From contig NZ_RZNF01000002.1 of NCBI RefSeq assembly GCF_003992725.1, forward strand, positions 1-64,000: a stretch of 64,000 bases of DNA, written 5' to 3'. The number at the start of each line of letters is the position of its first letter. Positions within the stretch are counted from its first letter, which is position 1. The position numbers and the translations under genes are program-made. The notes under the pieces are model-generated. The model did not search any database. It worked only from the letters and a program-made list of their open reading frames with translations, and was not told the origin of the DNA. The DNA is from Rhodomicrobium lacus (GTDB taxonomy: Bacteria; Pseudomonadota; Alphaproteobacteria; Rhizobiales; Rhodomicrobiaceae). Of this stretch, positions 1 to 64,000 are shown one piece after another.

Positions 1-16
1 GGGGGGGGGGGGGGGG
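1..16. other. Poly-G run at contig end
   Basis: Sixteen consecutive G residues open the window. This is most simply a sequencing or assembly artefact at a contig end rather than biology. It means the left flank of the accessory region cannot be followed. Confidence 0.7.
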
Positions 17-141
17 CGTCATGCCACCGGATCGGTTTGCTTCGGGTTCATCCCAGCTTCTCTGACCGCTCTTTCCAGCCTCACCGCAAGAAACTGCAAT
101 CTGACGATGACCTCGATGAGATCGCTGGCGATCTGGCGGAC

Positions 142-672
142 TTCACTCTCCATCGCGCAACTCCGTGTTCATTAAACTCGTATGATTTTTTTGTACACGA
201 TGAACCTATGGAGCACAATCGAATACAGCGTGCTCATGGACGAGAAGAAAACCGAAACCCTGACCATCCGCCTGACGCCCTCGCAAAAGGCGCTGCTCGT
301 GCGACTTGCCAAGGCTGACAAGAGACCTCCGGCGCAGCTCGCGGGGATCGTCATCGAGGAATGGCTCGAAGCGAAGACAGGGGCAGGGGACAAGGTCGTT
401 CGTTAGACCGTGTCTAATGTCTGAGGCTCATGGAAAAACCGGCAATGTCCCGGCGCAGTCTTCCGAGCCGCATGCGGGCTTTCGGACAGGATTGGGACGC
501 CGGGTGACGGGGCGGCGGCGCGCCTCCTTCCCCTGGCAGGGATTTCGAGCCACCGCAGGCGAGTATTGCGATCATCGGACGGTCCTTCGGGAGGCCGGGG
601 TCGGGTTTGTCGACAATGCAGGGTTGCGGCTGGAGCGATGAGGGCTGTTGCTGCCATTGCGGGAAGATCGCT
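142..672. repeat. Long repeat, copy A (partner at 33311-34876)
   Basis: This roughly 530-bp stretch is highly similar to a second copy in the same orientation. Shared landmarks are the CCATCGCGCAACTCCGTGTT start, the small ribbon-helix-helix gene, the GACCGTGTCT segment after its stop, and a tail ending near GAGGGCTGTTGCTGCCAT. Copy A ends abruptly where a truncated transposase begins. Copy B is split by an intact-looking IS. A reading frame after the RHH gene (start near the ATGTCCCGGCGCAG sequence) is readable in copy B but broken in copy A, so both copies are decaying. Confidence 0.8.
236..406 (+). CDS. Small ribbon-helix-helix protein (copy A)
   Basis: This is a 56-residue protein with a CopG/RHH-like layout. 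A short beta strand (ETLTIRLTPSQ) is followed by two helices (KALLVRLAKADKRP and AQLAGIVIEEWLEAK). RHH proteins bind DNA as dimers through the beta strand and are often antitoxins or plasmid regulators. I see no partner toxin next to it. The coding frame extends upstream to an ATG at 200 (MNLWSTIEYSVL) that is conserved in copy B, so the true start may be there; neither start has a strong ribosome site. The protein lies wholly inside the long repeat and so is probably carried by a mobile element. Confidence 0.5.
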   Translation: MDEKKTETLTIRLTPSQKALLVRLAKADKRPPAQLAGIVIEEWLEAKTGAGDKVVR

Positions 673-1675
673 TGAAGCACGCGCAGCGGGCAAAGATCGT
701 GCTTCATTCTGCTGAGCGCCGTTCCGTTTTCGACGTCGCCCGCTTAAGCGGCGTCAGCCGGCCAGCCGTATGGCGTTGGCAGCGGCGCTACGCCGAAAAA
801 GGGGTGGACGGGCTGTTGCGCGACCAGACCCGCAAGCCAGGCAAGCCGCCTTTGTCAGCGAAGAGCGTCGCGAAAGTGCTGGCGCTGCCGTGTTCCGAGC
901 GCCCCGGAAACGCCACGCATTGGACCGGACGCGCTGTCGCCAAGGCGGCGGGCGTTGCTTGCGCACGGTGCAGCGCATCTGGGGAGCCCACCGCCTTCAG
1001 CCGCACCGCTTGCGCACGTTCAAGAAGTCGAACGATCCCGCCTTCGCCGAAAAAGTCGAGGATGTGGTGGGCCTCTACATGAGCCCGCCCTGCCATGCCG
1101 TGGTCCTGTCCATCGACGAGAAGAGCCAGATCCAAGCGCTCGACCGCACTCAACCGGGCCTGCCGTTGAAGCCCGGCAAATGCGCGACCATGACCCACGA
1201 TTACAAGCGCAACGGAACCACCACGCTTTTCGCCGCACTCAACGTGCTGGATGGAACCGTGCTCGGCCGCTGCATGAAGCGCCACCGCCATCAGGAGTTC
1301 ATCAAATTCCTCAACGCCGTGGAGCGCAAGGTCCCGGCCGGCAAGATCATCCACGTCATTCTCGACAACTACGGAACCCACAAGCATCCCAAGGTGGACG
1401 CCTGGCTGGCGGATCATCCGAGGTGGGTTTTTCACTTCACTCCGACCTCGGCGTCCTGGCTGAACGCGGTCGAAAACTTCTTCTCCGCCATTACCCGGCG
1501 GCGCATCCGTCGTGGCGTCTTCAAATCCGTCGCCGACCTCGAAGACGCCATCAAGCGCTACATCGCCGATCACAACCGGAAGGCAAAACCCTTCGTCTGG
1601 ACCAAAACCGCCGATGAAATCTTCGACAAGCTCAACCGCCTCAATCTGTACCTTCTGAATGAGTCAGTGCACTAG
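648..1675 (+). pseudogene. IS630-family transposase remnant, frameshifted
   Basis: The first frame encodes an HTH part ([20 protein letters not shown] through [13 protein letters not shown]). The second frame encodes the DDE catalytic part ([50 protein letters not shown]), ending at a normal stop. The frames join only if one base is restored near 957-960, giving [12 protein letters not shown]. There is no slippery run there, so this is a mutation rather than programmed recoding. The 5' end is lost: the reading frame fuses directly to the end of the long repeat near 672. It is a dead relic that marks the left edge of the siderophore operon. Confidence 0.8.
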
Positions 1676-1752
1676 CGGCGCTGCTCAAGCGAGCTATACG
1701 GTTTGCGTATCCTTCAATCGGATAAAGTGCGCGGCTTATAGTAAATCGATCG

Positions 1753-2898
1753 CTACCGAACAAATCCAAGCGCACCCAGCACTGTGCCGAATTTCGCTTC
1801 GATTTCCGCGGCCTCATCAAGCGGCCGGGATCCCGCAACAATACCTGCGCCGGCGAACAGTTTCACCGATTGCCGAGCAACGTTGGCGCAGCGAAGTGCA
1901 ACGGCCCATTCGCCATCGCCGGATGCGTCCATCCATCCGACAAATCCCGCATAAAGCTCGCGATCAAAAGTCTCTATGCTGCTTATCGCGCTCATAGCAG
2001 ATTCAGTCGGATAACCGCAAACCGCAGGGGTCGGATGCAGCGCAAACGCTAGATCGACAGACGAGCATCGCGGATCGGACAGATATCCCGTTATCGTTGT
2101 CGAAAGATGCCACACTGTCGGGGTTTTGATCAAAGAAGGGGTATCCGGCACGTCCAGCGTCTCGCAGAACGGCGCCAGCGCATCCCTGACCGCCGATATG
2201 ACGAGGGCATGCTCGTGTCTGTTTTTGGCGGAGTGCAAGAGCGCTTTCGCACTGGCCTCGTCCTCCTCCGGCGTCTTCCCCCGCTTGATCGAGCCTGCCA
2301 GCGGATTGGTAGTGATGGTCATGCCTTTCTTGCGAAGGAGAAGCTCGGGACTGGCACCGACGAAGACGTATGGGTGGCTCTCGATCCCAGCAGGAACGGC
2401 AAAAGTGTAGCCCGAAGGATTGATTCTGAGAAGGTTCGCAATCAATGAGGATAGACTGAGTTCTTCGGCAAGCGCTATGTCGAGTGCTCGGGCGAGAACA
2501 ACCTTGGAGAGAGAGGGGCCAAATAGCTCCAAGGCTCGCGCGACGTCTTCCGCGAATGCCTTTTTGTGAGGCGACATATCGACGGCGATTGGCCGATAAG
2601 CCGCTATTTCGTCGCCTTTTGGGCGCAGATCGACGAAATCGCGCAATAAATATAGCTTAGCCGATGAGTGGCGCGAAAACGGAACGGCTCCAGCTACTAT
2701 CTGATGGGCGTCTCTGGTATCAGCAAGAGCCCTCGCAATTGCCGACTTGAGCGTTGGTTGATCCGAAGCGCCTGAGGTCAGCACTGAGCCGCGTATCGGT
2801 CCACTGATCGTTTTCCAGCTGGACGAATAGAATAGCGCATTTGCGTCAAATCGTCGCGCATATGGCAATTCGTCTTCGAAAAAATACTCGTACTTCAT
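1753..2898 (-). CDS. entC: Isochorismate synthase, EntC/DhbC type
   Basis: This enzyme converts chorismate to isochorismate, the first committed step to 2,3-dihydroxybenzoate. The 381-residue protein has the chorismate-binding fold signatures: FVGASPELLLRK, NPLAGSIKRG, IKTPTVWHLSTTITG, HPTPAVCGYP and the C-terminal GAGIVAGS with a following EIEAKF. Length fits the EntC family. I chose the ATG giving MKYEYFFEDE because residues upstream of it (from 3084) look non-coding for this family. It is the last gene of the DHB operon and is separated from the methyltransferase gene by about 115 bp, in which a Fur-like site lies, so it may also have its own iron-controlled promoter. Confidence 0.92.
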   Translation of the reverse strand: MKYEYFFEDELPYARRFDANALFYSSSWKTISGPIRGSVLTSGASDQPTLKSAIARALADTRDAHQIVAGAVPFSRHSSAKLYLLRDFVDLRPKGDEIAAYRPIAVDMSPHKKAFAEDVARALELFGPSLSKVVLARALDIALAEELSLSSLIANLLRINPSGYTFAVPAGIESHPYVFVGASPELLLRKKGMTITTNPLAGSIKRGKTPEEDEASAKALLHSAKNRHEHALVISAVRDALAPFCETLDVPDTPSLIKTPTVWHLSTTITGYLSDPRCSSVDLAFALHPTPAVCGYPTESAMSAISSIETFDRELYAGFVGWMDASGDGEWAVALRCANVARQSVKLFAGAGIVAGSRPLDEAAEIEAKFGTVLGALGFVR

Positions 2899-2996
2899 GG
2901 CACACCCGCGTTTTGACGATTTCTCTTCAGCTAAAAATTGCACGATGCTTATGATGTCATCGTTGACGACACGATATAAATGGACATCGCAATTGC

Positions 2997-3015
2997 CATA
3001 ATGCTGATAATTATC
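2997..3015 (-). promoter_or_regulatory. Fur-box-like site upstream of entC
   Basis: Read on the minus strand the site is GATAATTATCAGCATTATG. It agrees with the classical 19-bp Fur consensus (GATAATGATAATCATTATC) at 15 positions, by my count. It overlaps the stop codon of the methyltransferase gene and lies about 100 bp upstream of the entC start. Iron repression of entC is the natural inference. Many alphaproteobacteria use RirA or Irr instead of Fur for this role, so the regulator is uncertain. Confidence 0.5.
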
Positions 3016-4060
3016 ACCGTTTCTGCGGTGAACACTCCAAGATGGAGAGAGGCGTTTCGGTTTTTGTGAAGGACGCTGTATCAAAACCGCTCATGCTGAG
3101 CATCTTTGAAAGATCATCGAAGGTACGCTCCCGCCCTCCAAGCTGGACCATCATGAAAACGTCTTGAGAAGATCGACGTTGCGTTGAAGCAGTGTCATCG
3201 AGCATTATATCCACGATGACGAGACGTTCGCCGCCCCGCATTACAGCTCTCGTGTTATCGAGTATCCGTTTGACGGCCTGATCGTTGAAGTCGTGAAAAA
3301 CCCTGCTAAAAATATAGATGTCGCCTGCTGGAGGAATCGCCTCGAAGAAGGAGCCGCGCTCAATGCTGGCTCGTCCCTCACACCGCAGTTTTTCGAAAGC
3401 GGAACTGAGGGTACTACCCTTGCGAGGAAGGTCGAACAGCACCCCTTTCGCCGTAGGGTTCCGCTCAAGAATCTGAGCAAGCAGAGACCCATCTCCGCCG
3501 CCGACATCAACTATGGTTACTCCTTCCTGAAACTCCAGATGAGAAATGACAACGGCGCCCATAGCCATCGACGCGCCCCGCATCTGCTCATCGAAGCGCA
3601 CTTGCGCCTCGAAATCGTTGGCAAGGTATTGGAAGTGCGGGAGCCCATGCGCGAGTTCGAAGGCTGTATCGCCCCTTCGCATCTGATCATTTATGTACTC
3701 CCATGAGCGCCAATACAGTGGATGAAGCTCACAGGAAATCCATTGACAGAGACTGTTATCATGCCCAGGAACAAGGAATTTCGAAGTCGACGTCTTCGTA
3801 TACTTGCCAGCATCATCCTTGCCGATGATTTCGACGCTAGCAAGGTGATCTAAAATCCTTCCGATGAGATCCTCGTGTACACCTGCGCGCTGCGCAATTT
3901 CGTCCACGCTCATCGCGCCGTGTTCGAGCATCGCAGGGATACCAAACTCGACCGCGACACGTATACACTGAGACGTGCGATAGCCGATGATCTGTTGTAT
4001 CAGCTTTATCGGCGGTGTTTCGGTCCCGGAAACCTTTATTGGCTGCTTCTCCATTTGCAT
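3014..4060 (-). CDS. SAM-dependent O-methyltransferase (Methyltransf_2 family)
   Basis: This 348-residue protein is of the plant-COMT/hydroxyneurosporene-methyltransferase type. An N-terminal winged-helix dimerisation part (IRVAVEFGIPAMLEHGAMSVDEIAQRAGV, roughly residues 30-80) precedes a Rossmann domain with the SAM motif VDVGGGDGSLL and the late motifs RVFHDFNDQ and MRGGERLVIVDIML. Such enzymes methylate hydroxyls of aromatic small molecules. Its place between the phosphopantetheinyl transferase and entC genes in a DHB operon suggests it modifies the siderophore or a precursor. Methylating a catechol hydroxyl would weaken iron binding, so the acceptor is unclear. The spacing to the upstream gene is 53 bp. 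Confidence 0.8.
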   Translation of the reverse strand: MQMEKQPIKVSGTETPPIKLIQQIIGYRTSQCIRVAVEFGIPAMLEHGAMSVDEIAQRAGVHEDLIGRILDHLASVEIIGKDDAGKYTKTSTSKFLVPGHDNSLCQWISCELHPLYWRSWEYINDQMRRGDTAFELAHGLPHFQYLANDFEAQVRFDEQMRGASMAMGAVVISHLEFQEGVTIVDVGGGDGSLLAQILERNPTAKGVLFDLPRKGSTLSSAFEKLRCEGRASIERGSFFEAIPPAGDIYIFSRVFHDFNDQAVKRILDNTRAVMRGGERLVIVDIMLDDTASTQRRSSQDVFMMVQLGGRERTFDDLSKMLSMSGFDTASFTKTETPLSILECSPQKR

Positions 4061-4113
4061 GGACTACCCTTTCCTCCGTTGCTTTCGCTGGATTTCATCA
4101 GAAGTGTTACCTT

Positions 4114-4830
4114 TTATCTTTCTAGCAGGATGCGGGTCAGCAGAAGTCTTTCTCGCTGGAGAAATTGCGCGGCAAATTCCGTACCCGCGCGCCAATGGGA
4201 TCCAAGGTCTCTCGTGACGCGCAACATGGCGTCTCCGCTCCGACCCCAGTTCACAAGTTCGCACGCATCGAAGCCGAAATCGGCCTGAGCATCGGCAGGA
4301 AGCGACTTGAACAGGCTTTCCTTCAGGGAGAAGGCGAGTGAAATCGTGAAGACAGCAATCTGCGTCTCCAACCGCCTCCGCTCGCTTTCGCTCAAGACAA
4401 GCCAAGAGATGTCTCGTGCCTCGGACGCCGTCAGGACTTTCTCGATATCGACGCCTGCTCCAACATACCGGTGCGACCTGCCGACCAGCGCGACAGCGCA
4501 ATTCTGACTATGTGATATCGCTCCCACGAGACCTTCGGGCCAGTTCGGAACAGGGAACCCCCCGATAATTCCGCAGCCATCGCCGCCCATAAGCAGCCTC
4601 ACCGCCTGGCCGGCGCAGCGCCGCCCCGCGATGAACTCCACTCGCCTGCTTGGTCTCGCCCGAGCGATTTGTTGGGGTATGCCCATATCTCCATCTGCTT
4701 GAAATAACTCTTCAACAGAGTTCCATCGGAATTTGGTGAAAAGGCATCTGCACTCAGCCTCGTCGTCGTCCCATGGATGGATTTTCTCGAAGAGACTAGA
4801 ATATTGGGATGTTTCATGTTCTCGATACAT
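4114..4830 (-). CDS. entD: 4'-phosphopantetheinyl transferase, EntD type
   Basis: This enzyme moves phosphopantetheine from CoA to the conserved serine of carrier domains. Here the candidates are the EntB aryl carrier and the PCP in the C-PCP-C protein. The 238-residue protein carries the family signatures: GRRCAGQAVRLLMG, then LVGAISHSQNCAVALV, the metal-binding GVDIEKV, and FSLKESLFKSL (the WxxKE-like motif, with S in place of W). These are EntD/NpgA-group features rather than AcpS. It sits 53 bp downstream of entA in the DHB operon, which fits a dedicated activating enzyme. Confidence 0.88.
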   Translation of the reverse strand: MYREHETSQYSSLFEKIHPWDDDEAECRCLFTKFRWNSVEELFQADGDMGIPQQIARARPSRRVEFIAGRRCAGQAVRLLMGGDGCGIIGGFPVPNWPEGLVGAISHSQNCAVALVGRSHRYVGAGVDIEKVLTASEARDISWLVLSESERRRLETQIAVFTISLAFSLKESLFKSLPADAQADFGFDACELVNWGRSGDAMLRVTRDLGSHWRAGTEFAAQFLQRERLLLTRILLER

Positions 4831-4883
4831 GACGTCACTTGCTACGTGTTCCAGCTCATAATCCTGACAATTTCCGCAAGTGG

Positions 4884-5639
4884 CTACGCACCGAGCGTTG
4901 CCCCGCCATCGACGACGATGTCTTGAAGGGTCACGTGGCCTGCATCATTCGACGCCAGAAAAAGAGTGACATCGGCGATATCATCGGGAGTTGCGATCTT
5001 TCCGAGGGGAATGCCTAGCTTGAACTGGTCGGGAAAGCCGCCAAGCAACCGGTCGCGGTCCGCGCCGCTCGTCAGCATCCCGCTCAACATCGGCGTATCG
5101 GTCGAGCCGGGGGAAACGACATTACAACGCACGCCGTAGGGCGCGACCTCAAGCCCGACGCAATGGCTCAAGCTCGTCAGAGCGGCTTTCGAGGCGCAGT
5201 AAGAGGCCATGTGTGTGCGGGCTACATGCGCCGCGTTGGAGGCGATGTTTACGATAGCGCCGCCCCGTTGTTTCTTGAACACCGGTATCCACTCCCTGAA
5301 AAGGTAGAATGGGCCAGCTACATTCACGTCAAAGCACCGTTTCCAGGCTTCGGTGGCGAGACTTTCCACAGGTCCCATTTCGAGCACACCCGCTGCGTTA
5401 ACGAGAACGTCGAGCCGCTCGGCGTCGTACTTGAGCCGGTTGCTTATCGCGCCGACCTGATCAGGGTCGCTGATGTCGACCAGATGAAGCGTGAAGTTGA
5501 GTGCGCGCGCGCTCGCTGCGATGTCGAGGCCGATGACGTTTGCCCCTTCTTCCGCGAAACGCTCGGCCACCTGGTGTCCTATACCGCGTGCGGCGCCCGT
5601 TACGAGGACGCGTTTGCCGCGAAAACGGCGAAGCGACAT
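4884..5639 (-). CDS. entA: 2,3-dihydro-2,3-dihydroxybenzoate dehydrogenase
   Basis: This short-chain dehydrogenase oxidises 2,3-dihydro-DHB to 2,3-dihydroxybenzoate with NAD. Visible motifs are the cofactor-binding TGAARGIG near the N-terminus, NAAG (VNAAGVLEMG), the catalytic Ser-Tyr-Lys set (NIASNAAHVARTHMASYCASKAA) and the PG motif (VVSPGSTDTPM). The 251-residue length matches EntA. I chose the ATG giving MSLRRF because GGGAG lies 7 bases before it. An upstream in-frame ATG at 5672 would overlap the entB stop. It lies directly after entB, so the two steps are translated from one message. Confidence 0.9.
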   Translation of the reverse strand: MSLRRFRGKRVLVTGAARGIGHQVAERFAEEGANVIGLDIAASARALNFTLHLVDISDPDQVGAISNRLKYDAERLDVLVNAAGVLEMGPVESLATEAWKRCFDVNVAGPFYLFREWIPVFKKQRGGAIVNIASNAAHVARTHMASYCASKAALTSLSHCVGLEVAPYGVRCNVVSPGSTDTPMLSGMLTSGADRDRLLGGFPDQFKLGIPLGKIATPDDIADVTLFLASNDAGHVTLQDIVVDGGATLGA

Positions 5640-5656
5640 GGCGCTACTCCCTCTCA

Positions 5657-6529
5657 TCAAGCCGCCATGCACTTCCTATCGATCAACTCCCACCACGCGT
5701 TTAGCGTCGGGGCTCGCGCCAAGTCTTCAAAACTGACAAGAACGCCACGCGCTTTCAGTTCACTCGCAAGCCTCATGACCTGTAGGGAATCGATCCCGTA
5801 AAAGAGCAGGTTCTCGTTCGGATCGAGGTCCGTCGCATCCTCGAGGAGCCCGCGCACGCGAGCCTCAAGCCAATCCCGCGTGACGGTGCTCGCCGCCGAC
5901 GTTTCGATCAACGCTTCGGTCGCAATTACCGATCCACAGCGCCTTGCGACGTAGTCCAGAGCCATCCGATGCTCTGCCTCCGAAAAGTCGGCGACAGCAT
6001 CTCCAATAATGAACGGCTGAATGTCGCTCATGAAGGCATCGACTGCGGTCACCATACAGCCGATATGAGCATAGACGCCGCCTATCAGAAGTTGATCGCG
6101 TCCAGCACTCTTCATTTGTTCAAGAAGGCTTGTCCGCCGGAAAGCGCTATAGCGCCATTTGGTGAGCACGATGTCTTCTTCATTCGGGGCGAGATCTGGA
6201 ACGATCTGCTGTAGATCGGGATCGGCCTCAGTAAGGCCGGCACCCCACATGTGGTTCAAAAGACCACGATCAACGGTGGACTGTGTGTGCGGTTGCGCGG
6301 TGTAAATCACAGGAACACCGTTTTCCTTGGCCCAGCGGCGCAGCGACGCCAGATTTTTGATCAGTTTATTTTTTAGGATGCTTTCATCCTCGTAAAATCC
6401 GAGAAAATAGCGCTGCATATCGTGGATCAGAAAGGCCGCCCGCTTCGGATCAGGCCGCCAATTCGTCTTGTTCATTGGAAACGAAGGTGGAAGCGGCATG
6501 GGATAATCAGCCAATCGAGGAATAGCCAT
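5657..6529 (-). CDS. entB: Isochorismatase with C-terminal aryl carrier domain
   Basis: This is a bifunctional protein of 290 residues. The N-terminal isochorismatase domain (about 1-210) hydrolyses isochorismate to 2,3-dihydro-DHB and pyruvate; it shows AAFLIHDMQRYFL, VIYTAQP, LTKWRYSAF and GVYAHIGCMVTAVDAF. The C-terminal aryl carrier domain (about 215-285) has the phosphopantetheine site GIDSLQVMRL and is the platform on which EntE loads DHB. Length and order match EntB/VibB/DhbB. It lies 14 bp after entE and 17 bp before entA, in a tightly packed operon. It should be activated by the nearby EntD-type transferase. Confidence 0.93.
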   Translation of the reverse strand: MAIPRLADYPMPLPPSFPMNKTNWRPDPKRAAFLIHDMQRYFLGFYEDESILKNKLIKNLASLRRWAKENGVPVIYTAQPHTQSTVDRGLLNHMWGAGLTEADPDLQQIVPDLAPNEEDIVLTKWRYSAFRRTSLLEQMKSAGRDQLLIGGVYAHIGCMVTAVDAFMSDIQPFIIGDAVADFSEAEHRMALDYVARRCGSVIATEALIETSAASTVTRDWLEARVRGLLEDATDLDPNENLLFYGIDSLQVMRLASELKARGVLVSFEDLARAPTLNAWWELIDRKCMAA

Positions 6530-6543
6530 GAGAGTAGACCTGT

Positions 6544-8172
6544 TCAGTTGGAGGCGGCGTTACCCGCGGAACCACGCTCTTCGCCCAACCGCCTTTTGTC
6601 GATTTTCCCGACAGCGGTCAGCGGCATTGCATCGATGAACGCAATGCGATCCGGCAGCTTGTATTCAGCAGTTCCAAGCGAAGCCAGGTAACGCCTGAGC
6701 GACGAAGATTTGAGGCCGGGATTTCGCGTTACGATAAAGGCGCAGCTCCGCTCACCCATCGATGGATCTTTGATGGCAATCAAGGCCGCGTGAGCTACGT
6801 CCGGGTGCGTCAGAAGCAGGTTCTCGACTTCCTCGGCGGCGATCTTTTCCGCGCCCCGGTTGATCTGATCCTTCATTCGCCCAACCACGCGCAGATCACC
6901 CTCATCAGTGATCCGCACCAGATCGCCGGTCTTGTAGAAGCCTTCATCGTCGAAGGCGTGAGCATTGTGCTCGGGGCTCCGATAATAGCCCCGGAAGGTA
7001 TAGGGGCCACGGGTCGCCAACATGCCGACCTCGCCTTTAGCGACGGGGCACCCTTCTTCGTCGATGATCTTGATCTCGTCGTAAGGGCTCATTGGCCGTC
7101 CCTGGGTCGTGAAGACACGCTCGCCGGGATCGTCTAGCCGGGTGTAGTTGACGAGCCCTTCAGCCATGCCGAAGACCTGCTGCAAACGACACCCCATGGC
7201 TTCGGGTATGCGGCGTGCTATGGCTTCGGCGAAATTCGCTCCCCCGACCTGGAGCAGATCAAGAGACTTGAGCGATGCCTCTCTGCCGGGAAGTGCATGA
7301 AGCCAAAGCGATACGGCGGGAGGCACCAAAGCGACCATGTTAACGGAGTGCCTTTCGATAAGGTCGAAACAGCTCAAAGGCTCGGGGCTCGACGCCATGA
7401 CGACGCAACCCCCGACGTGAAAGACGCCAAGAGCACCGGGCGAACTCATCGGATAGTTGTGTCCCGCTGGCAGAGCGCAGAGAAAGCGCGTCTTTCGCGT
7501 TAATTGACAGATTTCCGCACTTAGTCGGACGCTGTAGTCATAGTCGTTGTGGGTTCGCGGGATCAGCTTCGGTGTCGCAGTGCTCCCCCCCGACAGATTG
7601 AAGAAAGCGACCTCGTCGGGCGCCGAGGGAGCATAACAACTCGCCCCCTCGAACGGCGTATTGATCCAGTAGTCAAGGCTTGAGCTGGAATTCGTCTCTC
7701 CCAGGAACAGGGCCAATGAGAGATTCGGCGAGATCTCCTTGAGGACACCCACGAAGGCATCGTCCGAGAACAGCGGATTGGCACGGGTGCCGATCAGAAG
7801 GCGGGGCGCGATTTGTCTCGCATAGGCAGTCAATTCGAGTTTGCGATGAACGAACAACGCATTGACCGGTGCAACGCCGATCTTCAACAGCGCGAAGAAG
7901 ACGATGTAGAATTCGGCGACATTCGGAAGCTGTACGAGCGCCGCATCACCGACCTTCATGCCTTGCGCAGCCAACCGCCCAGCAAGATTTGACGACAGTC
8001 GATCAAGATCGCCATAGCTGAACCGACGGTCGCCACAGATAATAGCCAGATCCTTCGTGCAGTCTTTTTCTTTATCCTCTATTATTCGGCTTAAAGGACG
8101 ACCCAGCCAAAGCCCCTCCGTAACGTAGAGTTCAGCCATATCATCCGGCCAGCGACAATATTCTATATTCAT
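6544..8172 (-). CDS. entE: 2,3-dihydroxybenzoate-AMP ligase
   Basis: This enzyme activates DHB as the acyl-adenylate and loads it on the EntB carrier. The 542-residue ANL-superfamily protein shows the P-loop NLSGGSTATPKLIPRTHNDY (the usual GTP is ATP here), GHNYPMSSPG, QVFGMAEGLVNYTRLDD, YKTGDLVRI, GRMKDQINRGAEKIAAEEVE and the catalytic lysine in TAVGKIDKR. These are the EntE/DhbE/VibE forms of the motifs. I chose the start MNIEYCRWPDD because it matches the family N-terminus. The annotatable frame continues upstream to 8247 without support. It is the first gene of the minus-strand DHB operon. Confidence 0.93.
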   Translation of the reverse strand: MNIEYCRWPDDMAELYVTEGLWLGRPLSRIIEDKEKDCTKDLAIICGDRRFSYGDLDRLSSNLAGRLAAQGMKVGDAALVQLPNVAEFYIVFFALLKIGVAPVNALFVHRKLELTAYARQIAPRLLIGTRANPLFSDDAFVGVLKEISPNLSLALFLGETNSSSSLDYWINTPFEGASCYAPSAPDEVAFFNLSGGSTATPKLIPRTHNDYDYSVRLSAEICQLTRKTRFLCALPAGHNYPMSSPGALGVFHVGGCVVMASSPEPLSCFDLIERHSVNMVALVPPAVSLWLHALPGREASLKSLDLLQVGGANFAEAIARRIPEAMGCRLQQVFGMAEGLVNYTRLDDPGERVFTTQGRPMSPYDEIKIIDEEGCPVAKGEVGMLATRGPYTFRGYYRSPEHNAHAFDDEGFYKTGDLVRITDEGDLRVVGRMKDQINRGAEKIAAEEVENLLLTHPDVAHAALIAIKDPSMGERSCAFIVTRNPGLKSSSLRRYLASLGTAEYKLPDRIAFIDAMPLTAVGKIDKRRLGEERGSAGNAASN

Positions 8173-8440
8173 AGCGAGCCACCCATACACTGACGAATTA
8201 CATACCAGATCAAAAATACTATTGCAACGAAATATCGATAAAATCAAAAATGATATTTTTGTTTTTGTAATAAATATAATCCTTCCACTCTTTTAATCAT
8301 TCTAAATTTGAAATATATAACTTGCGATCATTGCTTGACTCGAGTTACATTATCTTGGGTTTGCTTTCTGGAAGCATTTGAATTTGACGAGACGACTCGA
8401 TTGATCGTCAGTCTGCTAATCTGACCAAGGTGCATGCGTA
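8173..8440. promoter_or_regulatory. Divergent promoter region between entE and the NRPS genes
   Basis: This 268-bp intergenic region is markedly AT-rich compared with its surroundings. It must hold the promoters for both the minus-strand DHB operon and the plus-strand Cy genes. A TTCTAAA half-site and an ATATAACT element at 8315-8322 (about 120 bp before the plus-strand start) are visible. The latter resembles the ATTATAACT motif found before other genes of the locus. No clean full-length Fur or Irr box is evident. Confidence 0.55.
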
Positions 8441-10126
8441 ATGAGAGAGCTTACCGCAATGCAAGCTGCTTACTGGGCTGGCAGAGCTTCCAGTGGACCT
8501 CTTGGAGGGGTAGCGGCGCATCTTTACGCGGAATTTGACGGCAACGAACTCGTACCGGATCGCCTGCGCTGCGCACTGGACCGCCTTGGTTCAGTTCATC
8601 CTATGATTCGGCTTGCGGTTGATGCCGACGGTCGGCAAAGCATCCGCGAAGGAAGAGAGATGCCTGTCTTGGAAACGGAGGATTTAAGAGCCTTGCCGGG
8701 CACTTCGCTGCATCGGCACCTGGCAGCGAAGCGTCGCGCTTGGGCCGAGCAGGCGCTGGATCTGATCGAGGGGCAGGCGACAGCCTTCAGCCTCAGTCTT
8801 CTGCCTGGGGGGCGAGCGAGATTGCATGTCGACGTCGACATGATTGCCATTGATCCAGTCAGCTTTCGCGTCATGATGGATGATCTCGCGGCTTTATACC
8901 TGGAACCTCAGTCGAACCGCACTGGAGACACGCGCTTCTTCGACTGGCTTGACAGCATGAGCGTTGAAGTCGAACACATCAGGCAGCGCGAGCGGGACCG
9001 GCTTTGGTGGCAGGAGAAATTGGCCGCCCTCCCCCCGGCTCCTCTCCTTCCCTTACGCCCCGATGGAAGAGCACGGCGCAAGAACCGCCGCCTGGCTACA
9101 CGACTCTCTTGCGCGCAACGACACGCTCTTGAAAACGCCGCGCGAGCCTTGCGGGTCACGCCGACGACCCTGCTGCTCGGGCTTTTCGCCATAGCGCTTG
9201 GGCGCGCGACGCAATGCGACCGTTTCCGGCTTAATCTGCCGATATTCTGGCGTGCTCCGGCTGTCGGTAACGAGGACCAGCTCGTCGGGGAATTTTCCAA
9301 CCTGCTCATCGTGGCCATCAATCTTCACACAGTCGATACCGCAGGGGCGCTTTGCCAGGGGCTTCAGACACAGATCTTCGAACTTCTTGCTCACTCGGCC
9401 TATCCGGGCGTTAACGTCATGCGTGATCTATCCCGGAGGCGAGGAGATCTGGAGGTCTCGCCCGTGGTGTTCTCATCCGGGCTCGGCTCAACGGTGGGGG
9501 AGTTGTTTTCCGAGCGTGTCCGCCGTGTGTTCGGCAAGCTGAACTGGGTGACGTCGCAAGGTTCGCAAGTCGCCCTGGATGTTCAAGTGGCAGTCGTCGA
9601 CGGGGGGCTCCTGATAAATTGGGATGTGCGCATCGACGCAGTCGCGCGCGACTGGGTCATCGATCTTTTCAGCTCCTATTCGCGATTGCTGCGAAAGGTG
9701 AGCGATCAGCCAGACCTTCTGAGCGCCAGCTTGAGCCGTCTGAACGACGAGGTTCAGCCCTCGCGTCGCTCGGACGAACATGTATCGAGATCGCCCAGCG
9801 AAACAGAAAAAATGGTGATCCATCTTATGAATAGGCTTTGCGGCGATCGGGCCGTCCCTGAGACCGATGCAGACATGGTAACGATCATGGCGGAGAACGA
9901 ACTTGCCGATTTTCGTAACTTTATAAATCGTTACATCACCTCTTGCGCGCTGTCTCGGGATGACCTTCGAACACATAATACCCCTCGTCGTATCGCCGAT
10001 TTGATGCGCCTGCGAACGAATGAAGTCTCCGAGATGATTGCGGGCGCTTTCCTGAAATCCGTGTGCTCCGACGCTCGGACAGGAGATGCAAAACTCCAAG
10101 ACCAAGGTCGTGATCACGATGAGTGA
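8441..10126 (+). CDS. Stand-alone NRPS heterocyclisation (Cy) protein
   Basis: The 561-residue protein starts with the Cy-type opening ELTAMQAAYWAGR. It carries the Cy signature DxxxxDxxS exactly (D133, D138, S141 in DMIAIDPVS) in place of the HHxxxDG of ordinary condensation domains, then SPVVFSSGLGS near 340. The QTPQ-type motif is changed to SQGSQVALD. Cy domains condense an aryl or acyl group with Cys, Ser or Thr and cyclise it to thiazoline or oxazoline. It most resembles the first Cy domain of VibF as a free protein. Residues about 453-525 look like a carrier domain that lacks the phosphopantetheine serine. AAGGTG lies 8 bases before the ATG. It overlaps the next gene. Confidence 0.82.
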   Translation: MRELTAMQAAYWAGRASSGPLGGVAAHLYAEFDGNELVPDRLRCALDRLGSVHPMIRLAVDADGRQSIREGREMPVLETEDLRALPGTSLHRHLAAKRRAWAEQALDLIEGQATAFSLSLLPGGRARLHVDVDMIAIDPVSFRVMMDDLAALYLEPQSNRTGDTRFFDWLDSMSVEVEHIRQRERDRLWWQEKLAALPPAPLLPLRPDGRARRKNRRLATRLSCAQRHALENAARALRVTPTTLLLGLFAIALGRATQCDRFRLNLPIFWRAPAVGNEDQLVGEFSNLLIVAINLHTVDTAGALCQGLQTQIFELLAHSAYPGVNVMRDLSRRRGDLEVSPVVFSSGLGSTVGELFSERVRRVFGKLNWVTSQGSQVALDVQVAVVDGGLLINWDVRIDAVARDWVIDLFSSYSRLLRKVSDQPDLLSASLSRLNDEVQPSRRSDEHVSRSPSETEKMVIHLMNRLCGDRAVPETDADMVTIMAENELADFRNFINRYITSCALSRDDLRTHNTPRRIADLMRLRTNEVSEMIAGAFLKSVCSDARTGDAKLQDQGRDHDE

Positions 10127-13100
10127 AGAGGAAAGCGTCCTCGTGCGGCCATTGACGAAGCTGCAACAAGCTTATCTGCTTGGGCGAGAAAGACATCTGC
10201 CCCTCGGCGGTGTGGCGATGCAGGAGTTCCGGGAATATCGCGGCCGAATCGATCTCGACAGGCTTCCCGAGCGCCTCATGCAACTCGTAAGGCGCCATGA
10301 GTGTCTGCGGACGCGGATTGATAGCGTCAAGCTCGTCCAGCAGGTTCTTCCGGACGCGGCAATCAATTACGAGGAAGTCGACCTTCGGTCCTGTGCACGT
10401 TCGGAGGCGTTCGACCGGATTGATGAACTTCGCAGCGATTTCGCTCATGAGCTGTTCGACCTTGCCGCTCCTCCTTGGCGCGTAACCGCGTTTCGGCTGT
10501 CAGAGCCCGATGATGGCGATCCGTGCCGTGACTCGGGGGTTGTCTTCGTCCGCTTCGATGCGCTCATTCTCGATGGTCAGTCGATCGCAACCTTGATGAT
10601 CGAATTGTTCGGCGCGGAAGCGTTCCACTTGGAGGGAACAAAATCGCCAGCTATCGCTTCGTCTTCGCCCGAAAAAGCCGCAAGGGCCAAGGATGGCAAC
10701 TACTGGCGCGAAAAACTCGCCCATATTACCGATCCGGCGCAGTTGCCTTGGAAAAAGCCTCTCGAAACCATCGCTTCGTCGCGATACGACCGAGCAACCC
10801 TCATCATAGACCGCGACAGCTTCGCGAAATTGTCCTCAATCGGAGCACGCCACGTCCTTTTCAAGAACACGGTGATCATGGCCGTCATCCTTGAGGTGCT
10901 TTCAAAATGGCAAAAGGAGGGGGCTCTCTGCGTCGGCGTGCCGGTGGCACCTCCCGCATCGAGATCCTTGAGCAACGAATCCAGCTTCATCGCGATCAGT
11001 TGGGACAGACGGGATGGCTCGATACTCGACCGAACGCGGATGCTGCAAACCGACATACATGAAGGGCTGGCTCATCTCTCGTTTTCGGGCGTCGATATAG
11101 CGCGGCTTCTCGTCAATGCCCATCGCCAAAGCCCGGCGCTCCCCGTCGTCGTGACCAACGGTCTCTCCTGGCCGACCCTCCCTGCGCAAACACTCGTGCG
11201 ACAGCACGCTGGGCTTACCCAAACCCCGCAAGTTGCGATGGATATACGCCTGACGCTTGATCCGGCGAAAAACCTTGTCATCGATATCGATCACACCCGC
11301 GAAGCTATTGACAGGGAAATCGTGCTCGATCTGCTCAAGGCGCTGGAGCGCGCGATCAAGGCGATTTGCTCGGCTGGCGCACTAACTTTCGAACACAGCG
11401 ACGTCGTCGATCTCCAGCACTACCGGCACAACACGGCCCGGCAGGAACTCATTTGCAGTAACTACCTGCAACGCATCGCCGACAACCTCTTCAGCCTTCT
11501 CACTTCAAAGACGGCGATGGTTTGCGGCGAGCGACGTCTTTCCTATCGGGATCTCGGGCTTGATGTCGCCAAAGCGATGGCGTCCCTTAGGGCGCAGACA
11601 ATCGGCAGGGGCAGCGTTGTTGCAATCTGCTTGCCCCGCTCTCCCGAGCACATGGCGGTCACACTGGCCAGCGCTTTTACAGGAGCGATCTGGGTGCCGA
11701 TCGACGCCGCGTCGCCGCCGGATCGGTTGCACTATCTGCTCGAAAATTGCAGGCCCGACATCGTGATCGCTTCCAGCCTAATCGCCGGCTTCAAGACTTT
11801 GAGCGTCGAAGAGATGATGGCCCAAGAAGCGCCGCGCGATCCCTATGCCCTCGCGGAACCGCTTACTGCACTCTCTTCGAGCGAGGAGGCAGGCTATTAC
11901 CTCTACACATCCGGGACTACCGGCAAACCGAAATGCGTCGTTCTCTCGAACAAGGCAACGTCGAACGTCATCGAACGGACCATCGATGCCTGGAGTGTAA
12001 CCGAGCGAGACGTTTTCATGTCGGTGACGCCGCTCCATCACGACATGTCGGTCTTCGATATCTTTGGCTGCCTGACCGCAGGCGCGACCCTGGTCTATCC
12101 GGAAGCCGCCAAGGAGAAGGATGCAATCGACTGGAACCGGCTCATCGCCAAGCACGGTGTCACCATCTGGTGTTCCGTGCCTGCGATTCTCGAAATGCTC
12201 CTCGCTTGTCGGCGAAGCGACGAACTCAAATCTTTGCGGCTCGTTGCGCAGGGCGGCGATTACATCAAGCCGTCGGTGGTCGACGAGCTTCGCCAGATGA
12301 ACGCAACCTTGCGCCTGATCTCCCTTGGAGGACCGACGGAGACGACGATCTGGAGCATCTGGCACGAGATCGGATCAGACGACATTGGCCAGATCCCCTA
12401 TGGACGGCCTCTGCCGGGAAACAGCTATTTCATAATCGACGATATGGGAAACCATTGTCCGGCAGGCGTCACCGGACGGATCCATACTGCCGGCGTAAAT
12501 GTCGCGCTCGGCTATATTGAGAACGGCGGCCTGCATCAGACAGATTTTGTCACCGTTGCCGATGAAAACGGGCTTCAGGTGCGCGCCTTTCGTACCGGCG
12601 ATTGTGGCCGTTATCGCAAGGACGGCACGATCCTTTTTTCGCATCGCGTCAACGGCTACATCAAGATCCGTGGTGTGCGCGTTTCCCTGCCAGACATTGA
12701 AAGCGAACTGGTCGAGCACCGTTCCGTGCAACGCGCGCTCGTCGTAGACTATGGGAGCGAGCATAGGGGGGAAGCAGCTATCGGCGCGCTCTACGTTGCC
12801 AGATCAGGAGCGGATGTAACGGCTGCCGAACTTCGTGCATTTGCCAGAAGGCGATTGCCCGAGTCTCACGTGCCGACAGTCTTCACGCAAGTAAACGACC
12901 TGCCGCTTTCGCCGAACGGCAAGCCTGATCGGCGGCGCGCCCGCGAGCTTTTCGTTTCGGAAAGAGACCGCGAGCGGAAAACCGGGAGCGCTTCAACGCT
13001 ATCTACGACCTCCGACAGGGAGCGGCGCGTGCTTGCCATCTATCTTGAGGTTCTCGGAGCGTCGGCAGATGGGCCGGATTCAGGAACGCAATTCATGTCG

Positions 13101-13286
13101 CTTGGCCTGCTGCCGTTGCATCTGCATGCGGTGTCGCGGCGAATGCGTGAGGAATTCGGCGTGGAACTCTTACCGAAGCAGTTGCTGAAGTGTCGGAATG
13201 CGAGGCAGGTCGCAAGCTTGTTGCTACCTCAGCCTGAGAAAATCCTGCCAGATTGCAACACCTGGAGCGCGGCCGGAAAGGTGTGA
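10086..13286 (+). CDS. NRPS Cy-adenylation protein with degenerate carrier tail
   Basis: This is a 1066-residue protein in three parts. A Cy domain (about 20-430) shows LTKLQQAYLLGRE, DxxxxDxxS as D158, D163, S166, PVVVTNGL and QTPQVAMD. An adenylation domain (about 465-955) shows YTSGTTGKPK, GGPTETTIWS, RTGDCGRYRKDG and NGKPDRR. A carrier-like tail (about 975-1048) has FMSLGLLPLHLHAV, where the carrier serine falls on proline. It should select the amino acid that becomes the heterocycle; the residues I read at the specificity positions are D-M-F-C-A-G-L-I-W-K. It corresponds to Cy2-A of VibF. A start at 10119 (MSEEESVL) is also plausible. It is translated with overlap after the Cy gene. Confidence 0.85.
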   Translation: MQNSKTKVVITMSEEESVLVRPLTKLQQAYLLGRERHLPLGGVAMQEFREYRGRIDLDRLPERLMQLVRRHECLRTRIDSVKLVQQVLPDAAINYEEVDLRSCARSEAFDRIDELRSDFAHELFDLAAPPWRVTAFRLSEPDDGDPCRDSGVVFVRFDALILDGQSIATLMIELFGAEAFHLEGTKSPAIASSSPEKAARAKDGNYWREKLAHITDPAQLPWKKPLETIASSRYDRATLIIDRDSFAKLSSIGARHVLFKNTVIMAVILEVLSKWQKEGALCVGVPVAPPASRSLSNESSFIAISWDRRDGSILDRTRMLQTDIHEGLAHLSFSGVDIARLLVNAHRQSPALPVVVTNGLSWPTLPAQTLVRQHAGLTQTPQVAMDIRLTLDPAKNLVIDIDHTREAIDREIVLDLLKALERAIKAICSAGALTFEHSDVVDLQHYRHNTARQELICSNYLQRIADNLFSLLTSKTAMVCGERRLSYRDLGLDVAKAMASLRAQTIGRGSVVAICLPRSPEHMAVTLASAFTGAIWVPIDAASPPDRLHYLLENCRPDIVIASSLIAGFKTLSVEEMMAQEAPRDPYALAEPLTALSSSEEAGYYLYTSGTTGKPKCVVLSNKATSNVIERTIDAWSVTERDVFMSVTPLHHDMSVFDIFGCLTAGATLVYPEAAKEKDAIDWNRLIAKHGVTIWCSVPAILEMLLACRRSDELKSLRLVAQGGDYIKPSVVDELRQMNATLRLISLGGPTETTIWSIWHEIGSDDIGQIPYGRPLPGNSYFIIDDMGNHCPAGVTGRIHTAGVNVALGYIENGGLHQTDFVTVADENGLQVRAFRTGDCGRYRKDGTILFSHRVNGYIKIRGVRVSLPDIESELVEHRSVQRALVVDYGSEHRGEAAIGALYVARSGADVTAAELRAFARRRLPESHVPTVFTQVNDLPLSPNGKPDRRRARELFVSERDRERKTGSASTLSTTSDRERRVLAIYLEVLGASADGPDSGTQFMSLGLLPLHLHAVSRRMREEFGVELLPKQLLKCRNARQVASLLLPQPEKILPDCNTWSAAGKV

Positions 13287-13370
13287 AGCGGTTTTCCGAT
13301 AAGAACGCGCGACAGAACAAAAAGATAGAGCGCACTTTTGGTTCAATCAAAAGTGGATACGCTCTGGATC
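13281..13370. repeat. Short dispersed intergenic repeat, copy 1
   Basis: The stretch GAAGCGGTTTTCC, then a variable spacer, then an AGAGCGCxCTTTTG / CAATCAAAAG palindrome and a closing GCTCT matches in layout a second copy at 50861-50955, after gap. Both lie directly after a stop codon. This is typical of the small palindromic extragenic repeats of Hyphomicrobiales genomes. Its presence here in an accessory locus suggests the locus has been resident long enough to acquire host repeats. Confidence 0.6.
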
Positions 13371-13498
13371 AGCCTGCGTCGAACGGCATCGCTTTGATGC
13401 AGGTAAACTGATCGCAAACACAATCTACAGCGTCGTGGCGCGTCTGACTTGCGGCACGATGCTGCAAGTCCTCACGCTCATCATCGATGAGGTATTTC

Positions 13499-14845
13499 AT
13501 GCATGATATCGACCCGGGCGCCGGCTGGATGCCGCTGACCCTGCCTCAGCTCGATTTTTGGGAAGAGTTCCTGTTCCATCCCAATCAGCCGCTTTCGACC
13601 GTTGCCCACTGTCTCGAAATGGATGGTGAAGTCGATTGGGTGGCCTTGCTGAAAGCTATCGCCCAAAGCGCTCGCGAAGCCGAGGTTCTGTCGATGCGGT
13701 TTCGCATACCGGCGAAAGGAGAGGCGCCGCTGCAGCGCTGCGATCCGGATCGCATTCCCACACCCACGTACTTTGATCTACGCAAGTTTCCAAATCCGGT
13801 CGCAGAGGCGCGCCGGCGGATGGATGGCGATGTCGCGGCGAAGCTCGACCTCCGAACTGACATGCTCTCCACACAAGCGCTGTACCGCGTCGGGGCCAAA
13901 CGATACCTTTGGTATAGTCGCGCTCATCACATCATCGTGGACGGCTATGGCCTTGCCCTGATCGAGCAACGATGCGGCCATCTCTATCGCCATTATCAAG
14001 GGTTGGAGGACCCCGGCATTCCCTTCCACTCTTTCGCCAGCTTCATCGAAGAGGAAACAGCCTATAGGGAAAGCGCTCGATGGCACGCCGATCGGGCCTA
14101 CTGGACAAACTATCTCGCCCAGGAGGTCCCCGTTTCGGTCCTCGACAAGAGCAAGGAGGATTACGGAGGTGGCGGCCACCATTCCGATGACAAGCTTGAG
14201 GACGAAGTGTCTCGAAACCTGTCGGATCTTGCCTCATCCATCGATCTTGGCTGGCCGGACGCTCTGAACCTTCTGACGGGCGCCTATCTGTACCATGGCC
14301 TCTCTCCCGAGGAAGGCGGAGGCAGAACGAGGCTTACGCTCTGGTTGCCGTTCATGAGCCGCTGGGGCAGCGTCGGCGCCTATACCCCGGCGATGCTGGT
14401 GAATATCATTCCCTTTCACATCGCCTGCGACCCGAAGGAAACTTTATTGGATTTTCTGGCGCGCAACGCTGTGGTGCTCAGAGAACAGCGGCTCCACGGT
14501 CGGTTTCGTATCGAGCAGATTGCGGCCGACTATGGTCTTGCAAAGGGACAACGCTTTTTCTTCTCGCCGCTCATCAATGTTTTGCCCTTCGGCTCGCCGG
14601 AATTTCGCGGATGCCGTACAGCCAGGCACGTCCTTGCCAGCGGCCCCGGGGACGGCCTCAACATCACCTATCGCGGCCAGAACGACGGAAGCCAACTGAC
14701 TGTGCAGATCGATGCCGACGCGGCGATTATCGGAAGGGATCGTTTTGATAGGCATCGGCGAGCATTGCGGAGTTTTCTGGCGACCGCCGTCGCTCCGGGA
14801 GCAGCGACGCTTCCGATGAGCGAGTTGTTGCGGCAGTCCGACTGA
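13499..14845 (+). CDS. Free-standing NRPS condensation protein, VibH-like
   Basis: The 448-residue protein consists of one condensation domain. It opens with LTLPQLDFWEEFLF and has an intact catalytic HHIIVDG at about 143-149, then RLTLWLPFMSR and a late INVLPFG segment. VibH, of similar size, is a stand-alone amide synthase that joins DHB held on the VibB carrier to a free polyamine. The same role is inferred here, together with EntB and EntE of this locus. The start at 13499 has TGAGG 7 bases upstream; an earlier ATG at 13487 overlaps that site. It lies 212 bp after the Cy-A gene and converges with the C-PCP-C gene. Confidence 0.78.
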   Translation: MHDIDPGAGWMPLTLPQLDFWEEFLFHPNQPLSTVAHCLEMDGEVDWVALLKAIAQSAREAEVLSMRFRIPAKGEAPLQRCDPDRIPTPTYFDLRKFPNPVAEARRRMDGDVAAKLDLRTDMLSTQALYRVGAKRYLWYSRAHHIIVDGYGLALIEQRCGHLYRHYQGLEDPGIPFHSFASFIEEETAYRESARWHADRAYWTNYLAQEVPVSVLDKSKEDYGGGGHHSDDKLEDEVSRNLSDLASSIDLGWPDALNLLTGAYLYHGLSPEEGGGRTRLTLWLPFMSRWGSVGAYTPAMLVNIIPFHIACDPKETLLDFLARNAVVLREQRLHGRFRIEQIAADYGLAKGQRFFFSPLINVLPFGSPEFRGCRTARHVLASGPGDGLNITYRGQNDGSQLTVQIDADAAIIGRDRFDRHRRALRSFLATAVAPGAATLPMSELLRQSD

Positions 14846-14866
14846 CACAGAGCCGTTCAATCAATA

Positions 14867-14901
14867 CCGGTCTCGATTGGGATCACCCTGATCGAGACCG
14901 G
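14867..14901. terminator. Hairpin between convergent NRPS genes
   Basis: CCGGTCTCGAT and ATCGAGACCGG form perfect 11-bp arms around a 13-base loop, in the 100-bp gap between two convergent genes. A bidirectional terminator is the simplest reading, although no T-run follows on either strand. Confidence 0.5.
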
Positions 14902-14945
14902 ATCAGCGCGGCACATCGAACCGTACTGCGCTGATGTCGGGCTCG

Positions 14946-17900
14946 TCATGACAGCTTGGAGATCGGCCGGATCGATACGCCCGGCTTCGAAAACGAGGCA
15001 AAGACATCACTCGTCGTTTTGCGCAAGCGCTCGACCTGCTGGGGCGTATAATGATCGCTCCGATAGCTCATAAGCACGCGGATCGACCGCTCCTTGTCGA
15101 TCTCTTCTTCCATCACCTCAAACTGCAGCCCCAGAAGCGATTCATGTTTGTCGGGATCGATCTGACGAAAACGAATTTGAGACCCGCCGGGATTGTTTAT
15201 CGCTCCGTTCAGTTTGTTCTTGGCGTGTATCTGGATGAAAACCTCGAACAGGTGATCACGCCCCGGCTCCATGCCGAGCACCTCTTCCACCAGATCGATC
15301 GGAATATCCGTATACGGCATGGATCCGTTGATCGTTTGCTTCACGGTATCGACCAGTTCCCCGACGCTGGTGGCGGCCTGAAACTGCAAACGGTGAGCGA
15401 CAACGGTGGTGAAATAGCCGATCGTATCGAAAAAACTCGAATCGGTGCGCCCCGAAGCCGAAGTCCCGATGACGATGTCGGTCAGTCCCCCGATCTTGTG
15501 AAGCGATGTCACGATCGCCGCGTAGACGACATTGAAAAGAGAGGCGCCGCTTTCTTTCGCAAGTCCATAGAGGCCGTCTGAAACGTGGCGCTTCAGCTTG
15601 AATTCGACCCAACCGCCCGCAGGTGAGGCGTCGCTTGAGAAATGCGGAACGGGAGCGGCGACGTCGAAGAGCTTGAGTTCCTTCGGTGCCGTCCGGAGCC
15701 TTTCCGTCCAATAATCGAGGTGTGTGCCGTTCACCCCGGCGGTCATTTGCCGGCCCGCAAATTTCGCGAACGGAATGGGCGCTGTCGTCCAGACGGGAAC
15801 TTCTCCTGTCGCTCGGGCGCGATACGCATGCACCAACTCGTCCATCATCAGATTGACCGACCATTCATCAAGAACAATGTGATGAAACAGGAAGGACAGG
15901 GTTTGCCGTCCCGTAATAGGATCGATCAGGAAGCGCAAACGGATCGGAAGTTCTCTGGCAAGGTCGAAACGGTAACACGCTTCCGACTGACGGCTTATTC
16001 CTGCGCTGTCTAGACTGGTCCAGAACCACTTGTAACGATGCAGTTCCTCGGGGGGCACCTCTCGCTGGAGTATGCCGCAGTCCTCCGGAGTGAAGAGTGT
16101 ACGCAAGCCGGAATGACGCTCGAGAATATCCTGGAACGCTCGCTCGAAGACACGCTCGTCGACTGGATCGATAAAATCGAGCGCGAATGGAATATTGAAG
16201 ACCTCGCCGAAGTCGAAGGCTTTCCAGGCTTTCCAAAGCGAAGCCTGTGCCAGCGATAGAGGCGCAGTCAGAGGCTTCTCATCCCTCTTATCCTTCGAAT
16301 GCGAAACTGCGGCGTCTGACAGGCGTGCATATCGCGCAAGCGAAGCCGCAGTCGGATGGCTGAACAACTCGTTGAAGTGGATTTCGATCCCATGCTTGCT
16401 CAGAAGGCGACCGATGATCCGGGTAGCAGTCAGCGAGTGACCGCCATGATCGAAGAAGTCGTCGTCGGGGCCCATCGTGGCGAATGCGAGGGCTTCGCGA
16501 AATTCGGCGAGAATAAGAGCGGTGACGCTTTCCGTTTCGACAGCGACAGCTTCAACCGGCCGAACAATAGGGCTCGTCCCCTGCGCTTTTGCGATATGCG
16601 CGGTGATAAGCGGAGGGGCCCACTCCTCTATCTCTCTCTCGCCACCGAGGAAGGCGACAAAGCGCTCCAACAGAAACGCACAGGCATAGCGGGAGATCGC
16701 TTGCCCGGTTGAAAGCTCAAGCACGACATTGCCGTCAGCGTCAAAGCCGGTAGCCAATTCCAAATCAGGCCGCGGTTCCAGAGTTGGAATCAGGAGATGT
16801 TCAAAGATGATTTCGCCACGGGACGTGGCTGGATCATCAAGTCGTGTGACATGGATCTCTGGTACGCTTGGGTCTGGAGGCAGTGGAGAGCCAGGCGTCC
16901 CTCCCTCCAGCCGGGCCAGAATAAGGTCGAGAGCTTCTTTCGCGGAACAGCCGCTATCGAAAGCTATTACAGTTTCATGCCCCAAATCAGACGCAGCACG
17001 ACGCTGCGAATTTGTGTTCTCGATCAGCTTGTCTGCATCAAACCGATGCCGATTCAGCGCAGCCGACGATGAGCCGTCCAGATCTTCCTTCCGATGATGA
17101 AGGACCAAGCCAATTTTCGCGTGACAGCCGAGGCGGCATACGAATCGAGCGAAACGCTCGGAAATTGTCGCGATGAGCGGATCAGCGAACGGAGAAGAGC
17201 CCAGCACTTCCGCGTGGACGATAGCACGGCAGCAGGTGGTCGTGTTTCTTCCAGACGGCGCCTTCACCCCCGACGATCCGAGATCAGCGTGTTCGATCGA
17301 AAGGTTCTTCTCCGTTCGCCGGATCCAGCCTATGGGCGCCGCACGATTTTCGTCGAAAGAGAAAGGAGAATAGTACCGTTGTGCGGTTTCAGGCCGTCTA
17401 CCTTCATACGCGCCCATAAGGGCGCGAACAAGAAACTCAGGCGTATAAGCCTCGTCAAGAATGCGATTGAGGAACAGGGCGATATAAGCGTCGCTGCGAG
17501 TCAGAAACAGCTCCGCTCGAAAAGGCGGCACGCGCTCGGGATCCCAAGTTTCACTTTGCCGCGCCAGCACGGCTTCGATGAGCTCATATCGTGAGCCGAC
17601 GACCCGGATAGCCACGCATTCGCTTTCCCGAGCAGATATCTGTCTGCGAAGCCCCCCCTCTTCGTCGAAGTAATAGCGGGCGTTCAAATCTGGCATCGCC
17701 AGTATGGTCTTGTAGATCGACGATACAAGCTTAGATACGTTGAGGCTTCCGCTTAAACGATAGATCGCGCTTCGGACGCAGACTGCATCAGGCTCCTGCT
17801 GCTGGAGTAGCCACATCCGCTCTTCATGCTCAGTTGGATGACGATTAATTTCCGAGATTTTTGCAGATACGTCTCTGATCGTGTCAGTCGGCACGAGCTC

Positions 17901-17978
17901 TTTTGCGAGATTTGCAAGTTCTTTGGCAAATTTCGCGCGTTCGGCAGTCGTCATCAAGCACTCAACGTCACGCATCAT
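14946..17978 (-). CDS. NRPS C-PCP-C protein, equivalent to the C-terminal half of VibF
   Basis: This is a 1010-residue protein. Residues about 45-465 form a condensation-type domain whose catalytic site is lost (NRILDEA at 171-177 where HHxxxDG is expected). Residues about 485-555 form a true carrier domain with DDFFDHGGHSLTATRI (S515). Residues about 570-1000 form a second condensation domain with HHIVLDE at 699-705. This is the C1-PCP-C2 order of VibF, where the last domain passes the cyclised aryl group to the polyamine conjugate. The only serine-bearing PCP of the locus is here, so the Cy-A protein must load it in trans. GGAAG precedes the ATG; a start 24 bp further in is possible. It is transcribed from the shared promoter region with sip. 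Confidence 0.85.
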   Translation of the reverse strand: MMRDVECLMTTAERAKFAKELANLAKELVPTDTIRDVSAKISEINRHPTEHEERMWLLQQQEPDAVCVRSAIYRLSGSLNVSKLVSSIYKTILAMPDLNARYYFDEEGGLRRQISARESECVAIRVVGSRYELIEAVLARQSETWDPERVPPFRAELFLTRSDAYIALFLNRILDEAYTPEFLVRALMGAYEGRRPETAQRYYSPFSFDENRAAPIGWIRRTEKNLSIEHADLGSSGVKAPSGRNTTTCCRAIVHAEVLGSSPFADPLIATISERFARFVCRLGCHAKIGLVLHHRKEDLDGSSSAALNRHRFDADKLIENTNSQRRAASDLGHETVIAFDSGCSAKEALDLILARLEGGTPGSPLPPDPSVPEIHVTRLDDPATSRGEIIFEHLLIPTLEPRPDLELATGFDADGNVVLELSTGQAISRYACAFLLERFVAFLGGEREIEEWAPPLITAHIAKAQGTSPIVRPVEAVAVETESVTALILAEFREALAFATMGPDDDFFDHGGHSLTATRIIGRLLSKHGIEIHFNELFSHPTAASLARYARLSDAAVSHSKDKRDEKPLTAPLSLAQASLWKAWKAFDFGEVFNIPFALDFIDPVDERVFERAFQDILERHSGLRTLFTPEDCGILQREVPPEELHRYKWFWTSLDSAGISRQSEACYRFDLARELPIRLRFLIDPITGRQTLSFLFHHIVLDEWSVNLMMDELVHAYRARATGEVPVWTTAPIPFAKFAGRQMTAGVNGTHLDYWTERLRTAPKELKLFDVAAPVPHFSSDASPAGGWVEFKLKRHVSDGLYGLAKESGASLFNVVYAAIVTSLHKIGGLTDIVIGTSASGRTDSSFFDTIGYFTTVVAHRLQFQAATSVGELVDTVKQTINGSMPYTDIPIDLVEEVLGMEPGRDHLFEVFIQIHAKNKLNGAINNPGGSQIRFRQIDPDKHESLLGLQFEVMEEEIDKERSIRVLMSYRSDHYTPQQVERLRKTTSDVFASFSKPGVSIRPISKLS

Positions 17979-18297
17979 GCAGCTTCCGTTCCTACAACTG
18001 CCTTACCTTCTTGTTATCATTATAACTCAGGCAAAGACGACGATTGGGCGTCATGTATGCCTGAACGTATAATCGCTTTTCATACATTCTATCAATGGAT
18101 ATGTTGGCGCGCGCTGCAATTAACTCACAGCCCAGCGTCGCAACAATCAATAATTATAACTAAAATAATTCAAAAATACCGAAATACTTGAGATATGCCT
18201 TGTCGCAAGACAGACCTGTCAGTAGCATCGCTCGTCACGTTCATTCACCTGAATGAGCGCCCGTTTTTATTCGACAAATCTCTGGAAAGGTCGAAGA
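17979..18297. promoter_or_regulatory. Divergent promoter region with repeated ATTATAACT motif
   Basis: This AT-rich intergenic region of about 320 bp lies between the C-PCP-C gene and the siderophore reductase gene. ATTATAACT occurs exactly at 18019-18027 and 18153-18161, the first inside a GTTAT/ATAAC palindrome with a TTATCATTAT core resembling half of a Fur box. The same nonamer recurs at 19581-19589 before the TonB receptor. An iron-responsive operator or promoter element is inferred, not shown. Confidence 0.5.
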
Positions 18298-19395
18298 ATG
18301 CGCCTCGTTGCGACAGCAGTGGCTACTGTCAAAGATCCAATCCGCGTCATCGAAAGCGCTTGCGACCATTTTTCGGATCATGACGCGGAGGTGCGACGCG
18401 AAGAGGCCGCCTATGTCGTAACCTTTCCCTTCGGCATCGGCTATCTGGCACCGAAGGCGAACGCGATCTCGTTGCGCGCAGAAGCCGATGAGATGCTGGG
18501 GCTTTATTATATGCGGATGGCGCTTGCCGGCCACGTCAAGGAACTGGCTGGCGCGCCCGAGCCGGACATCGTCTGGTCTGGCGACGGAAGCGCTATCATG
18601 ACGCCGCCAAATTTCCGACTGATCCGGGTTCGTGCAATCCGCGACATCACTCCGCACATGCGGCGGGTTGTCTTCGCGGGGTCGGACCTCGCCCGCTTCG
18701 CCTCAGACGAGGATCTTCATATGGGCCTCGTCATCCCGCAGCCGGGCACGACGATGGTTGTGCCGACGATCGGCAAGGACGGTTTGCTGTGCTGGCCGGA
18801 AGGGATGGCGCGCCCTGTGATACGGCGGTACACGACGCGGCGCTGCGATCCGCAGGCCGGCACGATGGAGGTCGATTTCGTGCTTCACGACGACGCCGGG
18901 CCTGGCGCGGCCTTCGCTGCAAACTGCAAGCCGGGCGACGTGCTCGGTGTCGCGGGGCCCTTCGGCAGTTCGGTTCCTCGGGATCGCGGTTGGTATCTTC
19001 TCGCGGGCGACGAAACGGCGCTTCCCGCTATTTCGCGGATGCTTGAGTTTCTGCCGGGGACCGCGCGCGGCGTAGCGCTGATCGAGGTCGCTGACGAAGC
19101 GTGCGAAGTGGAAATCGCGAACCGCACGGGCATCGAGCTGCGATGGCAGCACCGAGGCGGTAAGGCTCCCGGCACGACGACCCTACTGCCTGACGCCGTT
19201 CGGGGCGTCGAGTTCCCCGCCGATCCTTCCTCCGTTTACGCATGGGTCGGCTGCGAATTCGATGCGTTCAAAGCCATCCGCGCCCATTTGCGCAAGGAGC
19301 GCGGGTTGAAGAAAGGCCAGCAACTCGTCGTCGCCTATTGGCGGAAAGGCGCGAGCGATGAAGAAGTCGCGGAAACGCCCCAGCGTGACGACTGA
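18298..19395 (+). CDS. Siderophore-interacting reductase with N-terminal DUF2218
   Basis: This is a cytoplasmic flavin reductase that frees iron from imported ferric siderophore. Residues about 1-95 form a DUF2218 domain (VKDPIRVIESACDHFSDHDAEV, MLGLYYMRMALAGHV). The rest is a ViuB/SIP-type ferredoxin-reductase fold with the FAD motif IRRYTTRR, HDDAGPGAAFA, a nucleotide-binding YLLAGDETALPAISRML, and the C-terminal WVGCEFDAFKAIRAHLR and YWRKG. The ATG is preceded by AAAGG at 7 bases; an in-frame ATG lies 45 bases upstream. It stands next to a TonB receptor and faces away from the NRPS gene, so it probably acts on this locus's own siderophore. Confidence 0.88.
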   Translation: MRLVATAVATVKDPIRVIESACDHFSDHDAEVRREEAAYVVTFPFGIGYLAPKANAISLRAEADEMLGLYYMRMALAGHVKELAGAPEPDIVWSGDGSAIMTPPNFRLIRVRAIRDITPHMRRVVFAGSDLARFASDEDLHMGLVIPQPGTTMVVPTIGKDGLLCWPEGMARPVIRRYTTRRCDPQAGTMEVDFVLHDDAGPGAAFAANCKPGDVLGVAGPFGSSVPRDRGWYLLAGDETALPAISRMLEFLPGTARGVALIEVADEACEVEIANRTGIELRWQHRGGKAPGTTTLLPDAVRGVEFPADPSSVYAWVGCEFDAFKAIRAHLRKERGLKKGQQLVVAYWRKGASDEEVAETPQRDD

Positions 19396-19710
19396 GGCAC
19401 CAACCGGGAGCGGGCACCGCACTCCCTGCAAAAACTCGCGTAATTAGGCTATCGGCGGACCGGGCCGACTCCGCCGATCTGCATATTTTGCCGCGGAACA
19501 GCGAGAACCGGCAATCTGCTAACGTTTGCCTATTTGCGCCTAGAATGCGTATAATTCTAGGCCTTCCATAATATAGAATGATTATAACTATATAAGACAC
19601 AGTTACGGACAAATTTTGCCCGAATTGTATCGACCAGAGTTGAAATACGTCTCTGCCTAATTCATCCTTTGTGCGGGCATTCTAATGGGCACCGGGGAGA
19701 AAAACTGGGC
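19396..19710. promoter_or_regulatory. Leader of TonB receptor with inverted repeat
   Basis: This 315-bp region is without a gene. A perfect inverted repeat GCCTAGAAT-7-ATTCTAGGC lies at 19538-19562, and ATTATAACT lies at 19581-19589, about 120 bp before the receptor start. No T-run follows the inverted repeat, so an operator is more likely than a terminator. Confidence 0.5.
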
Positions 19711-21798
19711 ATGTTGTGGGGCAGCAGGGCGGTTTATGCCGCAACGATGGCGTTTGCGTCGACGTTGGTTGTTGTATCGGCAAGCGGACAACAAGCGTTC
19801 GCGCAGGAAGGGACGGTCGCCCTCGACACGATCACCGTCACCGGCGAAAAGATCGAGCGCGATATCATGGAGACGGCGTCTTCGGTAAGCGTGATAAGTG
19901 CGGAGGATCTCGCCAAAAAGCAAAGCGCAGCAACCGTCGCCGATGCAATCAACGACATTCCCAATGTTGTCTATCCCGGCACAGTCGGTGCACCGATCAT
20001 CCGCGGGCAGGATACACAAGGGTCGAATTTCGGGTCGACGGCGTTCTTCGGCGGCACCATACCGCGCGCGACCGTCAATCTCGACGGCCACTATTCAAAT
20101 TTCTATGAGCTTGTATACGGGGGAACCTCGATCTGGGATGTCAAGAGCATCGAGGTGTTTCGCGGTCCGCAGACGACCACTCAGGGCGCGAATGCCATCG
20201 CTGGCGCGATTATCGTCAACACCAACGATCCGACCTTCAATACGGAAGGGGCATATCAGGTCGAAGTCGGAAACTACGACAAGCGCCGCACGTCGCTGAT
20301 GGTTAACCGTCCCATTATCGACAACGAACTCGCCGCGCGCTTTACTCTCGATTACTGGAGTCGTTCGACTTTCATCGACTATACCAATCCGACTTTTGCA
20401 ACGGGTGACAACGGCGTCAATTTCAAAACCTTGAACGGTCGCGCCAAACTCCTCTGGACACCGACGGACATCCCAAGCCTGACGGCTAAGCTGACATATG
20501 CACACACCTATAACAGCCGTCCAACCTACGAAGCCGCCTCGGTTCCGTATGAAGACCTCAAGAACCGGACAGGATCAATGCCGGCCTACGAGCAGGATAC
20601 CGACAGCGGCGTCCTCGACCTGTCTTACGATCTTGGCGGAGGGATCAAGCTTTTCAATCAGTCGCAGATTTCGAGTTCGCATATCGCACGCACGATCATA
20701 CCGGAAACTCTCGGCGCAGCGACCATCGATCAGGAAAACATCACGAACGAAGCGCGAGTGACTTACGGCGACGTCGGCTCGCGGCTCAGCGGCGTCACAG
20801 GTGTCTTTATCGCCCACACCACGTCGGAAGACTGGCTCAACAACCGGGGCATATCCAGCTTCGACGACGAGAAGCTGAATGTCGGTATCTACACCGAGTC
20901 GACCTACAAGCTTACGGATCGCTGGACGCTAACCGGCGGTCTGCGCTACCAGCGCGACAATACCCAACGTTGGGGCAGTTCGGCAGGATTCGCGCCTGGT
21001 GTGTATCTCAACTTCGATGAAACTTACGACGCATGGTTACCGAAAGTGTCGCTCGCTTATGAGGTTATCCAGGACGTGACGGTCGGCGTCCTGTTCAACA
21101 AGGGCTATACCCCCGGTGGCGTAAATCTGAGTTTTGCGAACAGTAAGTATCTTACGTTCGATCCGGAGACGGTTAACAATTACGAACTTTTCACTCGCGC
21201 CAAGCTGTTTGACAACAAGCTTACGTTGACCGGCAACATTTTCTACGCGGACTATTCCAACGCCCAAAGACTTCAAGACGATTACCTTGGAAGCATTTTG
21301 TATGGTGCCATAGTCGTTAACGCCGATAGCGCCGAGGCGTACGGCCTTGAAGTCTCTGGAACCTATCAACTTCGAGACGACTTCCGTATTCGCGCGGGCG
21401 CTGGCCTGCTTCACACCCGGATCAGCGAATATACCGACGCGGCCGGAGACGCGGTCAACGAAGGCAACAAATTCGGAAACGCTCCCGGCTACACGCTGAG
21501 CGCGGGCATCGATTGGGATATCATCGAGAAGGTCAAGTGGAGCATCGATGTGCGCCATACGGATGGTTACTATTCCGCCGACGACAATAACCCACTCTAC
21601 CACGTCGATAATTTTACCGTCGCCAACAGTCGGATTTCCTACGACTGGACCGATAACACCCAACTCTACGCCTATGTGAACAACATCTTCGACGAGCGCA
21701 CCCCGCTTTGGAAGTATCAGGATCGGTCGATCGGCGGCGTAGCGGCAAACATGCTGGAACCGCGCATGATCGGCGTCGGTATCAAGGGCACGTTCTGA
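19711..21798 (+). CDS. TonB-dependent siderophore receptor 1
   Basis: This is an outer-membrane receptor of 695 residues. A signal peptide (MLWGSRAVYAATMAFASTL, cleavage after AFA) leads to a TonB-box-like LDTITVTG. It continues with a plug domain (SVSVISAEDLAKKQSAATVADAI, IRGQDTQG, IEVFRGPQTTTQGANAIAGAI) and a beta-barrel with many Tyr/Asp-rich strands, closing with the terminal aromatic IGVGIKGTF. The ATG is preceded by GGGGAGAAAAAC. It is followed in the same direction by a periplasmic binding protein and then convergently by FecCDE-type genes. That set, beside the biosynthesis genes, suggests it imports the locus's own catecholate. Substrate is inferred only from context. Confidence 0.9.
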   Translation: MLWGSRAVYAATMAFASTLVVVSASGQQAFAQEGTVALDTITVTGEKIERDIMETASSVSVISAEDLAKKQSAATVADAINDIPNVVYPGTVGAPIIRGQDTQGSNFGSTAFFGGTIPRATVNLDGHYSNFYELVYGGTSIWDVKSIEVFRGPQTTTQGANAIAGAIIVNTNDPTFNTEGAYQVEVGNYDKRRTSLMVNRPIIDNELAARFTLDYWSRSTFIDYTNPTFATGDNGVNFKTLNGRAKLLWTPTDIPSLTAKLTYAHTYNSRPTYEAASVPYEDLKNRTGSMPAYEQDTDSGVLDLSYDLGGGIKLFNQSQISSSHIARTIIPETLGAATIDQENITNEARVTYGDVGSRLSGVTGVFIAHTTSEDWLNNRGISSFDDEKLNVGIYTESTYKLTDRWTLTGGLRYQRDNTQRWGSSAGFAPGVYLNFDETYDAWLPKVSLAYEVIQDVTVGVLFNKGYTPGGVNLSFANSKYLTFDPETVNNYELFTRAKLFDNKLTLTGNIFYADYSNAQRLQDDYLGSILYGAIVVNADSAEAYGLEVSGTYQLRDDFRIRAGAGLLHTRISEYTDAAGDAVNEGNKFGNAPGYTLSAGIDWDIIEKVKWSIDVRHTDGYYSADDNNPLYHVDNFTVANSRISYDWTDNTQLYAYVNNIFDERTPLWKYQDRSIGGVAANMLEPRMIGVGIKGTF

Positions 21799-21859
21799 CG
21801 CCGCAGTAAGGTTTTCCGCCGGTTCAGGTGATGCGTGCGGCGGGACTTTTCAGGGGAGG

Positions 21860-21887
21860 ATCCGGAGTGCTTCAGAGCGCTCCGGAT
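21860..21887. repeat. Hairpin between receptor and binding-protein genes
   Basis: ATCCGGAG and CTCCGGAT pair across a 12-base loop, extended by further GAGG/CCTC pairing. It lies between two co-directional genes, where such stems often cap the upstream message or mark a processing site. It may also belong to a dispersed palindrome family. Confidence 0.45.
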
Positions 21888-21912
21888 CGTCCTCATTCAA
21901 AAGGAACCATCC

Positions 21913-22863
21913 ATGCGATTGCAGATCCTGTTCGCTCTTCTTTTCGCTATCAACGCCGCCGCCTTCGCGGGAGAACGCACGGTCACCGACGACACAGGGC
22001 GAACCGTCACGATCCCAGACGAACCCAAACGCATCGTCGTCATGCATGAGCCGCTGCTCGGCGTGCCGTTGATGGAACTTGGAATAGGCGTCGTCGGCGG
22101 TTACGGTCGCACTGATGACGGCAAGTTCGTCAGCATCGATTTCATCGACACGGTTCTCGGCGACGGGTTGCCCAAACCGAAGGGCATCGGGCCGGTTGGG
22201 CAGGTCGACCTCGAACGTTTGCTTGCGCTCAATCCGGACCTTATCATCGGTATTGAAATCGACGTCGACAAGGTGGCCCAGCTTTCGACGGTTGCGCCCG
22301 TCTACCTTCAGAAAATCAACGGCAGTAAAGCGCGCGGCATCGGCGTGCAAAAAGACCTCGCGCAGCTCCTGGGGCGGCAGCAGGCGTTCGCGGAGCGCGT
22401 GGCCGTCTATCGCGCGCGCCTTGAGGCGGTTCGAAAGGTTCTGCCCTCCGATCCGACCGGCAAGACCTATCTCGCGGTCTTCCTCACCGATCAGCTTAAC
22501 GCGGTTAGCGATCTATCTGGCGCGATTCAGGCGATCGACGATCTTGGCTTCACGCCGCTGAAGCTGCCCCAATCGTCTGCATCCGGCATGGGCTCGACGC
22601 TGCTCGCACCGATGAATCCCGAGGTCTTCGCGCGGGCGAACCCCGATCTTCTGATCGTCATGAACACCTATATCGGCGCCCGCGACGAAGCCGGCACGCG
22701 CGCCGCCCTCGACCGCATCGTGCCGGGTTGGGATCGGTTCACGAAGCCGGTCCGCGAGGGAAATGTGGTGTTTCTCGATTCGTCGAAGGTTACGACCCCG
22801 ACGGTTGCCAGCGCGCTGCACACGTTGGACGCCATCGAGGCCTGGGCGAAAAAGAAGCGCTAA
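21913..22863 (+). CDS. Periplasmic ferric-siderophore binding protein 1
   Basis: This is a FecB/FhuD/BtuF-type (PF01497) protein of 316 residues with a signal peptide (MRLQILFALLFAINAAAFA). The domain begins with the usual VTDDTGRTVTIPDEPKRIVV, followed by VDLERLLALNPDLIIG and DLAQLLGRQ, and ends with VVFLDSSKV before a C-terminal helix. It should pass the ferric chelate from the receptor to the inner-membrane permeases encoded convergently next door. The ATG has AAAAGGA about 6 bases upstream, and longer in-frame starts lack support. It has no lipobox cysteine, so it is a soluble periplasmic form. Confidence 0.88.
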   Translation: MRLQILFALLFAINAAAFAGERTVTDDTGRTVTIPDEPKRIVVMHEPLLGVPLMELGIGVVGGYGRTDDGKFVSIDFIDTVLGDGLPKPKGIGPVGQVDLERLLALNPDLIIGIEIDVDKVAQLSTVAPVYLQKINGSKARGIGVQKDLAQLLGRQQAFAERVAVYRARLEAVRKVLPSDPTGKTYLAVFLTDQLNAVSDLSGAIQAIDDLGFTPLKLPQSSASGMGSTLLAPMNPEVFARANPDLLIVMNTYIGARDEAGTRAALDRIVPGWDRFTKPVREGNVVFLDSSKVTTPTVASALHTLDAIEAWAKKKR

Positions 22864-22915
22864 AGCGCTCTGCGCGTGCATTTTTCAGTGCAAGCGTGCC
22901 AATCAGCATCTATCC

Positions 22916-23968
22916 TCACCTTCGCCTGCTTGAAACGGACAGCGTGACGATGAAAATCGGCACGCCGATCAGCGTCAGGCTGAGGCCGATAGGCAGGGGG
23001 ATATTACCGAGCAAGCCGCGTGCAAGAGCGTCCGCCGCCACGACGAGAATGCCGCCCATCAGGCCCGAGAGCAGCAGCCGCGGCCGACCGACCGCCGGGG
23101 ATACGAAACCCGCGAGGTGCGGGGCCAGCACTCCGAGGAATGTCAGCGGACCGACGGCAGTGACGGCCGACGCCGCCAGCATCACGGCAAACATCAGCAG
23201 CACCGGCCGCGACCGGCCGACCGGCTCGCCCAGCGCCATCGCCATTTCGCTTCCGAGATCGTAGGCCTGAAGCGCGCGCCCGGCGAACAAGATGCCGACG
23301 AGGCTTGCAACGAATACGACCGCAAAGCTCGCGATGCCGGGCCAACTCGCGCCAAACAGCGAGCCCGCCACCCAGTCGGACAAGGCATAGGAGGTTTCTG
23401 GCGGGGTATAGAGGAGAAGAAGCGTGTCGACCGATGAGAGCACGGTCTGAATCGCGATGCCCATCAGCAGGATCGAAAGCCCGCTCGACCGCTCACCGCC
23501 CACGAGCCAGATCAACAGCAGCGCAACGGCGAGCCCGCCTCCCATCGCAGCGAACGCGACGAGTTCCCGGGGTGCGCCGGGAGCGATGACGGCAAGCAGC
23601 ATGATCATCGTCATGGCTCCCTGGCTGAGCCCGAATAGGCCAGGGTCGGCCAAGGGATTGCGGGCGATGGATTGTAGGATCGCGCCCGCGAGCGCAACGC
23701 ACCAGCCCGCCATGAAGCCCATGACGATGCGGGGCAGGCGCACCGTCCACAAGGCGTAGGCCTGTTCGTCGCTCAATTCCTTCCCAAAGAACAGGCGCAG
23801 GAGATCCGACATTCCAGCGTCTGTCCTGCCGAGCCCCGTCGAAAGGGCCGCGAGCAGAACCGCCGCAACGACGAGACCAGCCGCAGCCAGAAGATTGCCC
23901 GTCGGGATTTCCAGGCCGGTCGAGAAGCGGAACACCGCCTTTCCGTCTGTCGCTCGCTCGTGCCTCAT
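22916..23968 (-). CDS. FecCD-type siderophore ABC permease (second)
   Basis: This inner-membrane permease of 350 residues belongs to the BtuC/FecCD family. Its N-terminal membrane segment is LLAAAGLVVAAVLLAALSTG. Conserved parts include LRLPRIVMGFMAGWCVALAGAILQ with NPLADPGLFGLSQGA, and VGPLTFLGVLAPHLA before the last helices. The start codon overlaps the stop of the upstream permease gene as ATGA, so the two are translationally coupled; a longer in-frame start at 24136 lies inside that gene and is rejected. It pairs with the preceding permease as a heterodimer and ends 52 bp from the convergent binding-protein gene. Confidence 0.9.
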   Translation of the reverse strand: MRHERATDGKAVFRFSTGLEIPTGNLLAAAGLVVAAVLLAALSTGLGRTDAGMSDLLRLFFGKELSDEQAYALWTVRLPRIVMGFMAGWCVALAGAILQSIARNPLADPGLFGLSQGAMTMIMLLAVIAPGAPRELVAFAAMGGGLAVALLLIWLVGGERSSGLSILLMGIAIQTVLSSVDTLLLLYTPPETSYALSDWVAGSLFGASWPGIASFAVVFVASLVGILFAGRALQAYDLGSEMAMALGEPVGRSRPVLLMFAVMLAASAVTAVGPLTFLGVLAPHLAGFVSPAVGRPRLLLSGLMGGILVVAADALARGLLGNIPLPIGLSLTLIGVPIFIVTLSVSSRRR

Positions 23969-24978
23969 GCAAGCCCCCTCGCCGAGCCGGACAGATAGAA
24001 CCGCCTCACGATGACGATGAACACCAGGCCGCCAAGGAGATCCATCAGGACGCCCGTGTGGAGCACATAAGGGTGGAAGGCCGCGCGGGCGCAAAGGTCT
24101 GCAATCAGGCAGACGCTCGCACCCGTGACCATGCACGCCGGAAGGAGCGCCGAGAGATTGGAGCCGACGAGCGGGCGCAGGATATGCGGCACGACGAGCC
24201 CCACGAAGCCGATCGGCCCGCAGATCGCGACCGCCGATCCAGAGGCCAGAACCGTCGCCCCGATGGCGAGATTCGAGACGAGACCGACCCTCACACCCGC
24301 CGAAGCTGCCTTTTCATGGCCGAGAAGGATCAGCGTCAAGGAGCGGGAAAGCGCCGCGAGAAGCAGCAGCGCTGCGGCGCCGATCCACCAGAAAGCGTAA
24401 AGGCGGTCGCCGTAGACATGGTTGATGTTGCCCGTCACCCAGCCGAGGAAATCCATGCGCCGAGCCGGGTCCGACAGAAGGAACGCATTCGCGATGCCGA
24501 TGAAAAGGATCGACACGAGCGCTCCCGATAGAATCAGGGCGAGTCCGCGCGGATCAGCCGAGCCGCCAGCCAGTCGCGCGACGGCGAGGCAGGCGAAAAA
24601 CCCGAAAAGTGCGCCGACAAGCGCGGCCATTCCCTGCGCCGTCATGCCGAAATCGAAGAGATATGCACCGGCGACAACGAAGACTGTCGCGCCCGCGTTC
24701 ATGCCGAGCGTCGAAGGCGAGGCGAGCGGATTGCGCACAAGCCCCTGCAGCACCGCGCCGCTCACCGCCATGGTGGCGCCGACGTAGATCGCGATGAGCG
24801 CGCGTGGGAGCCGCTGGTAGAGGACAACCGCCCCTTCGTAACTGTCGGCTTCCATGTGAAAAAGCGCGCCGATCGCGTCAAACAGAGAAATGGAGCCGGG
24901 ACCGAGGGAGATATTGGCGAGGAAGGCGAGCGCGAGGACAAACGGCGTGCTCGCGAGAACGAAGCTCCGCCGCGTCAT
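23965..24978 (-). CDS. FecCD-type siderophore ABC permease (first)
   Basis: The 337-residue multi-spanning protein has the family landmarks YQRLPRALIAIYVGATMAVSGAVLQ, then RNPLASPSTLGMNAGA, GPIGFVGLVVPHILR and LIADLCARAAF. It is the middle gene of an ATPase-permease-permease operon. Both junctions are 4-base ATGA overlaps, at 24975-24978 and 23965-23968, which gives fixed stoichiometry by coupled translation. With the neighbouring permease and ATPase it forms the inner-membrane importer serving the upstream receptor and binding protein. Confidence 0.9.
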   Translation of the reverse strand: MTRRSFVLASTPFVLALAFLANISLGPGSISLFDAIGALFHMEADSYEGAVVLYQRLPRALIAIYVGATMAVSGAVLQGLVRNPLASPSTLGMNAGATVFVVAGAYLFDFGMTAQGMAALVGALFGFFACLAVARLAGGSADPRGLALILSGALVSILFIGIANAFLLSDPARRMDFLGWVTGNINHVYGDRLYAFWWIGAAALLLLAALSRSLTLILLGHEKAASAGVRVGLVSNLAIGATVLASGSAVAICGPIGFVGLVVPHILRPLVGSNLSALLPACMVTGASVCLIADLCARAAFHPYVLHTGVLMDLLGGLVFIVIVRRFYLSGSARGLA

Positions 24979-25764
24979 GCCGTGACCGCTTCCGCGTGGA
25001 ACATGCGCGGCAGGCAGACGACGCGGCCATCACGCGAGAAGATGTCGGCTTCGAAATCGAACGCCTGCTCCACGTTGGCCGCCGTCATGGTTTCCTGCGC
25101 AGGCCCCGCCGCTACGACCTTGCCATCGCGCAGCATCACGACGTCATCGGCGAAAGCCGACGCCAGATTGAGATCGTGCAGCACGACGATCACCGTCTTG
25201 CCGTGACTCGCAGAAAGCACGCGCACGAGGCCGAGCACCGCATATTGATATTTCATGTCGAGATGGTTCACCGGCTCGTCCATCAGGATGACGTCCGCCT
25301 CCTGGGCCAGCACCATGGCAATCCAGGCGCGCTGCCGCTGACCGCCGGACAAGGCGTTGACCTGACAGCCGGCTTTATCCGCGAGACCGACGAGGTCGAG
25401 AATCTCCGCGAAAAGCTGCCGGTCGCGCGCGGACGGGCCGCCGACGAGCGAATAGCGCGAGTATCCCGCCAGTTCGATCAACTCGCCGAGCGTCATGTAG
25501 TCGGGACACTGACACTCCTGCGGCAGGTAGGCGATCCTTTTCGCGAGCGCCTTGCGCCCAAACGTCCGGATTGGCTGCCCCTCTAGCCGGATCTCGCCAC
25601 CGCTTACGGGCATGAACCCCATGATGGCCTTCAGGAGCGTGGACTTGCCGCAGCCGTTCGGCCCAACCAACGCCGTCACCCGGCCACGCGCGAAGCTTGC
25701 GGACAATGCATGCAGGACGACGAGCCGCCCGTAACCCGCTGTGACATGTGTGACCTTGAGCACC
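24975..25764 (-). CDS. FecE-type siderophore ABC ATPase
   Basis: This is the ATPase of importer 1. It shows Walker A (VGPNGCGKSTLL), the Q-loop (YLPQECQCP), signature (NALSGGQRQRAWIAMVLAQ), Walker B (VILMDEPVNHLD) and the switch histidine (VVLHDLNLA), all intact. I placed the start at a GTG giving VLKVTHVTAGYG, with GGAG 11 bases upstream. The open frame continues far upstream into a transposase relic, which cannot be part of this protein. It overlaps the first permease gene by ATGA. A motif resembling the one before the TonB receptor (GGAATTATTATAAATATA on the minus strand, 25901-25918) lies about 140 bp upstream. Confidence 0.9.
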
Positions 25765-25984
25765 GGGATTCGTTCTCCGTGATTTTCCGAATTCTCGCGA
25801 GGCCCAAGGTAGATCAGGTCGAAGTTACCCCACAAGGATATTCGTCGCTTATTGGCTATAATGGAAATCAAGCCGATGGGTGCATTTGCGTTACAGAATT
25901 TATATTTATAATAATTCCAACTCGATTGAAGTACACTGCGCGAAAGCAGGTGCCCACCCTTCGCAGGCGGGCGGGTCATCATCG
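25765..25984 (-). promoter_or_regulatory. Upstream region of importer 1 operon
   Basis: This AT-rich stretch separates the ATPase gene from the transposase relic. On the minus strand, 25901-25918 reads GGAATTATTATAAATATA. It matches AGAATGATTATAACTATA before TonB receptor 1 at 15 of 18 positions by my count, and lies at a comparable distance from the start codon. This is a candidate shared iron operator. Confidence 0.45.
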
Positions 25985-26723
25985 AATTCAAGGGGCATAT
26001 CATGCAGAATGGCGCGCCTGCTGCGCCGGCGGCGCGGATCGCGTTGCGAATGGCCCGGTTTTTGTGAGTGGCCGGGACAAGGATCTGTTCGACATAGGCC
26101 GGGAAGTCCTCGCCGTTAATGGGGCCGTCCAGCACGAAGGGCGCGGTGATCGCGTCATGGCGCAGTGCGGCGAAAAACTCGCCGTTTTCCAGTGGCCATG
26201 CGGGACTTTGGCGACGAGCGGCTTGCCGCGTCGGCACCAGCCGGCCGTGCGGGTCATGTTGGTTTTAGCCCGGTTTTCATCGATGAAAACAAGGCGGGAT
26301 GGATCAAATCGGACCTGATATTTCTTCCAGCGCAGCCGGCGCCGGGCGATATCGGGGACGGTCCTGCTCGGCTGCGAGCAAGGTTTTTTTAAGCTGATCT
26401 CCCGGCGTTTGAGGAAGCGCCATAGCGTGTCGCGGGACACGGTCACGCCGCGCTTGCGCAGTTCATCGCGAAGGCATGAAGCGTCAAATCGGGCTTCTCA
26501 TCCGGTCACGCCAACAGCTAATCGCGCTCCGCCTCTAAAAGCAAAGGGCGTTTGCCACCCATGGGCTTTGGGGCAGCGCTGCCAGTTGCGCTTTTGCGTT
26601 GCGTTCACTTTACAACGCTTGCCACGCTGAAATCGAACACCGTTGCCGCGCTCGCATCGTCTGACCGCTCGCAACAAACGCCACCACACGCTCACGCAAA
26701 TCCAGAGAATAAGCTCGCGCCAT
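25985..26723 (-). pseudogene. IS630-family transposase relic
   Basis: Reading from an ATG at 26723 gives [20 protein letters not shown], the classic N-terminus of the ISRj/IS630 group, but the frame breaks within about 40 codons. Later pieces in other frames read VTVSRDTLWRFLKRREISLKKPC, RFDPSRLVFIDENRAKTNM, KVPHGHWKTASFFAALRHDAITAPFVLDGPINGEDFPAYVEQ and HKNRAIRNAIRAAGA. The segment that should carry DNLGSHKG is deleted, and the terminal third with the last acidic residue is missing. The first catalytic aspartate is kept (FIDEN). It is a dead copy inserted between the divergent importer 1 operon and receptor 2, related to but distinct from the IS at 33527. Confidence 0.8.
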
Positions 26724-27015
26724 ACAGGCTGCCTCCGCCCAGCATGGAACTTGAATGCTCGCCCAGAATGGGAATCCCCGGCGATTAAAGTAAGAAAAAT
26801 TCTAATGGATTGCATGCATACCTGCGCATTTATTGTGCATTGCGCTTTCATTTTGCACCCGAATTGTAAAAAGTTGCGATTTCGTCACAACCCTCTCACG
26901 CGCTGACGTGCGGCCGGAATTTTTCTTCCACCGAAGTTGTATCCTTCGCAATATATCTTCGGGTTGGGACTCGGGCTCGATATGTCCCGCCTGTTTTCTG
27001 GGTTGGGGGAAAAAC
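26724..27015 (+). promoter_or_regulatory. Upstream region of TonB receptor 2
   Basis: About 290 bp lie between the transposase relic and receptor 2. There are AT-rich tracts (ATTAAAGTAAGAAAAATTCT near 26790) and a TGCAT-rich stretch, but I see no convincing Fur-like palindrome and no copy of the ATTATAACT motif. Confidence 0.35.
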
Positions 27016-29397
27016 ATGATAACTACCCGCAGGATGCGGGCGAGCGGCTGGCTGGCCGCCGCTCCCGCAACGGGAATTGCTGTGCGCTCGTTCAAGGGGC
27101 AGGCAGCAGCGCATTGCCACTCCGTCAACGTCGTTTCGCAGAATGCGCTCATCCGGGCGTCCGCAGCATTTACATTCCTGGCAATATCGGCTGCTGGTTC
27201 ACATGCTCAAGAAAGTCAGCGGAGCGACAATCCGTCGACGCTGCCCCCGGTCGTAGTCAACCAGCCGAAAAAGGCGAAGGCGGCAAACACTCCGAAACCG
27301 AAGCGCGCCGGCGGTGAAAGAAGCGGTGTTGCGGGAGAAGCCTCGCAGAGTGCTCAGCAAGGAGGCACGGCGAACGGCAAGGTTGACGAACAGGGCGGCT
27401 TCAAGCCCAAGACGGCGCAGATCGGACCGTTCGACGGCCGCTCTCTGCAAGACATTCCCTATTCGGTGAGCGTCGCAAACAGCGACATGATCAAGGACCG
27501 GCAGGCTTCGTCGCTGGTCGATATCCTGAAATACATGCCGTCGACACAGATGGAAGCGCGCGGCGGCCTGGACGTGGGGCGCGCGCAAAGCCGTGGCATG
27601 GAAGCGGGCGTGGTCGATACCAACCACACCGATGGTTTGAATTCCGTCGGTACCACGGCGCTTCCGCTGGAAACGTTTGAGCGCGTCGAGGTGATCAACA
27701 GCCTTGCCGGAGCTTATTACGGTCCGGCAAGCCCCGGTGGCATCTTCAATTATGTGCTGAAGCGGCCGACGGATGTGCCGTTGAACGAGTTCACGACCGG
27801 CTTCAGCACGAATGGAGGCTGGCTCGAACACGCCGATGTCGGCGGCTATGTCGACGACGCCCACCGCCTCGGCTACCGCATCAACGCGCTGAACGAGCAG
27901 GGAGATGGCTTCGTCAAGAACAGTTCTCTCGACCGTCAGCTCATCAGCGCGGCAGTCGATGTGAAGCCGCGAAGCGACACGACCGTCGAACTCAACGCCT
28001 ATTACTACAAGTTCGACAAGTTCGGCTATCCAGGCGGTTTCTCGTATGGCTCGACCATCAAACTGCCCGATGCCGCAGATCCGACAACTGTCGGGTACGG
28101 GCAGAGCTTTGCAGGGATGAGCCTGGAGACATCGACCCTCAGCTTCAAGGTGAAGCACGACCTGACTCAAAACTGGAGAGTTTCCGGCGGGATGCTTTAT
28201 CAGGTCGTCGACCGGAGTTTGCTGACCGTTACGAACACGTTCCAGAACAACAACTACGATTATAAATCTACCATGGGCCTTTCGGCGGCCGGACGCTTTA
28301 TAGTCACCAGCAACACTGTCAATCTGAACGGGCGCTTCAACACCGGACCGATCGGCCATGAGCTGGTGATTGGCACAACCGGCTATATCTGGGAAATTCA
28401 ACAAGCCAAGACCAATAACACCTGGTCTTTGGGCTCGTCGAACTACTACGACCCTGACATTTTTGCCAGCCCCAACATGAGCCTGGCGATGGGCCCTCGA
28501 TTCAAGTCCGGCGACAACCGCCAGCAAACAGTTGTGGTCGGAGACACGATCAAGTTCGACGACCAGTGGTCGGCGATGGCGGTCGCCAGCTATAGCTGGA
28601 TCGACACCACAAACTACAATACTTCGGGTGTGCAGACGGGCGCGTATCAGGACGAGGGATTGAGCCCGACCGTGGCGTTGACCTACAAACCGATCAAGCC
28701 GGTTTCGGTCTACGCCGCCTACGCCGATACCCTCGAAGCCGGAGGAACGGCACCCACCACCGCCGCAAACGCCGGGGAGACGCTCGCTCCATTCCGCAGC
28801 GAACAGTACGAGGTGGGCATAAAGACCGACTTCGGCAAGTTCAGCACCGCGCTCGCCTTGTTCCAGATCGAGCGCCCGTTCGCCTTCACCGATACCGATA
28901 ACGTCTATAAGGTGCAGGGCAATCAGCGCAACAAGGGCGTTGAAGCGAGTGTCAACGGCGAGGTGCTGCCCGATCTGAGGATCTATGCCGGTGTCACGGT
29001 TCTCGATCCGATCCTCACGGATACGGGCGTTACGACGACCGAAAACAAACAGGTCGTCGGTGTGCCGCTCTATCAGGCGAATCTGCTCGCCGAGTATGCC
29101 TTGCCGTGGGTCGAAGGGCTGTATGTCAACCTCAACATCCATTACACCGGCGAGCGTGCGGCAAACAACCTGAACACCACTTGGGCCGACGGGTATACGA
29201 CGCTCGACCTCGGCGGTCGATACGAGACGCAGGTCATGGGGAAAAAGACGACAGTTCGTCTGGCCGTGAACAACGTCTTCGACGAGAAATACTGGGCGTC
29301 CATCTTCCCCGGAAGCATCAACGGCGTTGTAGGCTCCAACACGGCGTTTCTTGGAACCCCACTGGAAGCTCGCCTCAGCGCTAGCGTCAAGTTCTGA
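27016..29397 (+). CDS. TonB-dependent siderophore receptor 2
   Basis: This is an outer-membrane receptor of 793 residues in the FhuA/FpvA-like siderophore class. It has a long N-terminus with a hydrophobic export segment (ASAAFTFLAISAAG, then SHAQ), a TonB-box-like TLPPVVVNQPKK and a lysine-rich linker. The plug follows (DIPYSVSVANSDMIKDRQASSLVDILKYMPS, RGMEAG, LETFERVEVINSLAGAYYGPASPGGIFNYVLKRP), then a barrel ending LEARLSASVKF. The start ATG has GGGGGA five bases upstream. It leads a five-gene set of receptor, methyltransferase, binding protein, ATPase and permease. The substrate is unknown; it may be a foreign siderophore or another metal chelate. Confidence 0.88.
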   Translation: MITTRRMRASGWLAAAPATGIAVRSFKGQAAAHCHSVNVVSQNALIRASAAFTFLAISAAGSHAQESQRSDNPSTLPPVVVNQPKKAKAANTPKPKRAGGERSGVAGEASQSAQQGGTANGKVDEQGGFKPKTAQIGPFDGRSLQDIPYSVSVANSDMIKDRQASSLVDILKYMPSTQMEARGGLDVGRAQSRGMEAGVVDTNHTDGLNSVGTTALPLETFERVEVINSLAGAYYGPASPGGIFNYVLKRPTDVPLNEFTTGFSTNGGWLEHADVGGYVDDAHRLGYRINALNEQGDGFVKNSSLDRQLISAAVDVKPRSDTTVELNAYYYKFDKFGYPGGFSYGSTIKLPDAADPTTVGYGQSFAGMSLETSTLSFKVKHDLTQNWRVSGGMLYQVVDRSLLTVTNTFQNNNYDYKSTMGLSAAGRFIVTSNTVNLNGRFNTGPIGHELVIGTTGYIWEIQQAKTNNTWSLGSSNYYDPDIFASPNMSLAMGPRFKSGDNRQQTVVVGDTIKFDDQWSAMAVASYSWIDTTNYNTSGVQTGAYQDEGLSPTVALTYKPIKPVSVYAAYADTLEAGGTAPTTAANAGETLAPFRSEQYEVGIKTDFGKFSTALALFQIERPFAFTDTDNVYKVQGNQRNKGVEASVNGEVLPDLRIYAGVTVLDPILTDTGVTTTENKQVVGVPLYQANLLAEYALPWVEGLYVNLNIHYTGERAANNLNTTWADGYTTLDLGGRYETQVMGKKTTVRLAVNNVFDEKYWASIFPGSINGVVGSNTAFLGTPLEARLSASVKF

Positions 29398-29423
29398 TAT
29401 CTGATCTGCGAGAGGACTGCGAT

Positions 29424-30242
29424 ATGGCCGGACTGATCGACTGGGAAATGCTTTGGGCGCTGACGACATCGCCGCTCATGAGCAAGCCCCAGATGTGGGA
29501 CGATTTCGCCAGCCGCTACGACGGCTATTCCAGCCTCGAACAGGAGTATACTTGGCATCAGATCGATGCCTTGCGCATCGAACCAGCCGATACCGTTCTC
29601 GATGTGGGTGCGGGAACGGGTCGCATCAGCATACCGGTGGCGAGGCGGGCGCGATCGGTGATCGCGCTCGACATTTCGGCGTCGATGCTGGAGCGGGTTC
29701 GCAAGAACGCGGAAAAGGCTGCGCTCGCGAATATTGAAACGCTGCATCTTCAATGGGATCAGGTCGTGCCCGGTGAGACGGTGCCAGTGCACGATGTGGT
29801 TATTGCATCGCGCTCCCCGGCCGCGAGCGATCTCGCGAAGCTTAACGCTTTGGCTCGCAAATACGTTTACATTATGCTGTTCTGCGGGCCGAGCCTCAAG
29901 CACTTCCATGACACACTTGTAGAGGGGATCAATCCGAAGCCGTTGACCGCCGCGCCCCCTCAAAGGCCGTCGCCTATGCCCGGCTTCGCCCTGCTTTTCA
30001 ATCGCGTCATAAACATGGGCTATGCGGCCAATGTGTCTTACGTCGTAGACGGCTTTTCCCGGACCTATGCGGACTGGGCGGCGGTCTGGTCCGATTTCGC
30101 GTGGCTCGAACTGCCCGAAACTGCGGAAGACCGCTTTCGACAGAACATCTCACCCTATTTGACTGACTCCTCTGGAGGCTTGCAGCTTCGCATGGAAACT
30201 CGGACTGCAGTTGTATGGTGGGCGAAAGGAGACAGGCTGTGA
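29424..30242 (+). CDS. Class I SAM-dependent methyltransferase in an import operon
   Basis: The 272-residue cytoplasmic protein has a Methyltransf_11/25-type core: VLDVGAGTGRISIPVA (motif I), VIALDISASMLERVRKNA (motif II), then VHDVVIASRSP. It lies 26 bp after receptor 2 and its stop overlaps the next start as TGATG, so it is part of the import operon. Its C-terminal half (NMGYAANVSYVVDGFSRTYADWAAVWSDF) is not one I can assign to a function. A methyltransferase inside a metal-chelate uptake operon could modify the chelate or a metal-binding ligand after import, but the acceptor cannot be read from sequence. Confidence 0.8.
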   Translation: MAGLIDWEMLWALTTSPLMSKPQMWDDFASRYDGYSSLEQEYTWHQIDALRIEPADTVLDVGAGTGRISIPVARRARSVIALDISASMLERVRKNAEKAALANIETLHLQWDQVVPGETVPVHDVVIASRSPAASDLAKLNALARKYVYIMLFCGPSLKHFHDTLVEGINPKPLTAAPPQRPSPMPGFALLFNRVINMGYAANVSYVVDGFSRTYADWAAVWSDFAWLELPETAEDRFRQNISPYLTDSSGGLQLRMETRTAVVWWAKGDRL

Positions 30243-31294
30243 TGGGAATTACGTCTGCCGCGCTTCGCCGTGCGGTGCTTGCCTTCGGTGTACTGACCGT
30301 TTCGTTCTGCGCGCAGGCCGATGAGGTTTCGGGCAAGCGTAGTGTGACCTATTACGGCTCCACCACGCTCACGGTCCCCGAGCGCGTCACCCGCATCGCC
30401 ACCGCCTGGGAGGCCCAGAACTCCATCATTGCGATGCTTGGTTACGGCGACAAGATCGTGGCGACGACACGGATCGTCCGCGACATGCCGGTTTTTCGGA
30501 AGTTTGTGCCCTCGATCAAGGACGCCGAACTGGCAAGCCTCGGAGGCATGGCGGATGTCGATGTGGAACGTCTGCTGCTCCTGCGCCCCGACATTCTGTT
30601 TATCGCGGGTGCGCTGCCTCCGGCGAAGCAGACGCAACTGGCAAGCGGGGGCATCGCCGTTGCTGCGTTTCGGGCGAATTCGATGGACGCGTTGCTCGAA
30701 CGGACGCTGATCACCGGCGAGCTGTTCGGCCCCGCCGCTTTGGCGAAAGCGCATGCTTTCCGTGATTATTTCGAGGCAAACAAGGCGCGCGTTGCAAAAG
30801 CGCTCGCTGGCCTGCCCGCTGAAAAGCGGCTCAAGATTTACCTGGCCCAAGGTTCGCCGACAGCAACATCCGGGCGTCCTTCGCTCAATCAGGACTGGAT
30901 GGATCTCGGAGGCGCGATCAACGTCGCCGAACACTGGTTCGAGGGAATCGGCAATGCAACGGGACGGGTCACGGTAGAGCGGGTCATTGAGGCGGATCCA
31001 GACGTCATCATAGCCATGCGCGCTTCGGACGCCGAGGAGATCCGCAGCGACCCCCGCTGGAAAGGCATCAAGGCGGTGAGGGAAGGGCGTGTTTACGCCA
31101 ACCCGCGCGGTATGTTCTGGTGGTGCCGGGAGACATCGGAGGAAGCCTTGCAGTTTTTGTGGCTCGCTTCGATCCTTTACCCCGACCGGCTCAACGTGGA
31201 CATGGCAGCTGAGACGCGTGCGTTTTACAAGCAGTTTTACGGCTATGATCTGACAGAAGCAGAAACCGCCGATTTCCTTCGTCCCGCAAACTGA
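30242..31294 (+). CDS. Periplasmic metal-chelate binding protein 2
   Basis: This PF01497-type binding protein has a signal peptide (LRRAVLAFGVLTVSFCAQA). Features include TLTVPERVTRIATAWEAQNSIIAML, DVDVERLLLLRPDILFIAG, VTVERVIEADPDVIIAMRA and a C-terminal GMFWWCRETSEEALQFLWLASILYP. The last segment, rich in Trp, Cys and Arg, differs from the binding protein of importer 1, pointing to a different ligand. I chose the ATG overlapping the methyltransferase stop (TGATG), with AAAGGAG about 10 bases upstream. Together with the ATPase and one permease it forms importer 2. Confidence 0.85.
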   Translation: MGITSAALRRAVLAFGVLTVSFCAQADEVSGKRSVTYYGSTTLTVPERVTRIATAWEAQNSIIAMLGYGDKIVATTRIVRDMPVFRKFVPSIKDAELASLGGMADVDVERLLLLRPDILFIAGALPPAKQTQLASGGIAVAAFRANSMDALLERTLITGELFGPAALAKAHAFRDYFEANKARVAKALAGLPAEKRLKIYLAQGSPTATSGRPSLNQDWMDLGGAINVAEHWFEGIGNATGRVTVERVIEADPDVIIAMRASDAEEIRSDPRWKGIKAVREGRVYANPRGMFWWCRETSEEALQFLWLASILYPDRLNVDMAAETRAFYKQFYGYDLTEAETADFLRPAN

Positions 31295-31297
31295 AGC

Positions 31298-32092
31298 ATG
31301 ACTTCCAGCGATCGAAGTTCAAGGCTCGAAGTCCGCGCGGTGCGTTTTGCGTATGGGGCGCGCGAGGTACTTGGAGGAATCGATTTCGCCTTCGAATGCG
31401 GCGAGTTCGTTTCGCTCCTCGGCGCCAATGGCGCGGGCAAAAGCACCTTGTTGCGCGTGATGTTGGGCCTTGTCCGGCCGACCGCCGGAGCCGTGCTTCT
31501 GAACGGGGAGCCCATCGCCAGACTGAGCCGGCGCGTGACGTCCCGTCATCTTGCCTACGTGCCTCAAACACATGTCAGCCCCTTTCCATACACTGTCCGC
31601 GAGGTCGTCATGATGGGAAGGCTCGGTGAAACGGGCATGATGAAAAGCCCGAGCGCCAACGATGAAAGCCTAGTGGACGACGCTATCGCGCGTCTGGGCA
31701 TCGTTCATCTGGCGGCAAGGCCTTACACCGAGATTTCGGGCGGCGAACGACAGTTGACGCTGGTTAGCCGCGCTCTCGCGCAAGGCGCGCGACTTCTCAT
31801 CCTCGACGAACCGGCGTCAGCTCTCGACTTCGGCCATCAGCATCGGCTGATGACCCATCTCATGGCCTTGGTTGACGACGGCTACGGTGTTTTCATGAGC
31901 ACACATCACCCGGATCACGCTCTCATGGCGGCGACGCGAGCTATCCTGCTGAAGGACGGCCGCGTCATGGTCGACGGTGCGCCTGAGGACTGCCTGGATG
32001 GGGAGGCGATCTGGCGTTTGTACGGCGTTCGCGTCGCCGGAACCGGGCGTTTGGCACCCTCTCCGTTTGGTCCCTTGCGAGAGACGACATGA
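31298..32092 (+). CDS. FecE-type ABC ATPase of importer 2
   Basis: This cytoplasmic ATPase of 264 residues has Walker A LLGANGAGKSTLL, Q-loop YVPQTHVSPFP, signature EISGGERQLTLVSRALAQ, Walker B LLILDEPASALD and switch histidine STHHPDH. All catalytic elements are intact. It begins three bases after the binding-protein stop and its own stop overlaps the permease start (ATGA), so translation of the three transporter subunits is coupled. It energises uptake of the chelate delivered through receptor 2. Confidence 0.9.
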   Translation: MTSSDRSSRLEVRAVRFAYGAREVLGGIDFAFECGEFVSLLGANGAGKSTLLRVMLGLVRPTAGAVLLNGEPIARLSRRVTSRHLAYVPQTHVSPFPYTVREVVMMGRLGETGMMKSPSANDESLVDDAIARLGIVHLAARPYTEISGGERQLTLVSRALAQGARLLILDEPASALDFGHQHRLMTHLMALVDDGYGVFMSTHHPDHALMAATRAILLKDGRVMVDGAPEDCLDGEAIWRLYGVRVAGTGRLAPSPFGPLRETT

Positions 32093-33117
32093 TCGGGCGC
32101 GGTATCCCGGTTCCGGGCTGGCTGTTCGGTTGTATCGTGCTCATGTTGGCAATGACGGTTCTGGCGCTGTCTGTCGGCGCTTACCCGATAAGAGTGAGCG
32201 AGATTTTGCACTTCCTCGCTGCCACAGCGGGATTGACTGAAATGGACCCGGCGAGAAGGGCTGTCCTCTCCAACGTCCTTGTCGACGTCCGGCTGCCACG
32301 GGTGCTCGCGGCGATTCTAGTCGGCATGGCGCTCGCGTGTTCGGGTGCTGCTTTTCAGGCGGTTTTCAGAAATCCCCTCGTATCGCCGGGCCTTCTTGGT
32401 GTGCTTGCCGGAGCGGCTTTCGGTGCGGCTCTCGGAATGGTGCTGGACGGATCCTGGGCACTCATTCAGCTCCTGTGCTTCGTTATGGGGCTTGCGGCCG
32501 TAGCGGTCGGGGTGGGCGTGGCTACGTCCTTCGGCGGTGCATCCATGATCACGCTCGTCCTTGGCGGGGTGATCAGCAGCGCAATGTTCGGTGCATTGCT
32601 GTCCATCATCAAATATGTGGCGGACCCGCAGAACCAATTGCCTTCGATTGTTTACTGGATGATGGGTAATCTCGGCATGCCGGGTCTCGAACAGACGTTA
32701 TGGCTTGCCGGGCCGATCATTGCAGGAATCATATCCCTAGCTCTTCTGGGGCGTGGTCTCGATGCTCTTTCCATGGGCGATGACGAGGCGCGTGCCCTCG
32801 GCATCCCGGTCGATACCTTGCGGTATGCCGTCATAGTGATCGCCACATTGCTTTCGGCCATTACCGTTTCGATGGTCGGAATGATCGGCTGGGTCGGCCT
32901 GTTCGTTCCCCACGCGGCGCGCATCCTGCTCGGTCCAGGGAACCGCCGCCTTCTGATCGCGAGCGCCTTGCTCGGCGCCAGTTTCCTTCTCGCGGCGGAT
33001 TTTTTGGCGCGTATGGTCGCGAGTGCCGAAATCCCCATCGGCATCGTCACCGAATGCCTCGGCATTCCAATGTTCTTACTGGTGCTTCGTAAGGCGCGGC
33101 GCGGCTGGGCGGCTTGA
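32089..33117 (+). CDS. FecCD-type ABC permease of importer 2
   Basis: This multi-spanning membrane protein of 342 residues has VDVRLPRVLAAILVGMALACSGAAFQ, RNPLVSPGLLGVLAGAAFG, VGLFVPHAARIL and a terminal IPIGIVTECLGIPMFLLVLRK. Importer 2 has one permease gene, so the channel would be a homodimer, unlike the two-permease importer 1. It is the last gene of the operon. Accessory repeat DNA begins within 200 bp of its stop, so this marks the end of the iron locus. Confidence 0.9.
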   Translation: MIGRGIPVPGWLFGCIVLMLAMTVLALSVGAYPIRVSEILHFLAATAGLTEMDPARRAVLSNVLVDVRLPRVLAAILVGMALACSGAAFQAVFRNPLVSPGLLGVLAGAAFGAALGMVLDGSWALIQLLCFVMGLAAVAVGVGVATSFGGASMITLVLGGVISSAMFGALLSIIKYVADPQNQLPSIVYWMMGNLGMPGLEQTLWLAGPIIAGIISLALLGRGLDALSMGDDEARALGIPVDTLRYAVIVIATLLSAITVSMVGMIGWVGLFVPHAARILLGPGNRRLLIASALLGASFLLAADFLARMVASAEIPIGIVTECLGIPMFLLVLRKARRGWAA

Positions 33118-33310
33118 TGGTGGCTGGCAACGTGGGGTTGGTTCTGGTCAGCTGTTCGATCTGGTCTTTCGAATGAAACTTTTTTGTTCCGCCGAGGACG
33201 GTGTGCTTTCCCCAGTCGCGAGGCGGCGGCGTTTCAGGATGAAACTTCGTTTTTGTCATCGGCCTCGCTTGGACGACAGGTCAATGGCTTATCCGAATGT
33301 CATAGAACAC
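33118..33310. other. Junction between iron locus and repeat copy B
   Basis: I see no gene. A minus-strand fragment (RDWGKHTVLGGTKKFHSKDQ) can be read but has no start or context. The stretch probably holds debris of earlier insertions. Confidence 0.4.
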
Positions 33311-33526
33311 GGATTTCACTTTCCATCGCGCAACTCCGTGTTCACGACACTCGTATAATTTTTTTACACGATGAACCTATGGCGCACAGTCGAATACAGC
33401 GTGCTCATGGACGAGAAGAAGACCGAAACCCTGACCATCCGCCTGACGCCTTCCCAAAAGGCGCTGCTCGTGCGACCAACCAAGGCTGACAAGATATCTC
33501 CGGCGCAGCTTGCAGCTATCGTCATA

Positions 33527-34571
33527 GAGCGTTTCCTCACTTCACCGAATCGCGGGGGATTCCGTTTTTGTGCGAACAGTGATTCATGATGCTGGCCGGG
33601 CGGAGGCCGGCATCGATGACACGACCCCTTTCGAACGATCTTCGTGAGCGCGTTGTTGCGGCGGTTCTTCGCGGCGCAAGCTGCCGGGAGGCGGCGGCCC
33701 GCTTCGATGTCGCGGTTTCGAGTGTGGTGAAGCTGATGCAGCGCTATCGGGCGACCAGCTCGGTGGCGCCGGGCAAGATGGGCGGACACCGCAAGCGCAT
33801 TCTCCTGCCGCATCGCGAGTTCATCGAGGAGCGGCTCAAACAGACCCCGCATCTCTCGCTGCACGCCTTGAAGGCAGAGCTTGCCGCGCGCGGGGTGTCT
33901 GTCTCGCACAACGCGGTGTGGGAGTTCCTGCGGCACGAGGGCTTGCGCTTCAAAAAAAGCGATGCTCGCCCTCGAACAGGCTCGCCCGGACGTCGCGCGG
34001 CGGCGCCGGCGCTGGAAGGCGCGGCAGGCAAGCCTTGATCCGGCGAAGCTCGTCTTCATCGACGAGACCTGGATCAAGACCAACATGGCTCCCCTGCGCG
34101 GCTGGGGGCCAAAGGGAAAGCGCCTGCGCGCCTATGCTCCGCACGGCCATTGGCGGACGCTGACATTCATCGGGGCGCTGCGGCTGGACCGGCTCACCGC
34201 GCCTTGCGTCTTCGACGGCCCGATCAACGGCGAGTGCTTCCGCGCCTATACCGAACAGCAATTGGTCCCGGTCCTCAAACCCGGCGACATCGTGGTCATG
34301 GATAATCTCGGCAGCCATAAGGGCAAGGCCGTGCGGATGGCGATCCGCAAGGCCGGGGCGAGGTTCCTGTTCCTGCCTCCCTATTCCCCTGACCTTAATC
34401 CGATCGAGCAAGCCTTCGCCAAGATCAAACACTGGATGCGATGCGCCCGGAAGCGAACCATCGAGGACGTCTGCGCCCAGATCGGCGCCCTCGTCGAAAC
34501 AATCGTCCCCACCGAGTGCAAAAGCTACTTCGAGAACGATGGATACGGTTCTGTCAAAACATGAAACGCTC
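33527..34571 (+). mobile_element. Complete IS630-family insertion sequence, 1045 bp
   Basis: The element is bounded by imperfect terminal inverted repeats beginning GAGCGTTTC on the left and ending GAAACGCTC on the right, and by a duplicated TA on each side (33525-33526 and 34572-34573). The uninterrupted sequence is known from copy A, which confirms the TA target. It carries one transposase in two overlapping frames. Ends, target duplication and gene all look intact, so the insertion is probably recent. Confidence 0.93.
33586..34564 (+). CDS. IS630-family transposase, two frames (orfA/orfB)
   Basis: The first frame runs to 34038 and encodes the HTH part ([39 protein letters not shown] and a second helical region). 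The second frame, readable from about 33881, encodes the catalytic DDE domain ([48 protein letters not shown]). The frames meet at a run of seven As at 33952-33958, where skipping one base gives ...[10 protein letters not shown]. Several IS630-group elements make a fused transposase by slippage, so this is likely programmed rather than a defect, but a mutation is possible. All three acidic residues are present. Confidence 0.85.
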
Positions 34572-34876
34572 TAGAGGAATGGCTTGAAGCGAAGACAGGG
34601 GCCGCGGACAAGGCCGTTCGTTAGACCGTGTCTTACGTCTGAGGTTCATGGGAAAAAGGCAATGTCCCGGCGCAGTCTTCCGAGCCGCATGCGGGCTTTC
34701 GGACAGGATTGGGAGGCGGCGGCGCGCCTCCTTCCCCTGGCAGGGATTTCGAGCGCCGCAAGGCGAATGTTGCGCGATCATCGGGCGGTCTTTGTGGAGG
34801 CCGGGATCGGGTTTGCGACAATGCTGGGTTGCGGCTGGAGCGATGAGGGCTGTTGCTGCCATCACGAGAAGATCGC

Positions 34877-35218
34877 GCCGGTTCGAGGTCTTCTCTCTTA
34901 TCGAAGACATGCATGTCGCATCCCTTCATGCGCGCTTCGTCCTCCCATTCCATGTGCCGTGAGCCCGTTATAGGGTCAGATACCCCGCCGAAACGCTGCG
35001 CATACCGAGGTGGCGTGTCTGCCATCTGCGCGCGCTCATCCTGCGGCGTGCAGAAGCGTGATCTGCGCGAAAAATCCGGCCTGTTGTGCGTCGTCCGCGT
35101 CGATCCGAAGGAGAGTAAGCGCCTGTGAAACGGCCCGCTAGTGGGTCCGCTTTCACACATCTTGCCATCACTTTCTACGAGGGGATGAGCCTTTTCGCGA
35201 GGGTCTGTTCCCGGCGGG
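34877..35218. other. Gene-poor stretch before the CTAG array
   Basis: About 340 bp follow the repeat. A minus-strand frame (MADTPPRYAQRFGGVSDPITG, HMEWEDEARMKGCDMHVFDKREDL) is readable and has the look of a plasmid-gene fragment, but I cannot identify it or find a start signal. Otherwise I see nothing. Confidence 0.35.
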
Positions 35219-35295
35219 AAAATATGCTAGAAAGGTGCTAGACGTTTTCTAGCACTTTGCGACGCTTTTGTTCTAGCACCTTTCTAGCATATTTT
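35219..35295. repeat. Perfect 24-bp inverted repeat within the CTAG array
   Basis: The left arm 35219-35242 begins AAAATATGCTAGAAAGG and continues GTGCTAGA. The right arm 35272-35295 is its exact reverse complement. The 29-base spacer contains a further CTAG. Each arm holds two CTAG sites 11 bases apart. A stem this long could extrude as a cruciform or simply present paired binding sites. Confidence 0.85.
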
Positions 35296-35309
35296 GGATC
35301 CGGGAGATC

Positions 35310-35338
35310 GTTCCTTCTAGCAATATGCTAGATGGAAC
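35310..35338. repeat. Second dyad in the CTAG array
   Basis: GTTCCTTCTAGCA and TGCTAGATGGAAC pair with one mismatch across a 3-base spacer, placing two CTAG sites 11 bases apart in opposite orientation, like the arms of the larger repeat. Confidence 0.75.
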
Positions 35339-35499
35339 GGCCTCCGACCTACTAGAATGAAGTTGGCGAAAGGTGCTAGAAAAGGCAGCGAACTTCGATC
35401 CCAGAATGCCACCTGGAAATACGGTCGACCATCGGCGCAATCCGTCAGCGAAGACGGACTCCATCGGGACCGGCAGATTTGCGAATGCGATCTTGAGTT

Positions 35500-35903
35500 G
35501 TGATCGGTCCCCATGATCTGGTCCTCTCGGAGTTGCGCCGGCCGGAAAGGGCAAACGCCGGCCTCACGGCATGGGCCGCCAGCGCTCCGCACGAGGAGCT
35601 GTTCATCTCCGCGATCACCCTTTTCGAGATCGAGCTTGGCGTTGCCCAGGCCGAACGCAAGGATGTGCCGAGGGGAGCGGTGCTGCGCGCCTGGGTCGAT
35701 GCGCAGGTGATCCCCGGCTTTCAGAGCCGGATCGTTCCCGTCGCCGCCGTCGCCCGGCGCTGCATGTGCCCGATCCGCGTCCGCAGCGCGACAGCCTGAT
35801 TGCGGCGACCGCGCTCGTTCACCGCCTGATCGTAGTCACGCGCGACGTCCGCGACTTCGAGCCGATGGGCGTTCCGCTGCTCAACCCCTGGACCGATGGA
35901 TGA
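35500..35903 (+). pseudogene. PIN-domain toxin VapC remnant
   Basis: The first frame gives LVLSELRRPERANAGLTAWAAS and ELFISAITLFEIELGVAQAERKD, as in VapC/FitB ribonucleases. After a frame change near 35750-35770 the second frame gives ALHVPDPRPQRDSLIAATALVHRLIVVTRDVRDFEPMGVPLLNPW, the C-terminal half. The N-terminal DTN motif with the first catalytic aspartate is missing. No VapB antitoxin gene precedes it. It is therefore a dead toxin left from a plasmid-type stability module. Confidence 0.8.
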
Positions 35904-35946
35904 GCGAAGCCGCTCGCCCGGATCGCGCGAAGCTAGCGCCTCGACG

Positions 35947-36228
35947 CTAATCACTCACGGCCTCATCGCCGTCGAGCGAGGCCCGGAAGCTCCGCTCGAC
36001 CCACTCGACGACGGAGATCCCCTCTACTTCGGCAGCCCTTGCCACGGCTTCTTTCAAATCCTGGGCGATGCGCACGTTGAACTGGGCCTGCGGACCCTTC
36101 GGCCTGGCCTCGCCCGCGCGCCGGATGAGCCGGCCGCTTGCTCTCGGAGTCTGCCGTTTCCCTGTCCCGAAGCCCTTGTCGAGCGCGATCCGCATCGCGT
36201 CGCTCATGGTGCGCCCGCTTTCGCTCAT
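35947..36228 (-). CDS. Ribbon-helix-helix partner of ParA (ParB-like)
   Basis: The 93-residue protein has a basic, disordered N-terminal half (KGFGTGKRQTPRASGRLIRRAGEARPKG) followed by an RHH domain (QAQFNVRIAQDLKEAVARAAEVEGISVVEWVERSFRASL). Small RHH proteins encoded after a short ParA act as centromere-binding proteins in type Ib partition systems, and their N-terminal tail stimulates the ParA ATPase. The start overlaps the parA stop as ATGA and has GGAGG six bases upstream. Its likely DNA target is the CTAG array less than 600 bp downstream and the TTTGCTAGCA sites near the parA promoter. Confidence 0.72.
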   Translation of the reverse strand: MSESGRTMSDAMRIALDKGFGTGKRQTPRASGRLIRRAGEARPKGPQAQFNVRIAQDLKEAVARAAEVEGISVVEWVERSFRASLDGDEAVSD

Positions 36229-36854
36229 TCCACGCCTCCCCGGGCTCCTGCAAGCTCCTTCACCTCGCGCCACAGCGCGGCCATCTCGGCTTGCGCCTTC
36301 GCATTCAGCTCGGGCCCGGTCTTGCCGTGGATCGGCGCTTCCATGAAGCAGCGGTCGAACATGATCTTCGTCTTGAAAACCGTTCCGAACGCCGACAGCG
36401 CCGCCTCGGTCTGCTGTGCGAGATCATCGACGCTCTTGTGATAGCCGACTATGACGAAGCCGAACGGCTTCCCATGCTCGCGGCACAGATCGGACACCTG
36501 CCGTGCTCCCATCGCGTCGAAGAAACTCGTCCGCGTCGGGATCACCACCGCATCGGCGATTTTGATCGCCTCTTCGATGAGAGCGAGGTCGTAGGGCGAG
36601 GTGTCGATGAAGATCCAGTCGAAGATCGCCGCATAGCGCTGCACGTCGTCGGCGAGTGCGCCCTCGCGGGACATGAGATAGGGAGCAGCCGGCTCGCCGC
36701 GCAGCGCCCACCACTGGCTCAAAGAGCCAAGCGTCTCGTCGAGATCGACGATGCCGATGCGGCGCGTTTCCTGCGTAGCAAGCACCGACAGTGCAGACAC
36801 GAGCGTGCTTTTGCCCACGCCTCCCTTCGTCGATGCGATCGTGATGGTCGTCAT
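36225..36854 (-). CDS. parA: ParA-type partition ATPase (short form)
   Basis: The 209-residue protein has the deviant Walker A motif ASTKGGVGKSTLVSAL, the A' segment RIGIVDLDETLGSLSQWW and Walker B FDWIFIDTSPYDLALI. It lacks the N-terminal DNA-binding extension of type Ia ParA, as in plasmid type Ib systems. I chose the ATG giving MTTITIAS because AAGGA precedes it; residues upstream (to 36971) are not family-like. It is co-transcribed with the RHH gene. Presence in a tRNA-integrated element suggests the excised circle is actively partitioned, or that partition stabilises the integrated state. Confidence 0.88.
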   Translation of the reverse strand: MTTITIASTKGGVGKSTLVSALSVLATQETRRIGIVDLDETLGSLSQWWALRGEPAAPYLMSREGALADDVQRYAAIFDWIFIDTSPYDLALIEEAIKIADAVVIPTRTSFFDAMGARQVSDLCREHGKPFGFVIVGYHKSVDDLAQQTEAALSAFGTVFKTKIMFDRCFMEAPIHGKTGPELNAKAQAEMAALWREVKELAGARGGVE

Positions 36855-36891
36855 GGATCCTTCCGGCGCCCGGTTCATCGGGTCACGCTCA

Positions 36892-36901
36892 TTTGCTAGC
36901 A
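36892..36901. promoter_or_regulatory. TTTGCTAGCA site upstream of parA
   Basis: This decamer containing the GCTAGC palindrome lies about 40 bp upstream of the parA start. The same decamer occurs inverted at 37101-37110. It resembles the CTAG-array units, so it is a candidate autoregulatory operator of the RHH protein. Confidence 0.5.
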
Positions 36902-37100
36902 GATTTGTTGCCTTCAGGCCAGCACGACGGCGCGCATGCGTAGGGCGCGCCATACGGGAGATCAGGTTCATTGCGGATCTTCGCGAGATACCGGCGGTGT
37001 TGCCGCCGTCAACGGCATCGCCGAAAAGTTATGCGCTAGACAAGAAAGTCCTTGGCGGAAGCGTTGCGAGCGATATAGTCTGAATACATAGCAGATAATG

Positions 37101-37110
37101 TGCTAGCAAA
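37101..37110. promoter_or_regulatory. TGCTAGCAAA site upstream of the HTH gene
   Basis: Inverted copy of the decamer near parA, 25 bp before the small HTH gene that starts at 37135. The two sites bracket the divergent promoters of the partition operon and the recombination genes, suggesting common control. Confidence 0.5.
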
Positions 37111-37134
37111 TATACCCAACTCTCAGGAAAGCTC

Positions 37135-37413
37135 ATGTCCCGGATCGGCGATGTGGCGGTACCGCTGGCACTGCGAGCCAGCCAGGCCGCGGCAAAACTC
37201 GGCGTCAGCGAGAGCCAGTTGCGCAAATGGGTGACCGAAGGCAAGGTGCACAGACCCTACCGTTGCAGCAGGACCATCGTGCTGTTCGATGCGGCCAACC
37301 TCGCCGCCGACTGGGACCGCATGAAGGAAGAGGCCGAAGGCCTGTTTGGAGCCACTGAAGATGTCGCCTGCGGGGAAAAGGAAGGTAATCCATGGGACGC
37401 GGTTCTTCGCTGA
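37135..37413 (+). CDS. Small HTH protein, excisionase-like
   Basis: The 92-residue protein carries a MerR/AlpA-type helix-turn-helix near its N-terminus (LRASQAAAKLGVSESQLRKWVTEGKVHRPYR), followed by an acidic C-terminus. Its reading frame overlaps the start of the tyrosine recombinase gene by 22 bases, so the two are translationally linked. That pairing is typical of excisionases or directionality factors of integrative elements. It could alternatively be a repressor controlling the divergent parA operon. Confidence 0.65.
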   Translation: MSRIGDVAVPLALRASQAAAKLGVSESQLRKWVTEGKVHRPYRCSRTIVLFDAANLAADWDRMKEEAEGLFGATEDVACGEKEGNPWDAVLR

Positions 37414-38717
37414 TGCGGCGGCCTCCCAGATATTGCCATGGCTATATCGACTGCCGGGGCAAGCCGCGCTGGTATCTGAGACGCGCGGGGCACAAGCGCG
37501 TGCCTCTTCCGGGTCTGCCCTGGTCGCCGGAATTCATGGCGGCTTATGAGGTGGCCATGGCGGGCGAAAAAATCGAGCCCGGCAAGAGCAGGGTCAAGCC
37601 GGGAAGTGTCGCCGACGTCATCGTGCTTTATTATCAGACCGCCGCGTTCACGCGTCTATCCGACGCCACGCGTCAAACCTATCGCGGCATCCTCGAACGC
37701 TTCCGGGCGGACTACGGCGAACTCCCGGTGGCAAAGCTCGAAGAGCAGCATATCGGGGCGATCCTGGACAAGAAAGCGGCAACGCCGGCAGCCGCGAACA
37801 ATTTGCGGCGGATGCTGCGCGCCATCATGAAACTCGCGCGCAAACGCAAGATGATCTCGGTCAATCCGATGACCGAGATCGAACCGATCCGCTACAAGGT
37901 CAAGGGCTTCAAGGACTGGTCGGACGACGAAATCGAACTCTTTGCCGCCCGTTACCCGATGGGAACGCGCGAGCGGCTGGCTTTCGAACTGATGCTCTGT
38001 GCGGCGCCGCGCCGGAGCGATGTCGTGCGGCTCAAACGCTCGAACCTTTGCGGCGGCAGGCTCGTCTACCGGCAGAAGAAGACCGGCGCGGAAATCGACA
38101 TCCCGATTCTGCAGCAGCTCGCGGTGGCGATCGAGGCGATGCCTGTGCGCGAAGGGCAGGAACTGCTCATCGAAACGCAGTTCGGCAAGGCTTTCACGGA
38201 AACGGGCTTCTATAATTGGTTTACCGAGAAGGCCCGGATGGCAGGCGTTCCCAAGGGGCGGTCGCCGCACGGCCTGCGGAAAGCCTGCTGCCGCAGGCTT
38301 GCCGAAGCCGGATGCTCGCCGCACGAAATCATGTCGGTGAGCGGTCACGAGACGTTGAGGGAAGTGGAGCGCTACACGAAAGCCGCCAATCGCGCGTGGC
38401 TCGCCGACAGCGCGATCCTTGCCTTGGCGCGGAAGCGCGACGGCGCTTCGGAAAAACCGAACACACGATTGGCTAACAGGCTCGCAACCGTTAGCCAGAG
38501 TTCGACTTTAGGGCCTGATTTACTTAAGAAAAAAATGACGGATGGCGGAGGGGGTGGGATTCGAACCCACGGTACGGTTGCCCGCACGCCGGTTTTCAAG
38601 ACCGGTCTATTAAACCACTCTAGCACCCCTCCGCAGGCGCGGCTCGCTCGCCTTAACGTCTCGTGCGCCGACGCATGCCGAACGTCGAACGCGCCAGCCT
38701 TCAACGTCGATGGATAA
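37392..38717 (+). CDS. Tyrosine recombinase whose frame runs through tRNA-Ser
   Basis: This phage-type integrase of up to 441 residues has an SAM-like core-binding domain at about 70-160 (VADVIVLYYQTAAFTRLSDATRQTYRGILERF). The catalytic domain has APRRSDVVRLK (Arg I), HGLRKACCRRL (His-x-x-Arg) and SGHETLREVERYTKA (His and the nucleophile Tyr). The last roughly 60 residues (from about GGGGGIRTHGTVARTPVF) are the antisense translation of the tRNA-Ser gene and its flank, so the natural C-terminus must differ in the excised form. This places the element's att site at the 3' part of that tRNA. No second tRNA fragment is visible in the window, so the other end of the element lies beyond it. Confidence 0.88.
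   Translation: MGRGSSLMRRPPRYCHGYIDCRGKPRWYLRRAGHKRVPLPGLPWSPEFMAAYEVAMAGEKIEPGKSRVKPGSVADVIVLYYQTAAFTRLSDATRQTYRGILERFRADYGELPVAKLEEQHIGAILDKKAATPAAANNLRRMLRAIMKLARKRKMISVNPMTEIEPIRYKVKGFKDWSDDEIELFAARYPMGTRERLAFELMLCAAPRRSDVVRLKRSNLCGGRLVYRQKKTGAEIDIPILQQLAVAIEAMPVREGQELLIETQFGKAFTETGFYNWFTEKARMAGVPKGRSPHGLRKACCRRLAEAGCSPHEIMSVSGHETLREVERYTKAANRAWLADSAILALARKRDGASEKPNTRLANRLATVSQSSTLGPDLLKKKMTDGGGGGIRTHGTVARTPVFKTGLLNHSSTPPQARLARLNVSCADACRTSNAPAFNVDG
38543..38632 (-). tRNA. tRNA-Ser (anticodon TGA)
   Basis: Read on the minus strand the gene starts GGAGGGGTGCTAGAGTGG. It has the anticodon stem-loop GGTCTTGAAAACC (anticodon TGA), a long variable arm, the T-loop GTGGGTTCGAATCCCAC, an acceptor closing with CCCCTCC, G discriminator and an encoded CCA. 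Length, with the long variable arm, fits class II tRNA-Ser. It lies downstream of btuB in the same direction and abuts the integrase gene at its 3' end, so it is the integration target. Confidence 0.93.
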
Positions 38718-38856
38718 CAAATGCGCCGTCGCTGGGCAATATGCGATGGCGGCGAGACCGAGCTTCTTCGCGTCTCATCGGTGCGAAGAAGCCCGGCCGC
38801 TCGTTCAGCTTTGCCGCTGCGGAATGCGTCCTGCCCTGCGGCGGCTGCGCCCGACC

Positions 38857-40941
38857 CTATTTCAGCGACGCATAGGTGTTGGCGTCGACGTTGAAGGTGA
38901 GGCCGCCATAGACCGACAGGCCGGGCGTGTTGTAGCCGCGCACCGTTTCGTACTTCTCGTCGAGCAGATTTTCACCCCTGACGTAAGCGGTGAAACCGGG
39001 GCGAATGTCGTAGCTGAACTTCGCGTTCAGAAGCACATAGTCTTCCAGTTGGTAATTGCTCGAGTCGATCGTATCGAGCGCGAAACGCGTGGTGACGTTC
39101 GCCTTCACCGTGTCGAACAGCAGCGCGTCCGCGCCGAGCGTGATGCTGTTGCGCGGGATGCGGACGAGACGCGAGCCATCCTCCGCCCTTGCATCGACAT
39201 AGGTGTAGCCCGCCGACAGCGTGAGCCATGGCCTCACAACTGCTGCGCCGGAAAACTCCACGCCCTCGCGATGTGTCGTGCCTGAAAGCTGTACATATTG
39301 GCCCCACGGCCCGGTTCCAGCGAATGGGTCGTAACCGATCTCGTTCGTCGTATCCAACTGGAAGTAGGTTGCGCTGAAACGGTAGCGCCGGTTTTCGAAC
39401 CACTGATCGAAACCAACGTCCCAGCTCTCGCTTTGTTCGGGCTTGAGCGCCGTATTCCCGAGACCGGACGGCGCGTAGAGCTCGTAAAGGCTCGGGGCGC
39501 GGAAGCCGGTTCCGGTGCTTGCGCGGAACTTGGTTTGCGTCGGCTCATAAAAATATGCGCCGGTGAAGCGGTAGGTGTCGAAGTCGCCGAAGGTGCTGTG
39601 ATGGTCGTTACGACCGCCGCCAGTCAGCGTAAGTCCTTTCAGCGGCTCGACTGAAAGCTGGCCGAACACGCCGGCAAGATCAGCTTCATGCTGAACGGTG
39701 GAAGCGGTTTTTGCGGTTTCTTCCTGATAATCGGCCCCAACGGCTGCTGTGGCCCAGCTCGTCACCTTCGCAGTACCCAGATAATCGACCTTCCAGCGGT
39801 CCCCGTCATAGGAGTCGGCAACGATGGAGCCCATGCCGGGAATGGCGTTCCAGTTGTTATCGTATGCGGCGCTCCAATATCTCGTATCTCGATCAAGCCG
39901 CATTCCCTGAAGCGAAACGGTATTGACCAAAGCGCCATCGAAGAGCGTCACCTCGGTCCCCAGACGGCCGGATTGCTGACTCGTGAGAGCCTGTGTCCCG
40001 GGCCATCCATCCTTCGCCAGACCATATCCGTCATAGGAACTGTCGTATTTGAGGTTTGCATCAACAGAACGCGCGGCAAAGAATACCTTCACCTCGTTCG
40101 ACACCTTATATTCGCCGGACCCGCTGAAGGTCAGGTTTCGATAGCTGTCGTCTTCGCTGCCAAGCGCGGCGGCCGAAAAGCCGTCGCTGCGCACGCTCTG
40201 GACCGTGAAGCGGGCGTAGCCGTTTTCGGTGCCGTAAGCCGCGCTCGCGGTTCCGCGCTGTGTATTATAAGCGCCTGTTTCGCCTGAGCCCGAGAGCGAT
40301 GCTCCAAGTACGGGGCGTGCCGTATCGATTGCAATGACGCCGCCGACCGCCTGGCCGCCATAGAGCAGGCTCTGCGATCCCTTCAGCACTTCGATGCGTG
40401 CGACGTCCCCCGCGAGGACGTGCTCAAGAGCCGTGGAAACCTGTGTGCCGGTCGGATCCGATACGTCGATTCCATCGACGAGCACCTTCACATTGCGGCC
40501 GTAGGCGCCCCAGATCGAATAGGTGCTGGTGCCGCCCAAGCCCGTCTGCGCCACGGAAACGCCCGGCACCTGCGCGAGGTAATCCTGCACGTAGGTGCGG
40601 GACTGCGCCTCGATCTCGTCGCGCGTAATGACCGTCACCGCGGAGCCGACCCTGGAGATGTCGGTTGCGACGCGGTTCGCGGAATAGATCACGTCCTTCG
40701 ACGGCTCGCCGGGAATGGCATCCGGCGCGGGTTCGGCGGCACCCTGCGCAACGGCTGGAGCCTCCTTCTTTTTCTTCGGAGCGGCGGCTTTCTTCTTCTG
40801 CTTTTCGGCCCCGTCCTTCTTCACGACGACGGGCGGCAGGGTATCGGAACGGGCGGCGGTTTGCGCCTGCGCATTCGCGGCAAACGCGACAAGGCTGACG
40901 AAAGCGACACAGGAGCGGGCGCGCGGGTATAGAGCGGGCAT
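38857..40941 (-). CDS. btuB: TonB-dependent vitamin B12 receptor
   Basis: This is an outer-membrane receptor of 694 residues. A signal peptide (CVAFVSLVAFAANAQA) is followed by a TonB-box-like DTLPPVVVKK and a Lys/Ala/Pro linker. The plug has the BtuB-type VIYSANRVATDISRVGSAVTVITRDEIE, YGRNVKVLVDGIDVSDPTG and IEVLKGSQSLLYGGQAVGGVIAI. The barrel includes GFRAPSLYELYAP and NLLDEKYETVRGYNTPGLSVYGGL, ending in an unusual polar tail. I chose the ATG giving MPALYPRA; the longer frame runs into the leader. The cobalamin riboswitch upstream on the same strand supports the B12 assignment. An imperfect hairpin (CGTGG...CCACG, about 40944-40972) lies just before the start and may hide the ribosome site. 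Confidence 0.9.
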   Translation of the reverse strand: MPALYPRARSCVAFVSLVAFAANAQAQTAARSDTLPPVVVKKDGAEKQKKKAAAPKKKKEAPAVAQGAAEPAPDAIPGEPSKDVIYSANRVATDISRVGSAVTVITRDEIEAQSRTYVQDYLAQVPGVSVAQTGLGGTSTYSIWGAYGRNVKVLVDGIDVSDPTGTQVSTALEHVLAGDVARIEVLKGSQSLLYGGQAVGGVIAIDTARPVLGASLSGSGETGAYNTQRGTASAAYGTENGYARFTVQSVRSDGFSAAALGSEDDSYRNLTFSGSGEYKVSNEVKVFFAARSVDANLKYDSSYDGYGLAKDGWPGTQALTSQQSGRLGTEVTLFDGALVNTVSLQGMRLDRDTRYWSAAYDNNWNAIPGMGSIVADSYDGDRWKVDYLGTAKVTSWATAAVGADYQEETAKTASTVQHEADLAGVFGQLSVEPLKGLTLTGGGRNDHHSTFGDFDTYRFTGAYFYEPTQTKFRASTGTGFRAPSLYELYAPSGLGNTALKPEQSESWDVGFDQWFENRRYRFSATYFQLDTTNEIGYDPFAGTGPWGQYVQLSGTTHREGVEFSGAAVVRPWLTLSAGYTYVDARAEDGSRLVRIPRNSITLGADALLFDTVKANVTTRFALDTIDSSNYQLEDYVLLNAKFSYDIRPGFTAYVRGENLLDEKYETVRGYNTPGLSVYGGLTFNVDANTYASLK

Positions 40942-41054
40942 ATTGGGCCTCGTGGAACGTGACACGTCACCACGAACCAAAGTCAGGAACGCCGCGTTGA
41001 GCGGATTCCAAGCCCCCATCAGGACACCCCGCCCGACGTGTTCGCGCGTGACCA

Positions 41055-41226
41055 CGGCTGATGGCAGGTCTCCTGGCTCACGGGTCAAAACTCAACGCCG
41101 CCTTCCCGGTTTCCCAGTGGCCTTTGGCGCATCGCTCGCCGCTTACAGTTGCGGGGGCAGCCGCGGATTACGGACGTCGTCCCTCACCGCGTTCCCTATT
41201 ATCCTCATCGGAGGACCATCGGCTTA
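41055..41226 (-). ncRNA. Cobalamin riboswitch
   Basis: On the minus strand the conserved elements appear in order: GATGAGGATAATAGGGAA, then GGTG, GCTGCCCCCGCAACTGTAAG, GCCACTGGGAA and the B12 box AGCCAGGAGACCTGCC. It precedes btuB by about 115 bp, so adenosylcobalamin should repress the receptor. Confidence 0.95.
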
Positions 41227-41461
41227 AGGCATAGCTTGCATGAAGCTTGCGCCGCAATCACGCAAATGCCGCAATTCGGCATGTTACGCGCAAGCTGTGG
41301 CGCGTCGGCCACAAGCTGTTCAAGCATGCAACAGTTGGCGCAAATAGCCGTAGCTCCAACGGCGCCCGCTGCCGCTTGGGGGGCGCCGCATGAAACGCAT
41401 GATTAACGCTGCCCTGCTAGTTTTACGAAAATCGTCTCGTTGCGTGGAGGGAGGCGCTGGC

Positions 41462-41836
41462 ATGGCAGGCGCTGAAACCGAAAGTACTGTTGCGTCAAAG
41501 GGAGTGGGAGGCATGACGTGTGCTGATATCACGCGTTTTGTAATTATCATCAGCCTCGGCGTACTGGCTTTCATCACATTTCTGGTCGCGGGCACGCTTA
41601 TCGGGCTGATGTGGCTCGACAGCTGGTCCTGCGGGCAATGCAAACAATATCCGGCGGGAATTTACATTCTTGGGGTTCTCGGGCTTCTGATCCTCGGCTC
41701 GATGGGGCAGGAGGCGGGCGAAGCGCCGGAGACATGGCGCAACTGGGTCGCCGCTCATATCCAGACGCTGATCATCCTCGCGCTGATCCTTGTTACCTTC
41801 GTGCTCGTCGTGAACTGGTGGTGGTGGTTCGGCTAG
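41462..41836 (+). CDS. Small membrane protein, unknown
   Basis: The 124-residue protein has three predicted membrane segments (ITRFVIIISLGVLAFITFLVAG, AGIYILGVLGLLILGS and LIILALILVTFVLVVNWWWW). Between the first two is a CGQCKQYP stretch with a CxxC pair. I chose the start with GGAGG seven bases upstream; the open frame extends to 41390. I do not recognise a family. It stands alone between the riboswitch and rph. Confidence 0.65.
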   Translation: MAGAETESTVASKGVGGMTCADITRFVIIISLGVLAFITFLVAGTLIGLMWLDSWSCGQCKQYPAGIYILGVLGLLILGSMGQEAGEAPETWRNWVAAHIQTLIILALILVTFVLVVNWWWWFG

Positions 41837-42231
41837 ACGCGGCTTTGTGCGGCGGCGCCGCGCCTCGCTCGTGGACCGAAAACTCGGAAGCAAAAGACGC
41901 GTTTCGCAGGTGCCCACGACTGGCGGCGACGGCGCAAAATTTGAAGATCGGAGAGGCAGCTTGAACGGTCTGAGGCCCGCGCTTACCGAAGCGAACGCAA
42001 TGTAAGCGACTTCGCTCGCGTGCGTCTGCGGCATTTGGCGAAGGATCAAAGCGACGCGGGGGCGGCCGAAAGCCGTTGATACCCGAAAAACGCTGGCCTA
42101 CTGTCCGCTACGGCGTTCGAATAAGGATGCCCAACTTCACAATCGAGCCGGGTTAAACCGCCCGGCTGCGGTAAGGTGAGACTTATAAAAGGGCCTCGCG
42201 CAAGCAGCGCGCCCGAAAAGAAAGAAATTGC
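41837..42231. other. Non-coding stretch before rph
   Basis: I see no convincing gene in this stretch of nearly 400 bp. The hrcA gene that is divergent from rph in many alphaproteobacteria is not here. The final 60 bases are probably the rph promoter and leader. Confidence 0.4.
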
Positions 42232-42945
42232 ATGCGCCCCTCGAAACGGCAGGCCGGCGACCTTCGCCCCGTGAGTTTCCAGCGCGCCTTTTCGCATCAC
42301 GCGGAAGGATCGTGCCTTATCAAGTTCGGCAACACGCATGTGCTTTGCACGGCGAGCCTCGAAGACCGCGTGCCGCCGTGGCTGAAAGGGCAGGGACGGG
42401 GCTGGATCACGGCCGAATACGGCATGCTGCCGCGCGCAACCTCCGACCGCACGCGCCGCGAGGCGACGACCGGCCATCAGTCCGGACGCAGCCAGGAAAT
42501 CCAGCGTCTGATCGGGCGGTCGCTCCGCGCCGTGGTCGATCTTCAGGCGCTCGGCGAACGCCAGATCATGGTCGATTGCGACGTCTTGCAGGCGGATGGC
42601 GGCACGCGCACCGCGTCGATCACCGGCGCCTGGGTCGCGCTGCACGATTGCTTCCAGTGGATGCGCGCACGCGACATGCTGCGCGGCGAGCCCATGAAGG
42701 ACAACGTCGCGGCGGTCTCCTGCGGCATCTACAAGGGGGAAGCGGTTCTCGATCTCGATTATCCCGAGGATTCGGATGCCGAGGCGGATGCGAATTTCGT
42801 CTTCACCGGCAAGGGTCAGATCGTCGAAATTCAGGCGACGGCGGAGAAGGGCGCGTTCTCCGAGGAACGCATGGCCGAGCTGACCGCGCTCGCGAAGAAG
42901 GGGATCGCCGAACTCGTGAATCTGCAGAAGCTTACGGTTCTATAA
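42232..42945 (+). CDS. rph: Ribonuclease PH
   Basis: This 3'-to-5' phosphorolytic exoribonuclease trims tRNA 3' tails. The 237-residue protein shows [13 protein letters not shown] at the start, [35 protein letters not shown], the substrate-binding [42 protein letters not shown], and [17 protein letters not shown] with the metal-binding acids. Length is standard. Its 3' end overlaps by 14 bases the end of a convergent HEPN-type gene. Confidence 0.96.
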
Positions 42946-43678
42946 TTTCTGTATCAAGGGCGGCAAAATCGCCGCCCAACCATCCAGCTTGCGGGAGATC
43001 GAACGGCTTATTGAATATAAAATTTTCTTTTTTTAGCCAAGTCACCCACGAACGCAGGAAAATGCGATAATTCTCTGTGCTAATTCTTAAAAGATTGATT
43101 TCGGTCAGTGTTCTATATTTACCTTTGCCTGTGTATTTGCCGCTTGCAAACACCAGCATCGTAACCGGTTGATCTTCGCTAGTTCTCCCAGAATTATCAA
43201 GATATCCGATACCGCCATGCGCCATCGCATTCCTTAAGATGCTACACCATTGAGATGTCGGCATCTTCTTTGCTGCAAGAAAGGCATCATCCGCTGCGAG
43301 TGAATTTGCGGTGTCGTCCGGAAGCCTATCAGAGATATTGAAAATCGGCGAGCGTACAAAACTCCAACAATCCTTTGCAAAAAATGGGGCGTCTTCAAAT
43401 TTATTTCCCGCTAAGGTCTCTATAATACTTTGTGCGACTTCAGGATTTTTGTGCCGATCATCGGCATAATTTTTAGCTTGAGCGTAACGATGCCGCTCGA
43501 TTCTCTCAATGGGGAAAACGATAATAGGTATTGACATGGAAATTAAAAAAGTAGTTGTAAGCGATCCAAGCTCAGGATTCTTAGCATTCAGACAATTTTT
43601 AGCGTGCGGCCAAAGCTCTTCCAGCAACTGCAGGCAACGCTGCGGAAGTTCGAGGCTAAAGTGCTGTGGATTACCCAT
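42932..43678 (-). CDS. HEPN-type protein (pEK499_p136-like), possible accessory gene
   Basis: The 248-residue protein has the opening [16 protein letters not shown] and [20 protein letters not shown], and a central [21 protein letters not shown] is an R-x4-H HEPN motif, the active site in HEPN ribonucleases. I recall similar proteins as the pEK499_p136 group of HEPN families, found on plasmids. The gene is clearly more AT-rich than rph and pyk on either side and stands as a single insertion between them, converging on rph with a 14-base overlap. That points to lateral gain. A nuclease or defence role is possible but not shown; no partner gene is adjacent. Confidence 0.6.
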
Positions 43679-43740
43679 ACAGCGTTTCCCATCTAGGCGT
43701 CGATTCAGACTAGGCGGTCTCGGTACACCCCCGCCGCGCC

Positions 43741-45174
43741 TCAGTGCGGTCTGCCGCTGTCCTCGCCGATAGTGAAGATGCGAAGCATGTTCGTGCTGCC
43801 GGGCCGCTTGAACGGCACGCCCGCGCAGACGATGACGCGGTCGCCATCGTCGGCATAGCCGGAAGCGCGCGCAACTTCCTCGGCACCGCGCACCATCTCG
43901 CCCGTGTTTGCAGGGTCTGACGTCTGCACGCAGTGCAGCCCCCAGACGAGGTTGAGCCTCCGCGCGGTCTCGATCACGGGCGTCAGCACAACGATCGGCT
44001 GGGCCGGTCGCTGCCGCGCGACGCGAAGGCCTGTCTTGCCCGTCGCGGTGTAACAGAAAATCGCCTTCAGCTTCAGCGTCTCCGCAATGGACGCAGCGGC
44101 CGCGCTGATGGCGTCGGCGGCGGTCTTGTCGGACGGGGTCCCGCGAAAATGCAGGATGCTTTCGTAATTCACGTCCTTTTCCACTTCGCGCGCAACGCGG
44201 TCCATGGTGGCCACGGCCTCGACCGGGTAGGCGCCAGTCGCGGATTCGGCGGACAGCATCACGGCGTCAGCGCCTTCGAAAACGGCGGTCGCGACGTCGG
44301 AAACCTCGGCGCGCGTGGGGACGGGAGATGACGTCATGCTTTCGAGCATCTGCGTTGCGACGACGACCGGCTTGCCGAGATCGCGCCCCGCGCGCAGGAG
44401 CTGCTTCTGAAGTCCCGGCACCTGTTCAAGCGGCATCTCCACCCCGAGATCGCCGCGTGCGACCATCACGCCGTCGCTCTCGCGCAGGATGTCGTCGATT
44501 TCGGCGATGGCGGAGCGGCGCTCGATCTTCGCCATGATGGCTGCGCGATCACCCACGATGGCGCGCACGTCGCGCACGTCATGGACACGCTGAACGAAGG
44601 AAATGGCGACCCAGTCCACGCCCGCTTCGAGAGCCGCTTCGCAATCCTTGCGGTCCTTGGGGGTCATCGATGCGAGCGGCAGGATGGCGTCGGGCAGATT
44701 CACGCCCTTGCGGCTCGACAGCACGCCGGCGGTGATCGCTTCGGCGACGATGCGCCCCGGGCGCGCTTCGAGAACGCGCATGTGAAGCTTGCCGTCGTCG
44801 ATGAGAAGGGTGTGGCCCGGCTCGGCCGCCGCGTAGATTTCGGGGTGCAGAAGGCCCACGCGATCAACGGTACCCGGCGTGTGATTCGCATCGAAGATGA
44901 TGGTCTGACCGCGTTCGAGCTGGATGCTGCCTTCCGCGATGGAACTGATGCGAAGCTTCGGCCCCTGAAGGTCTGCGAGAATCGCGATGGGGCCGTATTT
45001 CTTTTCGAGTTCGCGCAGCGCGGCGACGTAGGTGCGCATGTCGTCATGGCCGGAGTGGCTCATGTTGATCCGAAAGACATCCGCGCCGGCCACGACAAGC
45101 CGTTCGAGTTGCTCCGGAGTGCTGGTCGACGGTCCAAGGGTGGCTATGATCTTGACGCGGCGTTTTCTTTTCAT
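43741..45174 (-). CDS. pyk: Pyruvate kinase
   Basis: This enzyme converts phosphoenolpyruvate and ADP to pyruvate and ATP. The 477-residue protein shows RRVKIIATLGPSTSTPEQLERL, FRINMSHSGHDD, AILADLQGPKLRI, the catalytic IMAKIERRSAIAEIDDIL, MVARGDLGVEMPLEQVP, ATQMLESMTSSPVPTRAEVSDVATAVFEGADAVMLSAESATG, and the C-terminal allosteric domain. The start codon overlaps the stop of the upstream DUF1036 gene (ATGA), a pairing common in alphaproteobacteria. Confidence 0.97.
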   Translation of the reverse strand: MKRKRRVKIIATLGPSTSTPEQLERLVVAGADVFRINMSHSGHDDMRTYVAALRELEKKYGPIAILADLQGPKLRISSIAEGSIQLERGQTIIFDANHTPGTVDRVGLLHPEIYAAAEPGHTLLIDDGKLHMRVLEARPGRIVAEAITAGVLSSRKGVNLPDAILPLASMTPKDRKDCEAALEAGVDWVAISFVQRVHDVRDVRAIVGDRAAIMAKIERRSAIAEIDDILRESDGVMVARGDLGVEMPLEQVPGLQKQLLRAGRDLGKPVVVATQMLESMTSSPVPTRAEVSDVATAVFEGADAVMLSAESATGAYPVEAVATMDRVAREVEKDVNYESILHFRGTPSDKTAADAISAAAASIAETLKLKAIFCYTATGKTGLRVARQRPAQPIVVLTPVIETARRLNLVWGLHCVQTSDPANTGEMVRGAEEVARASGYADDGDRVIVCAGVPFKRPGSTNMLRIFTIGEDSGRPH

Positions 45175-45716
45175 CGGCGGCGTGTCCCCGGCGCGGTGGC
45201 TGCTGCGGCTTGCGCGGGAGCGTCGGCGGCGGGCGGCCCGCCGCTCGTATCCATCGGCGCGGCAGGCGCCGTTTCGGATTGATCGGTGAGCTTTACCGTC
45301 CAGTCCGTCTGCTCCTGCGTGTCGACTTCGAAGAACCCGCTTTTCTTGAAGCCGCGCCCGTCACAATTATCGATGCCCTTGATGGTGAATTCGACGTCGT
45401 TGGTGCACATGGCGATGGCGCCGCCCCACTCGCCACCCTTGTCGTAGTCGAAGGCGTAGACATAATAGAAGCGCGCGCGGAGCCTGTCCTGGATGAGAAG
45501 GGCGCAAGACTGACTGTCGACGTTCCACCAGCCTTCGCTGACCCAGCCGTCCTTGTCCTTGTAGCCGATGGCGACGCCGATGCGGCTGGACGTGCTGTTG
45601 CAAAGCTTGAGTTCGGCATTCGCCGGAGCCGGCAGGGCCAGCCCGATGCAAAAAGCGCCCGCCAAGGCCGTCATGCGAGCCAGCCTTGACGATATGGGAA
45701 GCCGTTGCAAGATCAT
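45171..45716 (-). CDS. DUF1036 exported protein
   Basis: The 181-residue protein has a signal peptide (MTALAGAFCIGLALPAPANA). The DUF1036 body runs LKLCNSTSSRIGVAIGYKDKDGWVSEGWWNVDSQSCALL through FYYVYAFDYDKGGEWGGAIAMCTNDVEFTIKGIDNC, with conserved cysteines that may form disulfides, followed by a Pro/Ala-rich tail. Function of the family is unknown. It is translationally coupled to pyk, and the gene pair is conserved in the order, so they are likely co-expressed. Confidence 0.85.
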   Translation of the reverse strand: MILQRLPISSRLARMTALAGAFCIGLALPAPANAELKLCNSTSSRIGVAIGYKDKDGWVSEGWWNVDSQSCALLIQDRLRARFYYVYAFDYDKGGEWGGAIAMCTNDVEFTIKGIDNCDGRGFKKSGFFEVDTQEQTDWTVKLTDQSETAPAAPMDTSGGPPAADAPAQAAAATAPGTRRR

Positions 45717-45754
45717 CCGTGTGTTCCAGGAATCACGTGAGTCGCTGGCTCACA

Positions 45755-47059
45755 CTAATCTCTGATTGAGCTGTCGACAACAATAGCCCGGAAGTCATTC
45801 ACATTTGTTCCCGTGGGGCCGCAGACGACGAGATCGTTTGTGAGCCGGAAAAAGCCGGTAGCGTCGTTATTGGCGAGAAATGTGGCTGGAAGGAGATTGA
45901 GCGCCGCCGCGCGCCTCGCGGTGCCGGGATCGACGATCGCGCCCGCGGGATCGTTCGCGCAATCGCCGGTGCCGCCGTCGATGCCGTCGGTGTCGCCCGC
46001 GAACGCGGCTATGCCTTGCTCGCCGTTGAGGGCGGCGGCGAGGGCGAGCGCATATTCCTGGTTGGGGCCGCCCCTGCCGTTGCCGCGCACGGTCACGGTG
46101 AGTTCGCCGCCCGAGAGGATCACGACGCGCCGCCCGTCCGAAAGGCAGCGCCGGGCCAGACGTGCGTGCATCTCGGCCACGTCGCGGGCCTCGCCTTCGA
46201 GCGAGTCGCCCAGCATGATCACCTCGAAGCCTTGGCCGCGCGCCACTTCGCCCGCCGCCTGAAGCGAATCGCGGCCGGTGGCGACGAGTTCGTAACGCGC
46301 ATTGGCGAAGATCGCGTGCCCCGGCTTCGGTGTTTCGTTCACGGGATCGTTGAGCGCCTCGACGACGGAACGCGGCGCCGTGATGCCGTATTTCGCCAGA
46401 ATGCGCCGCGCATCGGCGAGCGTCGTTGTGTCGGGGCATGTGAGGCCCGAAGCGATAGTCTGCGGCTCGTCGCCCGGCACATCCGATATGGCGAGCGTGA
46501 CGAGGATCGCCGAAGGCGAGGCGCAGGCGGCGAGGCGTCCGCCCTTGATGCGCGAAATATGCTTCCTGACGCAGTTGATTTCATGGATGCGCGCGCCGCA
46601 TTTGAGAAGTGTGCGGGTCAAGTCCTGCTTCTCGGCCAGCGTGATCTTGCCGGCGGGCGCGACGAGCAGCGCGGAGGCGCCGCCCGAAATCAGGGTGAGG
46701 ATGAGGTCGCCCGCCTTCGCCGAATGCGCGGCCTTGATCGCCTCCGCGGCGGCGACGACGCTGCTCTCGTCCGGGATCGGGTGGGCCGCCTCGATCAGCT
46801 TCAGCTTTTTCAAGGGTTCGGACTTCTCGCCATGCCGGGTGATGGCGACGCCCGTCAGGGCATGCGACGGACAGATCCGCGAAAAGTGGTCTTCAGCGAT
46901 GCGCGCCATACCCGCCGCCGCCTTGCCGCAGGCGATGATGACGATCTTGCCGTCGGTCGGGCATTCAGGAAAATGATGCGGCAGACAACGGCCCGGCTGC
47001 GCCACTGCGACAGCCGTTTCAAAGAGCGTGTGAAGAAAGCGTCTGGCGTTGTATGACAC
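45755..47059 (-). CDS. Glycerate 2-kinase (MOFRL/GckA-TtuD family)
   Basis: The 434-residue protein shows the DUF4147 N-terminal part (VIIACGKAAAGMARIAEDHF, GVAITRHG, EAAHPIPDESSVVAAA, LILTLISGGASALLVAP, CVRKHISRIKGGRLA) and the C-terminal MOFRL domain (VILSGGELTVTVRGNGRGGPNQEYALALA, FAGDTDGIDGGTGDCANDPAGAIVD). Enzymes of this group phosphorylate glycerate to 2-phosphoglycerate; some older annotations call them hydroxypyruvate reductase (TtuD). Together with pyruvate kinase it links glycerate from the serine cycle or tartrate breakdown to lower glycolysis. Confidence 0.88.
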   Translation of the reverse strand: MSYNARRFLHTLFETAVAVAQPGRCLPHHFPECPTDGKIVIIACGKAAAGMARIAEDHFSRICPSHALTGVAITRHGEKSEPLKKLKLIEAAHPIPDESSVVAAAEAIKAAHSAKAGDLILTLISGGASALLVAPAGKITLAEKQDLTRTLLKCGARIHEINCVRKHISRIKGGRLAACASPSAILVTLAISDVPGDEPQTIASGLTCPDTTTLADARRILAKYGITAPRSVVEALNDPVNETPKPGHAIFANARYELVATGRDSLQAAGEVARGQGFEVIMLGDSLEGEARDVAEMHARLARRCLSDGRRVVILSGGELTVTVRGNGRGGPNQEYALALAAALNGEQGIAAFAGDTDGIDGGTGDCANDPAGAIVDPGTARRAAALNLLPATFLANNDATGFFRLTNDLVVCGPTGTNVNDFRAIVVDSSIRD

Positions 47060-47236
47060 GTCGCAAATCAGTGGTGTTGATGGTCGACCAGCGCACGTTA
47101 CTGCTTCGACCGCGACGGTCCAATTGGCTTTAAGTCTCTCGCCGAAAGTAGCGGGGTGCCATGCATATATTGCATGGCTTGCGTTTGCATCCGGAAAACG
47201 CCCGCGCGATTCAATTCCCTGTTTTCGCTTTCCTTT

Positions 47237-48106
47237 TCAGAAGTCGAGGCCGATATCCAGCGCCTTCACCGAATGCGTCAAGGCGCCGACGGAAATCATG
47301 TCCACGCCCGTCTCGGCGATGGCGCGCACGGTAACGAGCCGCACGCCTCCGGACGCCTCGCACAGGATGCCCGGCTTCGCGGCTTTGGCGCGAGCGACCG
47401 CGTTCTTGAGTTCCGGCACGGCCATGTTGTCGAGGAGAACCGCGTCGACATCATGCTGAAGGGCTTCTTCAAGTTGCGTCAGCGTGTCGACCTCCACCTC
47501 GATCTTCACCATGTGGCCGTTGGCTGTCCGTGCGCGTTCGATCGCCGCCGAAACGCTACCCGCCGCCGCGATGTGGTTGTCCTTGATGAGGACTGCGTCG
47601 AAGAGGCCGAAGCGGTGATTGTGTCCGCCGCCGGCGCGCACCGCGTATTTCTCGAAGGCGCGAAGGCCGGGCGTCGTCTTCCGGGTGCAGACGATGCGGG
47701 CATGCGTGCCGTGAACGGCTTCCACGAAGTGGCGCGTTGCTGTGGCGACGCCGGAGAGATGCTGCACGAGGTTCAGCGCCACGCGTTCGGCGGAGAGGAT
47801 GGCCCGCGTGCTGCCCGATACGCGGGCGATGGCGCTTCCGGCATGGGCGCTTTCGCCATCGCGAAGCTCCGCTTCAAAGGAAATGCCGGGATCGATCGCG
47901 CGGAATGCCGCTTCGGCGAGCGGAAGGCCCGCGATGCACCCGTCTTCGCGAAGAGCGAGGACGGCCTCGGAGATGTGGTTCGCCTCGATGATGGCGTTGG
48001 TCGTGATGTCGCCAGCGAGGCCGAGATCTTCCGCTAGCGCTTCCTCGATGAGAGACGCGACGAGATGGTGGGGAAATTGAAGGTTCGAGGGGGCGTGTCC
48101 CGTCAT
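47237..48106 (-). CDS. nadC: Nicotinate-nucleotide pyrophosphorylase (carboxylating)
   Basis: This enzyme converts quinolinate and PRPP to nicotinate mononucleotide in de novo NAD synthesis. It shows VASLIEEALAEDLGLAGDITTNAII, RVALNLVQHLSGVATATRHFVEAV, ARIVCTRKTTPGLRAFEKYAVRAGGGHNHRFGLFDAVLIKDNHI, KIEVEVDTLTQLEEAL, ASGGV and MISVGALTHSVKALDIGLDF. I chose MTGHAPSN as the start; upstream in-frame ATGs at 48148 and 48172 are possible. The NAD regulator encoded at 54314 may control it, but the two are not adjacent. Confidence 0.94.
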   Translation of the reverse strand: MTGHAPSNLQFPHHLVASLIEEALAEDLGLAGDITTNAIIEANHISEAVLALREDGCIAGLPLAEAAFRAIDPGISFEAELRDGESAHAGSAIARVSGSTRAILSAERVALNLVQHLSGVATATRHFVEAVHGTHARIVCTRKTTPGLRAFEKYAVRAGGGHNHRFGLFDAVLIKDNHIAAAGSVSAAIERARTANGHMVKIEVEVDTLTQLEEALQHDVDAVLLDNMAVPELKNAVARAKAAKPGILCEASGGVRLVTVRAIAETGVDMISVGALTHSVKALDIGLDF

Positions 48107-48208
48107 GTCTTTGCCAAGCTCGTATCGTCTGGAGATGAGCGCGGACATTAACAAGGAACGCCCGGGGTGCAAACGTCTCTTCGGCGGGAAGCGCGGCTTT
48201 ATAACGGC

Positions 48209-48733
48209 TCAGGCGATCTGCACCACGGGCGCGACCTTTGCCAGCTTGTCGAGCCAGCGCTGAATTCGCGCCTTGTTCACGCCCCAGTCGCCCCGACCAA
48301 CGAGCGAGCGGCTGTAGATCACGATCGTCGATCGGCCATCCTCCACATCGATGAAGCGCACTTCGATGGTGTCGGGAAAACGCCAGAAGGGGGAGCGCTG
48401 CACATATCGCGCGCTGAGCTTGCCTTCGTCGACATCGACGAGTTCGAGATTCGCCTCGGAAGCGACAGCACTCGCGAAAGCCTTCCTCAATTCGTGCGCG
48501 CCGACCGCGAAGATGGGCGGCCTGATATCGCTGCGCGCCTTGCATGCGCCGGGCGGGCAGGCGAGCGAGTCATTCGGCGTATCGCGGCGGCTCAGCGTTT
48601 CGAAATCCACCGGCCCCTGATCGGCAGGACCGGCGAGCGACCAGATCCGCTCCGGACCCGCGATCAGGAATACGGCGATAATGGCGATGGGCACCGCGGC
48701 AAGGGCGACGGCGACGACGGATCTTGCTCTCAT
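48209..48733 (-). CDS. DUF1499 membrane-anchored protein
   Basis: The 174-residue protein has an N-terminal membrane segment (SVVAVALAAVPIAIIAVFLIAG). A DUF1499 domain follows (DFETLSRRDTPNDSLACPPGACKARSD, FRFPDTIEVRFIDVEDGRSTIVIYSRSLVGRGDWGVNKARIQRWLDKL), with two conserved cysteines in CPPGACK. Family function is unknown. It lies about 100 bp upstream of nadC in the same direction and could share its message. Confidence 0.8.
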   Translation of the reverse strand: MRARSVVAVALAAVPIAIIAVFLIAGPERIWSLAGPADQGPVDFETLSRRDTPNDSLACPPGACKARSDIRPPIFAVGAHELRKAFASAVASEANLELVDVDEGKLSARYVQRSPFWRFPDTIEVRFIDVEDGRSTIVIYSRSLVGRGDWGVNKARIQRWLDKLAKVAPVVQIA

Positions 48734-48928
48734 ATTCTCTCCGATGGCGCGGACGCAGGGATACAGGCGTTGGAAATGGTAGACCGCGCGCCCGGGAAGG
48801 CAAGCGCCGACGGAGCGCTTGCGGTTTGGTCAGGGGCGGCGGCCAAAAAATAGGCCGTCAAATAAGGAAGGAACCCGAAGGCTCCCCGCCCTTGTCGAAA
48901 AGGGTGACCATGCCGTTTGTCCCTCGCC

Positions 48929-49492
48929 TCAGCGAACGAAACGTCCGAAGCGCGTCAGGCCAAACCCCAGCGCGCCAAGCGCGCCGATAATGAGAAGCAC
49001 GCCGCCGGGCAGCGACGCCTCGGAAGGCTTAGCCGCTTCGGTCGACGGCAGCGGCGTCGCCTGCGCGGGCGAAGCGGGGGTGGCCTTCGTGGCATCGAGT
49101 GCGGCGGAAGGCGCCAGACGTGCCGAGGCGACAGCCGGCCGCCCGAGCAGGTCCGACACAAGTTCCTGGGTGCCGATAAGCGCGAATTCCGCCGTTTCCT
49201 TCGCCGCGTTCGCCTCGTCGAGCTTCGCCTTGAGCATCCCGACTTCGCCGCGCGCGTCTTTCTCGGCGGCCTCGGCTATATCGCGGGCCGCTTCGGCGAA
49301 TTCGCGGGCGCGGACCTCGACAGCGTACTTGTCGCGGAGCGTATTCGCCTTGTCCTTCGCCTCGATGAGCTGGCTCGACATTGCGAGATTGGCCTGAAGA
49401 AGCTCATGCTTCTCGGCTGTGCTGGCGACAAAAGCGACGAACAGCCCGAAGCTCAAGGCCCCGAGCATGTAATTGAGGTATTGGCTGGGCAT
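48929..49492 (-). CDS. Coiled-coil membrane protein, unknown
   Basis: The 187-residue protein has membrane segments at both ends (YMLGALSFGLFVAFVAS and GGVLLIIGALGALGFGL). Between them is a long charged heptad-rich helix (about residues 30-100) and an Ala/Pro linker. The layout suggests a structural or scaffold protein spanning the periplasm or anchored at the inner face. I do not recognise a named family. It is divergent from gap. Confidence 0.65.
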   Translation of the reverse strand: MPSQYLNYMLGALSFGLFVAFVASTAEKHELLQANLAMSSQLIEAKDKANTLRDKYAVEVRAREFAEAARDIAEAAEKDARGEVGMLKAKLDEANAAKETAEFALIGTQELVSDLLGRPAVASARLAPSAALDATKATPASPAQATPLPSTEAAKPSEASLPGGVLLIIGALGALGFGLTRFGRFVR

Positions 49493-49839
49493 GACGTTTC
49501 CTTAAAGGAAGGTTAACGGGTCAACGCGCACATCTTTTTCTGCCTTTTTCATAGCAGCGATTGGTTAACGTCAGCTTTTTCATGCCTTTTAGGTTGCCAA
49601 TAATTGGAGGAAATCAATTCGCTCATTGCAACTGTTGCGCGATTATTCAAAAATGCGCACCCGATAGTGATCGGGGGCGACGCATCGCGGATGATTGCTC
49701 TGTTTCCGCGCAAGAAAAAATCTTTAACGGAGGGCAAAATCGTTTGCCTCTTGCGTTCCCTGGCTTTAGCGATCAAGGTTGCGCGCGCGCAACAGATGCA
49801 AAAGATTGCGAATCTCGTTTCCAGCGGAAAAAACACACA
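49493..49839. other. Intergenic region upstream of gap
   Basis: About 350 bp lie between divergent genes and presumably hold both promoters. A short plus-strand open frame (from 49604, [15 protein letters not shown]) exists but has no ribosome site or recognisable domain. Nothing else is evident. Confidence 0.4.
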
Positions 49840-50847
49840 ATGACTGTCAGGGTAGCTATCAACGGCTTTGGCCGTATCGGTCGAAACGTTCTCAGGGCCA
49901 TTTCCGAATACAAGCGTCAGGACGTCCAGATCGTCGCGATCAACGATCTGACCGACGTGAAGACGAACGCGCATCTGCTTAAATATGACTCCGTTCACGG
50001 CAAGTTTCCGGGCGAGGTTAACGTTACCGGCGACGGCATCGACGTCGGCTACGGCCCGATCAAGGTTCTCGCCGAGCGCGATCCGTCGAAGCTTGCGTGG
50101 GGCGACCTCGGCGTCGATCTCGTGATGGAATGCACGGGCGTGTTCTCCGACCGCGACAAGGCGGCGATCCATCTTCGTTCGGGCGCCAAGAAGGTGCTCG
50201 TCTCGGCGCCGTCGAAGGGCGCGGATCTCACGGTCGTTTACGGCGTCAACCACAAGCAGCTTGAGCCCAAGCACGAGATCATCTCGAATGCGTCTTGCAC
50301 CACGAACTGTCTCGCGCCGGTGGTCAAGGTCATCAACGATCTGTGCGGCCTCAACCAGGGCTACATGACGACCATCCACGCCTACACGAACGACCAGCGC
50401 ATTCTCGACCTGCCCCACAAGGATTTGCGCCGCGCCCGTGCCGCCGCTCTCTCGATCATCCCGACCACGACGGGCGCCGCGAAGGCGATCGGTCTCGTGC
50501 TGCCGGAACTGGCGGGAAAGCTCGACGGCACTTCGGTGCGCGTGCCGACGCCGAACGTGTCGTGCGTCGACCTCGTCTTCATCCCCGGTCGTGAGACGAG
50601 CGTCGAGGAAATCAACCACGCCATCGAACGCGCCTCGCAAGAGGAACTGAAGGGCGTGCTCGGCGTGACCAGCGAAGAACTCGTTTCCGTCGATTTCAAC
50701 CACAACCCGAACTCGTCCACCTTCGATCTGACACAGACGCAGATCGTGAACAACAAGCTCGTGCGCGTGCTGTCTTGGTACGACAACGAGTGGGGCTTCT
50801 CCAACCGCATGGTCGACACGGCCGTCGCCATCGGCAAGCTGCTTTAG
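49840..50847 (+). CDS. gap: Glyceraldehyde-3-phosphate dehydrogenase
   Basis: This 335-residue glycolytic enzyme has the NAD-binding [26 protein letters not shown], the catalytic [15 protein letters not shown] (Cys at about 153), [35 protein letters not shown] and [18 protein letters not shown] chose the ATG giving MTVRVAING; the open frame extends further upstream but is not family-like. In many relatives gap is followed by pgk. Here the next gene is a ThiE-like protein, after a dispersed repeat. Confidence 0.97.
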
Positions 50848-50860
50848 AGTCCGTACGGAA

Positions 50861-50955
50861 AAGCGCGCGAAGCGGTTTTCCATCACGACGCTCGCCAAGG
50901 CAGAGAGACGGAGCGCGCCTTTGATCCCATCAAAGGAAGATCCGCCTCTGAACTT
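50861..50955. repeat. Short dispersed intergenic repeat, copy 2
   Basis: GAAGCGGTTTTCC, a spacer with CAGAGAGACGGAGCGCG, then a TTTGATCCCATCAAAG palindrome follow the gap stop codon. The layout matches copy 1 at 13281-13370. Confidence 0.6.
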
Positions 50956-50973
50956 CAGGAAGAGACCGTCTTG

Positions 50974-51002
50974 CCGATCCGATTGCGAGCCAATCGGATC
51001 GG
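50974..51002. terminator. Hairpin between gap and the ThiE-like gene
   Basis: CCGATCCGATTG and CAATCGGATCGG form perfect 12-bp arms around a 5-base loop. No T-run follows, so it may be a terminator, a processing site or a dispersed palindrome. Confidence 0.5.
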
Positions 51003-51030
51003 AACGGGCTCTGGAGAAAGCGATGATACC

Positions 51031-51609
51031 ATGAGCGAAAAGCCTTGCGGGCTTATCGTTGCCATCCCGCCCGCTCTGGAAACGGAGTGGGCGGCGCGCC
51101 TTTCGGAACTCGTGGCAAGTTTCCGTCCCGCTGCGCTGATCATTCACCCGTCGCGAGAGAACGCAGCGCTGGTAAAGGCGGCGGCACCGCTCGAACTCGC
51201 CGTGCTCGTCGCGGGCGAGGTCCGTGAAGCTGCGCGTGCCGGAGCCAGCGGCGTCTGGTTCCCATCATCGGAAGCGGCGGATTTTGCCGGCGCAAGAAAG
51301 GCGCTTGGCGCCGAGGCGATCCTAGGCGCAGGGTGCGGGGTGAGCCGTCACGCGGCGATGGAAGCGGCGGAAGCTGGCGTCGATTTCCTCGCCTTCGACG
51401 CCGCCACCGATCTTGACGCCGCCGTCGATGTCTCGGCCTGGTGGGATGAGGTCGCGGAAATACCCGTCGCGCTCATCGTCGGAGCGAAGAAACCCGATCG
51501 CGCTCGCGTCCTCGATGCACGGCCCGACTTTCTTTTTGTCGAAGAAACGGAGACAGCGGGCGAAAGCCTTATTTTCGCAACAGAGTTCGGCTTGCAAAGC
51601 CAGACCTAG
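51031..51609 (+). CDS. ThiE-like TIM-barrel protein
   Basis: The 192-residue protein has a thiamine-phosphate-synthase-like pattern: a barrel with GASGVWFPSS, LGAEAILGAGCGVSRHAAMEAAEAGVDFLAFD and PVALIVGAKKPD. It is more divergent and shorter than true ThiE, and the usual ThiE substrate residues are not clear to me. Genes annotated as thiamine phosphate synthase are often near gap/pgk/fba in alphaproteobacteria, so this is likely that paralog. Its real activity is uncertain. Confidence 0.65.
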   Translation: MSEKPCGLIVAIPPALETEWAARLSELVASFRPAALIIHPSRENAALVKAAAPLELAVLVAGEVREAARAGASGVWFPSSEAADFAGARKALGAEAILGAGCGVSRHAAMEAAEAGVDFLAFDAATDLDAAVDVSAWWDEVAEIPVALIVGAKKPDRARVLDARPDFLFVEETETAGESLIFATEFGLQSQT

Positions 51610-51697
51610 CCTCCGGTGCGGACTTGCCTCCCGGTTCGGCCTGACGGGCAATCCATCGCGCAGGCGATGTCTTCGGGGTTTTGCTTCTGTGAAAAGC

Positions 51698-52669
51698 ATG
51701 CGAGTTCTTGCCTTCGTCTTTACGGCTCTCCTTACCGGAGCCTTTTTGCCCGACTGCAACGCCGCTCCAAAAGCGCCGTCTGCATCCAAAGGCGGCTGGT
51801 CGACGAGCGAAGCGCCATCGGACCCCGGCGATCCGGCTTATGCGGCTTTCGAGGCCGGGAATTATGAGGAGGCCTATCGGCTCGCGAGTGCGGCGGCACA
51901 ACGTGGCGAACCGCAGGCGAACACGCTCATCGGCGAGCTTTACGAGCAAGGCCTTGGCGTCCATCAGGATCTGAAGAAGGCGGCCGAATGGTTCACCAAG
52001 GGCGCGGTCGCGGGAGACATGCACGCGCAGTTCCGTCTGGGGTTGATGCTGGCGGAGGGGCGAGGGCTCAAGAAGGATCGCCGAAAGGCGGCGGACTTTT
52101 TCGAGGCTGCCGCGCAGCAGGGCCACACTGTCGCTGCCTATAATCTCGCGCAGGTTTATGTGGAGGGCTTCGCGCGGCCGCAGGACATGGGGCGGGCCGC
52201 CTACTGGCTCGCCGTTGCCGCGGAAAAGGACCACGCGCAGGCAGCATACGACCTCGCGACGCTCCTTCGCCATGGGGACGGCGTCGCCAAGGACGAGGCA
52301 AAGGCAGCTCAGCTGATGGCGAAGGCGGCCGAACTGGGGAACCTCGAAGCGCAGGTCGAATATGCAATCATGCTCGGCAATGGCAAGGGCGTGCCGAAGG
52401 ACGAGGCGGGTGCGGTGAAGCTGTTGAGGGTTGCGGCCGAGCGCGGCAATCCTATCGCGCAAAATCGCCTCGCGCGCGCCTATTCCGCCGGATTCGGCAT
52501 CGAGAAGGACCGAATCGCCGCGTCGAAGTGGCATCTGCTGGCGCGGGCAGCAGGGCAGAGCGATTTCAGGATGGACCTGTTCGTGATGTCGCTGAAACCT
52601 GACGAGCGCAAGAAGGCGGAAGGCGAGGCGCAAGCGTGGCGCGAGGAGACCGCCGCCGCCGTCCGATGA
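51698..52669 (+). CDS. Exported Sel1-repeat protein
   Basis: The protein of about 323 residues has a signal peptide (MRVLAFVFTALLTGAFLPDCNA; a GTG nine bases earlier is an alternative start). At least six Sel1 repeats follow, for example ANTLIGELYEQGLGVHQDLKKAAEWFTKGA, AQFRLGLMLAEGRGLKKDRRKAADFFEAA and AQNRLARAYSAGFGIEKDRIAASKWHLLA. Such helical solenoids scaffold protein-protein contacts in the periplasm. The longer upstream frame overlaps the ThiE-like gene and is rejected. Confidence 0.85.
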   Translation: MRVLAFVFTALLTGAFLPDCNAAPKAPSASKGGWSTSEAPSDPGDPAYAAFEAGNYEEAYRLASAAAQRGEPQANTLIGELYEQGLGVHQDLKKAAEWFTKGAVAGDMHAQFRLGLMLAEGRGLKKDRRKAADFFEAAAQQGHTVAAYNLAQVYVEGFARPQDMGRAAYWLAVAAEKDHAQAAYDLATLLRHGDGVAKDEAKAAQLMAKAAELGNLEAQVEYAIMLGNGKGVPKDEAGAVKLLRVAAERGNPIAQNRLARAYSAGFGIEKDRIAASKWHLLARAAGQSDFRMDLFVMSLKPDERKKAEGEAQAWREETAAAVR

Positions 52670-52690
52670 CAGGGATCGCCTGTAAATGAA

Positions 52691-52714
52691 AGCGCCGGGC
52701 GGTTGCCCGGCGCT
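52691..52714. terminator. Bidirectional terminator-like hairpin
   Basis: AGCGCCGGGC and GCCCGGCGCT form perfect 10-bp arms around GGTT, between the convergent Sel1 and acetate transporter genes. Confidence 0.7.
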
Positions 52715-52756
52715 CTGTCATAGGGAGGCCGTCGCGACGAGGCGACGAGCATTCTC

Positions 52757-53383
52757 TTATTCAACGAGCGGCCCCGGCAACGGCAAGACCTGCCTGCCGA
52801 AAGCCGTGTTCACCACCAGAGCGCCGCTGAGATAAATCCCCACGATGCCGGCGCCAAGCAAGGCCCAGGCGGGGATGTAGGCGTTGGACTTCCCGATCAG
52901 GCCGAGATCCATCAGCGCCACGAAGGGCAGGGCCACGTCGAGCAGCGCCACAATGGCGAAAAGCAGCGCCGTGTTCTTGAGGAACGCGGGTGTCCACAGC
53001 CAGAGAACGAGGGTGAGGACAACCCACGCCCATCCATCGATTCGCGCGTCGAAGGGCACCTGCCGCACGATCATGTCGTACTTCATCAGCATCTCGACGC
53101 CGCCGACGAACATGAAGAAGGCCGCAAAGAACAGGAATGTGTTTCCGCCGGTCGAATTGTTCGACTTGTAGTCCAGGATCGCGACGGTGAACTGGATGAT
53201 GAAACCGCCCAACAGCCACAGGCCCAGCAACGGCATGGCTTCCTTTGTGACATGGCCGCTCAACAGGGCGAAAAAGCAGAAACAGGCTACGGCCAGGCCT
53301 ACCAGACCTGCGGGGGTCGGATTAGCCCACGGGGAGGTGGTGAGTTGAAAATTCTCAAATTTCGAGTCTACTCGCTGGTCCAT
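52757..53383 (-). CDS. satP: Acetate/succinate transporter, GPR1/FUN34/YaaH family
   Basis: The 208-residue inner-membrane protein has six membrane segments and the family signature NPxPxGL near its start (ANPTPAGLVGLAVACFCFFALL). It then shows GLWLLGGFIIQFTVAILDYKSNNSTGGNTFLFFAAFFMFVGG, including the conserved polar region between helices. Such proteins are proton-linked acetate and succinate carriers. It stands alone, with about 530 bp of non-coding sequence upstream. Confidence 0.82.
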   Translation of the reverse strand: MDQRVDSKFENFQLTTSPWANPTPAGLVGLAVACFCFFALLSGHVTKEAMPLLGLWLLGGFIIQFTVAILDYKSNNSTGGNTFLFFAAFFMFVGGVEMLMKYDMIVRQVPFDARIDGWAWVVLTLVLWLWTPAFLKNTALLFAIVALLDVALPFVALMDLGLIGKSNAYIPAWALLGAGIVGIYLSGALVVNTAFGRQVLPLPGPLVE

Positions 53384-53914
53384 TGAATTCCTCTATCGAA
53401 TGTCGACCTGACATGTGTTCAGCGACAGCGGTTTCTCTCCGCCACTGAGGCACGTCTCCTCGATTCGTATCCGCCCTATTCACGATCGAAGGATGCCGTT
53501 CTGTCTGTCGTCACTTCGCGAGGAATGACTCTCGCTATATGTCCATCGTTTCGAGAATGTTATGCTGCCGGTGCCTAGTCCAGGGCGCGGGATCGCGCCA
53601 CTCGACTAAAGTTCTGCATCCTGGGGTGTGGCCTGGGCGACCGACGCAGAAACAAGGGGATGCATGAAGCGCGACCCTGCTGCCTGGACCTGGCGCGTCG
53701 AAACGCCGCCCGAGACGCGAGAGCCAGCGCGCGGAACGGGGTGCAATGCGCCAATTGAAACGACCCTGAAAACATCGCACTTTTTGCCAAGCGGGCTAGC
53801 CAAGCGTCGAAAGGGCATGTATATCTGACATCGATTAACTCTCGATAGGCTTCGCTTCTTCGGCCCATGCGGTCGAAGGACGGGGCTTGTCGCATTTCTA
53901 TCCGGAGAACGACG
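53384..53914. other. Non-coding stretch upstream of rpmF
   Basis: About 530 bp lie between divergent genes. Several open frames cross it, but none has a ribosome site, plausible composition or domain. It should contain the promoters of the acetate transporter and rpmF. Confidence 0.4.
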
Positions 53915-54100
53915 ATGGCAGTCCCCAAGAGAAAAGTCTCGCCCATGAAGCGCGGTTTCCGCCGTTCGGCCGACGCGCTTGCCGCCCCGACCTATGTCGA
54001 GGACAAGGAGTCGGGTGAACTGCGCCGTCCGCACCACATCGATCTGAAGTCGGGCAAATATCGCGGTCGCCAGATTCTGGAGCCGCGCGAAGACATCTAG
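53915..54100 (+). CDS. rpmF: 50S ribosomal protein L32
   Basis: This 61-residue ribosomal protein begins [20 protein letters not shown], the standard alphaproteobacterial L32 start, and ends [20 protein letters not shown] lies six bases before the ATG. It lacks the zinc-binding cysteines of some L32 forms, as is usual for this class. A terminator follows within 70 bp. Confidence 0.96.
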
Positions 54101-54163
54101 CCGATCCGGCCGAAAGCCTCGCTCGGGCTCATCGCCTCCCTGGATCGGTGCTCTTGCTCTTAT

Positions 54164-54203
54164 GCGCCGCGCCGTCATCACGCGCGGCGCCTTTGGTGTT
54201 TTC
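54164..54203 (+). terminator. Rho-independent-like terminator after rpmF
   Basis: GCGCCGCGC and GCGCGGCGC form perfect 9-bp arms around a 9-base loop, followed by CTTTGGTGTTTTC. Confidence 0.75.
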
Positions 54204-54313
54204 AGATCGGTATGCATTAAATCGACGCGATTTACGCAGAGACTGATCGATAACCAGGAGTCAAAGCGTCGTGCCGCACGCCGCTGTGGCGCCCATGCAT
54301 CGGAATCGCGCTC

Positions 54314-55441
54314 ATGATTCGCGAGCCGATGGCATGGCGTAGTGAAGCCCGATCTGGTATTCCATTGGTTGCGATGACGCCCGAGGATCTTCTCATACGG
54401 GAAAACACAGCGCAGGACGGCCAGCCGGTCGCCGCGTCCGGGGAAGAAACGGCTGCGGTCGAGATCGGACTGAATGCGGCTATCGTTTCGATGATTTGCG
54501 GCGAACCCCAGATCCTCACCGTATCGACCGGCGGCGCGACAAATGGCGACTCGCCGCCCGCTCTGCCGTTCGGGCTCTTCACGCCGCTCAAGCATCGCAC
54601 GCTCGAAATCGGCCTGCGCGATTGGGTGAAGGATCAGACCGGCGTCGATCTCGGCTATGTCGAACAGCTTTATACCTTCGGCGACCGCGGCCGCCACGCG
54701 CGTCCCGGCGACGAAGGCATGCATGTCGTATCGATCGGCTACCTCGCGCTGACCCGCAATGAGGAGGCGCCAGCCGGCGGCGGCGCTCACTGGAACGCAT
54801 GGTATCGGCATCTGCCATGGGAAGACTGGCGCAATGGCAAGCCGCAGATCCTCACGCAGGAGATCGAGCCGAGGCTTGAGGAATGGGCCCATCGCCGCGA
54901 AAGCGCTGGAACGCCGAGGCGGCCGCTGGCGCGAAGGGACCGCTTTCGCATGTGCTTCGGTCAGTCAGTGCCATGGGACGACGAAAAGGTGCTCGATCGC
55001 TACGAACTGCTTTATGAGGCGGGGTTGATCGCGGAAGCGGCCCGCGACGGCCGCGAGGCGGCGCGCGCATGGTCGGACCTGCCCCAACTCGGGCGGCCCA
55101 TGATGTTCGATCACCGGCGCATCCTTGCGACGGCCATGAGCCGGCTGCGCGGCAAACTCAAATATCGGCCCGTGATCTTCGAGTTGATGTCGGAGACGTT
55201 TACCTTGCTTGATCTTCAGCGGGTTGTCGAAGCCATCCTCGGTAGCTATCTGCACAAGCAGAACTTCCGTCGGCTTGTCGAAAACGCGGGGCTCGTCGAA
55301 CTGACGGGTCAGCAGGCGTCGAGAACGGGCGGTCGCCCGGCGCGACTTTACCGCTTCCGGAAAAGTGTGCTTCTTGAGCGGCCTGCACCCGGCTTCAGGG
55401 TTCGCGTGCAGAACATTGCAAGAACAAATTCGACGGCTTGA
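54314..55441 (+). CDS. nadQ: NAD-metabolism regulator of the NadQ type (COG4111)
   Basis: The 375-residue protein has a Nudix-like N-terminal domain (about 45-210: VEIGLNAAIVSMICGEPQIL, RTLEIGLRDWVKDQTGVDLGYVEQLYTFGD, VVSIGYLALTRNEE) and a C-terminal winged-helix part (about 265-355: FDHRRILATAMSRLRGKLKYRPVIFELMSETFTLLDLQRVVEAILG, KQNFRRLVENAGLVELTG, GRPARLYRFR). This is the NrtR-like layout of the alphaproteobacterial regulator of de novo NAD genes. It stands alone between rpmF and carD. nadC lies 6 kb away in the window and is a plausible target. An internal start at 54377 is possible. Confidence 0.78.
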   Translation: MIREPMAWRSEARSGIPLVAMTPEDLLIRENTAQDGQPVAASGEETAAVEIGLNAAIVSMICGEPQILTVSTGGATNGDSPPALPFGLFTPLKHRTLEIGLRDWVKDQTGVDLGYVEQLYTFGDRGRHARPGDEGMHVVSIGYLALTRNEEAPAGGGAHWNAWYRHLPWEDWRNGKPQILTQEIEPRLEEWAHRRESAGTPRRPLARRDRFRMCFGQSVPWDDEKVLDRYELLYEAGLIAEAARDGREAARAWSDLPQLGRPMMFDHRRILATAMSRLRGKLKYRPVIFELMSETFTLLDLQRVVEAILGSYLHKQNFRRLVENAGLVELTGQQASRTGGRPARLYRFRKSVLLERPAPGFRVRVQNIARTNSTA

Positions 55442-55777
55442 CCGTTGCCCTGTTAACACTACTCGGAGGAAAGAGGAGAAATCCCCAGAAAGAGAGCGAT
55501 TAAGCTCTTTGAATGCTTCCTAAAATCGGCGCATTTTGATAATATTTCCCTGTCGGTAGAGAAGACTCACTGCGGCGATTGAGTCTGATCGGCCTCGGCA
55601 ACGACCCGAACAGCGGACGAGTATCGAGCAGCCCGCAAAGGATCACGATTAAAGCATGGCTTCAAGTCGGCTCTAGAGAGGGCTGGGTGGCTTATTTGTT
55701 TCTGGTCATGCGAGGCGCGAGGCGGCGGCAAGTGGATGAGAACCCTCTAACCAAGACAAAGAAAAGTGAGAGCGAGT
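55442..55777. promoter_or_regulatory. Intergenic region before carD
   Basis: This stretch of about 335 bp has an AT-rich middle (near 55530-55560) likely to hold the carD promoter. A short open frame from 55579 has no support. Nothing else is seen. Confidence 0.4.
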
Positions 55778-56344
55778 ATGCCTGATAATAATAAGGATCA
55801 ATGCTTCGGTTTCAAAACCAACGAATACGTGGTTTATCCGACGCACGGCGTAGGGCGTATCGTTGCAATAGAAGATCAGGAAATCGCGGGTTGCAAGCTC
55901 GAACTCTTCGTTATCAACTTTGAAAAGGACAAGATGACGCTTCGCGTCCCGACGTCCAAAACGCAGAGCGCCGGCATGCGCAAGCTCTCCGATGCTGCCG
56001 TGCTCGCCCGCGCCATGGAGACCCTTCGTGGCCGTGCGCGCGTGAAGCGCACGATGTGGAGCCGCCGCGCGCAGGAATACGAAGCGAAGATCAATTCCGG
56101 CGACCTCATCACTATCGCCGAAGTGGTGCGTGACCTTTACCGCTCCGATGCTCAGCCCGAGCAGTCCTATTCCGAACGCCAGCTTTACGAAGCGGCTCTC
56201 GACCGCATGGCCCGCGAAATCGCGGCCGCGCAGGACGTCGACGAATCCATCGCCATCCAGCGGGTCGCCGAAGCGCTGACCAAGGGCGGACGTCTTCGCA
56301 AGCAGGACGTCGACGACGAAGAAGACAAGAAGGAAGCCGCCTGA
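55778..56344 (+). CDS. carD: CarD-family RNA polymerase-binding regulator
   Basis: The 188-residue protein has the RNA-polymerase-interacting Tudor-like domain at the N-terminus (FKTNEYVVYPTHGVGRIVAIEDQEIAGCKLELFVINFEKDKMTLRVPT). A helical DNA-binding domain follows (AMETLRGRARVKRTMWSRRAQEYEAKINSGDLITIAEVVRDLYRSD, YSERQLYEAALDRMAREIA). CarD stabilises open promoter complexes, notably at rRNA promoters. I chose the ATG giving MPDNNKDQ, with GAGAGCGAG upstream. The acidic C-terminal tail is usual for the class. Confidence 0.93.
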   Translation: MPDNNKDQCFGFKTNEYVVYPTHGVGRIVAIEDQEIAGCKLELFVINFEKDKMTLRVPTSKTQSAGMRKLSDAAVLARAMETLRGRARVKRTMWSRRAQEYEAKINSGDLITIAEVVRDLYRSDAQPEQSYSERQLYEAALDRMAREIAAAQDVDESIAIQRVAEALTKGGRLRKQDVDDEEDKKEAA

Positions 56345-56455
56345 TCGGCTTCGCGTTTTCGCAGCGTCGCGCGCTCTTTCGCTCGGAGCCGCGATGCCGC
56401 GACATAGGCTCTTTCTCCGCCATGACAGGAAACATCCCGACCGGCGCGATCCGGA

Positions 56456-57361
56456 TCAGGGATGTTTGGTTCCTTCCGCCCCGCTCACGACTTCCAATTG
56501 TTCGGGCAAAACGACCGTGATCGACGGTCCGGCCTTGCGCTCCACCCAGCCGCGGATGCGCACGGTCTTTCCGGCCAGCGCGGCGGCTCCGTCGCCGTTC
56601 AAACGCTTCGCCGCGCCTCCCTCCGCATAGACACGAAAGCCGAAACCGGCATTCTCGCCGAATGTCAGCGTGACGCGCGCGCCGCTTCGGGCGATGGCTT
56701 TCGCCTCGCCCTCCACGATCTGATAAGTCTGGACAAGATTGGCGATGAGACGCGGGTCGGATGCTGGCAGAACCTTGAAAACGGCCGTCCCCCAATTCCC
56801 GCGTCCGGCGGACTTGGCGGCTGTCTCGGCAGCCCGAAGCGCGTCGAAGCAGGCCCTGTTGTCGGGTTGCGGCGCGACGAGCGCCAGCCCGGCGGATACG
56901 AGTCTTTCCTGCAGCCAGAGCGGGGGATCGTCCACGACCAGGAGATGCGCGGTGGTTATGCCGTAGCGGTCACGCTCCGCGCCGCCAATTTTCACCTCAA
57001 CCTTTTTTCCGAGCGTGCTCCTGAGGAAGGAGACAGCATCGAGCCCCGCGTCTCCAGCATGTTGCGGCAGGGCGGGGATAGAGATGATTTCGGCGAGGCG
57101 GATCGTGCGGCCATCAGCGAGGCGCAGCGTCTGAGGCCCGACGACGGCGGCAACCGCGCTTTCGCCCGCGCTTCTCAGGTCGCAGCCGGGGGTATTGGCT
57201 CTCCGCGACTGCCCATGCGACGGCGAGGCGCCAACCAGCGCGGCCAGCAGGCAGACGGCCGCCGCCTTGTGGAAGCGGCCTGCGAGACGCGAGGGGATCG
57301 CGGCGCTCGTCGCGCCAGGCCCGGCGAACACACTCGACCCATGCCGCAAGCTGCGCGCCAT
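56456..57361 (-). CDS. Thermonuclease-like (SNase domain) exported protein
   Basis: The protein of about 301 residues has a hydrophobic export segment (FHKAAAVCLLAALVGASPSHG). An SNase/TNase-like domain follows (LRLADGRTIRLAEIISIPALP, FLRSTLGKKVEVKIGGAERDRYGITTAHLLV, LWLQERLVSAGLALVAP). The arginine-rich catalytic pattern of true thermonuclease is only partly visible. The C-terminal part (VRIRGWVERKAGPSITVVLPEQLEVV) looks like an OB-type accessory domain. I chose the start at 57361; an earlier one at 57484 is possible. Whether it is an active nuclease is uncertain. Confidence 0.7.
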   Translation of the reverse strand: MARSLRHGSSVFAGPGATSAAIPSRLAGRFHKAAAVCLLAALVGASPSHGQSRRANTPGCDLRSAGESAVAAVVGPQTLRLADGRTIRLAEIISIPALPQHAGDAGLDAVSFLRSTLGKKVEVKIGGAERDRYGITTAHLLVVDDPPLWLQERLVSAGLALVAPQPDNRACFDALRAAETAAKSAGRGNWGTAVFKVLPASDPRLIANLVQTYQIVEGEAKAIARSGARVTLTFGENAGFGFRVYAEGGAAKRLNGDGAAALAGKTVRIRGWVERKAGPSITVVLPEQLEVVSGAEGTKHP

Positions 57362-57654
57362 CGATCGGGGTGAGACCGACAGGGTTTCCCACCCGTCTTC
57401 GCCGCGTGAACGGGTCCGGCATCCGCGTCCGGCGCAATACCGATCAACGATGTTCGCCCACGCGCGGCGGAAGTAAAAGGTCATCTGAATTTCGTAATCT
57501 CTGGCAGCGCCGCGCTCAAGCGTTTCCCGGCATGCCCCGCGCTCCGCGTCCGGCGCGCGCGATTGACGGCCTCGGCCCGCTTTTTCCGGACAAACAGCTC
57601 CATAACTCGCCCGCGCCCTTTGAGCGAGTGTCAGGGAGATGGCGATGCGGGGTT

Positions 57655-58206
57655 TTACACGCGCTCCGCCCGCGCTTTCATCTTCAGAGCCGCGTCGTAA
57701 AGCACGAACAGCGCCAGAATCTGGACGAGGATCGTTGTAATCACGCCGCGAATGAAGCTGAGCGTGAAGTCCTGAGTAAAGAGGATGTAGGTTTTCAGGG
57801 CGAGTGCGAGCGCTTGATAAGCGAACAGAAACAGCAGCGGCGCTCGCCCGGGGCGCTGGAACAGCCAGACGAGGCCGATGACAAGGGCTACGAGGTCGGC
57901 GGCCACCTGCGGCACCGCGTCCGGTCCAAACGCGACGAGCGACATCAGAAGAGAAATGACCTGAGCCGCAGGCACGCCAGCGGCGAGCGCCAGAAAACGC
58001 AGATCCCGTGGCAGCAGGCGGCGCATCGCGAGGACGCTTGCCACGAGCAGTGCGATGGCCAGACCATAGCTTATGACGAGCATGCGCGCGAAGTCTTCCG
58101 ACACGGCCGCGACGGCATACGCGCCGATGGCGGCTAGCACAAGAACAACGCCGCCGCCGATAGCAAGCAGCGATATTCGACCTGCTGGAGCGCTTTCCTT
58201 AAGCAT
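57655..58206 (-). CDS. Multi-spanning membrane protein, unknown
   Basis: The 183-residue protein has about six hydrophobic segments (ISLLAIGGGVVLVLAAIGAYAV, MLVISYGLAIALLVASVLA, VISLLMSLVAF, LVALVIGLVWLF, LLFLFAYQALALALKTYILF and ITTILVQILALFVLYDA) with short loops. I recognise no family. It is separate from its neighbours. Confidence 0.6.
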   Translation of the reverse strand: MLKESAPAGRISLLAIGGGVVLVLAAIGAYAVAAVSEDFARMLVISYGLAIALLVASVLAMRRLLPRDLRFLALAAGVPAAQVISLLMSLVAFGPDAVPQVAADLVALVIGLVWLFQRPGRAPLLFLFAYQALALALKTYILFTQDFTLSFIRGVITTILVQILALFVLYDAALKMKARAERV

Positions 58207-58336
58207 GTTTCCTTCCTCCGGCTTTTTTCTTCCATCCCCGAGTATATCACGAAGGAGAAATAGCCGTGTCCCCGCTTCGCAGCTTCGCGTTCATATCGTG
58301 ACGAGAAGAAGCGCGATGCGGGAGAATGGCGCTGCC

Positions 58337-59536
58337 TCAGTCGAGTTCGACGGCCATCGCCACGGCTTCGCCGCCGCCGATGCAAAGGCTCGCGATGCCG
58401 CGCTTTCCGCCCGCCCGCTTCAGTGCGCCGATCAGCGTCACGAGCACGCGCGCGCCGGATGCGCCAATGGGATGGCCGAGCGCGCACGCGCCGCCGTGGA
58501 TGTTGACCTTGCCATGGGGAAGCCCGAGATCGCGCATCGCCGCCATGGCGACCACCGCAAAGGCCTCGTTGATTTCGTACAGGTCCACGTCGTGTGCCTC
58601 CCAGCCGAGCTTGTCGAGGAGGGCGCGGATTGCATGGACCGGCGCGGTCGGGAACAGGCGCGGTTCGCTTGCATAGGTTGCGTGGCCGAGGATCGCCGCC
58701 AGCGGCGCGAGGCCCTTCGCGCCCGCTGTCGAGCGGCGCATCAGCGTGACTGCGGCTGCGCCATCCGAGATCGAACTCGAATTGGCAGCCGTCACGGTGC
58801 CGTCCTTGGCGAAGGCCGGCTTCAGCGCCGGGATCTTCGCGATGTCGATGCGGCCCGGCTGCTCGTCGCGCTCTATAATCGCCGCGCCATTGCGCGTTTC
58901 GACCGTGACGGGCGCCGTCTCCCAATCGAACGCGCCGCCTTCCACCGCCGCCTTCGCCCTCGTCGCCGAGGCCACGGCGTAAGCGTCTTGCGCCTCGCGC
59001 GTGAAGCCGTAGGCGGCGGCGCACTCCTCCGCGAAGGTGCCCATCAGCCGCCCCCTGGTTTCAGGAGCGTAAGCATCTTCCAGCCCGTCGAAGAACATCG
59101 CGTCGAGAACGCGGTCGTGGCCGAGGCGCTGGCCGCCTCGCGCCTTCGGCAGCAGATACGGCGCGTTCGTCATCGACTCCATGCCGCCCGCGGCGACCAC
59201 GCGCGCGCTGCCAGCAATGATCAAATCGTGGCCGAGCAACACGGCCTTGAGACCCGAGCCGCAAACCTTGTTGATCGTGGTACAGCCCGCTGAGACCGGC
59301 AGCCCGGCGCGAAGGGAGGCTTGCCGCGCCGGGGCTTGTCCGACACCTGCGCCGAGCACGCACCCCATGACGACCTCATCGATATCGGATGCCGCGACCT
59401 TTGCGCGTTCCACCGCCGCGCGTAGGGCCACCGCACCGAGTTCGGGGGCGGCGAGGGTCGCGAATGCACCTTGGAAAGCGCCGATGGGTGTTCGCGCGGC
59501 GGATGCGATGACGACGGCGTCAGAAGTCTTGCACAT
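58337..59536 (-). CDS. Acetyl-CoA C-acyltransferase (thiolase)
   Basis: The 399-residue protein is a degradative/biosynthetic thiolase: IASAARTPIGAFQGAFATL at the start, GQAPARQASLRAG, the nucleophile in CTTINKVCGSGLKAVLLGHDLI, GGMESMTNAPYLLPKARGG, and the C-terminal NIHGGACALGHPIGASGARVLVTL and CIGGGEAVAM with the second catalytic Cys. It condenses two acetyl-CoA or cleaves 3-ketoacyl-CoA. No phaB or fadB partner lies next to it, so the pathway is open. The start MCKTSDAV fits the family; the frame extends upstream to 59626. Confidence 0.93.
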   Translation of the reverse strand: MCKTSDAVVIASAARTPIGAFQGAFATLAAPELGAVALRAAVERAKVAASDIDEVVMGCVLGAGVGQAPARQASLRAGLPVSAGCTTINKVCGSGLKAVLLGHDLIIAGSARVVAAGGMESMTNAPYLLPKARGGQRLGHDRVLDAMFFDGLEDAYAPETRGRLMGTFAEECAAAYGFTREAQDAYAVASATRAKAAVEGGAFDWETAPVTVETRNGAAIIERDEQPGRIDIAKIPALKPAFAKDGTVTAANSSSISDGAAAVTLMRRSTAGAKGLAPLAAILGHATYASEPRLFPTAPVHAIRALLDKLGWEAHDVDLYEINEAFAVVAMAAMRDLGLPHGKVNIHGGACALGHPIGASGARVLVTLIGALKRAGGKRGIASLCIGGGEAVAMAVELD

Positions 59537-59718
59537 GGGTTTCCTCGTAGCGCGTTGTTTCGCGGATCGTCGTTTTTCCTTTGACGTTACCTCAAAGGAC
59601 TTCCCGGAGCCATGCGCGCCGCACACCGCGCGCGAGCCATGTCGTCGAGGCGCCTGAACGGAACTCCGACGCAGGCGGACTGTTGCTCATCAAAACCAGA
59701 ATGAAGAGACGCACCGAC

Positions 59719-60387
59719 ATGGCGACCAACGACAAGGCAGACTTTGAAATCATTGGCGCGCCGTGGGGCAATTTCGTCCGCACCGTCTGCATGGCGGCCC
59801 GTGAAAAGGGCGTCCCCTACACGCAGACCATCGTGCGCCCGACCGATCCACTCGTCGCCGCGATCCACCCTTTCAGCCTCGTGCCTTGCGCACGCCATGG
59901 CGACCTCGTGCTGTTCGAGAGCCGCGCGATCTGCACCTATATCGACGGCGCATTCGACGGGCCGCCGCTCGTGCCGCGCGATGCTCGCGGGGCGGCGATC
60001 ACCGAGCAATGGATCGCGCTCGTATTGACCACCATCGATCCCGTTCTCGCCCGCCAATATATCAGCGCCTATCTCGCCGCGCCCGACGGCAAGCCCGCCG
60101 CTGCCACGATTGACGCGCTGCTTCCGAAGATGCGCAAATGCTTCGCGGTGCTCGACGAGCGGCTGGCAGTGAGTCGCTATCTTTCGGGCGACACGTTCAA
60201 CCTCTCCGACATGATGCTTTTTCCGGTGATGTGGTTCATGCGGTTGAAGCCCGAAAGCGGGGCCATGCTGGAGTCATCGCCGCATCTTCTCGACTGGTAT
60301 GCCCGCGTCGCCGACAGAGCGAGCGCGCGCGAAACGGAGCCGCCCGCCGTCACCGGACCGGCGGTTGCATGCGGAGCGTTCGGGTAG
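59719..60387 (+). CDS. Glutathione S-transferase family protein
   Basis: The 222-residue protein has the N-terminal thioredoxin-like domain (FEIIGAPWGNFVRTVCMAAREKGVPYTQ, then HPFSLVPCARHGDLVLFESRAICTYIDGAF with the glutathione-contacting ESRAI). An all-helical C-terminal domain with YLSGDTFNLSDMMLFPVMWFM (N-capping SD) follows. Its substrate is unknown. A start 18 bases upstream (MKRRTDMATND) is possible. Confidence 0.88.
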   Translation: MATNDKADFEIIGAPWGNFVRTVCMAAREKGVPYTQTIVRPTDPLVAAIHPFSLVPCARHGDLVLFESRAICTYIDGAFDGPPLVPRDARGAAITEQWIALVLTTIDPVLARQYISAYLAAPDGKPAAATIDALLPKMRKCFAVLDERLAVSRYLSGDTFNLSDMMLFPVMWFMRLKPESGAMLESSPHLLDWYARVADRASARETEPPAVTGPAVACGAFG

Positions 60388-60403
60388 TTTCACTCCCCCG
60401 CGC

Positions 60404-61105
60404 TTACCAGTCGGCGGGTTCGCCGCGCCGGAAGAAGCCGCCCGTCGGCCCGTCCGCCGAGATCGCCACGAGATCGGCGATTTCCCGCGCAGGCTCCGCC
60501 GGATCTCGGTTCGCTTCTGCGCCGCCCATGTCGGTGCGCACCCAGCCGGGGCAAAGGCTGTTCACCTTGACGGGACTGTTCGGGCCGAGATCGGCGGCCA
60601 GGATTTTGGTGAAGCCGTTCAGGGCGAGCTTCGCCATGCGATAGGCTGCGTAGCCCCCCGCCATGTCCGTGATCGCGCCAAGGCCCGACGACACGTTCAC
60701 GACGCGCCCATAACCCTTCGCCAGCATGCGCGGGACGACGAGTTGCGTCATGCGGATCGGGCCGCCGAGATCCACTTCGAGCGTGCTCAGCAGGTCGCTC
60801 TCCGTCATGTCGAGCACGGGCGATCTCGGGTTCAGCAAAATTGCGGCGTTGTTGATGAGGCCGTCGATCCGTCCCTCGCGCTGCTCAGCGCTGTCCACGA
60901 AAGTGCGGCTGCTTTCGGCGTTCGCCACATCGAGCGGAAAAACCAACACATCCTTGAGCGCGGGCATTCTCGACGGTTCGCGCACCCCCGCGACGACCTT
61001 CGCGCCTCTCGCCACAAGTTCCTTCGCCGTGGCGAGGCCGATGCCCCTGTTGGCGCCGGTCAACAGAATGACTTTCCCCGCAATCGGATCGATGGGCAGC
61101 GTCAT
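60404..61105 (-). CDS. Short-chain dehydrogenase/reductase
   Basis: The 233-residue protein shows the cofactor site LLTGANRGIGLATAKELV, NNAAIL, the catalytic NVSSGLG and YAAYRMAKLALNGF (Tyr-x3-Lys), and CPGWVRTDMGG. It is a classical SDR resembling plant carbonyl-reductase-like enzymes. GGAG lies seven bases before the chosen ATG (MTLPIDPI). It converges with the GST gene; no pathway is apparent. Confidence 0.88.
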   Translation of the reverse strand: MTLPIDPIAGKVILLTGANRGIGLATAKELVARGAKVVAGVREPSRMPALKDVLVFPLDVANAESSRTFVDSAEQREGRIDGLINNAAILLNPRSPVLDMTESDLLSTLEVDLGGPIRMTQLVVPRMLAKGYGRVVNVSSGLGAITDMAGGYAAYRMAKLALNGFTKILAADLGPNSPVKVNSLCPGWVRTDMGGAEANRDPAEPAREIADLVAISADGPTGGFFRRGEPADW

Positions 61106-61368
61106 CGCATTCTCCTTGGCGTTCGTTTCACCCGCGAACAACACGCGAGTCCGCTTTGGGCTTCATCTGTGCACGGGCTTCTTATGTGTCATCACCTTAG
61201 CGCAGAATTCAAAGCGAAGCAGTGCTTTATGATCTTCTTTTGTTCTTGAAACTTACGCCTTGAACGCGAGCTGAAACGGAACTTCTTGAAGGTCAGCGGC
61301 GTTTTGATTCACCGTGAAACGTGCCACCCGGCATCGAATACTCACGGCAAGCCTTTGGAGTTCCGCGT

Positions 61369-62343
61369 ATGGCCCCGCGCCCTTACTGGAAAGGCTATCT
61401 CAAGCTTTCGCTCGTCTCTTGTTCTGTCGCGCTCTATCCGGCGACTTCGGGTTCGGAACGGATTTCGTTCAACTGGCTGAACCGCGCGACCGGCAACAGG
61501 CTCAAGCAACTCATGGTCGACTCGGACACGAACGAGCCGGTTGAGCGTGAGGACCGCGTGCGCGGCTACCAGGTCGCCAAGAACGATTACCTCTTCATCG
61601 AGGACGACGACCTCGACGCGGTGGAAATCGAAAGCTCGCACACCATCGAGATCGAGCGTTTCGTGCCGAAGTCTGAAATCGATCTCGTTTATCTCGACAG
61701 CCCGTATTATCTCGCGCCGAACGACAAGGTGGCGGAGGAAGCTTTCGCCGTGATCCGCGACGCCATGGCGGCGGAGGGCGTGGCTGGGCTCGGCCGCGCG
61801 GTCATCAACCGGCGCGAGCGGCTTTTCATGCTGGAGCCGAGAGATGCGGGCATTCTCGCGACGTCGCTGCATTACAATTACGAGGTGCGCGGCGACGAAG
61901 CCTATTTCGAGGACATCCCCGAGATCAAGATCCCCGGCGAAATGCTGGATCTGGCAAAGCACATCATTGGCACGAAGCGCGGACATTTCGACATCGCCGC
62001 CTTCGACGACCGCTACGAGAACGCGCTCGCCGAGATGATCAAGGCCAAGCAGGCGGGCCGTCCTGTCGAGGCCGCCCGGCCCGCGCAGCCGACGAACGTC
62101 ATCAATCTGATGGAAGCTCTCAGAAAATCGGTCGCCGCCGAAAAGGGAACGAAAATTACGGCTGGGCCCGCTTCCAAAGAGGAACCGAAGGCGAAGAAAT
62201 CCGCAGCGAAGGCCGCACCGCGCGCCGGTGCCGAAGCGCGGGCCGAACCGGAGCGCAAGCCGCGAGCCGCCAAGGCGAAGGCCGCCGCCGTTCCCCCGCC
62301 GCCGCGTTCCAAACCTGAACGCAAGAGGGCGGGCATACACTGA
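61369..62343 (+). CDS. ku: Ku, non-homologous end-joining DNA-end-binding protein
   Basis: The 324-residue protein has the bacterial Ku core: RPYWKGYLKLSLVSCSVALYPATS, ISFNWLNRATGNRLKQ, RVRGYQVAKNDYLFIEDDDLDAVEIESSHTIEIERFV, IDLVYLDSPYYLAPNDK, AVINRRERLFMLEPRDAGILATSLHYNYEV and DLAKHII. A long Lys/Ala/Pro-rich tail follows that could bind DNA or LigD. TTGGAG precedes the ATG by eight bases. Its stop overlaps the ligD start as TGATG. Confidence 0.95.
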   Translation: MAPRPYWKGYLKLSLVSCSVALYPATSGSERISFNWLNRATGNRLKQLMVDSDTNEPVEREDRVRGYQVAKNDYLFIEDDDLDAVEIESSHTIEIERFVPKSEIDLVYLDSPYYLAPNDKVAEEAFAVIRDAMAAEGVAGLGRAVINRRERLFMLEPRDAGILATSLHYNYEVRGDEAYFEDIPEIKIPGEMLDLAKHIIGTKRGHFDIAAFDDRYENALAEMIKAKQAGRPVEAARPAQPTNVINLMEALRKSVAAEKGTKITAGPASKEEPKAKKSAAKAAPRAGAEARAEPERKPRAAKAKAAAVPPPPRSKPERKRAGIH

Positions 62344-64000
62344 TGCAGAGAGCCCCCGCTTCAGCACCGGCGAAATCGAAGCGGAGCGCGCCCGTTGTCT
62401 CCGCGAAGGGCGACCTTACGCGCTACCGCCAAAAGCGCGACTTCACGAAAACGCCGGAGCCATCCGGCACCAGGCGAGCGGCGAAGATCCCGGCTCTGCG
62501 CTTCGTCATCCAGAAGCACGCGGCCCGGAGGCTGCATTACGACCTACGCCTTGAACTCGACGGCGTTTACAAGAGCTGGGCGGTGACGAAGGGGCCGAGC
62601 CTCGATCCGTCCGAAAAGCGGCTCGCGGTGCATGTCGAGGATCACCCGCTCGACTACGGCGATTTCGAGGGCATCATCCCGCCGGGCGAGTATGGCGCGG
62701 GGACGGTGATGATATGGGATCGCGGCACATGGGAGCCGGAAGGCGATCCCGAAAAAGGTTACGCCAAGGGCCATCTTGCCTTTACGCTGCATGGCGAAAA
62801 GCTCGGAGGCCGCTGGCATCTCATCCACATCAAGCCGAGGCCGGGCGAGAAGGACCAGCAGTGGCTGCTGTTCAAGTCCGACGACGACTATGCGCACGCC
62901 GAAGCCGACGGCGACATCCTCGAAGACGCGCCCGATTCGGTGGCGACCGGGCGCAGCATGGATGAAATCGCGCGCGACGGCGAGGCGGTCTGGTCCGGCA
63001 AGGCCGGGCTTGTGAAAGGCGATCTATCGCCCGCCGACGGCGCGGAGGAAGCGGAAGCGCCGCCGAAACGCAAGCAAACCCGCACGATGGCCGATGCAAC
63101 CGGTGCGGTGGGAGCCATCCGCGCCGAACGCTCCGAATCGACGCGTGCGGGTTCACGCAAACCGGCTGATGCGAAAGAAAAGGCCGAGGCCGCGACACGC
63201 GCAGCAAACGGCATCGCGGGCGTGAAAAAAGCGCCGTTCCCCGGCTTCGTCGCGCCATGCCTCGCCAAGCTTTGCGAGCGGGCCCCCGACGGCGACGACT
63301 GGCTGCACGAAATCAAGTTCGACGGCTACCGACTGATGGCGCTGGTCGAAAACGGACGCGTTCGCCTGATGACGCGAAGCGGCCTCGACTGGACCGAGCG
63401 TTTCCCCGCCATCGCCGCCGCGTTCGCCGTCTTCCCCGTCGCAGCGGCCATCGTCGACGGCGAGGCCGTAGTCGAGGACCAGGCGGGCGTGTCGAATTTC
63501 TCTGCGCTGCAGGAGGCTTTGTCCACGCGCAAAAGCACCGCCGAAATCGTCTTCTATGCCTTCGACCTTCTCTATCTCGACGGATACGACCTGAGGGGCG
63601 CGAGCCTTGAAGCGCGCAAAGACGTGCTCGCGCCGCTCATCGAAGCGGCCGAAGCGCGGGCGCTTCGCTATTCGGATCATGTCGTGGGTCACGGCGCCGC
63701 CATGGTCGAAAACGCCTGCCGCCTCGGCCTCGAAGGCATTGTATCGAAACGAATCGACGCGCCCTATAGCTCCGGCCGGCACGGGGCATGGCTCAAGACG
63801 AAATGCACGAACCTGCAGGAATTCGTCGTTGGCGGTTATGCGCCGTCGACGGCGATGCGCGGCGCCATCGGCAGCCTGGCGCTCGGCGCTTACGACGATG
63901 GCAAACTCTTGCATGTGGGGCGCGCCGGAACCGGTTTCACGCAAGGCACGGCAAAGGCGCTTTTCAAGCAGCTTCAGCCCTTGCGGCGTGCAACCTCGCC
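62343..64000 (+). CDS. ligD: ATP-dependent DNA ligase LigD, partial at window end
   Basis: The frame is open to the last base, giving 552 residues. Order: a basic N-terminus, then the 3'-phosphoesterase domain (about 35-200: ALRFVIQKHAARRLHYDLRLEL, SWAVTKGPSLDPSEKRLAV, EDHPLDYGDFEG, GEYGAGTVMIWDRGTWE), then a linker, then the ligase domain with the nucleophile lysine in WLHEIKFDGYRLMAL, FYAFDLLYLDGYDL and LEGIVSKRIDAPYSSGRHGAWLKTK. The polymerase domain, if present, lies beyond the window. It works with Ku in repairing double-strand breaks and is translationally coupled to it. Confidence 0.95.
   Translation, partial: MQRAPASAPAKSKRSAPVVSAKGDLTRYRQKRDFTKTPEPSGTRRAAKIPALRFVIQKHAARRLHYDLRLELDGVYKSWAVTKGPSLDPSEKRLAVHVEDHPLDYGDFEGIIPPGEYGAGTVMIWDRGTWEPEGDPEKGYAKGHLAFTLHGEKLGGRWHLIHIKPRPGEKDQQWLLFKSDDDYAHAEADGDILEDAPDSVATGRSMDEIARDGEAVWSGKAGLVKGDLSPADGAEEAEAPPKRKQTRTMADATGAVGAIRAERSESTRAGSRKPADAKEKAEAATRAANGIAGVKKAPFPGFVAPCLAKLCERAPDGDDWLHEIKFDGYRLMALVENGRVRLMTRSGLDWTERFPAIAAAFAVFPVAAAIVDGEAVVEDQAGVSNFSALQEALSTRKSTAEIVFYAFDLLYLDGYDLRGASLEARKDVLAPLIEAAEARALRYSDHVVGHGAAMVENACRLGLEGIVSKRIDAPYSSGRHGAWLKTKCTNLQEFVVGGYAPSTAMRGAIGSLALGAYDDGKLLHVGRAGTGFTQGTAKALFKQLQPLRRATS

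What the first reader, a model, noticed from the sequence alone, without database searches (positions are those of the whole stretch)
35219..35380. Nine CTAG sites on near-helical spacing next to a ParA-RHH operon
CTAG is generally scarce in bacterial DNA, yet nine copies fall within 153 bp with steps of 11, 11, 24, 11, 33, 11, 24 and 24. This strongly suggests a protein-binding array on one DNA face. With a short ParA and an RHH protein encoded close by, it may be a new type Ib centromere for an integrative element.
Basis: partly seen in the sequence, partly recalled or inferred. Interest (0 to 1): 0.82.

Follow-up and report, generated by a model that had tools for sequence, protein, structure and literature searches.

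The report
ParA/RHH site array on mobile islands
A row of evenly spaced short DNA sites on a bacterial mobile island is probably where a small DNA-binding protein and its ParA partner take hold of the island to position it for inheritance or transfer, and the same row sits beside the same gene pair in related species.

Summary
Confirmed: nine CTAG sites at window 35227-35379 with the stated steps. The same kind of array lies beside every close parA-RHH orthologue whose flank is readable (4 of 4, the window included, in three Rhodomicrobium genomes). Between diverged copies the sites are almost invariant and the spacers are not. Corrections: the unit is an oriented TGCTAGAA; degenerate copies keep TAGA rather than CTAG; the lattice is about 11.3-11.4 bp, so the sites do not lie on one DNA face. 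The RHH beta strand is QFNVR; in Arc the equivalent QFNLR reads TAGA. ParA is closest to ParF of plasmid TP228. New: the host elements look like integrative and mobilizable elements (IMEs) in tRNA genes, with a MOBP relaxase. An invariant hairpin with a nick-like motif follows each array by 50-70 bp (5 of 5) and is nowhere else in five genomes. A fifth, partly decayed array has lost parA-RHH. Best reading: a type Ib-like segregation module (RHH binds the array, ParA moves the excised element), possibly coupled to transfer as in R388 stb or VirC1/VirC2. Binding and function are untested. New variant of a known kind.

The parts
35227..35379 (.). Array of nine oriented TGCTAGAA-type sites, the presumed RHH-binding (centromere-like) platform
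   Evidence: arrays of relatives
35114..35174 (+). Putative oriT: hairpin followed by nick-like CATCTTG|C (35158-35165)
   Evidence: Its 23-mer occurs exactly once per array, 5 of 5 arrays, and nowhere else in 5 genomes at up to 3 mismatches; minimum folds -11.3 to -13.3 with DNA parameters. The MOBP consensus (C/T)ATCCTG(C/T) (PMC3772185 passages) differs from it at one base. Against: an exact consensus match lies just upstream of the relaxase start in 4 of 5 relaxase loci
35947..36228 (-). RHH protein, 93 aa; C-terminal ribbon-helix-helix with strand QFNVR, long N-terminal tail; start overlaps the parA stop
   Evidence: Pfam HicB 24 bits, cut-off 21; Arc and ParG as best PDB sequence matches, weak, E 0.096 and 0.11; model with two confident C-terminal helices; weak Foldseek matches, best E 0.2, many of them RHH proteins such as Arc, CopG, AmrZ, TacA1
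36225..36854 (-). Short ParA ATPase, 209 aa, deviant Walker A KGGVGKS, no N-terminal DNA-binding domain
   Evidence: TP228 ParA and ParF entries, E 2e-13 and 2.7e-13; Foldseek best: TP228 ParA, E 3.7e-12
36892..37108 (.). parA-xis intergenic region with three further sites (CTAG at 36896, 37036, 37103), presumed operators
   Evidence: Conserved in five loci: 14 of 15 positions keep CTAG, the fifteenth (L013) reads TTAGA
37135..37413 (+). MerR/excisionase-like small protein (Xis-like)
   Evidence: PHROG excisionase family, E 4.4e-5
37392..38717 (+). Tyrosine integrase, 441 aa, runs across tRNA-Ser; 34% identical to the integrase of a tRNA-Glu element
38543..38632 (-). tRNA-Ser(TGA), presumed attachment site; 17 bp of its 3' end recur on contig C4, about 440 bp from the start of a MOBP relaxase gene
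35500..35903 (+). Broken PIN/VapC-like remnant between array and RHH gene; not a working part
   Evidence: No Pfam hit in the window pieces; PIN 18 bits, under cut-off 23.6, in the L008 piece; frames shown

Best explanation
The array is the cis-acting site of the adjacent parA-rhh operon. The RHH protein, presumably a dimer that reads (G)CTAGA with an Arc-like QFNVR strand, coats the array at about 11 bp per dimer and also sits on three sites between parA and xis, so that it represses its own operon and probably influences excision. ParA (ParF-like) binds the RHH-array complex and positions the excised circular element over the nucleoid, so that both daughter cells keep it until it reintegrates: a type Ib-like segregation module on an IME. 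Because the array lies 50-70 bp from a putative oriT, the same complex may also hold the relaxosome or place the element for transfer. Shown: array, conservation, gene linkage, homologies, att repeats, relaxase, invariant oriT-like block. Inferred: binding, repression, partition, transfer coupling.
For: Array beside 4 of 4 readable close orthologues, the window included; a fifth copy is cut by a contig end. L007 against L012: CTAG 36/36, 8-mer cores 69/72, spacers 28/46; L007 against L013: 36/36, 69/72, 29/46. 34 of 36 array sites read GCTAGA in one orientation. ATAGA sites in a gap and in the flank fall on the same steps. Same motif between parA and xis. ParA nearest ParF by profile and fold. 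RHH strand QFNVR matches Arc QFNLR, whose Gln9, Asn11 and Arg13 contact TAGA (PMC12645479 passages). Module kept across three tRNA genes with integrases of 34% identity between target types. Two cousins with other RHH strands carry other repeat words upstream of parA, GGACACC (L034) and CATAGG (L035), each reached by 0 of 60 simulations.
Against: No binding or segregation data. The main array lies downstream of the operon, 0.5-0.6 kb past the RHH stop, not upstream. RHH-to-ParG similarity is weak (E 0.11) and the RHH model is poor outside the C-terminal domain (mean pLDDT 68). An array without parA-RHH exists (7 CTAG). L012 against L013 is too close to separate sites from spacers (70/72 and 70/73). 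The nearby oriT-like block allows a transfer role without partition. Several cousins with an annotated RHH gene showed no convincing repeat array in the same scan (L067, L068, L069, L072).
Confidence: 0.6

Rival explanations
1. Transfer enhancer: ParA and RHH work like VirC1 and VirC2 (or R388 StbB and StbA). The array beside oriT is an overdrive-like site that loads or positions the relaxosome for mobilization; partition is not the main role.
For: Invariant oriT-like block 50-70 bp from every array, 5 of 5, including the orphan array that has lost parA-RHH. MOBP-type relaxase at the far end of the elements. R388 stbDRs are 9-bp repeats spaced by two nucleotides (11-bp period) next to the oriT region, with a ParA-like StbB (PMC3098194 passages). 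VirC1 is ParA-like and acts with VirC2 at the T-DNA border (PMC4949242 passages); VirC2 has an RHH fold (PMC5675868 passages).
Against: ParA is under the VirC1 cut-offs (Pfam 20.9 vs 24, NCBIfam 20.2 vs 313) while ParF is the top match. The own genome has no match to PF03135 (VirB4-type ATPase), though a helper could come from outside. The nick motif differs from the cited consensus at one base, and an exact consensus match lies just upstream of the relaxase start in 4 of 5 relaxase loci, which may be the true nick site.
Confidence: 0.23
2. The array is the operator of a PIN/VapC toxin-antitoxin unit now in decay.
For: A PIN-like remnant reads away from the array in the window and in L008; RHH proteins are common antitoxins; HicB-like matches in Pfam and PHROGs.
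Against: The remnant looks broken in the four loci and lies the other way round in L012 and L013 (read by eye), yet the array is intact in all four. The motif also sits between parA and xis.
Confidence: 0.04
3. The sites are integrase arm-type or Xis sites, or origin iterons, of the element rather than RHH sites.
For: Sites also lie between parA and xis; origin iterons often recur at helical steps (general knowledge).
Against: The array is about 3 kb from the tRNA end. It is kept with integrases of only 34% identity. I recognised no Rep gene by eye among the ORFs of the two elements with both ends (family models were not run on most of them). Binding by the Xis-like protein cannot be excluded.
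Confidence: 0.08

Closest known systems
parFGH of plasmid TP228 (type Ib)
   Same: Short ParA nearest ParF; small RHH protein with long N-terminal tail; array of short boxes; sites upstream of the operon as well (PMC7308502 passages)
   Different: On tRNA-integrated elements; main array downstream of the operon and next to a putative oriT; 11-bp CTAGA units instead of tetramer boxes; Arc-like RHH strand
stbABC/stbDRs of plasmid R388
   Same: 11-bp period array in the oriT region; DNA-binding protein plus ParA-like ATPase; links stability and transfer (PMC3098194 passages)
   Different: StbA homology not tested here; the stbDRs are at the stb promoter; three genes; different relaxase class (recalled)
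VirC1/VirC2 and overdrive of Ti plasmids
   Same: ParA-like ATPase and RHH protein acting beside a nick site (passages)
   Different: ParA is under the VirC1 cut-offs; no transfer-channel gene recognised on the elements
Arc repressor of phage P22 and its operator
   Same: Same reading residues Q-x-N-x-R and TAGA box; dimer-to-dimer distance of about 11 bp is recalled
   Different: Arc is a repressor with two half-sites and, as far as I recall, no ParA partner
SXT/R391 srpMRC and SGI1 parS sites
   Same: Segregation functions of integrative elements in the excised state (passages)
   Different: srpMRC is parMRC-like and on ICEs; SGI1 uses a plasmid's ParAB. Here a mobilizable element carries its own ParA, DNA-binding protein and array

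Membership tests
Type Ib partition system | Short ParA with deviant Walker A and no N-terminal DNA-binding domain | tested here: met
   209 aa, KGG-GKS invariant in 7 sequences; TP228 ParF top by profile and fold; NCBIfam ParA_partition 102.6 bits, under its cut-off of 180
Type Ib partition system | Small unrelated DNA-binding protein (often RHH) encoded directly downstream of parA | tested here: met
   93-aa RHH-like protein overlapping the parA end; same in the four complete close loci
Type Ib partition system | Repeat-array centromere near the operon | tested here: inconclusive
   Array present and conserved, but downstream of the operon; only three sites lie upstream; binding unknown
Type Ib partition system | The RHH protein binds the array and ParA, and the cassette stabilises a replicon | not testable with these tools
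   Needs EMSA or footprint and a plasmid-loss assay
VirC1/VirC2-overdrive | ParA-like protein belongs to the VirC1 family | tested here: not met
   Pfam VirC1 20.9 vs cut-off 24; NCBIfam VirC1 20.2 vs 313
VirC1/VirC2-overdrive | Site beside a relaxase nick site | tested here: inconclusive
   Hairpin plus CATCTTG|C at 5 of 5 arrays; one mismatch to the cited consensus; competing exact match beside the relaxase gene; nicking not shown
Integrative and mobilizable element | Integrase and att repeats | tested here: met
   25-bp repeats 30,339 bp apart (G004) and 24-bp repeats 35,341 bp apart (G000 C7). For the window's own element only a 17-bp repeat on another contig
Integrative and mobilizable element | Relaxase but no transfer channel of its own | tested here: met
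   Relaxase of the C7 element over the NCBIfam MobP cut-off, 359 vs 250. PF03135: none in G000 or G003, three in G004, all outside its 30.3-kb element. Other channel genes not searched by model
R388 stb-type system | StbA-homologous DNA-binding protein | not tested
   Only period and oriT proximity were compared, from passages

The most novel reading that the evidence does not exclude
One RHH array beside oriT serves as both centromere and transfer-positioning site of an IME: ParA either spreads the excised circle over the nucleoid or delivers it to a conjugation channel, a compact vertical/horizontal switch built on an Arc-type TAGA code. A second element that has lost parA-RHH but keeps array, oriT-like block and a relaxase may be served in trans by its neighbour.
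Probability: 0.25. Interest if true: 0.82.

Novelty: new variant of a known kind. Interest (0 to 1): 0.62.

Why it matters
A 2024 paper states that Par systems in IMEs had not previously been identified (PMC10954446 passage). Here a mobilizable element family would carry its own ParA, DNA-binding protein and array, next to a putative oriT. If true, how an excised IME survives cell division, and whether segregation and transfer share one site, becomes directly testable in a small system with natural variants: three tRNA targets, two integrase types and one orphan array.

Tried and rejected
Chance or composition: rejected. PIN/VapC operator: rejected on broken remnants beside intact arrays (partly by eye). 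Integrase-owned sites: disfavoured. Single DNA face: not supported. Close viral relatives of the ParA: 9 pattern matches, none a relative. Public genome scan: 155 pattern matches, 7 relatives, of which 3 are the Rhodomicrobium and Hyphomicrobiales loci already seen and 4 are distant partial matches. Order search: 7 of 397 genomes with a match at E up to 1e-25. Class search: 116 of 385 genomes hold a ParA-like match at E up to 1e-20; of the 30 loci given I scanned 29 (L074, the own genome's second copy, left out). The top 6- and 7-letter repeat words contained CTAG in none of the 29; 5 of 29 (L079, L080, L087, L091, L094) had some other word reached by 0 of 40 simulations, not looked into; whether these loci have an RHH partner was not tested, so this set says little. 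In one search (16 loci: 8 plasmid, 5 distant genome, 3 close genome) words upstream of parA reached by 0 of 60 simulations appeared in L034, L035 and L066 (L066 has no RHH annotated next to parA). L070 has one downstream next to a RepA gene, probably its iterons. L073 had one inside its parA. L071 was marginal (0.03), L016 and L032 suggestive only (0.13, 0.12). L067, L068, L069, L072 and L030 had none convincing. A 27-mer search for the far att end failed; shorter exact words found it. Statements that this is not in print rest only, in an open-licence library. One search (Rhodomicrobium, genomic island, integrase) listed 2 papers and (integrative and mobilizable, ParA, ribbon-helix-helix, oriT) 2 reviews; none of these four was read. 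Papers: of 14 fetched I saw passages only, plus abstract and outline of PMC12421886; nothing was used from PMC9178275, PMC4175270, PMC4270457 or PMC8656257 beyond general background.

Full report
OBSERVATION. The window holds nine CTAG at 35227-35379 with exactly the stated steps. CTAG is depleted overall (44 against a shuffle mean of 93.9), and no simulation produced nine in 153 bp. In the whole genome CTAGN7CTAG occurs at 11 places: 4 in this array, 5 in one other array at C7:311122-311237, 2 alone.

NEIGHBOURS. From the array rightwards: a broken PIN-like remnant (35500-35903), the RHH gene (35947-36228, minus), parA (36225-36854, minus), an Xis-like gene (37135-37413, plus) and a tyrosine integrase (37392-38717, plus) that runs across tRNA-Ser (38543-38632).

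CONSERVATION. ParA has three copies in the own genome: this one, one 98% identical that is cut by a contig end on the RHH side, and one 86% identical. The genus search (5 genomes) found close orthologues in two more genomes (84%). All three further complete copies have a nine-CTAG array beyond the RHH gene, with steps 24,11,34 or 35,11,11,23,11,11. Between L007 and L012 the CTAG are 36 of 36 identical, the 8-mer cores 69 of 72, and the spacers (equal-length gaps only) 28 of 46; L007 against L013 gives 36/36, 69/72 and 29/46; L012 against L013 is too close to discriminate (70/72 and 70/73).

A FIFTH ARRAY. A pattern search of seven relatives found further pairs at G004 2669229 and 2669311. The locus has seven CTAG with steps 24,11,24,22,25,11, a decayed last site and no parA or RHH; an impB/mucB-type gene and insertion-sequence-like ORFs lie round it. 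A relaxase 88% identical to that of C7 lies about 34 kb away. This tells against a strict linkage of array and operon and fits either a decaying site or one served in trans. In G000, G001, G002, G003 and G004 the pattern occurs at 11, 4, 0, 7 and 9 places, of which 9, 0, 0, 5 and 7 are in arrays.

THE UNIT. Orienting the 36 sites of the four complete arrays gives AAnnTGCTAGAAnG; G precedes the core in 35 of 36 and A follows it in 35 of 36, the exceptions being two different sites, so 34 of 36 read GCTAGA. Sites were oriented by this very feature, so the orientation is descriptive. Scored with a matrix built without the locus tested, GTGATAG- or GCGATAG-type sites lie on the lattice inside and just before the L007, L012 and L013 arrays with scores of 5.5-10 (background is about 40 hits above 2 bits per 10 kb; the window array has no such extra site). 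Between parA and xis three sites are conserved in five loci; 14 of 15 keep CTAG and the fifteenth reads TTAGA. So TAGA is the better-kept core. Phase coherence is 0.92-0.97 at 11.29-11.40 bp but 0.16-0.30 at 10.5 bp.

WHO READS IT. The RHH profile aligns weakly with Arc (E 0.096) and ParG (E 0.11) in the PDB; its beta strand reads QFNVR against QFNLR in Arc. In Arc, Gln9, Asn11 and Arg13 contact the TAGA box (PMC12645479, passages). That adjacent Arc dimers sit about 11 bp apart is recalled. The AlphaFold model (mean pLDDT 68, confident only in the C-terminal domain) gave only weak matches (best E 0.2), many of them RHH proteins. ParA's best matches are the TP228 ParA and ParF entries by profile (2e-13 and 2.7e-13) and by fold (E 3.7e-12, TM 0.83, model pLDDT 80).

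THE ELEMENT. In G004, 25 bp of the tRNA-Glu end recur 30,339 bp away; in G000 C7, 24 bp recur 35,341 bp away. A relaxase gene lies just inside the far end of both; the C7 one passes the NCBIfam MobP cut-off, and the G004 one matches in three pieces. The window's contig starts inside its element. Its far end is probably on C4, where 17 bp of the tRNA-Ser 3' end lie about 440 bp from the start of a 91% identical relaxase gene; C3 likewise carries 24 bp of the other tRNA-Glu and an 82% identical relaxase. PF03135 (VirB4-type ATPase) was found in 2 of 4 genomes: none in G000 or G003, one in G002, three in G004, all outside its 30.3-kb element. I therefore call these IMEs. Integrases of the two target types are 34% identical, while ParA stays 83-97% identical over the close set.

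PUTATIVE oriT. Beyond each array an invariant block holds a hairpin and CATCTTG|CC (window 35114-35174). Its 23-mer occurs exactly once per array, 5 of 5, and nowhere else in five genomes at up to three mismatches; the strands fold at -11.3 to -13.3. The cited MOBP nick consensus is (C/T)ATCCTG(C/T) (PMC3772185 passages); this motif differs at one base. Against the assignment: an exact consensus match lies just upstream of the relaxase start in 4 of the 5 relaxase loci scanned (L049, L050, L064, L065; not L063), in what looks like coding sequence and without an evident hairpin (judged by eye); it could be the real nick site. If the hairpin block is the oriT, the array, rhh, parA and int would enter a recipient first (inference).

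MECHANISM. Most likely RHH dimers coat the array, repress parA and possibly act at xis, and ParA moves the complex so that the excised circle is inherited. Precedents for segregation of integrative elements are srpMRC of SXT/R391 and SGI1's use of a plasmid's Par system; the latter paper states that Par systems in IMEs had not been identified. Precedents for a site joined to transfer are R388 stbDRs, with the same 11-bp period beside oriT, VirC1/VirC2 and NAH7 Par proteins (abstract and passages). Sequence alone cannot separate partition from transfer; I put partition as main role at 0.6 and transfer as main role at 0.23, and the two may be joined.

COUSINS. Two more distant ParA-RHH loci carry other repeats upstream of parA, GGACACC (L034) and CATAGG (L035), each reached by 0 of 60 simulations. 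Four plasmid cousins with an annotated RHH or CopG gene (L067, L068, L069, L072) showed none convincing, so the rule is not general with this scan.

VERDICT. Real, conserved and very probably functional; a type Ib-like module in a new setting, not yet shown to be a centromere.

Noticed in passing
L106 9206-9326 (G004:C1:2669205-2669325): Orphan seven-CTAG array with the oriT-like block but no parA-RHH; an impB/mucB-type gene and IS-like ORFs lie round it
   Followed up: partly
L024 15205-18001 and L043: The 30.3-kb G004 element carries a reverse transcriptase (Pfam RVT_1) and ORFs that look like CRISPR-Cas genes next to a repeat-like tract (by eye; not tested by models)
   Followed up: no
window 3000-33100: Siderophore-like cargo: NRPS modules and a TonB-dependent receptor and ORFs resembling iron ABC transporters (by eye) between the contig start and the array
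   Followed up: partly
L024 13904-14737; L008 9555-10394: Zeta-toxin-like kinase near the array in tRNA-Glu elements (Pfam 84.6 bits for L024; the L008 copy by resemblance only)
   Followed up: no
window 33586-34564: Transposase in two overlapping frames left of the array (Pfam HTH and DDE_3 domains; IS630-like is recalled)
   Followed up: no
L049, L050, L064, L065, just upstream of the relaxase start: Conserved exact match to the MOBP nick consensus in coding-like sequence; a competing oriT candidate
   Followed up: no
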